From Cytophagales bacterium (GTDB lineage Bacteria; Bacteroidota; Bacteroidia; Cytophagales; UBA9547): DNA of 38,400 nt. The notes below the pieces were generated by a model. That model worked only from the letters and a program-made list of their open reading frames with translations, was not told the DNA's origin and did no database searches. The position numbers and the translations under genes are program-made. The stretch spans positions 1-38,400 of the forward strand of contig JACMRH010000490.1 of assembly GCA_014376535.1 (NCBI GenBank), read 5' to 3'. Below are positions 1-38,400 of the stretch, in pieces. The first letter of the stretch is position 1. Each line of letters begins with the position of its first letter.

Positions 1-2
1 CT

Positions 3-542
3 ATGCATAAACCAGATTACCGGTTAATGGAAATGTTATATAGCAATGTCTATCACAAACTAGCTAAACATTTATATCCACAACAATATACATTAGATCA
101 GGGAGGTTGCCTAAAGGAAGTAATAGATGGCAATAATTGTGATGAAATATATTATAAAGGGCTTGGAGGACCATATATTGAAAATGACTGCCCTTCACAG
201 ATAGGCTTTGGAGGTAGGCTTAAGGAGTTGATATACTATAAAAAAGCAAGCTCTGAAGAATGGGGCACTCGAATAATATCAAATACTGATAAACTTGAGG
301 TTGAATCCGGAATTTCTGTTTCACCTAATCCTGCACATGGTAATTTAAAAGTTGAAATTTCATCCAATCTTAATAACCTAACTTTTACATTAACTGACTT
401 TTCAGGAGAAAGGGTACTTACAAGCAAAACTCAACCTGGAATTCAAGATATTAACATCAACAGTTTGAAAACCGGACTTTATTTTTACCAGATTGTTGGT
501 TCGGAAAAAGTGATTAAATCAGGAAAGATCATAATTGAATAA
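3..542 (+). CDS. C-terminal part of a secreted protein with T9SS type A sorting domain (probably 5'-truncated by the window edge)
   Basis: C-terminus 'VSPNPAHGNLKVEISSN...LTDFSGERVLTSKTQ...INSLKTGLYFYQIVGSEKVIKSGKIIIE' has the type A (Por secretion) CTD pattern; frame is open to the window start. Confidence 0.75.
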   Translation: MHKPDYRLMEMLYSNVYHKLAKHLYPQQYTLDQGGCLKEVIDGNNCDEIYYKGLGGPYIENDCPSQIGFGGRLKELIYYKKASSEEWGTRIISNTDKLEVESGISVSPNPAHGNLKVEISSNLNNLTFTLTDFSGERVLTSKTQPGIQDININSLKTGLYFYQIVGSEKVIKSGKIIIE

Positions 543-572
543 TACGGTATTATATTAAATCTCCAAGATGAG

Positions 573-600
573 ATGCCAGACATTTGTCTGGCATTTTTTG
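573..600 (+). terminator. Rho-independent terminator
   Basis: Perfect stem ATGCCAGACA-TT-TGTCTGGCAT (573-594) followed by a T-run, just after the stop at 542. Confidence 0.85.
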
Positions 601-710
601 TTTTACACGAGCATAAATCTAAAAAAATTCACGTTGACGAAGTTTGAACCATCTTACGATGGAGGATAATCTGATTAAGATTTAATAGCAATGCATATCT
701 TTACAATATT

Positions 711-2096
711 ATGCAAAAGCTTATCATCAAAAATTTTCGGCAAATTTCTTATGCAGAAATAGACATCAAGAAATTCACCATTTTTATCGGGCCACAGGCG
801 AGTGGGAAGAGTACTATAGCTAAGCTGGTTTATTTTTTTAAATCCCTTAAACAAGATTTCCTCAAATTATTAATTGAAAGTGAAGAAAAACCTTCGGAAT
901 TACATATAGAGTATATCAAAAGCATCGAAGAGAAGTTTAAAGTATATTTTGGATCTTCTTTTGAACTAAGTGAAAAATTTGAATTAAAATATTTTTTTTC
1001 TTTTGAAGAGAATCTATATATAAGGCTTTATAGAAAGGTATCACTTCAGGTCGAATTTGAAAAAACTTATTTTTCCAAAATTATATTAGAAACAAAAATG
1101 GTAAGTGAAAAAATAAAAATTTTTTCACAGAAAAAGACAAAGACTGAAAGCAGAGTAGCATATCAATTCTACGACTCTATTAAAGAGAAATTTTTAAAAG
1201 ATTTGCAAACAGTCTCTGATAAAGTTTTTTATGATGATCGAGATCCTATTTTTTTTCCTGCAGGAAGGAATTTAACAGTGGCTTATCCTCAACATTTTTT
1301 AACACTCTTTTTTGGTGAACTTTCTAGCTTAATAGGTGAATTAAAGACAGATAATATTGAATCTAAGTCGATCGATTTACTACTCATAAAAGAATTTATT
1401 TCTTACTCACAATTTCTTTCTGATCAGTTTGTGGGCAGTGGATTTAATGATAATAATATATCGGATTATAATTCACAACACATTAGAACTGTAATAATTG
1501 ATAAAACAAATAAAATTATTAAAGGCAATTATGAAAATAAAGATGGTACTGAAAGAATCACTTTTGGATCAACCAGATTAGATACGGTTAAACTTGCCCA
1601 CGCCTCTTCTGGTCAACAAGAATCCATAAGAATACTTCAGGATATTTTCTTTATAATGAAAGGACACAAGGCATTTAGAATTTATGAAGAGCCTGAAGCT
1701 CATTTATTCCCTGAAGCCCAAAAACACCTGATAGAATTAATGGCTTTAATGGCAAACAAAACCCATAGCGAGGTTTTGATCACTACACATAGCCCTTACA
1801 TCCTTTCTATTATAAACAATCTCCTTTTTTATAATCAGACCATTAAAAGAAACCCTGAATCAGCAGAATATATTAAAAAGCGCTTTGGCGCTGAAAACTT
1901 AGACGAAACTCAAAATGAGAGGATTTATTTAAGTCCAGATGAAGTAAGTGTGTATTCATTAGGAAAAGATAAAGTAGAGCAAATAATAGATCCTGAGACT
2001 GGGTTAATCGGAGCTAATTTTCTAGATCAGGTCGCTGAAGAAATTTATCAGGACTTTGATTTTATGTACCCATTAAACCGCAAAGAGGAAAATTAA
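711..2096 (+). CDS. ABC/SMC-type AAA family ATPase (RecF/OLD-like head domain, no TOPRIM)
   Basis: Walker A 'IFIGPQASGKSTIAK', signature-like 'ASSGQQESIRIL', Walker B 'FRIYEEPEAHLFPEAQ', H-loop 'ITTHSPYIL'; ends soon after the H-loop region without a recognisable TOPRIM. Confidence 0.88.
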   Translation: MQKLIIKNFRQISYAEIDIKKFTIFIGPQASGKSTIAKLVYFFKSLKQDFLKLLIESEEKPSELHIEYIKSIEEKFKVYFGSSFELSEKFELKYFFSFEENLYIRLYRKVSLQVEFEKTYFSKIILETKMVSEKIKIFSQKKTKTESRVAYQFYDSIKEKFLKDLQTVSDKVFYDDRDPIFFPAGRNLTVAYPQHFLTLFFGELSSLIGELKTDNIESKSIDLLLIKEFISYSQFLSDQFVGSGFNDNNISDYNSQHIRTVIIDKTNKIIKGNYENKDGTERITFGSTRLDTVKLAHASSGQQESIRILQDIFFIMKGHKAFRIYEEPEAHLFPEAQKHLIELMALMANKTHSEVLITTHSPYILSIINNLLFYNQTIKRNPESAEYIKKRFGAENLDETQNERIYLSPDEVSVYSLGKDKVEQIIDPETGLIGANFLDQVAEEIYQDFDFMYPLNRKEEN

Positions 2097-2668
2097 TGAA
2101 TTTTTTAACCAAACTAAAAGAAGCATTTCCGGAGAGAACAACTGCAGAAACCATCATTACTACACCTCAGGTTTTTGTTTTGGAAGATGCTGTATCACAA
2201 CGATCATCAATAGTTGAAGAGAAAACTTATCACTGTTTTGAAATAACTAAAACGGAAGATATAGGACCTCTTGTCCATATTTGCACAGACGGTGATTTTA
2301 TAAAAAGAGGAGAATTTTACAGAGGTTCGCTTTTACCAAATAACCGATCGGATTCGCTGATTTTTTCTTCCCAACAAATTCTTTTTTTAGAATTAAAACT
2401 TAATGTTGAAGATCGGAATTCGTCCAGGGAAATATTCAAAGGAATTGATCAGCTTGAAAACTTCTTTACTTTTCTAATTGAAAACTTAACCGAAGAAATA
2501 TTTCATTCTTACTTCAAAACAGAATCAACCTTTTTCAGAATAGGAATAAGGGCAACTCCCAATACCCGATGGCAAAGGAATCAGGAATTTATAAACAGGA
2601 AAGCTCAATTTGGAGGAAAAACAGGTTGGTATGATTTAGAATACTCAATAAGCTTTAATTTTAACTAA
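2096..2668 (+). CDS. Uncharacterised 190-aa protein, putative PD-(D/E)xK-like nuclease partner of the upstream ATPase
   Basis: Start codon overlaps the ATPase stop (TAATGA); 'RSDSLIFSSQQILFLELKLN...KGIDQLENFF' is compatible with a D...ExK core followed by a helix containing Q. Confidence 0.5.
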   Translation: MNFLTKLKEAFPERTTAETIITTPQVFVLEDAVSQRSSIVEEKTYHCFEITKTEDIGPLVHICTDGDFIKRGEFYRGSLLPNNRSDSLIFSSQQILFLELKLNVEDRNSSREIFKGIDQLENFFTFLIENLTEEIFHSYFKTESTFFRIGIRATPNTRWQRNQEFINRKAQFGGKTGWYDLEYSISFNFN

Positions 2669-2684
2669 TTACTACAATCCACAC

Positions 2685-2717
2685 AACTTTGACAAAGTTC
2701 AAAACTTTGTCAAAGTT
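2685..2717. repeat. Nested palindromic intergenic repeat AACTTTGACAAAGTT-CAA-AACTTTGTCAAAGTT
   Basis: Two 15-bp arms that are exact reverse complements, each itself a palindrome (AACTTTG-N-CAAAGTT), spacer CAA. Confidence 0.9.
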
Positions 2718-2733
2718 AAACCTCAAATAAAAA

Positions 2734-4611
2734 ATGGCCGAAGTAATATACAACGACGACAGTATCAAGTCTTTAGATTGGAGAGAACACATCCGTTTAC
2801 GTCCCGGAATGTATATTGGGAAATTGGGTGACGGATCTGCTTACGACGATGGCATTTACGTTTTGGTGAAAGAAATTCTTGACAACTCCATTGACGAACA
2901 CGTAATGGGAAATGGCAGAACCATTGAAATAAAAGTAACAGATCATCGGGTAGAAGTCCGTGACTTTGGACGTGGAATTCCATTGGGAAAAGTGATAGAC
3001 TGCGTTTCCAAGATTAACACAGGTGGAAAATACGATTCTGGAGCTTTCCAAAAATCTGTTGGATTAAACGGTGTAGGAACAAAAGCAACCAATGCATTGT
3101 CTGCCTATTTTAAGGTACAATCAATTCGTGATGGAAAGACTAAAATAGCCGAGTTTAAAGAGGGTATTTTGCTAAAGGATCATCCTGAAAAGCCAAGCTC
3201 TGACCGAAACGGAACTTATGTTGCTTTTGAGCCTGACAATAACATTTTTAAAAATTACCGCTACATACCTGAATTTCTTGAGAACCAGATCTGGAACTAT
3301 GCTTATTTAAATGCCGGACTAACACTCAATTATAACGGACAAAAATTTCATTCTGAAAGAGGCCTGTTTGATCTGTTGACAAATAAAACAGATGTAGAAA
3401 CAAACCGCTACCCAATCATTCATCTAAAAGACAAGGACATTGAAGTGGCCATTACTCACAATGGGAATTATGGGGAAGAATATTATTCTTTCGTAAACGG
3501 ACAATACACAACACAGGGAGGAACCCATTTGGCTGCTTTCAGGGAAGCATTTGTTAAAACAGTTCGTGAGTTCTACAAAAAAGATTTTGAAGCTTCTGAC
3601 ATTCGTTCAGCTATTGTTTCAGCTATTAGTATCAGAGTTCAGGAACCTGTTTTTGAAAGTCAGACTAAAACGAAGCTGGGTTCACAGAATATGGCTCCGG
3701 ATGGGCAGTCTCTCAGAACTTTTGTAAATGATTTTGTTAAAAAACACCTTGACGATTACCTGCATAAAAATCCTCAGACTGCCGATGCTTTGATGAAAAG
3801 GATCCTTCAATCTGAAAGAGAAAGAAAGGACATCGCCGGGATTAAAAAACTGGCAAATGAAAGAGCTAAAAAAGCAAATCTTCACAATAAGAAACTTCGC
3901 GATTGCCGTGTGCATTTAGGAGAAAGCAAAGATGAAATACGGTTTCTTACTACCTTGTTTATTACCGAAGGAGATTCGGCAAGTGGTTCTATCACCAAAG
4001 CACGCAATGTGCAAACTGAAGCAGTCTTTAGTTTAAGAGGAAAACCGTTGAACTGCTATAGCCTTACAAAAAAGATAGTTTATGAAAATGAAGAATTCAA
4101 CCTGCTTCAACATGCTTTAAATATAGAAGATGGTTTAGAAGGCTTGAGGTACAACAGAATTGTAATTTCTACAGATGCAGATGTGGATGGTATGCACATC
4201 CGTTTATTGATGCTAACCTTTTTCCTTCAGTTTTTTCCTGATCTGGTACGAAACGGGCACTTATATATTTTGGACACCCCCTTGTTTAGAGTAAGAAATA
4301 AAAAGGAAACTATTTATTGCTATAGCGAACAGGAGAAACAACAAGCAATCAAAAAATTAGGAACAAAACCAGAAATCACGCGATTCAAAGGTCTTGGAGA
4401 AATATCACCTGACGAGTTTGGGCAATTTATTGGAGATAATATCAAGTTGGAACCTATCATTTTAAGAAACGATACATCCATACAAAAGCTATTAGAATAC
4501 TATATGGGGAAAAACACTCCTGACAGACAGAACTTTATTATTGATAATTTACGGTTTGAAGTGGATGTGGTAGAAGAGGCACACTTACCAGCTGAAGAAC
4601 TAATTTATTAA
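2734..4611 (+). CDS. parE: DNA topoisomerase IV subunit B (type IIA topoisomerase subunit B)
   Basis: GHKL ATPase motifs '[34 protein letters not shown]', 'GRGIPLG', '[12 protein letters not shown]'; TOPRIM '[12 protein letters not shown]', '[19 protein letters not shown]'; C-terminal '[17 protein letters not shown]'. Confidence 0.93.
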
Positions 4612-4627
4612 CCATTACTATAACAAA

Positions 4628-5998
4628 ATGAAAAGCATCGTAATTATCCTCTATTTATCAAGCTCGATTCTCTACGCACAAAGCTCCTGCGACATGCCGG
4701 TTATTACAACGCAGCCTGTAAGCGCAAACAATTGTTCAGGTTCTTCTGCCTCTTTATCCGTAAGTGTTGCCGGACAGGGTAGCTTCAGTTTTCTGTGGAA
4801 AAAAGGAAATGCAACTGCAAACAGTACAGGCCCAACGTTAGTTTTTCCAGTTTTATCTATGGCGGATGCCGGTACATATACTGTGACCGTTAGTAATGCA
4901 TGTGGTTCTATCCAAAGTGCTTCAGCAGTAGTAAATGTTACATCAAACGAGTTTCCAGTTGTTCACCTTATTTTAGGCAAAATGATGATGTGTGAATCAG
5001 AAGGCCCTACTCAGATATTTGCTAATGGTTCAGGAGGAGGCTCTGCACCAATTTACAAATTGTATGACAAGGGAATATCGGTAACTGGTTTTCAGACATC
5101 ATCGTCATTTTCATATCCTTTTACTCCCGGTCAACACAATTTATCTGTTGAAATGTTGTCTAATGCAACTTGTATTGCTCCAGGGGCAGCAAATCTTGTC
5201 AGGAGTTCTGATGAAATGCTTACAATAGATCCTTTGCCTACACTTTCTAATGCAGGACAGGACTATACAACATGCGGAAATTCTTATCAACTACAGGCAA
5301 ATCAGGTCTTAAGTGGATCAGGAACCTGGAGTGTAATTTCAGGCAAGGGTGATATCAACGATCAGAAGAATCCTAATTCCTTAATTACTAATTTATTTGG
5401 AACAACCAAACTAGCCTGGATTGTATCCAGTCAGCATAATATTTGCCCGGCTTCGATGTCACAGGTATATATTACAAGGGTTAGTGATATTACTTCCCCT
5501 TCGTCTGTGAGTTCTCAAAGCAAAACTATAAGTTTTGGTGCTCCTGCTCCCTTGCTGAGTGGAGTCCCATTGCAGCCAAATGAAGTAGGCACTTGGACTT
5601 CTACCGGCTTAGCCACGATTACTTCTAATGGGCAAACAGGGAATCTGCTATTAGGAGTAAATACGTTTAACTATACTATAATATCTGCAATTTCCGGTTG
5701 CCCTCCAGCTGTTGCATCAGTAGATATAACAGTCGCAAATCCGCTAAGTATTGCTTCTGCTTTAAATACGAGTGAACATGCTGTTTTCCCCAATCCATTT
5801 ACCAAAGAAATCTATATCAATAATCTAAAAGAGGCATATGATTTGAGAATTACAGATGCGAAAGGCAGCATCAAACTCGTGCAGACAGTAAATACATCAG
5901 AAAATACAATAAGCACAAGAGAATTTGAACCCGGCATTTATTTTCTTCAATTAAGAAATAAAAAAGAAACAACTTATTTTAAAATGCTCAAGCAATAA
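4628..5998 (+). CDS. Secreted Ig-like domain protein with T9SS type A sorting domain
   Basis: Signal peptide 'MKSIVIILYLSSSILYAQSS'; Ig-like 'CSGSSASLSVSVAGQGSFSFLWKKGN...MADAGTYTVTVSNACG'; C-terminal 'VFPNPFTKEIYINN...FEPGIYFLQLRNKKETTYFKMLKQ'. Confidence 0.85.
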   Translation: MKSIVIILYLSSSILYAQSSCDMPVITTQPVSANNCSGSSASLSVSVAGQGSFSFLWKKGNATANSTGPTLVFPVLSMADAGTYTVTVSNACGSIQSASAVVNVTSNEFPVVHLILGKMMMCESEGPTQIFANGSGGGSAPIYKLYDKGISVTGFQTSSSFSYPFTPGQHNLSVEMLSNATCIAPGAANLVRSSDEMLTIDPLPTLSNAGQDYTTCGNSYQLQANQVLSGSGTWSVISGKGDINDQKNPNSLITNLFGTTKLAWIVSSQHNICPASMSQVYITRVSDITSPSSVSSQSKTISFGAPAPLLSGVPLQPNEVGTWTSTGLATITSNGQTGNLLLGVNTFNYTIISAISGCPPAVASVDITVANPLSIASALNTSEHAVFPNPFTKEIYINNLKEAYDLRITDAKGSIKLVQTVNTSENTISTREFEPGIYFLQLRNKKETTYFKMLKQ

Positions 5999-6036
5999 AA
6001 TATAGATTATTGTTTCAAATATTTAAGTGCACCTGC

Positions 6037-6066
6037 TTGGTATTATAAAACACTACTCTATATTTG
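6037..6066 (+). promoter_or_regulatory. Bacteroidota-type promoter for the tRNA pair
   Basis: TTG (6037-6039), 19-bp gap, TATATTTG (6059-6066), matching TTG-N19-TAnnTTTG; 16 bp before tRNA-Gly. Confidence 0.75.
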
Positions 6067-6082
6067 CAGTCCCAAATCAAAA

Positions 6083-6155
<73 letters not shown>

Positions 6156-6171
6156 CATTTTGAAGTGAAAA

Positions 6172-6210
6172 GTGGGTGTGGTTGTTAAAATTCCACACCC
6201 ACAGTTTTTT
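6172..6210 (+). terminator. Stem-loop/terminator between the tRNAs
   Basis: GTGGGTGTGG (6172-6181) pairs with CCACACCCAC (6193-6202), followed by AGTTTTTT. Confidence 0.7.
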
Positions 6211-6233
6211 AAAAACATTGACGTAAGTCAATA

Positions 6234-6318
6234 GCCGGGATGGTGGAACTGGTAGACACGCAGGACTTAAAATCCTGTGACCCTTAAAGTCGTGCGGGTT
6301 CGATTCCCGCTCCTGGTA
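6234..6318 (+). tRNA. tRNA-Leu(TAA)
   Basis: Acceptor GCCGGGA/TCCTGGT, D-loop GGTAGACAC, anticodon arm CAGGA-CTTAAAA-TCCTG, long variable arm, T-arm GCGGG-TTCGATT-CCCGC. Confidence 0.95.
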
Positions 6319-6320
6319 CT

Positions 6321-6350
6321 AAGCCGAAGATATACTCTTCGGCTTTTTTT
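6321..6350 (+). terminator. Rho-independent terminator after tRNA-Leu
   Basis: AAGCCGAAGA-TATAC-TCTTCGGCTT followed by T-run. Confidence 0.9.
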
Positions 6351-6389
6351 ATGTTGAAATGTTATGGATTTTATTGAAGAATTGAACTT

Positions 6390-9300
6390 TCATCGAACAA
6401 CCGAGACTTCTCCGACCTGTTTGTATGGTCCTTTATAATTTGGGCATTCACCTTCGTAAGTAACCAGCCAGGCATAATTTCCTATTGGCATTGCCTCGTT
6501 CCTGTAATTTCCATCCCAGGATGCACCGTGGTCTTTAGTCGCATAAATTACTTCGCCCCAACGACTAAAAACAGTTAGATTAAAGTTGGTAAAGTATTTG
6601 CCAAATATCTTTAATGATGAGTTGACATCGCTAGAAGATGGAGTAATTACATTGGGAACAAATAACCTTGGTTCACAACATATATTCACAGAAACCGGAA
6701 TGCTTGCTTTGCATTTATTTTTATCCTCAACAACCAACAAGTATACAGTATTAGTATCTGGATGAACACTTATAGTAGATTGCGTTCCAATCACCTGATT
6801 TCCAACATACCAATAATGATTACCTTCAGAAAAATTTGCATTTAATAAAACCGGAATATTGTTTTCGTTACAATACACCTGGTTCTCCTGAATTTGCAGC
6901 TTTGGTAAAGGAAAAATAACCGAATTAATAGAGTTTGTCACCTTACAATCTCCAATGTTCAGTGATAATGCATAGGTGGCTTTCTGATTAAAATTAATTT
7001 GTTTCCATGAGCTGCTGGGTACCATTTGGCCATTTATTTCCCAACTATGGTTTAAAACATAAGAAGTTTCTAAACTGGGATTGTAAAGAATGGCATCAAT
7101 TTTACCATCTTCTCCTGAACAAACACCTGTGCTTGAAAGGTAGAACTCTGGCAATGGAACCCCTGATAATTTCGCAGAAATTTCACTGGTGCAGCCTAAG
7201 CTGTCTTTCACACTTAACTTAATGGTTTGAGTGAAATTTGCAGCTGTCATGGTAATAGATTGTTGTAAACTATAGGCACCATTATTCCAGCTATATGTTG
7301 CTTTTTGTAGTATAGGTGCTTGAAAATTTACCAAACTTCCTATACAGGCTTGCTTATCAGCCAGATTTAATACCGGTGGTGAAGATATTGTAGTACTAGC
7401 AGAAGAAATACAAGTCCCTTTTTTATACAAAAGGGTATAATTACCACTTTGGAAAATATTCAACGTGTTGCTGATAACTGAGGTGTTTAATAATGAATTG
7501 TCCTTTAACCAACTAAAATCACCTCCGATTGGTACAAAACTTACAACTGGTGTGAGACTTAAACCATTTTTAAAACAAAGATGTGCAGGAAGAGTAATTT
7601 GTGGAGGGGAAATTGCTGTAATAATGAAATCATCGGTATTAGAGCAACCTTCAGGAGTTTCGATAGTTAGTGACACAATGGTATTTTGGACCGGAGTAAA
7701 CGTTAGAAAATTTTTCAATGAAACCGCGTCCTTTTTTACACCATTTTCCATGTAAGTCCATTTGTATTTGTACAAAGAATTATTGTAAACACTTCTGGTA
7801 AATTGAGGTCCTAAACAAAAGGCAGTATCTGCTCCTGCATCAGCAATAGGAATAGCAGCAAATCGAATTTCCATCGTGTCTTTTCTGTCGTCACAACCCA
7901 ATTTGCTGACTGTTCCAATAAGTTTTACTGATGTATTTTGATTAGCCAAACTTAAAGCCGTAGAATTTCCGGTTGAAGGAATTGGTATTACAAGTGCATT
8001 AGTACTCTGCCAGGAAATGGAGTTGGGATCATTTGTGACTTTTGCTAATACAGAAAAAGTTAAACTGTTCATATTTTCACAGAAAACTGTATCATGTGGT
8101 AGCTTGATTGTCGGAGGATTGTAAAACTTCACTTTAATAGAATCCTTAATATTTGGACATGTTGATCCTACCTCAGTTGAAGAAACAATAATATACAGCG
8201 AGTCCTTATCAAGGTCTGCAGCATCAGCCATATATTGTAAAGTTTTCTGAATACCTGATTGTAAAACAGTTGTGCTGCCGGACTTGGTCCATGTTAAATC
8301 AGATATATTAGAAGTTGTTGCAGTAATACTGAAAGCTGAATGGTCTTTACACAAAGATGAAGGCCCTGATAAACTTAAACTTTTTGGGGTACCGATTTTG
8401 ATGTTTACTGATTTTATATCTGAGCATGAAGGAGTGGAATTTGTGGTGGCTTTGATATAAAATAGACCTTGAATATTTAGTGCTTGTACCTGGGTCGGAC
8501 TTAATGCATTTGTTCCATTTGTAGCGTCGAATAATGTATTGAAATAGCTTAAACTAGCCGAACCGATTGTACTTCCGGATATAATCGCAGGATTTGTAAG
8601 GTTCACAGAAGTTGCGCAAGTCACCTCAGGGTCTGTTATTTTCAAAACAGGATATGCGGTTACTCTCAATAACGATACCGGCGAAATGACATTGCACAAT
8701 GAATTTACGTTTGCAAGATTAGATTCACTCGTGGAAAGCACTAATCTATATAATGCACTGTCATCAGAGAAAGGTATATTATTTAATTCTAAATCAACAT
8801 TATAATTCACCGAATTGGCTGTTTGGGTGGTTACTGTCCCAAGGTATGACCATACCTTTCCGTTATCTCTGCTAATTTGCCATTTGGAATATTTATAATC
8901 TGCATTGCCTTGTACACTTACGGTAAACATTCCATTTCCTTTTTCACAAACAGAAATCCTGGGTGTAATAGAAATAGTTGCAGGCGTACATGGGCGAAAT
9001 ATAATGTCATCAAGGACAATGTCATTTCCTGTTCCTCTTGAAGCGGTGGAAACCATAACCAATACGATGGAAGTAGAGGGGGACTTGAATGTGATGCCGT
9101 ATTTTTGCCATGCGAGTGTAGTGGTATTGTTAATATTCCTGGTGCTGATAGAGTCGATAATATTTCCAGACAAATCCCGTATTTCAAACCGAACCTTTGG
9201 AGGAATAGAATTGACGGGTGTTGAAAATGATGAGGCTGGCTTAAAAATATTGGCCAGGTAAGAAGAAAATTCATATGTTCCACCTAAACAAAGATTGTCA

Positions 9301-9689
9301 ACAGTATCTTTATAGAACTGGCCAAGTTTTTCATCTGCATTTACCAGCATCATATATCCTCTCCCGTCATTTGAGGTATGGTCATCGCCAGCTAACCAAA
9401 CATTGGTGCCTTGTAACCGGAAGTCATTAGGAATTTGGTTTACTATACTATAAAAACCATCGTTTGTAGCGGCCTTGTTCCAAAGTGTGAATGTAGTACT
9501 GAAATTTATTTTAGCAGTGTTGTAAAGTGGTATGCCGGAACCAAAGTCATTAGAAATAATGGGATCGCCCAATATTCCTGTACACAATTTAGATTGGGAT
9601 AAAGCAGATATAGTTGAGAGCAAAAAAAACAACCATATTCCAGCCAGAATCTTATACAGACTGCAATTAGACCAATATTTTATTGCCAT
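6390..9689 (-). CDS. Large secreted protein with gliding-motility-associated / T9SS type B C-terminal domain
   Basis: C-terminus 'RLFVPNVITPSSSDVNSSLKIFGKYFTNFNLTVFSRWGEVIYATKDHGASWDGNYRNEAMPIGNYAWLVTYEG'; N-terminal signal peptide; multiple Ig/PKD-like segments. Confidence 0.88.
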   Translation of the reverse strand: MAIKYWSNCSLYKILAGIWLFFLLSTISALSQSKLCTGILGDPIISNDFGSGIPLYNTAKINFSTTFTLWNKAATNDGFYSIVNQIPNDFRLQGTNVWLAGDDHTSNDGRGYMMLVNADEKLGQFYKDTVDNLCLGGTYEFSSYLANIFKPASSFSTPVNSIPPKVRFEIRDLSGNIIDSISTRNINNTTTLAWQKYGITFKSPSTSIVLVMVSTASRGTGNDIVLDDIIFRPCTPATISITPRISVCEKGNGMFTVSVQGNADYKYSKWQISRDNGKVWSYLGTVTTQTANSVNYNVDLELNNIPFSDDSALYRLVLSTSESNLANVNSLCNVISPVSLLRVTAYPVLKITDPEVTCATSVNLTNPAIISGSTIGSASLSYFNTLFDATNGTNALSPTQVQALNIQGLFYIKATTNSTPSCSDIKSVNIKIGTPKSLSLSGPSSLCKDHSAFSITATTSNISDLTWTKSGSTTVLQSGIQKTLQYMADAADLDKDSLYIIVSSTEVGSTCPNIKDSIKVKFYNPPTIKLPHDTVFCENMNSLTFSVLAKVTNDPNSISWQSTNALVIPIPSTGNSTALSLANQNTSVKLIGTVSKLGCDDRKDTMEIRFAAIPIADAGADTAFCLGPQFTRSVYNNSLYKYKWTYMENGVKKDAVSLKNFLTFTPVQNTIVSLTIETPEGCSNTDDFIITAISPPQITLPAHLCFKNGLSLTPVVSFVPIGGDFSWLKDNSLLNTSVISNTLNIFQSGNYTLLYKKGTCISSASTTISSPPVLNLADKQACIGSLVNFQAPILQKATYSWNNGAYSLQQSITMTAANFTQTIKLSVKDSLGCTSEISAKLSGVPLPEFYLSSTGVCSGEDGKIDAILYNPSLETSYVLNHSWEINGQMVPSSSWKQINFNQKATYALSLNIGDCKVTNSINSVIFPLPKLQIQENQVYCNENNIPVLLNANFSEGNHYWYVGNQVIGTQSTISVHPDTNTVYLLVVEDKNKCKASIPVSVNICCEPRLFVPNVITPSSSDVNSSLKIFGKYFTNFNLTVFSRWGEVIYATKDHGASWDGNYRNEAMPIGNYAWLVTYEGECPNYKGPYKQVGEVSVVR

Positions 9690-9879
9690 TATCTTCTTGT
9701 TAGAATTTCAACTCGTTCACAATGAATTAATTGACAGCAGTTCTCTCAATAAAATTCATTTGACGATTTCTAAATACAATTAAGAAAGAGAAAAGTTACA
9801 ATCTTCAAGAATAACAAATTTCATGACCATGAAAGTCAGATGAAGAAAAAGTAAATGTTGCAAATAAAAAGAGTCTTAG

Positions 9880-10134
9880 ATAATTAAAATAGTAGCCATC
9901 ACTCACAAAGTTTGTTCTGAGAGTCGAACTAAAAAGATCTTAAAGAAGGAGTATTATCTCAAGTATAGCATTCAATTTTCCATTGGGAACAGTTTCTATT
10001 ATTTTCAGGTTGGTGTTGATTATATAACGGAACCGCACCAGTTTTCCAGAAAGTTTAGCTGGCTAATAAGAACAAATATCTGGTCTACTTTTATGGTAAA
10101 TAAATCAGCAAGAACTCTTTTTGTGAGGAAATAA
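9880..10134 (+). pseudogene. Possible ORF remnant (84 sense codons, no ATG at its 5' end)
   Basis: Open frame between TAG (9877-9879) and TAA (10132-10134) encoding '...KEYYLKYSIQFSIGNSFYYFQVGVDYITEPHQFSRKFSWLIRTNIWSTFMVNKSARTLFVRK'; no start codon in an otherwise noncoding gap. Confidence 0.25.
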
Positions 10135-10209
10135 AAGACAATTCTTTATTGTGATTGATACAAAATTGATTTGAAGTGATAGTTCAAAGGGCATAAGTCT
10201 AAATGAGCC

Positions 10210-11907
10210 TTAAACAGTAAAGCAAATCACCAATACATCATCCAATTGTTCTTCACTACCTTTCCAGCTTTTAAACTGGGTTTCCAACACCTGATCCCTC
10301 ACTTCAGGTTCCTGGGAAGCTATAGATACAAAAAGCTGCCTTAGCTGAGGATACATGAATTTCCTTCCCTCATCTCCTATCTGATCTGCATAACCATCTG
10401 TGAAGATCATGAAGCTGTCATCTTTTGAAAAAGGGATCGAATGGGTTTTAAATTTAAAATCTAGTGCTTTCTGGCGTCCTCCTATTCCTTGCCTGTCCGC
10501 AATGATCTGTTCAACCTCCGTCATTCCTTTGCGAAGAACATACAAGGAGTTATTTGCCCCCGCAAACTCCATAGTGGATTTGTTGTAGTCGAGGATGCAA
10601 AGAGAGATGTCCATGCCTGAATTCACTCCTGTACTGCCATATGTGTTCAATGCTTTTAATACTTTGGCATTCAACTGGCTCAATATCTGTCCTGCATCCA
10701 GGTTATTGTTATTCCTGACAATTTCATTTATGATCTCATATCCCAAAAACGACATAAAAGCCCCGGCAACACCATGGCCTGTACAATCAACCGCGGCAAG
10801 CATGGTTTTATGCCCATCCTGGTAACACCAGTAGAAATCACCGCTCACTACATTTTTAGGCTGGAAGAAAACGGATACATTGGGCAATATCTGCCTCATG
10901 AGCTCTTTGCCTGGAAGAATGGCGTTCTGAATGACTTTCGCCGATACAATACTGTCACTCAATTCTTTATAGACTGCCTGAGCCTTTTCCTTCTGTTCTG
11001 AAATTTCTATATTCTGAAGTTCCAGGGTACTTTTTTGATTTATTACCTTTCTTATAAGGAACGCGAGCAAAACCACCACTACCGACAGGCACAAGGCTAT
11101 AAAGGTAACATACAGTATATGTTTGGTAGAAGATTCTTTTTCCAGTTGTTTTTCCTTTTCCAGTTTCAGAATTTTCATCTGGTTCAGTTTATTGATGGAA
11201 TCTTTCTCAAGGAGAAGGGTGCTTAGTCTTTCCAGCAACTCGTCGCGCTGGCCTTTGTTCTGATTGTATGTTTTGTCGCCCTGGTAGAGCACCTTGGTTA
11301 AACGCTGGAGATTCAGTCTTAATTTCTTTTTTTCCTGTGGTGTAAATGTTTTTTCCGTTTCAAGCCTTTTCAGTATGTTTTTGATCTCAATAAGGATGGC
11401 AGCGTTTGCTTCTTCCAGTATCTTCTGTTCAGAACGGACCTGGTTGGTCACACTCTCAAACCTCAATTCCAGGTCATGGCTTGCATTTTCCTTTCCCGCA
11501 ACAGTAGTGTTTACCTCATCAAGCTTTTTTGACTGTTTGGTAACTGCTGGTCCAATCTCATTATCAGGTGCTTTCTCGAGTAGAACGAGGAGTTCATTTT
11601 CTTTGTCAAAATACTCAACATTAACTGTCTGCCAGCCACTTTTAACGAACTTGAGGTTATCAATAATATCAGGCAGTTTTGCATTAGTGCGACCCAGGTC
11701 TATGGTAGAGGTTCCGGTACCTAATTTGTACTGAGCCTTTGGTCCGATTACAGTTACATTGGGAACAGCCTGATCATTGGCATCTAAAATTTTTACTTTC
11801 AGTAAAGTCTGAGACTGAACAGAAGCTGCCAAAAACAATAGAAACAGGATTATTGATGGTAGGAACCTACAAAGCTTTAAGGTATAGTAAAATGGAAACA
11901 TAGGCAA
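10210..11907 (-). CDS. Membrane-anchored PP2C/SpoIIE-type serine phosphatase with periplasmic N-terminal carboxypeptidase-regulatory-like domain
   Basis: 'QTLLKVKILDANDQAVPNVTVIGPKAQY' N-terminal domain, coiled coil, TM 'HILYVTFIALCLSVVVVLLAFLI', RsbU/SpoIIE core 'FFQPKNVVSGDFYWCYQDGHKTMLAAVDCTGHGVAGAFMSFLGYEIINEIV...MEFAGANNSLYVLR...FMIFTDGYADQIG'. Confidence 0.88.
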   Translation of the reverse strand: MPMFPFYYTLKLCRFLPSIILFLLFLAASVQSQTLLKVKILDANDQAVPNVTVIGPKAQYKLGTGTSTIDLGRTNAKLPDIIDNLKFVKSGWQTVNVEYFDKENELLVLLEKAPDNEIGPAVTKQSKKLDEVNTTVAGKENASHDLELRFESVTNQVRSEQKILEEANAAILIEIKNILKRLETEKTFTPQEKKKLRLNLQRLTKVLYQGDKTYNQNKGQRDELLERLSTLLLEKDSINKLNQMKILKLEKEKQLEKESSTKHILYVTFIALCLSVVVVLLAFLIRKVINQKSTLELQNIEISEQKEKAQAVYKELSDSIVSAKVIQNAILPGKELMRQILPNVSVFFQPKNVVSGDFYWCYQDGHKTMLAAVDCTGHGVAGAFMSFLGYEIINEIVRNNNNLDAGQILSQLNAKVLKALNTYGSTGVNSGMDISLCILDYNKSTMEFAGANNSLYVLRKGMTEVEQIIADRQGIGGRQKALDFKFKTHSIPFSKDDSFMIFTDGYADQIGDEGRKFMYPQLRQLFVSIASQEPEVRDQVLETQFKSWKGSEEQLDDVLVICFTV

Positions 11908-11923
11908 AAGAATGCTTGGTAGT

Positions 11924-12280
11924 TTAGTAGAGAGAGTTGTTAGATTTTAATTTATCAGTAGACTTAATGTTGAATTTATCCCTTTTTTTGGATTTTTCCT
12001 GCTCTGGTGTGAAATTTGATGGCTTGCCGGCTTTATTATTTGCGGTGTTTGTTCCCTGTGACAGCAGTCTTCCAAAAATGATATATGAGATAGAATCTGA
12101 GCCTACTTTGGAATAAGTGGTTGCAGCAATTTCTCCTTCCTTTTTAAGTGGATCGGAAACAACGGGCTGATTAGAAGGTGCCTGGGCATGTAAATCAAGA
12201 TTAGTAAAGATGAAGAATAGGAATATGCCTGATTTGAGAAACCACAAAAGAAAAAAAGGACTTTTCATAAGGGGCAACAC
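11924..12280 (-). CDS. Small secreted hypothetical protein
   Basis: N-terminal hydrophobic segment 'SPFFLLWFLKSGIFLFFIFTNLDLHAQ' resembling a signal peptide; 16 nt upstream of the phosphatase gene on the same strand. Confidence 0.55.
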   Translation of the reverse strand: MLPLMKSPFFLLWFLKSGIFLFFIFTNLDLHAQAPSNQPVVSDPLKKEGEIAATTYSKVGSDSISYIIFGRLLSQGTNTANNKAGKPSNFTPEQEKSKKRDKFNIKSTDKLKSNNSLY

Positions 12281-12453
12281 ATTGATTAAGGTCCTAATGC
12301 GCTTAACCAGAGTTTACGAACAATTCAGAGCATAGTTGCATATGAATTGCTGATTTGCCATGTTGAATAATTATATTCAGTATATGTAATTCCGAAGGAT
12401 CTGATTTTAATTGCTATTTTTAGGGATCGAATTGGGTAAAGTAAAGAGCAGAG

Positions 12454-13995
12454 GTGGTCCCAAATTTAAAAATAACAGCATCATTTCAATTTATACTTTC
12501 GGGACTAGGAAGTACATTATTTTTATTGACACTTTTAATTGTTCAAACAGACAAGGTTTTTGGACAAACTGCCCGAGATAATAACCACAAGGAGCTTGCA
12601 AAGGGGAACTACTATTTAAGCAAACTGAGCCTGCCAAATGATAAGATAAAACATACCAACGACGCTGTGGTAATGCTTAGCGGAAGCGATTCTATTTTTT
12701 ACTTCTCTCAAAAGGCCGCACCCTCCCATCATATTACAGAATTTCATTTTTTCCTTTTTCAAAAGAAAACTGCCCAGGAGATAAAGGTTCCTTTTGCTCC
12801 CGGATCAAAGACCGACAGGTTAATATGTGTAGACAAGGAGAATAAAACCTTGTTCTTTGATTTTGATGTGAACGGAGATGACATTTATTATTCAAAGTCT
12901 ATCGGGGGGAAATGGCAAAAGCCTATGCCTTTCGCCCCGTTAAATTCTCGTTTTAAGGAATCGGGCATGTGCATTTCACCAGACAAAAAAAAGATAATTT
13001 TTGCCTCAAACCGGGGGAACGAAAATTTAAATCTGGATTTATTCCTGACCGAATACCAGGAAGACGGCTTGTGGCGAAAACCTCAGTTGCTCCGTACCCT
13101 CAGTTCAGACCAGGACGAAGACGACCCCCGATTTAGCCCGGATGGTAAAACACTCTTTTTCGCTTCCAAAGGTTTTAAGGGCTTTGGGAAATATGATCTG
13201 TTTTCATCGGCTTATGATTCAATAAGCAAAAGCTGGGGCACACCTGTCAATTTAGGTAGACAGGTAAACAGTGAGTACAATGAAATATCACCATGCCTGA
13301 ACCAGAAAGGAATTCTGGCATTATTCAGCTCGGACCGGTTTTCAGTTTCGGAAGATTACCGTATTTATCGTCCGGTCACCGGTAACAAAACTTTATTTTC
13401 GGCCCAGGTGAACTCGAGTGATAGTTCACTTCAAATTGCTAACCTGATTCTGATCTTACAACCCGAAGACGCCTTGCCTGGCGATGATCAAAAGAAGATC
13501 ATCTCCGAAACCGGTGTGTATGCTGACACCGTTTATTTCAACCGCTGGTACCTTCTCAGCATCATGGATAGTAACAACGTTTTACATTCCGAAAGAATCC
13601 TTTTAACAACATCCACATCGAACCGAACCTATTACCTGGACCTGAATAAAATAAAAGACCCTCATCTTATTTACGAAGGAAAGAAAATTCCACGTCTGAC
13701 CAAATATATCTTTCGTTATGATGCCAACGAACTTCTTCCTGAGAAATACAATAAAAAAACATTGGAAAGAGTGGCAGAACTGCTTAGCCATCTTCATATA
13801 TACAAGGTGGAAATTTTGTATCCTTCTAAACTGACGAAAGAACAGCTGGCCCTTGTATCCGCCAGAGTTGAGGGTTTAAAAAAGTACCTTTTGAAAAACA
13901 AGGCTTCGCAACAGGAAATCTCTGTAAGCAAGCTTTCTACATTAGCCGCTGAGCAGCTGTCTCTGAAAATGGAGTTTAAGCCTCATTTTCATTAA
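12454..13995 (+). CDS. PD40/WD40-like beta-propeller envelope protein with degenerate OmpA-like C-terminus (PorE-like); GTG start
   Basis: 'SGMCISPDKKKIIFASNRG', 'DEDDPRFSPDGKTLFFASKGFKGFGKYDLFSS' PD40 repeats; C-terminal 'KKTLERVAELLSHLHIYKVEILYPSKLTKEQLALVSARVEGLKKYLLKNK' resembles an OmpA fold lacking the usual HTD motif. Confidence 0.75.
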   Translation: MVPNLKITASFQFILSGLGSTLFLLTLLIVQTDKVFGQTARDNNHKELAKGNYYLSKLSLPNDKIKHTNDAVVMLSGSDSIFYFSQKAAPSHHITEFHFFLFQKKTAQEIKVPFAPGSKTDRLICVDKENKTLFFDFDVNGDDIYYSKSIGGKWQKPMPFAPLNSRFKESGMCISPDKKKIIFASNRGNENLNLDLFLTEYQEDGLWRKPQLLRTLSSDQDEDDPRFSPDGKTLFFASKGFKGFGKYDLFSSAYDSISKSWGTPVNLGRQVNSEYNEISPCLNQKGILALFSSDRFSVSEDYRIYRPVTGNKTLFSAQVNSSDSSLQIANLILILQPEDALPGDDQKKIISETGVYADTVYFNRWYLLSIMDSNNVLHSERILLTTSTSNRTYYLDLNKIKDPHLIYEGKKIPRLTKYIFRYDANELLPEKYNKKTLERVAELLSHLHIYKVEILYPSKLTKEQLALVSARVEGLKKYLLKNKASQQEISVSKLSTLAAEQLSLKMEFKPHFH

Positions 13996-15047
13996 TTCTT
14001 GTCATAAAAAATATTTTCAATGTCCTTATAAAGCCTGGTCCTGGCTTTACTATCATAATCAATGCATTTACGTTTTCTTCCTGCCCGGATTTTGGTATGC
14101 TGCAATTCAAACATTTTCAAAGGAAGTAAATAAGCAATTGCGATATCGTGTGAACCTGCCTGAGAGGGGCGTAATTTATTCAAAACTACTGCGTCATATG
14201 AATAGGCAATATTAAACTGCCTGTGGAAGGTATAAGCAACAACGGCAGCAACAGCTTCTGAACTGCGAAAGGTAACTCCTAATGCCAGCTTTTCTGAAAT
14301 AATAAACTGGTTGTAAAGGTCGACCTGTACGGGGGCATGTGCTGTAAATTTTACCAATAACCTGGGATTGTAAAGCACAGAATTGTTTATGGAAAAATTC
14401 ATTCCCGAAATCAGGTAGAAATGGCTTTGTTTTGTTCCTTCCCCTGCTCCAAAATAGGTGTACGGGTTCAGTGTTGGAATGGAAAGTCCGATTTTAAACT
14501 TGCTGTCATAATAATAAACACCCAGGCCAGTTTGCATCGCATACCGGTTAATGTTTGCTCCATTGTTCAATGCAGGATCTGTACTTAGAGAAGAGTTGGT
14601 TGGGTCGGTATTAGCATCTGAGAAATTTGTCTTCATTTCATTTACTCCCATTTGTATTCCGCCTGAAAACCGGCTATAGGTACTTAAACGGGCTATCACC
14701 GAATATGATACACCAACAAATGTGCTTTTGGTGATCCCCATTGACTCGTTCATGACATTAAGCGCCACAGCTGACCTGATCCTTAGCAATGGCATATCTA
14801 CACACACCGAACTTGTGACAGGTGCAGTTTTTATTCCAACCCATTGCCTTCTGTGAAGGGCTACCAGACTTATCTTTTCCTTACTGCCTGCCGCTGCGGG
14901 ATTAATGAGCGTGTAATTGTAATTGAAGAGGGTGAATTTTGTGTCTTGCTGACCGTACAAAGATGTATTCATGCAAAGCTGCATGCTGAGCACAAATGAT
15001 AGGCATTTAAAAAGGGAAGCGTGTTTATTTGGTATTGACAACTTCAA
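13992..15047 (-). CDS. PorP/SprF family type IX secretion system membrane protein
   Basis: 'QDTKFTLFNYNYTLINPAAAGSKEKISLVALHRRQWVGIKTAPVTSSVCVDMPL' is the PorP/SprF N-terminal signature; beta-barrel-like remainder. Confidence 0.92.
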   Translation of the reverse strand: MKLSIPNKHASLFKCLSFVLSMQLCMNTSLYGQQDTKFTLFNYNYTLINPAAAGSKEKISLVALHRRQWVGIKTAPVTSSVCVDMPLLRIRSAVALNVMNESMGITKSTFVGVSYSVIARLSTYSRFSGGIQMGVNEMKTNFSDANTDPTNSSLSTDPALNNGANINRYAMQTGLGVYYYDSKFKIGLSIPTLNPYTYFGAGEGTKQSHFYLISGMNFSINNSVLYNPRLLVKFTAHAPVQVDLYNQFIISEKLALGVTFRSSEAVAAVVAYTFHRQFNIAYSYDAVVLNKLRPSQAGSHDIAIAYLLPLKMFELQHTKIRAGRKRKCIDYDSKARTRLYKDIENIFYDKN

Positions 15048-18000
15048 CGATTCAGGGTCAGATGTGTAGTGTATTTGACTCCGTTGCTTAATTCAGCCAC
15101 CAAATAATAAGTGCCGACCGGAAGTTCCGATCCCTGGCAAGTCCCTTGTGTACAGGCTCCGGCCCAATCGTTTTTGTAATCAGCATTCCGATATACTAAA
15201 TCGCCCCAGCGATTAAATACATTCAAAGCCACTCTTACCTGTGGTGAAAGGTGGTAAACAGTATAAAAGTCATTTATTCCATCTCCGTTAGGTGTAAACG
15301 CGTCAGGTAAAAAGGCTTCTCTTTTTTTGAGCACGATCTCCACTTTTGCATTGTCGCATAATTTCGGAACCCCTCTGTCGCAAACCTGATATTCTAATAT
15401 TTCCACTGCATCTATTTCACTGCTTACTTTATACGTCCAAAAACCTTTTGAGTCAACGCTCAGCGTTCCGAAGCGCGGAGTGGTGATGAAAGAAAAATCC
15501 TCAAATTGAAGTTTGTCGTTAGGGTCAGAATCGTTGTCTATCGGATGGTTCTCAGCATTTAAGATCAAATCCTGGTCCAAAAACGCTGTATAATGATCAT
15601 CATTGGCCTTTGGTTTGCAATTGTTTACAGATATAAACACATCTAAACTGTCGGTACATCCATTTTGACTGCTTATGATCACGTACCTTCCATTGTCAGA
15701 ATACTGCGAAATAGGCAAATAAAGATCAGAAGAATTTTGAACCCGGTTGCCTGGCAGCTTCCAGAAAGCTGTTCCAGTTGTGCCTGCTTTAATTCGTATA
15801 GGTTCTTTTTCACAGACTACAAGTGGCAAAGCAATTATGGCCGGAGGATATTTAATGTCCAGTGAAAGTGATTCTTCGGAGGAACATTGGTTAATGTCTG
15901 TTCCTTTGAGTACATATTTCCCAACATCCTTTGCACCAAAGGATGGAATGACCAGGTTTGCCTGGCTGGAATGCTGGCCACCGGGAGAAGTCCAGTCATA
16001 ACTTATCCCCCCTGTTGCTTTAAATGTCAGTTTTGTTTTTGAACAGTAAGTTCCTCCTGACACACCTGTAATTAATACCAGTGGCAAAGTGTTAACTGTT
16101 GCTTTTACATTCGCCCTGGGGCTCTCACATCCTTTTACTACAGCAGAAACCCAGTAATTTTTTACTGACACATTTTGTGTATTGGGTATGGGAACTTGTG
16201 TTGACCTGATACCTCCTGAAGCAACATTGTACCAAAACAAGGAATCTTTCAGGCTGGTTAATGGCCTGGCAAGGTCGCCATAACAGTATTTCACATCCGG
16301 GATCAACGGGGCTGCCGGAAGGGCATTTACCGTGATCTTAACCAGTTTGCGGAAACTCTCACAAGAGTTTATAGTTTGAGAAACGAAAGCCTGATTTATT
16401 CCAATATCGTTTCTGTTTATAGAAGGAGCCTGAGTAGTAAATGTTGTGATGGTCGGGCCCGAATACCATTGAAGTGCGATTCCGCTTGCCAGGTATGAAA
16501 TGGTTCCGGTGCTTTCACAAATGACCTGGTCAATGCCAGCCGGGGCTGCCGGGATATTGTTAATTTGTATAGTTTCTGTTGATTTTAAGCCTTCGCATCC
16601 ATTGACGGTTTGGCTCACCTGGTAAATGGTGGCCTGAGCAATGTTTGTATTGACCGAAGGTGTAAGACCAGATCCTGCGGTAGAGCCTGGAAAATACCAT
16701 AAAAGACTAGTTCCGCTTGCCTTGAAAGAAAGTGTTCCGGTTTTCTGACAGAGTGTGGTGTCCTTCACCAGCGGTGCGGAAGGCAGGGCCTTGACCACAA
16801 GGGTGGCCTTGCTCCTTGGTCCTTCGCAAAGCGAGACGGTTTGAGAAACCCAAAGAGAAACTGTATCAGGGTTAGAAATAGGAAAATCCGGAGAGGAAAC
16901 AATCGTACCTCCGGAGGCAGTATTGTACCACTTCAATTGGGCACCTGTCGCGGTTAAGGTGATGTTACCTGCACTCTGACAAACAGAAACATCCTGAGTA
17001 AGAGGAGCTACAGGAAGCGCTTTAACAGAAATCAGAACTTTAGCTCTTGGACTCTCACAGCCATTTGATGTTTGGGTTACCCATTTGGCAGTGGTATCCG
17101 GAATGTTCAGATAGAATACAGGGGCAATAGTATTTGCTATTCCTCCTGATGACACATCATACCAATTTAGACTTGCCCCGCTGGCTTTGGCAGTATAAAG
17201 GCCGGAAGTACGGCAGGTATCAAGGTTGACAGTAGCCGGTACGACAGGAGGCGTTTTAATCAGGATGGTCAGTTGTAACCTTGGGCCTTCGCAGCCATTA
17301 AACCCCTGGCTTACCCACTTACTGGTATTTATTGGAATGTTGAGATCAAAAACAGGAACAATGTTACTTGCTGTTCCTCCGGAAGAGAAATCATACCATT
17401 TAAGGTTTGTGCCTGAGGAAGTCAGCGAAATATTTCCCATTTGCTGGCAGGTGTCAATGTTCTTCAGAACAGGCAGACCCGGAATTTTCCTGATCGCCAC
17501 ATCAACCTGCGATGTCGGACCTTCGCATCCATTCATGGTCTGGCTTACCCATTGGGCAGTTGTATCGGGCATATTTAAGTTTAATGTTGGGGTGGCAGTC
17601 AACCTTGTTCCCAAAGTAGCGGAGGCATACCAGGACAGTCCTGTTCCTGTCGCTTTTAAAGTGTAAGTACCGGTGGTCTGGCAGGTGTCAAGGTTGATAG
17701 TGGCGGGTGCGGCAGGAGTCGTTTTGATCAGGATGGTCAGTTGTAACCTTGGGCCTTCGCAGCCATTAAACCCCTGGCTAACCCATTTACTGGTATTGAT
17801 AGGGATGTTAAGATCATAAACAGGAACAATGTTACTTGCTGTTCCGCCGGAAGAGAAATCATACCATTTAAGGTTTGTGCCTGAGGAAGCCAGCGAAATA
17901 TTTCCCATTTGCTGGCAGGTGTCAATGTTCTTCAGAACAGGCAGGCCTGGAATTTTCCTGATCGCCACATCAACCTGCGATCTCGGCCCCTCGCATCCGT

Positions 18001-20788
18001 TCAAAGTCTGGCTTACCCATTGGGCAGTTGTATCGGGCATATTTAAGTTAAATGTTGGGGTGGCAGTCAACCTTGTTCCCAAAGTGGCGGTGGCATACCA
18101 GGCCAGTCCTGTTCCTGTCGCTTTTAAAGTGTAAGTACCGGTGGTCTGGCAGGTGTCAAGGTTGATAGTGGCGGGTGCTGAAGGCTTTACCTTTATAATC
18201 ACATCCGCTTTGGACCTGGGCCCTTCACATCCGTTTAAGGTTTGGCTCACCCAGCAGAAAGTAGTATCAGGTACATTCAGGTTGAATATGGGGGCAACAT
18301 TACTGGAGGTCCCTCCAGTAGCCACAGTATACCAGCCTAATCCGACACCAAATGCCTGCAAGGTATAGCTACCGGTAGTCTGGCATGTATCTAGGCTCTT
18401 CACTGTTGGTATACCGGGGGTCTTACGTATCGCGATAGTAAGTTGTTTTCTAGGCCCTTCGCATCCGTTCAATATCTGGCTTACCCACCTGGAGGTAGTA
18501 TCAGGAATGTTCAGGTTAAAAGATGGAGTTGCCGTCACCCTAGTTCCCAAAGTGGCAGTAGTGTACCAGCCCAGACCTGTTCCGGTCGTCTTCAATGCAT
18601 AAGTTCCGATTGTCTGGCAGGTGTCCAGGTTAGAAGTCACAGGTGCTGAAGGCAATGCCTTTATCATGACATCAACTTTGGCCCTGGGCCCTTCACATCC
18701 GTTCAAGGTTTGGCTTACCCAGTGGGAAGTAGTATCAGGAACATTCAGGTTGACTACCGGCGCAATAATACTGGAAGTCCCGCCAGTAGCCAAAGTATAC
18801 CAGCTTAAACCGACACCACTAGCCTGCAAGGTATAGCTACCGGCAGTCTGGCAGGTATCCAAATTTTTCACTGTGGGCAAGCCGGGGATCTTCCGGATGG
18901 CAATTGATATTTGCGCCCTTGGGCTCTCGCATCCGCCGATAGTTTGGCTCACCCATTTGGAGGTAGTGTCAGGAAAGTTCAGGTTGTAAACCGGTGCAGT
19001 GGTCGTTTTGCCTGTTATTCCGGTAGGTAAATTGTACCAGGTCAGGTTTGTACCGGTAGCAGTCAAGGAATAATTCCCACTTTGCTGACAGGTATCAATA
19101 TTTTTGGTGAGCGGTGCAGCAGGAAGTTTGGTGATGATCTGGAGCGTATCAAAAAACTTTACCCATCCGCCAAAGAACACATCATCAAATGCAAAATCAT
19201 TTCCAAATGCAGTAAGGTTTTTAGATTCTATCCTAATATCGGCAGTTGTATTTGTTCCTGAGTTCCAGCTTTGAGAAAACTGCTCCCATACCTTATTATT
19301 AGTTGGTGTAAATAAACTTCCAATCACCTGTCCATTTATAGTAAACTGGAGTATAGGAGAGCTAATGCCTGTAAGATCATTTACCCAAATCGAAAAATTG
19401 TAGGCCGTGTTTGGGGACACCGAAATAGTTTCCCTCCAGAGGTAGAGATTGGCAATAGTAGAACCATCCACATTCAACATTTTTCCCGAACCTGTTGTGT
19501 GATCAACAGCATTGTCCTGGAATTTATTAGATAACTTCGGATCGGTTACTACATTATAATCAGTTCTACTAAGATATCTACTGTTAAACGTAGAATCTGT
19601 CCTGCTCTCATATCTATATTGAGACATAAACCCAGAATTCCCTAAACTAAAATCCGGGTTCAAAATGAGATTTCCAGAGTAAATGGAGTCTTTGACGATG
19701 TATTGGGTTACACCTGGCAGGGGGGGTGATGCAAAATTTTTTCCCTGTATAACTCCCTTGTCCCATACCGGGGAAGGGCGCCCGGTGGCATTGACCATTA
19801 CACTGTCTCCCAGGCAAACAGTTTGGTCTGGACCAGCATACAAAGCATCATCATTTACAATATTGTAATAGGTTGTGGTGTAATTGCCGGCGACATCCTT
19901 TGTAATGCCACCGCTGCTCACCGAACTTATCGAGATGGTAATATTTTCATCTAATTCATGTATGTTGTCATTGACAATGGTAAGCGGAATTGGAAAACTA
20001 TCTGACTTAGTTGTATACTGACCTGCAGGGATGGTTAGACTTGATAAGTTGAAATCAGTCCCAGATGTTGCATTAGAGAAATTAGTTGAAAAGGTCACCG
20101 TCAGGCCACCAGCAGGTACAATGCCGCTTACTTTTATTTCCGGACGCGAAACAGCACTTTCAGGAGCTGAATAATTTGGTTTTGTAAATGTTACTACAGG
20201 CGTAAAACTGATGTTGACTTCATCAACAAAATTTCCATAATCAGGTAGACCTCCAGCCGTTCCTTTTGGTTCTAAAGACACCTGATAATTACCAGTAGGT
20301 AAGCCTACAATATACGATCCACGGTAATATTTCCATCCGGTACTATCTGTAGAGGAAGATTTCAATATTGCAAGCTTTGTGGTGCCCGCTAAATCATAGA
20401 TATTCAATTCCATTGTATCTGAACCATACCTGCCCTGATGGTAGTAGGAATACGACATGTTTTCTCCAAAAACGAGGAACATGTTCTGATACATCCGGGC
20501 GGCATACTTCGCATTGAGCTCTATGTGTTGATTTCCCACCGCAGATAATTCTCCGCTTGTTGCACCTAATTTCCTTTGTTCAATATTATAATCAGGAGCA
20601 GTGGAGTTCCATCCAGGCACTCTTGTTCCAATCACTGCGGCAGGTGCATTAGCTGCGATGTTGAATGAAAATCCAGAAAAGATGACCGGACTTTCAAAAC
20701 CCCCATTGGTTAAAACCCTACTTTGAGAAGAAACATCTTTATAAGTAAATACTGAAAAAATGAGAAATATGAGGTAAAATCTTTTCAT
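15044..20788 (-). CDS. Giant repetitive cell-surface protein: Calx-beta domain, ~13 Ig-like (CHU_C-associated type) repeats, T9SS type B sorting domain
   Basis: Signal peptide 'MKRFYLIFLIFSVFTYKDVSSQ'; Calx-beta-like 'GTDFNLSSLTIPAGQ...IVNDNIHELDENITISI'; repeats '..LDTCQTTGTYTLKATGTGLAWY...PDTTAQWVSQTLNGCEGPRSQVDVAI'; C-terminus 'AFLPDAFTPNGDGINDFYTVYHLSPQVRVALNVFNRWGDLVYRNADYKNDWAG...LPVGTYYLVAELSNG'. Confidence 0.93.
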   Translation of the reverse strand: MKRFYLIFLIFSVFTYKDVSSQSRVLTNGGFESPVIFSGFSFNIAANAPAAVIGTRVPGWNSTAPDYNIEQRKLGATSGELSAVGNQHIELNAKYAARMYQNMFLVFGENMSYSYYHQGRYGSDTMELNIYDLAGTTKLAILKSSSTDSTGWKYYRGSYIVGLPTGNYQVSLEPKGTAGGLPDYGNFVDEVNISFTPVVTFTKPNYSAPESAVSRPEIKVSGIVPAGGLTVTFSTNFSNATSGTDFNLSSLTIPAGQYTTKSDSFPIPLTIVNDNIHELDENITISISSVSSGGITKDVAGNYTTTYYNIVNDDALYAGPDQTVCLGDSVMVNATGRPSPVWDKGVIQGKNFASPPLPGVTQYIVKDSIYSGNLILNPDFSLGNSGFMSQYRYESRTDSTFNSRYLSRTDYNVVTDPKLSNKFQDNAVDHTTGSGKMLNVDGSTIANLYLWRETISVSPNTAYNFSIWVNDLTGISSPILQFTINGQVIGSLFTPTNNKVWEQFSQSWNSGTNTTADIRIESKNLTAFGNDFAFDDVFFGGWVKFFDTLQIITKLPAAPLTKNIDTCQQSGNYSLTATGTNLTWYNLPTGITGKTTTAPVYNLNFPDTTSKWVSQTIGGCESPRAQISIAIRKIPGLPTVKNLDTCQTAGSYTLQASGVGLSWYTLATGGTSSIIAPVVNLNVPDTTSHWVSQTLNGCEGPRAKVDVMIKALPSAPVTSNLDTCQTIGTYALKTTGTGLGWYTTATLGTRVTATPSFNLNIPDTTSRWVSQILNGCEGPRKQLTIAIRKTPGIPTVKSLDTCQTTGSYTLQAFGVGLGWYTVATGGTSSNVAPIFNLNVPDTTFCWVSQTLNGCEGPRSKADVIIKVKPSAPATINLDTCQTTGTYTLKATGTGLAWYATATLGTRLTATPTFNLNMPDTTAQWVSQTLNGCEGPRSQVDVAIRKIPGLPVLKNIDTCQQMGNISLASSGTNLKWYDFSSGGTASNIVPVYDLNIPINTSKWVSQGFNGCEGPRLQLTILIKTTPAAPATINLDTCQTTGTYTLKATGTGLSWYASATLGTRLTATPTLNLNMPDTTAQWVSQTMNGCEGPTSQVDVAIRKIPGLPVLKNIDTCQQMGNISLTSSGTNLKWYDFSSGGTASNIVPVFDLNIPINTSKWVSQGFNGCEGPRLQLTILIKTPPVVPATVNLDTCRTSGLYTAKASGASLNWYDVSSGGIANTIAPVFYLNIPDTTAKWVTQTSNGCESPRAKVLISVKALPVAPLTQDVSVCQSAGNITLTATGAQLKWYNTASGGTIVSSPDFPISNPDTVSLWVSQTVSLCEGPRSKATLVVKALPSAPLVKDTTLCQKTGTLSFKASGTSLLWYFPGSTAGSGLTPSVNTNIAQATIYQVSQTVNGCEGLKSTETIQINNIPAAPAGIDQVICESTGTISYLASGIALQWYSGPTITTFTTQAPSINRNDIGINQAFVSQTINSCESFRKLVKITVNALPAAPLIPDVKYCYGDLARPLTSLKDSLFWYNVASGGIRSTQVPIPNTQNVSVKNYWVSAVVKGCESPRANVKATVNTLPLVLITGVSGGTYCSKTKLTFKATGGISYDWTSPGGQHSSQANLVIPSFGAKDVGKYVLKGTDINQCSSEESLSLDIKYPPAIIALPLVVCEKEPIRIKAGTTGTAFWKLPGNRVQNSSDLYLPISQYSDNGRYVIISSQNGCTDSLDVFISVNNCKPKANDDHYTAFLDQDLILNAENHPIDNDSDPNDKLQFEDFSFITTPRFGTLSVDSKGFWTYKVSSEIDAVEILEYQVCDRGVPKLCDNAKVEIVLKKREAFLPDAFTPNGDGINDFYTVYHLSPQVRVALNVFNRWGDLVYRNADYKNDWAGACTQGTCQGSELPVGTYYLVAELSNGVKYTTHLTLNR
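16085..19115 (-). repeat. ~13 tandem in-frame repeats of ~78 aa (~234 bp) inside the giant surface protein
   Basis: Aligned by eye: each unit has DTC...WY...WVSQ..NGCEGPR. Confidence 0.9.
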
Positions 20789-21196
20789 TAATTCTTCACT
20801 ATAGTTCTGGCTTTTAAAAAATTGGTTAGGTTCTAATTACGTATCAAAAGACTTTATGTTCTTTATGCAGAATACTTTGAAGAGTAAGCCATTAAAAGAG
20901 CATTTTATTCATTCCCTTTTGGTCAAATTAATTGTAACACGTATTATTTTATGTTCTTGAAATGCTCTACATCCTCTCATAAAAATTATTGAACTTGTTT
21001 TTTATATCTTCTCGTGAATAACTCTGAAGACAGCTTCTCACAAATCTCTGTTTTCTCAACATATTTTATGAATTCCTTAAAGATTGTGGTCTCCCCCGAA
21101 ACACTGGTAATGACCTGTTGCAATAAATACAATGCTTATTAACCATCAACTAATGGATTGTTAAGTAATCTTCCCTGTTTTGAAACTGAAACGCTT

Positions 21197-22024
21197 TTAA
21201 AACACACTTAGTGGCAAAGTTAGCCCAGCTCCATACATATACTGTAAAGAAAAGAAACGATGAGTGGCCAATCCTTTATGATCGGCTCCCAGTCTTGTAT
21301 TTGTATAATTCGCAAATGCACCCTGCAAGGATGTTTCTATGAAAAAATATTTTAATAATTCTAAACGCAAAGTGGTGCTTAGGCCATAAACCATTCCATG
21401 ATAATAAAAGGCACCTTTATCATAATTACCGAGAACACTAGAAATAGTGTAAGAAACTAAAGGTCCAGCACCAACTTTCCCTATCGCACTGATTTTAATG
21501 TTTTTCTTCTTCACAAAATCAGTCCGTTTTAGCATATTTATCATCAGGTAGTTATTACCATTTGTATGTTGCAAATGAACAAAGTCTGGTGTTACAACAG
21601 TGTCTTTATTAATTGCATGTCCTCGCACATTACCACTTACAAACATGCTCTGATAATCATTCACAACATATTTTAAATGGTCCCAGCTTAACTCAATCCC
21701 GAAATTCCTTTTATTATTGAAAAAATAACCAATATGGAAATTGTATTGGGGCACAGTCATCACTTTTATTTTATAAAAATATTCCATGTCAGGCTTGTCG
21801 CTTGCATGGGCGTTTTTAAAAGTAAAGTCATAATTATCAGTTTCTGAATTTCTAAACCTGATTGTACTTTTAGAGTACCAGTCACGGTTATAACCCCAAA
21901 AAAGATAGAATTCTCCACGGGAAAATCCCTTTTTAGAAACGAGTTCAGAAAGAGAATTATTATCTTGTGAAATGGCTTGATTATATGCCAGGGCTAACAG
22001 GCATATTAGTATTATTTGCTTCAT
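21197..22024 (-). CDS. Hypothetical secreted/outer-membrane protein
   Basis: Signal peptide 'MKQIILICLLALAYNQAISQ'; aromatic-rich alternating segments suggestive of a small beta-barrel. Confidence 0.6.
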   Translation of the reverse strand: MKQIILICLLALAYNQAISQDNNSLSELVSKKGFSRGEFYLFWGYNRDWYSKSTIRFRNSETDNYDFTFKNAHASDKPDMEYFYKIKVMTVPQYNFHIGYFFNNKRNFGIELSWDHLKYVVNDYQSMFVSGNVRGHAINKDTVVTPDFVHLQHTNGNNYLMINMLKRTDFVKKKNIKISAIGKVGAGPLVSYTISSVLGNYDKGAFYYHGMVYGLSTTLRLELLKYFFIETSLQGAFANYTNTRLGADHKGLATHRFFSLQYMYGAGLTLPLSVF

Positions 22025-22229
22025 TCTTTTTGTCTGTGGGGTAGACTTTGCAAGTAAAAATATTGAAAATCAACTAGTAAAAATTTGATTTTCTAAAAAT
22101 CTATTTTATCTCAGATAATAAATCATGTAAGTTTGTTTGAGGAAAAGGTCAAATAAAAAGTTAATCAACATATAAAAAATGTTCCTGGAATAATATAATA
22201 TTATCTAAACGAACCATGCGCACATTTAT

Positions 22230-22262
22230 AAAAAAGGCCGCCTTAAAGGCAGCCTTTTTTAT
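22230..22262. terminator. Bidirectional terminator-like hairpin
   Basis: AAAAAGGCCGCC-TTAAA-GGCAGCCTTTTTT, one mismatch in the stem, A-run and T-run on the two sides. Confidence 0.75.
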
Positions 22263-22282
22263 TTATAAATTCCATGTATGAT

Positions 22283-22855
22283 TTATGCGTGTTCTTTGGG
22301 GTTCCTATTATGAATCCCTTCAGCAAACTCTTCAATCATTTTAGCGCAAAATGCCGGAAGATCTGCCGGTCGCCTGCTGGTTACAAATCCCTGATCGCAA
22401 ACCACTTCTTCGTCAACCCAATCTGCTCCTGCATTCATTAAATCAGTTCTTATTGAAGGAAAGGAGGTAAGTGTTCGGCCTGCCAGTGTATCAGTTTCTA
22501 TCAAAGTTAAAAGACCGTGACATATCGCTGCAACTGGTTTTTTATCTTCCATAAAACCTGCTACAAAATCAATCACATCTTCATTCATCCTTAATTTATC
22601 AGGACTCATAACTCCACCTGGTAATAATAATGCATCATAATCGTCAGAATTAACTTCTTCAATTACTTTGTCAACCATGTATTCCCCACCCCAGTTAGTT
22701 TCTCTCCAGGCTTTTACTTTACCTGGCTTTAAGGAAATAACATCTACAGTTGCACTTTGTTCTTTCAAAGCATTTAAAGGAATTAAAAACTCCGATTCTT
22801 CAAAACCATCTGCAACAACAATGGCGATCCTTTTATTATTCAGTTTCGTTTCCAT
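22283..22855 (-). CDS. DJ-1/PfpI family protein (type 1 glutamine amidotransferase-like)
   Basis: 'RIAIVVADGFEESEFLIPLNAL', 'YDALLLPGGVMSPDKLR', nucleophile elbow 'KPVAAICHGLLTLIE', 'GFVTSRRPADLPAF'. Confidence 0.92.
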   Translation of the reverse strand: METKLNNKRIAIVVADGFEESEFLIPLNALKEQSATVDVISLKPGKVKAWRETNWGGEYMVDKVIEEVNSDDYDALLLPGGVMSPDKLRMNEDVIDFVAGFMEDKKPVAAICHGLLTLIETDTLAGRTLTSFPSIRTDLMNAGADWVDEEVVCDQGFVTSRRPADLPAFCAKMIEEFAEGIHNRNPKEHA

Positions 22856-23086
22856 ATGAATTACATTTTATTTAATGTAGAAATAAATATGCCACTAATG
22901 TCCACCGCCTTGGATTTTTAAACTCCTTCCCTGCAAAGTGAAGGTGGCCCGAGCCGGAAGGGCAGTTCTTTCAAGAAAAAAGAACTAAAAAGTTAGGGCT
23001 GTAAAAATGTCAAGTTCACTGCTCTTACTTATTTTGATCCAAAAGAAATTCTCCTCGCTACACATAACTCACAACTCACCGCTGAA

Positions 23087-23271
23087 TTTGGCCTTGGAAG
23101 AAATGGCGTTAAGAATTTCTTTAAGAGGGATGGCAAAAGAAAGACTGCCTGCCCGATAGACTGATATTGCTTGTTCTTTTAAAGCTGCCTATTCGCAGGA
23201 TTTCGAGTGAAGGCAAAAGAAATTTAGCCATTTGTTCCACCGCCTTGAATTTTTGGTTCTTTTCTTTCAAG
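23087..23271 (+). repeat. Dispersed intergenic repeat, copy A (~185 bp)
   Basis: Aligns with the reverse complement of 29340-29524 (shared 'tttggccttggaagaaatg.cgttaagaatttcttta..ag.gatgg.aaaagaaaga' and 'ggatttcg.gtgaaggca.aagaaatt'). Confidence 0.85.
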
Positions 23272-23307
23272 AAAAAAGAACGACGTAGTTGGGGGATCCA
23301 GATAAGA

Positions 23308-26300
23308 CTAAACAGCCAATTTAACCTTCCTCCTTTCAACCAGCCTTTTAACCCTCTCAATAATTCTTTCAAAGGTCATATAAGCTGCAGGAACCAGCAC
23401 CAAGGTAAGCAAAAGCGAACTAGTTAAGCCTCCAATAATTACCCAAGCCAATCCATTTTTAGTTTCAGCTCCGGCACCAGAAGCAAGTGCAATTGGCAAC
23501 ATTCCAAATATCATGGCAAAAGTCGTCATTAAGATTGGACGTAATCGTTCTTTTCCTGATTCAATAAGTGCATCATGAACAGACTTTCCCTGTTCTTTCA
23601 AATGGTTTGTAAAGTCAACAATCAGAATTGCATTTTTTGCCACTAAGCCCATCAGCATTATCATTCCGATAATTGCGAAGATGCTGAGGTTTTGCAAAGC
23701 TAGAGCCAGAGCAAGTAACGCGCCTATCAAGGCAACTGGCAAAGAAAAAAGCACTATAAATGGATATAGAAATGAATCATATAGTGCAACCATCACCAGG
23801 TAAACAAATATAATGGCGATTCCCATAGCGGCTCCTAAACTGCCAAAAGCATCTGATTGCTGTTGCAATGAGCCGGCATATTCAATTGAAATGCCTTCTG
23901 GTAATTGCTTATCTTTCATTTCGTTTTGTATGTCTGCACCTACTGTTCCTACTGGTCTTCCAACAACTTGAGAATTGACTGTTATGGAAGAAACACGGTC
24001 TCTTCTTTCCAATTTGGTTGCACCAGGTTCCTGTAATACTGTTGCAAACTGGTTTAAAGCAATTTGTTGACCTTTTTGGTTGATGAAAGTAATATTGCTA
24101 ACATCAGCAGCATTTTTTCTATTGAACTTATCTAGCGAAATCTTAATGTCATACTCATATTGGCCTTCTCTGTATTTACTTTTTTCATTTCCGCTAAATG
24201 CAGTTTGGAGCGTTGTTCCGACTTCTGTAACTGACAAGCCCAAATCTGCCATTCGGTCTCTGTCAATTTTGACCTGTAATTCTGGTTTCGGATCTTCGGT
24301 GGAAAGCTCGGCATCGGTCACACCCGGCACTTTTTGTGCAACTGCCAGCACTAATTCTGCAGCTTCTCTTACTTTTACAACGTCTGTTCCTTTTAAGACA
24401 ATTTGGATCGGTGCCTGATTCGCATTTCCAGTTATGCCAACGGGTGCAGCTTTAGCTTTTACACCTGGTATTCTGCTTATTTCCATTTTTATATCATTCC
24501 CAAACTCTTCAGTACTCATGCTCCTCTCTTTTTTGTCTTTGAGAATGACAGTCATTTCAGAACGGTAATTTGTTGCCGAACCCGCCATTTGAGTTCCCGA
24601 ATAACCCACATTGCTAAAAACGCGTTGCACTTCTGGTCGGGCCAGGATCAAATTCTCAACATCTCTGGTAACCTGATTATTTTGGTATAAGTTAACCTGA
24701 GGCTCAAGTTCAAGCGACACAACAAGTTCTCCGCGATCGGCCTGAGCAAAAAACTCAGATCCTATAAATCCTGTCGGAACTAAGGCAATGGACCCCGCAA
24801 ATAATACGAGAGTAATAGCGTAAACAGTCTTTCTATGGGTCAATGCCCACTCTAAAATGTTTCCGTAAGAGTTTTGTAACGAGGTAAACCAGCTTTCGAT
24901 GCCCAATGAAATTTTACCCCACATAGTCGCTGTTGTAAAATGGTTAAGCTTTCCGAACCTGGAAGCGAGCATGGGTGTGATTGTAAACGAAACAAACAAG
25001 CTCATCAAAGTAGAGAAAACAACCACCAGGGAAAACTCACGCACAATATTTCCAATCATTCCTGAAACCATTGACATTGGAAGAAATACAACCACATCGA
25101 CTAAGGTTATGGCCAGGGCTGTAAAACCAATTTCATTTCTTCCATCTAAAGCTGCTGTTCGTTTATCTTTGCCCATTTCCATATGGCGGTAAATATTTTC
25201 CAGTACCACAATCGAGTCGTCTACCAGAATTCCGACCACTAGTGACAAGGCCATCAGAGTCATCAGATTGAGGGAGAAATTACAAACGTACATCAGGATG
25301 AAAGTAGAAATCATCGATGCAGGAATGGCAACCATTACGATCAAAGAACTTCTTAAACTATGAAGGAACACTAACATTACAAATGCTACAATGACCACAG
25401 CGAGCATCAGGTCGTGTGTAACCGCATCGGCTGAAGCAAGTGTATAAATAGAACTGTCGTTGGCAATACTGAATTTCATATTGCTGGTTTTGTACAGCTC
25501 TTCAATTTTGGTAATTTCCTTTCGCACTTTGGCGCTTACGTCTACCGCATTGGCATCTGTTTGTTTCTGAACCACAAAACCGATAGAATTTCTTCCATCT
25601 ATCCTGTTTATCATTGTTTTATCAGCAATACCGTTTTCCACTTCTGCAATATCCTGAACTGTTACGCGGCTTCCATTTGAGGAAGTGGCCACTACAAGTT
25701 TCCTGATCTGGTCCAGGGAACTGAATTTCGCAGCAACACGTAAACTGTATTGTTCTTCTCCCGTTTCAACTTTCCCTGTCGGAAAATCCTGATTTGCATT
25801 CAGGATTGCTTGTGTAACCTGAGATAAGGAAACGTGAAACGCACTTAGTTTGCCAGGATCTATGTTAATCTTAATCTGACGTTCATCACCCCCAACCAGA
25901 CGTATTCTTCCAACTCCTTCAACCTTCGATAATTGTGGCTGAATCCGATCTTCTACCAGTTTGAAGAATTCTGTTGGGTTCATGTTGGCTGTCAGGCCCA
26001 TTTGCATGATAGGGAAGTCATCAGTAGAGAATTTGTTCAGAATGGGTGCTTCAACTTCATCCGGAAGTGTAAACATTATAGCGTTCACTTTTCGTTGTGC
26101 ATCCTGTATAACAAGGTCTACTTTGGCAGACTGCAATAGTGTGACAGTAACCATAGAAATTCCTTCCTGAGTTACAGAAGTGATTTTATCAAGCTTCTCT
26201 AATGATGAAAGGGCATCCTCGACCTTTTTTGTAACGGAAGTTTCGACTTCACCGGCAGCAGCTCCCGGATATAAAGTAACCACCGAAATAACCGGTGCTT

Positions 26301-26421
26301 CAAACTTAGGTAAAAGGTTATAGTTCAGTTGTTTGAAACTTAAAAATCCTAATATTCCAAGTACTGTAAAAACTACAATTACAAGGGCAGGACGCTTAAT
26401 TGATATTTCTGTAATTCCCAT
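23308..26421 (-). CDS. Efflux RND transporter permease subunit (AcrB/MdtB/HAE1-like)
   Basis: 'MGITEISIKRPALVIVVFTVLGILGFLSFKQLNYNLLPKFEAPVISVVTLYPGAAAGEVE', 'LVVGILVDDSIVVLENIYRHME', C-terminal 'MIMLMGLVAKNAILIVDFTNHLKEQG', 'RPILMTTFAMIFGMLPIAL'. Confidence 0.95.
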   Translation of the reverse strand: MGITEISIKRPALVIVVFTVLGILGFLSFKQLNYNLLPKFEAPVISVVTLYPGAAAGEVETSVTKKVEDALSSLEKLDKITSVTQEGISMVTVTLLQSAKVDLVIQDAQRKVNAIMFTLPDEVEAPILNKFSTDDFPIMQMGLTANMNPTEFFKLVEDRIQPQLSKVEGVGRIRLVGGDERQIKINIDPGKLSAFHVSLSQVTQAILNANQDFPTGKVETGEEQYSLRVAAKFSSLDQIRKLVVATSSNGSRVTVQDIAEVENGIADKTMINRIDGRNSIGFVVQKQTDANAVDVSAKVRKEITKIEELYKTSNMKFSIANDSSIYTLASADAVTHDLMLAVVIVAFVMLVFLHSLRSSLIVMVAIPASMISTFILMYVCNFSLNLMTLMALSLVVGILVDDSIVVLENIYRHMEMGKDKRTAALDGRNEIGFTALAITLVDVVVFLPMSMVSGMIGNIVREFSLVVVFSTLMSLFVSFTITPMLASRFGKLNHFTTATMWGKISLGIESWFTSLQNSYGNILEWALTHRKTVYAITLVLFAGSIALVPTGFIGSEFFAQADRGELVVSLELEPQVNLYQNNQVTRDVENLILARPEVQRVFSNVGYSGTQMAGSATNYRSEMTVILKDKKERSMSTEEFGNDIKMEISRIPGVKAKAAPVGITGNANQAPIQIVLKGTDVVKVREAAELVLAVAQKVPGVTDAELSTEDPKPELQVKIDRDRMADLGLSVTEVGTTLQTAFSGNEKSKYREGQYEYDIKISLDKFNRKNAADVSNITFINQKGQQIALNQFATVLQEPGATKLERRDRVSSITVNSQVVGRPVGTVGADIQNEMKDKQLPEGISIEYAGSLQQQSDAFGSLGAAMGIAIIFVYLVMVALYDSFLYPFIVLFSLPVALIGALLALALALQNLSIFAIIGMIMLMGLVAKNAILIVDFTNHLKEQGKSVHDALIESGKERLRPILMTTFAMIFGMLPIALASGAGAETKNGLAWVIIGGLTSSLLLTLVLVPAAYMTFERIIERVKRLVERRKVKLAV

Positions 26422-26425
26422 ATTC

Positions 26426-27487
26426 TTATTTAATAATGGTAACCTTCATGCTGTCTGCCAGGTTTATCTGTCCGGAGGTAATAACATTTTCACCTTCTTT
26501 TAATCCTTTTAGAACTTCCAGAGATGTGCCTCTGTCTGCACCTAAAACAACAGACCTTAAACGGGCTATGTGATTTGCTGTATCCAAAACATAAACTTTT
26601 CCATCTTTTAAACTTCCCATTAAAGCTTCACGTGGTATTTGTAAAGTAGAAATTTTGCTTTTTTGCTCAAAACCAAGATCAACATAAGTTCCTGCCTTCA
26701 ATGGATTTTTAGGATTGTTTTTGATTGAAATTTCAACCGGATAATTATGGGCTGCATCGCCAATAACACTTATAAAACTGATTCTTCCTTCATAAAATAT
26801 CCCGGGATATACAGTAGCTGAAATTTTAACTTTATCATTTAGCTTCATCGAATAAATATCTTTTTCAGAGACATTCAACTGTACTTTAAGGCTTGAAATA
26901 TCCACGATTGTTGCGATTGGCGACCCAACATTTACAAAGGAACCTGCCTCAATTGGTTTAGTAGTGATGTATCCAGAAATAGGAGCAGGAATTACAGCAT
27001 CAGATAATTGCTTTTTAGCCTGGGATAGCTGGATTTTAGCGTTATTATAAACCAGATTATACTGGTCAAATTGGGCCTTTGTTGCTCCGCCACCTTCATA
27101 AAGATTTTTATATCGTTCCTGGTTTTGTTTTGCATCCGCAAGAGATTGCTCGGCATTTTGTACTGAAAGTTCACGAATAGTATTGTCTATACTGGCAAGT
27201 GCTTTCCCTTTTCCAACAAAATCGCCCAGCTTAAAATTTAAACCCTTTACTTTTCCTGCAACCTCTGATTTTACATCAATAACCTGATTAGCAGCAACAG
27301 TTCCTACCAAAGTGAGGCTCTTGTCGCTTATTTTACTTTCAACTTTGGCAACATTCACAGAAACCCGGACGTTGGAATTGTCTACAACCTGCTTTTTAGA
27401 ATCAATGTGTTTTTTGTTTGAAATAAGCCTGAAAGCCAGCAGTCCAACCAAAGCCACAACAATAATAATGACGATAGTTCTTTTCAT
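26426..27487 (-). CDS. Efflux RND transporter periplasmic adaptor subunit (HlyD/MFP family)
   Basis: 'VIDVKSEVAGKVKGLNFKLGDFVGKGKALASID', 'DAVIPAPISGYITTKPIEAGSFVNVGSPIATI', N-terminal membrane anchor. Confidence 0.94.
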   Translation of the reverse strand: MKRTIVIIIVVALVGLLAFRLISNKKHIDSKKQVVDNSNVRVSVNVAKVESKISDKSLTLVGTVAANQVIDVKSEVAGKVKGLNFKLGDFVGKGKALASIDNTIRELSVQNAEQSLADAKQNQERYKNLYEGGGATKAQFDQYNLVYNNAKIQLSQAKKQLSDAVIPAPISGYITTKPIEAGSFVNVGSPIATIVDISSLKVQLNVSEKDIYSMKLNDKVKISATVYPGIFYEGRISFISVIGDAAHNYPVEISIKNNPKNPLKAGTYVDLGFEQKSKISTLQIPREALMGSLKDGKVYVLDTANHIARLRSVVLGADRGTSLEVLKGLKEGENVITSGQINLADSMKVTIIK

Positions 27488-27501
27488 AAATGTGTAATTT
27501 G

Positions 27502-28884
27502 TTATTTTGAATTTAGAAAGGTTGTGATTGTTCCTTTTGCTTTCTCCAGGCTAAGTCTGGCGTTATAAAAGTCTAATAAAGTATTGGTATAAGTATTTTG
27601 TGCTTCTCTTAAAGACATTTCAGAAGTAACAAGGTTGATAGAGGATGTAACTCCCTCTTTATATTCCAGTTGCGTAACTTTATAAACCTCTTCTGCCAAT
27701 GCAACATTTTGCTTTTCTGCCTCAATTCTTTGCAATGTATTTTTGTATTGAGTCACAGCATTTGCTATTTCCAGGTTCATACTTTGCTTGCTCAAATTGA
27801 TATTTTCTTTAAGCTGGCTAATTTTCAATTTTGCCTGCTGATTCCTGGAATTTCTTTGAAATCCATCAAAAACGGGCACCCGCAGCCTTAGTCCTAAAGA
27901 GGAATTGCGATAGTCCACCCAATGGTTGTTTGGTGTTTTAATTATTCCAAATTCTGCTCCCTGGGCATTGTAGCCATAATTGGCATAAGCTGTTAAGGAT
28001 GGATAATAACCACGTTGGTTATTTGCCTTATCCAGTTGCTGCAAGTTCAAATTTGTTTGAAGAACCTTGTAATCAATTCGGTTGGCAATTATATTATCAG
28101 TTTCTCCTGACCAGGAAATATCTCCCGGAGTAAATGTCAAAGTTGTATCTGTCAGGATTACTGGCTGACTTAAAGGCATTCCCATCTGATATTTTAAAGC
28201 ATTCATTGCCTGATCCACGCTCATTTCCGAAAGATTTAGCTGAGATTTCAGGTTGTTTGCATTGACCTTTAAGCGGTTTACATCAACCTGCTTGGCAACA
28301 CCGTTTTTAAATTGCAATTCAGTAATCTCTGTGGTTTTATTCACCGTGTTCAGGTTTGCTCTGAGCAATTCCTGTTGCTTTTGCAATACAATCACCTGGT
28401 AATATGCACTAGCAATGTTGTAAGCTGTCTCTTCACTGATTTGTTGAGATTGCTGTTTGTAGAGTTGCGTTCCTTGTTTGGCTGCTTTTAAGGCAATCCC
28501 CAAAGAAGGGTCAATGATCATTTGTGTAACTTCACCAACCACTGAGGTATTAAATTGATATCCTAATCTAAGCTTTGTAGCTTCAGGTGCAGGAGTTCCT
28601 GAAGGTGCGCCAGGTGAACTTGACCCTGCAGGAATAATTAAAAATGGAACAATAAGTTTGTCTTCAAAATTACCAGTGATGTTCGCTTGAGGCAAGGCCC
28701 TGCCTTTTACCTCGTTTATCTGCTGAACAGATATTTGCTCATCAAACCTGGCAACTTTTATATTGCTGTTATTGCCACTTGCATATTCAAGGCAATTGGT
28801 AATGGATAAATTTACGGCACCGGATTGACCAAAACTTTGTAAACCAAAAACGCTTAACCAGACAAATATCCCGAAGAATTTCAT
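27502..28884 (-). CDS. TolC family outer membrane efflux protein
   Basis: 'NLSITNCLEYASGNNSNIKVARFDEQISVQQINEVKGRALPQANITGNFEDK', 'LGLRLRVPVFDGFQRNSRNQQAKLKISQLKENI', 'LVTSEMSLREAQNTYTNTLLDFYNARLSLEKAKG'. Confidence 0.94.
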   Translation of the reverse strand: MKFFGIFVWLSVFGLQSFGQSGAVNLSITNCLEYASGNNSNIKVARFDEQISVQQINEVKGRALPQANITGNFEDKLIVPFLIIPAGSSSPGAPSGTPAPEATKLRLGYQFNTSVVGEVTQMIIDPSLGIALKAAKQGTQLYKQQSQQISEETAYNIASAYYQVIVLQKQQELLRANLNTVNKTTEITELQFKNGVAKQVDVNRLKVNANNLKSQLNLSEMSVDQAMNALKYQMGMPLSQPVILTDTTLTFTPGDISWSGETDNIIANRIDYKVLQTNLNLQQLDKANNQRGYYPSLTAYANYGYNAQGAEFGIIKTPNNHWVDYRNSSLGLRLRVPVFDGFQRNSRNQQAKLKISQLKENINLSKQSMNLEIANAVTQYKNTLQRIEAEKQNVALAEEVYKVTQLEYKEGVTSSINLVTSEMSLREAQNTYTNTLLDFYNARLSLEKAKGTITTFLNSK

Positions 28885-29339
28885 TGTGTTTTATAATACC
28901 TTAAAAGTAAGAGGCTAATTGTTTCAAAAAGAATTATGAATTAATAATTCCTATATATTTTTCTATTATCCCAAATATTGAGCCATGTTTCAAGGTTAAA
29001 CATGTTAGATATAATATTGTTCAAAGCTTTTGTTTTTTTAATACTGATAAATAATCAGGACTTAGACCAAGTATTTGTACTAATTATTCTTTGATTAAGT
29101 AATCTAACAAATATTATGTTCAGGTCAGCGTGAGGGGCGTCCACGGCCAGAGAGAATCTTTCCTTTTTAGGCAAAGTGGGAAAGGTTTGCGTGAAAGAAA
29201 AGGGAAGATTTTTGGCGGTGGACTCATTTTTGGTTACTTTTTGGAGGAGCAAAAAGTAACATCCTGTACACAATTGTAGTAAAGGAAATGATAAGTGTGG
29301 TAAAATTAAGCTTTGAACATTTATTCATAATTCTTTTTG

Positions 29340-29524
29340 CTTGACTAAAAAAAATGAAAAAGTCAAGGCTATGGAATAAATGACAAAATTTCTTCTGCCT
29401 TCACACGAAATCCCGGGAACAGGGATCTTCAAAATAACCAAAAAGTTCAGGCTATCGAACAGCCGGTCTTTCTTTTTCCATCACTCCTAAAGAAATTCTT
29501 AACGTCATTTCTTCCAAGGCCAAA
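29340..29524 (-). repeat. Dispersed intergenic repeat, copy B (inverted relative to copy A)
   Basis: Reverse complement aligns along its length to 23087-23271. Confidence 0.85.
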
Positions 29525-29585
29525 ATACCATTGATTCAATCATTCCTTAGTTAAGACATTGATTAATATTTCGTAATTTTACTTT

Positions 29586-30650
29586 GTGGAATATATAGAA
29601 GAAAGTCCTGAAAAGAAAGACCTGCGCAGCTTGTCAGAAGCCGAATTGATCGCAGCTTTCAAAGAAATTGGAGAGCCCTCTTTCCGTGCCAAACAAATTC
29701 ACGAATGGCTGTGGAAAAAATCTGCCACCAATTTTGATATGATGACCAACATCTCTCTCAAAACCCGCGAATGGCTTTCACAACATTTCAATATCAACCA
29801 CATTGTAGAAGACACAATACAAATAAGCAAAGACAGAACAATCAAAACTGCCTTCAGACTTCACGATAACCACTTAATAGAAGGGGTTTTGATACCTACA
29901 GAAAAGCGAATGACAGCCTGTGTTTCGTCCCAGGTAGGTTGTTCTCTTACCTGTAAGTTCTGTGCAACTGGGTATATGGACCGCAAAAGAAACCTGGAAG
30001 CTTCAGAAATTTACGATCAGGTGGTGTTAATAAGAAAACAGGCGGAGGAAAATTATGGAATACCGCTTACCAACATCGTGTACATGGGCATGGGAGAACC
30101 CTTGTTAAATTATGCCAATGTATTAAAATCCATAGAGTTAATTACTTCAGACAGCGGTTTGAACATGGCTGCAAGAAGGATTACTGTTTCAACAGCCGGG
30201 ATTGCAAAAATGATTAAGAAATTGGGCGATGACCAGGTACGGTTTAACCTTGCCTTATCTTTGCATGCTGCCAATGACACAAAAAGAAACCAGATCATGC
30301 CAATCAATGAATCAAACACTTTGGAGGCATTAGAGGAAGCTTTACTTTATTTTCACGAAAAAACAGGTAACGATATTACTTTTGAATACATTGCTTTTAA
30401 AAATTTCAACGATTCTTTAGAAGATGCAAGAGAACTGGTAATGTTCGCCAGAAAAGTACCTGCCAAAATAAACATCATCCAATACAACCCGATTGCAGAA
30501 GCTAGTTACAAAAATACTGATCCTTTAAGTTTAGAAGAGTTTGCAGGTTTCATTGAGAATCAAGGAATTACAGTTAACATCCGCCGAAGCAGGGGAAAAG
30601 ATATTGATGCTGCCTGCGGACAATTAGCCAATAAAAACAAAGGGGAATAA
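29586..30650 (+). CDS. rlmN: 23S rRNA (adenine(2503)-C(2))-methyltransferase (radical SAM); GTG start
   Basis: Radical SAM cluster 'CVSSQVGCSLTCKFCATG', 'NIVYMGMGEPLLNYANV', 'NLALSLHAANDTKRNQIMPIN', 'NIRRSRGKDIDAACGQL'. Confidence 0.96.
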   Translation: MEYIEESPEKKDLRSLSEAELIAAFKEIGEPSFRAKQIHEWLWKKSATNFDMMTNISLKTREWLSQHFNINHIVEDTIQISKDRTIKTAFRLHDNHLIEGVLIPTEKRMTACVSSQVGCSLTCKFCATGYMDRKRNLEASEIYDQVVLIRKQAEENYGIPLTNIVYMGMGEPLLNYANVLKSIELITSDSGLNMAARRITVSTAGIAKMIKKLGDDQVRFNLALSLHAANDTKRNQIMPINESNTLEALEEALLYFHEKTGNDITFEYIAFKNFNDSLEDARELVMFARKVPAKINIIQYNPIAEASYKNTDPLSLEEFAGFIENQGITVNIRRSRGKDIDAACGQLANKNKGE

Positions 30651-30702
30651 TACTTATTTGATTTAAGATTGGAATAAATCCCTATTTTTTTAATTTCACC
30701 CC

Positions 30703-31566
30703 ATGGTTCAGTATAATCCTAAGGAGTGGTTCGGGTTGATTTTCCGATTTCATAAGAGTGATACTTTTCGTATTTTATTGCCTGCTATGGTTTGCCTGGG
30801 TGTTTATTCAGGATTTATTAGCTATTTCTTTCTTGAATTTTTAGAATACAAGCCAAAAAGCAGCATGGTCTTGCACTCACTTCTTGGTTTTGTTATCTCT
30901 TTATTGCTCGTTTTCCGAACCAATACCGCTTATGACCGCTGGTGGGAAGCGCGAAAGCTCTGGGGCGCACTTATAAATAATTCACGGAATCTTGCACTCA
31001 AAGCTAGATCGTTCTTGTCCCAGGAAGACCATGAGTATCTTAAAACAATGATTGCCAACTTTTCTATGTCTTTAAAACACCATTTAAGAAAAGAACAGAG
31101 CGACAATCATTTAAAAGAATGTGTAGGCTTTGATAAAAATTCGCTCCTGCATAAAAAGCATATTCCTAACCAAATTGCCATGCTGATCTTTAACCGTTTT
31201 AATCAGTTTTATACTGAAAAAAAAATCACCGGCGATCAGCTTTTCATGATAAAAGAGGAACTAACATCTTTTACCGACATAACCGGCGCCTGTGAAAGGA
31301 TTAAAAACTCACCTATACCTTATTCATATAGTTTGTTTATTAAAAAGTTTATTTTTGTTTACACTATGACTTTGCCTTTCGGATTAATAAGTGATTTTGG
31401 CTATTGGTTAATTCCTATCACCATGTTTGTTTTTTATGCCCTTACCAGCCTGGAAGTGATAGCTGAAGAAATAGAAGATCCTTTCGGAAGAGAATCAAAT
31501 GACCTTCCCACGGATGCATTTGTAGTAAACATTGAAAAAAGTATAACTGAAATATTTGAAATATGA
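30703..31566 (+). CDS. Bestrophin-family (RFP-TM) anion channel
   Basis: 'YKPKSSMVLHSLLGFVISLLLVFRTNTAYDRWWEARKLWGALINNSRNLALKA', 'PYSYSLFIKKFIFVYTMTLPFGL', 'SLEVIAEEIEDPFGRESNDLP'. Confidence 0.93.
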   Translation: MVQYNPKEWFGLIFRFHKSDTFRILLPAMVCLGVYSGFISYFFLEFLEYKPKSSMVLHSLLGFVISLLLVFRTNTAYDRWWEARKLWGALINNSRNLALKARSFLSQEDHEYLKTMIANFSMSLKHHLRKEQSDNHLKECVGFDKNSLLHKKHIPNQIAMLIFNRFNQFYTEKKITGDQLFMIKEELTSFTDITGACERIKNSPIPYSYSLFIKKFIFVYTMTLPFGLISDFGYWLIPITMFVFYALTSLEVIAEEIEDPFGRESNDLPTDAFVVNIEKSITEIFEI

Positions 31567-32216
31567 GCGAACTTAAAAAAAGCTACGAAAAATTATTGAA
31601 AGGAAACCAGGAATGGGTGAAGGAGAAAATTGACATGGATTCTTCCTACTTTGAAAATTTAGCTAAAGGACAAAGCCCTGACTATCTGTGGATTGGCTGT
31701 GCTGATAGCAGGGTTCCCGATAATGAAATTACTGGCTCTAATCCCGGTGATATTTTCGTGCACCGCAATATTGCCAACCTGGTAGTGCACACAGATACTA
31801 ATATGCTTAGCGTACTGCAATATGCAGTAGAAGCTTTACATGTGAAGCACATCATTGTATGCGGTCATTATGGTTGTGGAGGGGTTTTAGCAGCTATGGA
31901 TAGATCTGACAAAGGTTTGGTAAATCATTGGCTGACCAATATAAAGGAAGTCATCTATAAAAATAAAACGGAACTTCAGGCAATTGCTGATGAAAAAGAA
32001 AGAGGAAATAGGCTTGTAGAACTGAATGTCATTCAGCAAGTTCAGAACTTAGCTAAAACTTCAATGGTACAGAAAGCATGGAGAAACCGTGAACTGGAAA
32101 TCCATGGTTGGGTTTTCGATCTTCACACAGGAAAGATAAAAGACCTGGATGCTAAATATGATGAACTGGAAGATTTGGATGATGTATTTAAATTCACCAT
32201 GCCAGCATACCAATAG
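31563..32216 (+). CDS. Beta-class carbonic anhydrase
   Basis: Zn ligands 'WIGCADSRVPDNEI' and 'IIVCGHYGCGGVLAAM'; 'GDIFVHRNIANLV'; overlaps the bestrophin stop by 4 nt. Confidence 0.96.
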   Translation: MSELKKSYEKLLKGNQEWVKEKIDMDSSYFENLAKGQSPDYLWIGCADSRVPDNEITGSNPGDIFVHRNIANLVVHTDTNMLSVLQYAVEALHVKHIIVCGHYGCGGVLAAMDRSDKGLVNHWLTNIKEVIYKNKTELQAIADEKERGNRLVELNVIQQVQNLAKTSMVQKAWRNRELEIHGWVFDLHTGKIKDLDAKYDELEDLDDVFKFTMPAYQ

Positions 32217-32217
32217 G

Positions 32218-33063
32218 TTATTGGCTAATCATATTTAAAAGGTCCCTTAACTGATTTTTTAATTCTTTACGATCTATGATGAAATCAAGGAAGCCGTGTT
32301 CTAAAACGAACTCGGCACTTTGAAAACCTTCAGGCAAGTCTTTACCAATAGTTTCGCGAATAACACGAGGGCCTGCAAAACCAATTAAAGAAGCTGGTTC
32401 AGCAATATTAAAATCACCCAACATAGCGAAAGAAGCAGTTACACCACCAGTTGTTGGGTCAGTCATCAAAGAAATATAAGGTACTTTTTTCTCAGAAAGT
32501 AGGGCTAACCTGGCAGAAGTTTTGGCCATTTGCATCAGAGAATAGCCAGCTTCCATCATCCTGGCACCTCCCGATCTTGAAATAACCAGTAAAGGAAATC
32601 CAGTTTCCAGCGACTTATCAATAGCCCTTGCTATTTTTTCACCTACAACCGATCCCATTGATCCTCCGATGAAAGTAAAATCCATGCAGCTCACTACAAT
32701 GTCAATACCTTCGCATTTGCCATAAGCATTTCGAACTGCGTCCTTCAAACCAGTTTTTTTCTGGGAAGCAACAATTCGGTCTGGATAAGCTTTAGTATCA
32801 ACAAATTGTAAAGGATCGCCAGAACTTAAGTTTGCATCAAATTCTGTGAAAGAGTTATTATCAAATAATATTTCAAAATATTCTGCTGAACCAATCCTTT
32901 CATGATAGTTACAATTAACACAAGTAAAGGAGTTTTTTTTATGCTCCCTGCTGTGCATAATCTTTTTGCAATCAGGGCACTGGTACCAGAGACCATCTGG
33001 AGTCTCCTTTTTTAATTCAGTAGGGGTGTGTATTCCTTTTTCTTTTCTGGTAAACCAAGACAT
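32218..33063 (-). CDS. accD: Acetyl-CoA carboxylase carboxyltransferase subunit beta
   Basis: Zn finger '[32 protein letters not shown]'; '[21 protein letters not shown]', '[23 protein letters not shown]', '[16 protein letters not shown]', '[14 protein letters not shown]'. Confidence 0.96.
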
Positions 33064-33100
33064 ACAATTACTTTAAGGGTACAGACAAAGGACCGTAAAG

Positions 33101-33141
33101 TTAATAAATAGTTAATAGTTAATAGTCAATAGTTAATAAAT
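33101..33141. repeat. AT-rich heptamer-like repeat (TTAATAG/TAGTTAA units), left arm
   Basis: TTAATAAATAGTTAATAGTTAATAGTCAATAGTTAATAAAT. Confidence 0.7.
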
Positions 33142-33222
33142 ATCAACTTTGAATCTGGATTTCTGAATTAAGCTAATGTATGATTAGCAAGAAGGGTACT
33201 GTGATGCAAAATTGTAAGTTCC

Positions 33223-33256
33223 ACTATTAACTCTTAACTCTTGACTATTAACTAAA
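33223..33256. repeat. AT-rich heptamer-like repeat, right arm, inverted relative to 33101-33141
   Basis: ACTATTAACTCTTAACTCTTGACTATTAACTAAA; its reverse complement contains AGTTAATAGTCAA.AGTTAA.AGTTAATAGT. Confidence 0.7.
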
Positions 33257-33268
33257 ACACTATCTTTG
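33241..33268 (+). promoter_or_regulatory. Bacteroidota-type promoter for dcd
   Basis: TTG (33241-33243), 17-bp gap, TATCTTTG (33261-33268), 20 bp before the ATG. Confidence 0.65.
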
Positions 33269-33288
33269 CTTTCCACAATACACTTTAA

Positions 33289-33825
33289 ATGATTCTTACT
33301 GACAAAGAGATATTAGCGGAAATTGAAAAAGGTCAAATAGTTATCGAACCTTTCAATAAGGCAATGTTAGGCACAAATTCCTACGATGTCCATTTAGGAA
33401 AATACCTTGCAACATACCGCAACAGAGTTCTGGATGCACGAAAACACAACGAAATTGATCATTTTGAAATCGGCCCGGAAGGGTTTTGCCTTCAACCTGA
33501 TACTCTCTATTTGGGCGTAACTGAAGAATATACTGAGTCCCATGCACATGTTCCTTTTCTTGAAGGAAAATCAAGTGTTGGCAGGCTAGGAATTGATATT
33601 CATGCCACTGCCGGAAAAGGCGATGTAGGTTTTTGTAATACCTGGACCCTGGAGATTTCAGTTTCTCAGCCTGTAATTATTTATGCCGGAATGCCAATAG
33701 GGCAACTTATCTATTTTAAAGTAAGCGGGGAAATTGAAAATTATTACAACAAAAAATCCAATGCCAAATACAACGAGCGCACTACGAGGCCAGTGGAGTC
33801 TATGATGTGGAAAAATAAATTTTAA
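33289..33825 (+). CDS. dcd: dCTP deaminase
   Basis: 'MILTDKEILAEIEKGQIVIEPF', 'LGTNSYDVHLG', 'FLEGKSSVGRLGIDIHATAGKGDVGFCNTWTLEI', 'GMPIGQLIYFK'. Confidence 0.95.
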   Translation: MILTDKEILAEIEKGQIVIEPFNKAMLGTNSYDVHLGKYLATYRNRVLDARKHNEIDHFEIGPEGFCLQPDTLYLGVTEEYTESHAHVPFLEGKSSVGRLGIDIHATAGKGDVGFCNTWTLEISVSQPVIIYAGMPIGQLIYFKVSGEIENYYNKKSNAKYNERTTRPVESMMWKNKF

Positions 33826-33880
33826 CTTTCGTTAAACCTGGGCATGGTAATCTTAATCTAAAGACAAAAATTCCTTCATT

Positions 33881-34330
33881 ATGAAAAAATCATTTCTCTT
33901 TATTCTTGCCTTCGCAGGAATAAGCATTTGTTCCATCGCCCAGGCAGTTGTAGATATTGATGATTCTGACGAACCATCTCAAGCAGTAGAAATTGCCAGC
34001 AAAGGAGGAGAGAAACCAAAAAAATCTCCAGAAGAAAGAGCCAAGTTTCATGCACAGAAAATGAAGCAGCAATTAAATCTTTCACAAGAACAGGTCGACA
34101 AAATTTATAAGTTGGCTCTATTGAGAGCCCAGAAAATGGACCAGTTAAAAGCAAGGTCAGATGGTGATAAAAAATCAAAAATCACCCAGGCTAAACAGAT
34201 TCAAGCAGAAAATGATCAGGCTTTAAAAACTGATGTACTTACTCCGGAACAATATACTCAATATGTTCAATGGAAGGAGGACAGAAAAAAGCAAATGAAA
34301 GAAAACAGAGGCAAACAAGGCAGGAAATAA
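33881..34330 (+). CDS. Small secreted LTxxQ/Spy-like periplasmic protein
   Basis: Signal peptide 'MKKSFLFILAFAGISICSIAQA'; charged helical 'KMKQQLNLSQEQVDKIYKLAL...DVLTPEQYTQYVQWKEDRKKQ'. Confidence 0.65.
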   Translation: MKKSFLFILAFAGISICSIAQAVVDIDDSDEPSQAVEIASKGGEKPKKSPEERAKFHAQKMKQQLNLSQEQVDKIYKLALLRAQKMDQLKARSDGDKKSKITQAKQIQAENDQALKTDVLTPEQYTQYVQWKEDRKKQMKENRGKQGRK

Positions 34331-34400
34331 TATTTTCTAAACTTATTAAAGAGGAAGGGAGCAAATTCTCCATTCCTCTTTTTGTTAGTAATTGTCCTCT

Positions 34401-35972
34401 TTATTTGCCTAAGCGGTATTTTACACCTACCTGAAGTCCGAATGAATAAGGCAATTGTTTAACTGAATTCTCATTTTTATAAATTGAAGTTAAAGTGTAT
34501 TTGATTGTTGGAGATAAGCTAACTGTCCACATCTTCGCAATTCTATAATCTATATCAACACCTCCTGTGTAAACAAGAGAAAACCTAGCAAGCTCTCGCT
34601 TGGCGTGAACATATTTATCAGGCTGTTCAGGATTATAATAAACATAATAGATAGATTGAGAAGAGGAAACTAACATGTTCGTGATAACTCCAGAAAATAA
34701 GCCAAAGCTTAATTTTTTATCACTTAACTTCATTCCTACTATTAGCGGAATGCCGAAATAATGGTAGTTGTTTGATACAGAAGAAGAAAACTGAGAAAAC
34801 GATTCTTTAATCTCTCGACTGTGAGTTTCAATAGTAGAATTATTTTTTGTTACAAAACTGGTATTTGTGTTCCGTCCAATAGTATCAAAGGCGGGTCCAC
34901 CGGTATAAGGTATTGAACTTGCAGGAATTTCGTTTTTAATTATTTTAGTTGTAGTAGTGTTGGTAGTAGACTGGCTATTTGAATATGTCGTATCAGATTC
35001 ACTGTGTTTCAATAGGACGTTATTTTTCTCTCCTACATTCCAATAACTTACACCTGTTCTGACAAAGAAGTTTTTGGGCAAATGAAGATCAAGGCTAAAT
35101 CCTGCACTAAATCCAAATTTGCGTTCATCTTTTTGCTTGTACTTCACGATATCCGGGTCTGTATTTTCTGAGAAATTTACAGTTCTACTTGCCATTTCCG
35201 GTGTGAAATACATACCAACCGAAATGGGAAAACCCATGATCCTGACTGCCTTTTTAATTTTCTTATCTTGTTCAACTTCCGCAATCTTTTGTGGGATATA
35301 AATTGTATCAATTTTAGTTTTAAGAGAATCTATTTTACTCAGGAGATGAATGGGTTTAGCAACTGTAGTACTAGTTTGAAATACTATTGATTCATTCCTT
35401 TTATTCCCTGAATCAATATTTTGGTCATCGCTCAATACATTATGAATAAAATCGCCTTCTTGGATTAAATTATTTTTATTATTTCTTTTAGAAGGATTCA
35501 TTGAAACTAGGCGACCAGATTTCGAACCCTTATAAGCATCGAAATTTTTATAACGATAATGCACAGGAACAATGAATGGACGTGCATTTTTCAATTTATC
35601 TGACAAATTACCTTTTAAATTAAAGGTATATTTTTCTTCCAATTCATGTTTTTCAGCTATCTGAGTTTCATTTATTGCTGTTGTAGTTCGCCTTAATATG
35701 TCGCTATTATTATAGACAATTAATTGTTTCAGGCCTTCATTTTCCTTTTTTAGATCATATACATAGTATGAGCTAATGCCTGCCACAGAACCTGCAAGAA
35801 ATGATGCTGCAATCCAGAACAAGGGAAAAGGCAAAATATAACCTTTAGATTTATTTTCCTTTTGAATTGCCACTTTTTGTGAAATAGATTGCCATGACCC
35901 GGCAGGGACAGCGGCTTCATTATCACTTAGTTTATTTTTAAATAACCTGTCAAAACTATCATTCGCTTCCAT
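34401..35972 (-). CDS. Putative dual-membrane anti-sigma-like protein: cytoplasmic N-terminus, single inner-membrane TM, C-terminal outer-membrane beta-barrel
   Basis: N-terminal 'MEANDSFDRLFKNKLSDNEAAVPAGSWQSISQKV', TM 'LFWIAASFLAGSVAGISSYYVYDL', long linker, C-terminal barrel-like 'FGFSAGFSLDLHLPKNFFVRTGVSYWNVG...GLFSGVITNML...LVYTGGVDIDYRIAKMWTVSLSPTIKYTL...GLQVGVKYRLGK'. Confidence 0.75.
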   Translation of the reverse strand: MEANDSFDRLFKNKLSDNEAAVPAGSWQSISQKVAIQKENKSKGYILPFPLFWIAASFLAGSVAGISSYYVYDLKKENEGLKQLIVYNNSDILRRTTTAINETQIAEKHELEEKYTFNLKGNLSDKLKNARPFIVPVHYRYKNFDAYKGSKSGRLVSMNPSKRNNKNNLIQEGDFIHNVLSDDQNIDSGNKRNESIVFQTSTTVAKPIHLLSKIDSLKTKIDTIYIPQKIAEVEQDKKIKKAVRIMGFPISVGMYFTPEMASRTVNFSENTDPDIVKYKQKDERKFGFSAGFSLDLHLPKNFFVRTGVSYWNVGEKNNVLLKHSESDTTYSNSQSTTNTTTTKIIKNEIPASSIPYTGGPAFDTIGRNTNTSFVTKNNSTIETHSREIKESFSQFSSSVSNNYHYFGIPLIVGMKLSDKKLSFGLFSGVITNMLVSSSQSIYYVYYNPEQPDKYVHAKRELARFSLVYTGGVDIDYRIAKMWTVSLSPTIKYTLTSIYKNENSVKQLPYSFGLQVGVKYRLGK

Positions 35973-35981
35973 AAATATGAT

Positions 35982-36605
35982 TTATGCCGAAACCTCGATT
36001 TTTAGTACACCTGGATTTAATTTCAATTCAATGGTTTTTTTGTGTTTGGTTAGTTGCTGAAGTATATTTTTTTTTAGCATTTGCCTAGCTTTAGAAAGTT
36101 GCGATTTAGATGTGCCAACTGAAATATTCAAAGCCTCTGCTATTTGTAGATGTGAGTATGATTCGATAGCAAATAGATTAAATACAAGTCTATAGCCATC
36201 AGGCAATGAGTTTATCAACTCTAATAATTCTTCTTCATTTAGCTTGGCAGCAATTTCAGAAATGAAACTTTCTTCTTCTTCTTCAATGGATCCCAATTGA
36301 AAATCGTCCGAAACATTAAACGATATCTGCTCATTTAATTTTTTGTTATTTTTATAATAATCAATTGCCGAGTTTATGAAGATCCTTCTTATCCACCCAT
36401 CAAAAGATCCGCTTCCATTGAATTTCTCTATTTGGGTAAAGATTTTTATAAAAGCATCCTGAAAAATATCTTCTGTTTCAAAACTGGTACGTGCATATCG
36501 TTTGCAAATGAACCTCATTCTGGGTGCATAGGTCTTATACAAGGCTTCCTGTGCCTTTGCATTTCCTCTTTTACATCCTGAAATTAATTCCTGCTCAGTG
36601 TACAC
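35982..36605 (-). CDS. ECF-type RNA polymerase sigma factor
   Basis: Region 2 'YKTYAPRMRFICKRYARTSFETEDIFQDAFIKIFTQIEKFNGSGSFDGWIRRIFINSAIDYYK'; region 4 'LINSLPDGYRLVFNLFAIESYSHLQIAEALNISVGTSKSQLSKARQMLKK'. Confidence 0.95.
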   Translation of the reverse strand: MYTEQELISGCKRGNAKAQEALYKTYAPRMRFICKRYARTSFETEDIFQDAFIKIFTQIEKFNGSGSFDGWIRRIFINSAIDYYKNNKKLNEQISFNVSDDFQLGSIEEEEESFISEIAAKLNEEELLELINSLPDGYRLVFNLFAIESYSHLQIAEALNISVGTSKSQLSKARQMLKKNILQQLTKHKKTIELKLNPGVLKIEVSA

Positions 36606-36740
36606 AATGCTTAGACTTTAGTTTGGTAAAATAGTTGCCTGAAAAAAATGAAGATTTCAAATAAAAATTAATTTTCCATTTTAGATGCAACCATCCAGGG
36701 TATTTACTGTCTATAACCTTAAACCCATAAAATGTAACCT

Positions 36741-38400
36741 ATGGCAAATCGAATTACTATGAAAAAGTTTTTATTATCTCTAACAATAGGACTGGGTTTG
36801 TCAGCTCTTCAGTTTCTGTCGGCCCAGACTAATAGCACAATGTGCGATGCAACTTTTAAAGAGGATTTTTCACTCCATGTAGAACCGGAAAGGTATCCTT
36901 CGGGGTTCTATCGCTACTTTGCAGCAAATGGTACAGGTTCTTTTACATGGGATTTTGGGGATAATTCAACACCAGAATATGGGAGTTTTGTAAAACATCA
37001 TTTTAACGAAAATGGGACTTACAAAGTAAAGTTAACAGTGCAGAGAAAGTATGCAATTCCTCTCGACAATGGAATGGCAGATGCTCTTTGTCTTGATTCC
37101 AGCATTCAATACATTGAGGTAAACCAATGTAATGCTTCTTATAATACTACAGATTATTATTCAAAAACTTATCCTATACAATATTCCGGCACTACTTTAG
37201 AAGCAGTACAAAAAGGACAAAACAATTATTTGTGGGATTTTGGTGATGGTTCTCAAAGAGATACGGGATCTATTGTCAAACATTCTTTTCCAAAACCAGG
37301 CAAGTATTATATAAGCTTGGGTGTATCATCTTTGGCAAAAGACACCCTTTCAACCCCATGTAAAAGTTTTAAAGGCGAATGGATTATTATAGGCGGACAA
37401 ATTACAAGTGATTCTACATCACCTGGAAACTGTCAAACTTTTATCAAACCAGAAATTCTAGGTACAAGTGTGATCTTTTCGGATAGGCTAATGATAGATT
37501 ATTTTAACAATGCATACCAGGAGTTTTACAACTGGGATTTTGGCGATGGAACTAGTGGATCAGGTAGAAATATTAAACATCAATATGAGAAACCCGGCCA
37601 ATACATTGCAGTCTTAAAAAAGGAAGTTTATTTTGATCCATGTCCTGAAACGATCAATGGAATAAGATGTATGGCTGTAAGATCATTGATTTGCTCATCC
37701 ACTCAAACATTCAATATTGATATGGGTAATACTGCCACGTGCTCTACAAGTATCCGATATTCGGCTGATGGTCTTAAAGTATCTTTTTCTCAAGACATTG
37801 AGAAAATAATTAATAATGACACAAACTCTATTATAGCACCTTATAAATTTCAGAGTCAAAAATTATTTTGGAACTATGGAGATGGCACCACCGACACAAC
37901 TTCGGACTATTTTGCGGTACACAATTATAAAACGGCCGGAGAATATACTGCAAAACTAACAAGGATTTCAGGTTTGCCGTTTTACCTTGTGGATCCGAGA
38001 GAATCTACGCCCGGTGGTTTTGGATTCAATAGTATAATGCCAGGTGGTTGTGTTGTTATTATAACGCCTTGTACTTCCTTTGCAGAAATTCAGGTAAAAG
38101 TAACTGAGGAAGAAGTTAAAAAATGCAAGTCTTATTTTGATTGGTCACTTGATGGAGATAAGTTAAAGCTCAAAAGCAATACATCAGGTGACAATATAGG
38201 TTTTGCAAGACTGGATTTTGGAGATGGAGACTGGACAGAAACAAACGGTAATTTAATATCTACTGCCCACACTTACACTCAACCAGGCACTTACGAAATA
38301 TGCCTTCAAATTGCCACTGTTTCAGATTCCGTTCTGCCTTATGTAAGATTAGCTAGTTACTGTTCTGATACCTATTGTCAATCGGTTGTAGTAGGAACTA
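36741..38400 (+). CDS. Secreted multi-PKD-domain protein, 3' end beyond the window (alternative start 36759)
   Basis: Manual translation: signal peptide 'MKKFLLSLTIGLGLSALQFLSAQT' (from 36759); PKD motifs 'FTWDFGDNSTPEYG', 'NYLWDFGDGSQRD', 'FYNWDFGDGTSGSG', 'LFWNYGDGTTDT', 'RLDFGDGDWTET', each followed by an H.F/Y...G.Y strand; not in the ORF track, presumably because no stop lies inside the window. Confidence 0.85.
   Translation, partial: MANRITMKKFLLSLTIGLGLSALQFLSAQTNSTMCDATFKEDFSLHVEPERYPSGFYRYFAANGTGSFTWDFGDNSTPEYGSFVKHHFNENGTYKVKLTVQRKYAIPLDNGMADALCLDSSIQYIEVNQCNASYNTTDYYSKTYPIQYSGTTLEAVQKGQNNYLWDFGDGSQRDTGSIVKHSFPKPGKYYISLGVSSLAKDTLSTPCKSFKGEWIIIGGQITSDSTSPGNCQTFIKPEILGTSVIFSDRLMIDYFNNAYQEFYNWDFGDGTSGSGRNIKHQYEKPGQYIAVLKKEVYFDPCPETINGIRCMAVRSLICSSTQTFNIDMGNTATCSTSIRYSADGLKVSFSQDIEKIINNDTNSIIAPYKFQSQKLFWNYGDGTTDTTSDYFAVHNYKTAGEYTAKLTRISGLPFYLVDPRESTPGGFGFNSIMPGGCVVIITPCTSFAEIQVKVTEEEVKKCKSYFDWSLDGDKLKLKSNTSGDNIGFARLDFGDGDWTETNGNLISTAHTYTQPGTYEICLQIATVSDSVLPYVRLASYCSDTYCQSVVVGT

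What the first reader, a model, noticed from the sequence alone, without database searches (positions are those of the whole stretch)
711..2668. Two-gene ABC-ATPase + putative PD-(D/E)xK module: candidate uncharacterised defence-type system
Seen: an ATPase with a complete ABC/SMC-type head (GPQASGKST, SSGQQES, EEPEAHLFP, TTHSP) but no TOPRIM overlaps by start/stop codons a 190-aa protein containing 'RSDSLIFSSQQILFLELKLN...KGIDQLENFF', which fits a D...ExK...Q nuclease core. Established: translationally coupled ATPase + small nuclease pairs are a recurring defence architecture (Septu PtuA/PtuB with HNH; PARIS AriA/AriB with TOPRIM; Gabija GajA with TOPRIM). This pair matches none of these by effector type. 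The unit is bounded by a strong terminator upstream and a palindromic repeat downstream, next to core gene parE. Inference: a sensor ATPase gating a PD-(D/E)xK effector.
Basis: partly seen in the sequence, partly recalled or inferred. Interest (0 to 1): 0.75.

Follow-up and report, generated by a model that had tools for sequence, protein, structure and literature searches.

The report
WonAB-type ATPase–nuclease phage-defence gene pair
Two overlapping genes in a Bacteroidota genome encode an ABC-type ATPase and a small PD-(D/E)xK-fold nuclease; [quoted passage not shown]

Summary
ORF 711-2096 (461 aa) is a full ABC/OLD-type ATPase with no TOPRIM domain. ORF 2096-2668 (190 aa) overlaps its stop codon by one base. 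The predicted nuclease core is well supported. Across 51 partner proteins found through the ATPase, D65, D86, E99, K101 and Q119 are invariant. AlphaFold gives a confident (pLDDT 92.6) α-β-β-β-α-β core. The Foldseek PDB list is led by PD-(D/E)xK enzymes, although no single hit is significant.

'Sensor ATPase gating a PD-(D/E)xK effector' is the best reading. But 'uncharacterised' is wrong for the architecture: WonAB of Vibrio cholerae (2025), the in-silico 'OLD-ABC ATPase + novel REase' class, PADLOC candidate PDC-M29 and, by analogy, PD-T4-4 already describe it. Of the 80 best ATPase relatives in GTDB genomes, 77 carry a related small protein, nearly always immediately downstream. Thirteen further pairs lie on IMG/VR contigs. 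The pair is not tied to parE elsewhere.

What is new is modest: a supported Bacteroidota clade whose effector is longer (190-210 versus about 140 aa) with its own conserved residues (HxC, QRN). Mechanism by analogy: ATPase-gated abortive infection, probably through RNA cleavage and translation arrest. Nothing was tested experimentally.

The parts
711..2096 (+). OLD/AAA_15-type ABC ATPase, 461 aa (component A, presumed sensor/regulator)
   Evidence: Pfam AAA_15 E 3.9e-25; PADLOC PDC-M29A 5.7e-21 and PD-T4-4_A 5.3e-21; AF2 pLDDT 85.8, Foldseek best PtuA, AriA, Rad50; no TOPRIM
789..812 (+). Walker A (GPQASGKS, residues 27-34; K33 corresponds to WonA K34)
   Evidence: G27, G32, K33, S34 invariant in 39 relatives
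1266..1268 (+). R186 (corresponds to WonA R182)
   Evidence: invariant in 39 relatives; WonA R182A abolishes defence (PMC12137116)
1605..1622 (+). ABC signature SSGQQE (residues 299-304)
   Evidence: invariant in 39 relatives
1686..1697 (+). Walker B EEPE (residues 326-329; E327 corresponds to WonA E300)
   Evidence: invariant in 39 relatives; E-to-H spacing of 33 as in WonA
1788..1790 (+). H-loop H360 (corresponds to WonA H333)
   Evidence: invariant in 39 relatives
2096..2668 (+). Small protein, 190 aa, PD-(D/E)xK-type nuclease-like fold (component B, presumed effector)
   Evidence: AF2 pLDDT 92.6, pTM 0.89, order H-E-E-E-H-E around the motif; Foldseek PDB list led by LmuA, SfsA, HamA, Can2, RecU, XPF, FokI but none E<=0.001; PDC-M29B E 0.0013
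2288..2290 (+). D65, conserved acidic residue of the (H)xCxDG motif
   Evidence: invariant in 51 partners
2351..2353 (+). D86, motif II aspartate just before strand 87-90
   Evidence: invariant in 51 partners; model strand boundaries
2390..2398 (+). E99-L-K101, ExK motif at the end of strand 95-100
   Evidence: invariant in 51 partners; WonB K71A, presumed equivalent, is inactive (PMC12137116)
2450..2452 (+). Q119 in helix 110-130 (motif IV-like glutamine)
   Evidence: invariant in 51 partners
2094..2098 (+). TAATG stop/start overlap coupling the two genes
   Evidence: sequence; relatives overlap by 4, 8 or 11 bases or sit within a few bases
570..603 (+). Intrinsic terminator of the upstream gene (stem 570-597 plus T-run)
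2685..2717 (.). Perfect palindrome (15-bp arms, 3-nt loop) between the pair and parE
   Evidence: one other near-identical copy in the genome, C112:4289-4321

Best explanation
[quoted passage not shown] The ABC ATPase dimerises around ATP, senses a phage-induced cue and holds or activates the small PD-(D/E)xK nuclease through its C-terminal extension. On infection the nuclease is released or switched on and shuts down the cell (abortive infection), most likely by cutting RNA (tRNA or rRNA) and stopping translation, as proposed for WonAB. Shown here by computation: the gene pair, the ATPase class, the nuclease-like fold and invariant motif, near-obligate pairing, mobility and carriage on viral contigs. 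Inferred: phage sensing, ATP gating, complex formation, RNA as target, cell shutdown.
For: D65/D86/E99/K101/Q119 invariant in 51 partners found through the ATPase alone. Confident model with a PD-(D/E)xK-like topology. 77 of 80 ATPase relatives have a B homologue, nearly always immediately downstream on the same strand. The four WonA residues needed for defence (K34, R182, E300, H333) map to invariant K33, R186, E327, H360. A WonB primer printed in the paper decodes to CDWILS; the B proteins L126, L127, L131 on viral contigs read [RK]CDW[ML][IL][VI]D at that site. PDC-M29A and PDC-M29B match 30/39 and 34/51 family members. Of 18 IMG/VR loci found with the ATPase, 13 carry a B homologue; on the three contigs whose flanks were checked, terminase, portal, major head or CI-type repressor genes are close by. 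None of 80 relatives lies near parE, and six parE loci of the same taxonomic family lack the pair.
Against: No experiment on this pair. The V. cholerae WonAB proteins could not be fetched, so homology to WonAB itself rests on motifs and on published statements. The window B matches PDC-M29B only weakly (E 0.0013 over 56 residues). No Foldseek hit for B reaches significance. The nearest neighbours of relatives are mostly ordinary genes, with only scattered PADLOC hits among 123 and no control set. The target (RNA or DNA) is unknown. The effector is about 50 aa longer than WonB and could differ in target.
Confidence: 0.78

Rival explanations
1. DNA-targeting restriction variant: the ATPase recognises phage DNA or replication intermediates and licenses B to cut DNA, sparing the host, rather than cutting RNA abortively.
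For: PD-(D/E)xK enzymes are mostly DNases; the Foldseek list is dominated by DNA nucleases such as LmuA, HamA, RecU, XPF, FokI; the ATPase resembles Rad50 and PtuA.
Against: WonB leaves chromosomal DNA intact and blocks translation (PMC12137116); no methylase or recognition subunit accompanies the pair.
Confidence: 0.25
2. PD-T4-4 homologue: same system as the E. coli ATPase + PD-(D/E)xK pair of Vassallo 2022.
For: ATPase matches PD-T4-4_A at E 5e-21; same two-gene layout; D...xK...Q-like pattern in its B protein.
Against: The B proteins show no detectable homology: hhalign probability 0.1%, BLASTP E 0.2; an E. coli pair scores 768 bits to its best PD-T4-4_A model against 73 for the window.
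Confidence: 0.05
3. Toxin-antitoxin pair maintaining itself or a mobile element, with the ATPase as antitoxin and no phage-sensing role.
For: Two coupled genes, small presumed toxic nuclease, patchy distribution.
Against: For WonAB simple sequestration was excluded: WonB is toxic only when WonA is present (PMC12137116).
Confidence: 0.1
4. Housekeeping DNA-repair module (Rad50/SbcC-like ATPase with a nuclease).
For: ABC head resembles Rad50; some chromosomal copies stand alone beside core genes.
Against: Rare (12 of 395 class genomes have even a related ATPase at E<=1e-10), no fixed synteny, present inside phage structural modules.
Confidence: 0.04

Closest known systems
WonAB (V. cholerae WASA-1 prophage; PMC12137116, Nat Microbiol 2025)
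   Same: Two-gene operon, OLD-type ABC ATPase followed by a small PD-(D/E)xK protein; the four ATPase residues and the nuclease lysine shown essential have invariant counterparts here; related pairs sit on phage contigs
   Different: B is 190 aa here against about 140 aa (16.1 kDa) for WonB, with an added N-terminal part, an insert between ExK and Q, and an HxC/QRN pattern; host phylum differs; no activity data here
OLD-ABC ATPase + novel REase (Krishnan et al. 2020, as cited in PMC12137116 and PMC12409358)
   Same: Same operon architecture and same predicted effector superfamily; this is the broad class to which the window pair most naturally belongs
PDC-M29 (PADLOC 2.0 candidate system)
   Same: Both components match (A 5.7e-21; B 0.0013); most relatives match both models
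   Different: Window B scores only at the margin; PDC-M29 is an untested candidate
PD-T4-4 (Vassallo 2022; PMC9519451)
   Same: ATPase plus small PD-(D/E)xK protein, selected as an anti-phage system in E. coli
   Different: B protein is not detectably homologous; the ATPase belongs to another subfamily
PARIS AriA/AriB, Septu PtuA/PtuB, Gabija GajA
   Same: OLD/AAA_15-type ABC ATPase fold (Foldseek hits PtuA and AriA; the PADLOC AriA model covers the same region as AAA_15)
   Different: Effectors are TOPRIM (AriB, GajA) or HNH (PtuB); neither domain is present here

Membership tests
[quoted passage not shown]
[quoted passage not shown]
   K33, R186, E327, H360 invariant in 39 relatives; equivalence is by motif and spacing, not by alignment to WonA
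[quoted passage not shown]
[quoted passage not shown]
   WonAB records were not found in the collections tried; homology shown only to short-type B proteins on viral contigs, some with the CDW motif (hhalign 79.7%, E 1.5e-5)
[quoted passage not shown]
   needs experiment
PDC-M29 (PADLOC) | A and B both match the models and are adjacent | tested here: met
   A 5.7e-21, B 0.0013 at the D/ExK/Q core, adjacent; B hit is marginal
PD-T4-4 | Component B homologous to PD-T4-4_B | tested here: not met
   no PD-T4-4_B match for window B; hhalign 0.1%
PARIS | Second gene a DUF4435/TOPRIM AriB | tested here: not met
Septu | Second gene an HNH PtuB | tested here: not met
   no HNH family; PD-(D/E)xK-like model
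Gabija / OLD | TOPRIM fused to the ATPase, GajB helicase partner | tested here: not met
   ATPase ends after the ABC head plus short C-terminal extension

The most novel reading that the evidence does not exclude
The clade containing the window pair (L030, L032, L033, L034, probably L031 and L038) is a distinct subtype whose enlarged effector, with its own conserved H61-x-C63-x-D65 and R161-N162 residues, recognises a different substrate or is activated by a different phage cue than WonB.
Probability: 0.25. Interest if true: 0.5.

Novelty: new member of a known kind. Interest (0 to 1): 0.36.

Why it matters
It extends a recently characterised class of ABC-ATPase-gated nuclease defences with a deep Bacteroidota subtype, and the alignments define which effector residues are universal and which are subtype-specific. 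That gives ready mutants and comparison points for finding what these ATPases sense and what the nuclease cuts, both still unknown for WonAB.

Tried and rejected
Single-sequence searches with the 190-aa protein found nothing in viral contigs, phages, plasmids or 395 class genomes outside its own; going through the ATPase was necessary. Sequence searches of the PDB with B or its profile found nothing. PD-T4-4 looked like the answer because of the small Enterobacteriaceae plasmid pairs, but its B protein is not homologous. The profile-profile comparison was circular (window in both alignments) and is not used. A profile from the short type on viral contigs alone does not pick the window B out of shuffles, which shows how divergent it is. 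A PADLOC scan of flanking genes was too sparse, and lacked a control, to argue for defence-island enrichment. In the tree, L031 was represented by a neighbouring ATPase by mistake and its position there should be ignored.

Full report
Observation. Two ORFs lie at 711-2096 (461 aa) and 2096-2668 (190 aa) on the + strand, joined by a TAATG overlap. The first has all ABC-ATPase head motifs and is Pfam AAA_15 (E 3.9e-25); nothing resembling TOPRIM is found. The second has no significant Pfam or NCBIfam match and a marginal match to PADLOC PDC-M29B exactly over the D...ExK...Q stretch (E 0.0013). An intrinsic terminator precedes the pair (570-597), and a perfect 33-nt palindrome (2685-2717) separates it from parE. 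The window begins at a contig end, so the left neighbourhood is unknown.

Relatives. The small protein alone finds no relatives. The ATPase does: a phage scaffold, small enterobacterial plasmids and several Bacteroidota genomes, most with a small downstream gene. A genome-wide scan with an ATPase alignment gave the 80 best loci in GTDB species, 28-45% identical. A profile of the partner proteins finds a B homologue in 77 of 80; the hits are immediately downstream except for L040 (larger gap), L077 (frame-broken copy) and an extra second hit in L065. L032 keeps only a C-terminal remnant of B; L070 and L107 have none. Since loci were chosen by the ATPase only, the pairing is an independent result.

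Nuclease reading. In 51 partner proteins D65, D86, E99, K101 and Q119 are invariant. A profile of 16 partners without the window protein scores it 19.5 bits against 10.0 for the best of 3000 shuffles, in the same register; the profile of 50 partners gives E 2.1e-16. AlphaFold2 gives pLDDT 92.6 and pTM 0.89, with strands 59-63, 87-90 and 95-100, helix 110-130 and strand 145-150. D86 stands just before the second core strand, E99/K101 at the end of the third, Q119 on the following helix: the standard PD-(D/E)xK order. Foldseek against the PDB is led by LmuA and SfsA, with HamA, Can2, RecU, BspD6I, XPF and FokI among the first dozen, but no hit passes E 0.001 and unrelated folds are mixed in. The fold is therefore well supported by motif plus topology, not by a significant structural match.

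ATPase reading. AlphaFold2 pLDDT 85.8; Foldseek finds PtuA, AriA and Rad50 heads. Twenty-six columns are invariant in 39 relatives. They include K33, R186, E327 and H360. WonA K34A, R182A, E300A and H333A each abolish defence (PMC12137116); the E-to-H spacing of 33 residues is identical. The WonA sequence itself was not available, so this correspondence is by motif and spacing.

What it is. WonAB is described as an OLD-type ABC ATPase plus a small variant PD-(D/E)xK nuclease; K71A of WonB kills activity; WonB toxicity needs WonA; DNA stays intact and translation stops. The authors place it near a class predicted by Krishnan et al. [quoted passage not shown] A 2026 survey again lists OLD-ABC ATPases paired with PD-(D/E)XK nucleases around BREX (PMC12839542). 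PADLOC already holds PDC-M29, which matches 30/39 ATPases and 34/51 partners here. A WonB primer from the paper decodes to CDWILS; partners in L126, L127 and L131 read RCDWMIVD, KCDWLLVD and RCDWLLID at this site (the decoding is mine). PD-T4-4 itself is excluded as family because the B proteins are unrelated in sequence.

Mobility. None of the 80 relatives has parE or the other window neighbours nearby. Six parE loci from the same taxonomic family lack the pair. Closest relatives sit beside different genes (glyA, ridA, yidC by my reading). Of 18 IMG/VR contigs found with the ATPase, 13 carry a B homologue. On the three contigs whose flanks were scanned, the pair follows terminase and portal genes (L121), lies between head-protease and minor-head/portal genes (L128), or sits beside a CI-type repressor (L131). 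GC of the pair (about 28-34%) is below that of the following region (about 37-42%). This fits a mobile accessory cassette.

What is distinctive. The window ATPase groups with L030, L032, L033 and L034 (SH-aLRT 95). The B proteins of this group, with L031 and L038, are 190-210 aa instead of about 140 and share extra invariant residues H61, C63, R84, R161, N162 and G173. Profile comparison with short B proteins from viral contigs still aligns D65, D86, ExK and Q (probability 79.7%, E 1.5e-5). This is a divergent subtype, not a new kind.

Mechanism and confidence. Most likely: an ATP-dependent dimeric sensor gates a nuclease that aborts infection, probably by RNA cleavage (about 0.78 for the general model, lower for the RNA target). 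Shown: genes, motifs, fold prediction, near-obligate pairing, mobility. Inferred: sensing, gating, complex, target, abortive outcome.

Noticed in passing
window 2685-2717; G000:C112:4289-4321 (L117): A 33-nt perfect palindrome AACTTTGACAAAGTT-NNN-AACTTTGTCAAAGTT occurs only twice in the genome assembly (exact pattern); function unknown, no U-run at the copy before parE.
   Followed up: partly
L031:3726-5594: Immediately upstream of a close relative of the pair lies a second ATPase (426 aa) plus a 194-aa protein; PADLOC reports HEC-01-type hits among the pooled flanks, suggesting two ATPase-nuclease modules side by side.
   Followed up: partly
L032:4150-4450: A 43%-identical relative has an intact ATPase but only the C-terminal remnant of B, apparently an internal deletion.
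   Followed up: no
L070 and L107: Two relatives of the ATPase without a recognisable B partner downstream.
   Followed up: no
L003:2682-4004: On the faecal phage scaffold carrying the pair, an upstream 440-aa protein resembles AbiH/SIR2-like defence proteins (my reading, not tested).
   Followed up: no
L002 and L005 (E. coli, Klebsiella plasmids of about 4.3-4.5 kb): Tiny plasmids whose main cargo is a PD-T4-4 pair (typed by PADLOC for L002; L005 by its matching layout).
   Followed up: no
L121, L128: The pair sits inside or next to the head/packaging gene block of phages, an unusual position for a defence cargo.
   Followed up: partly
window 15044-20788 (-): A 1914-aa surface protein with many repeats of about 80 aa (CQTxGxYTLxAxGxGLxWY) and what looks like a gliding/secretion-type C-terminal domain.
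   Followed up: no
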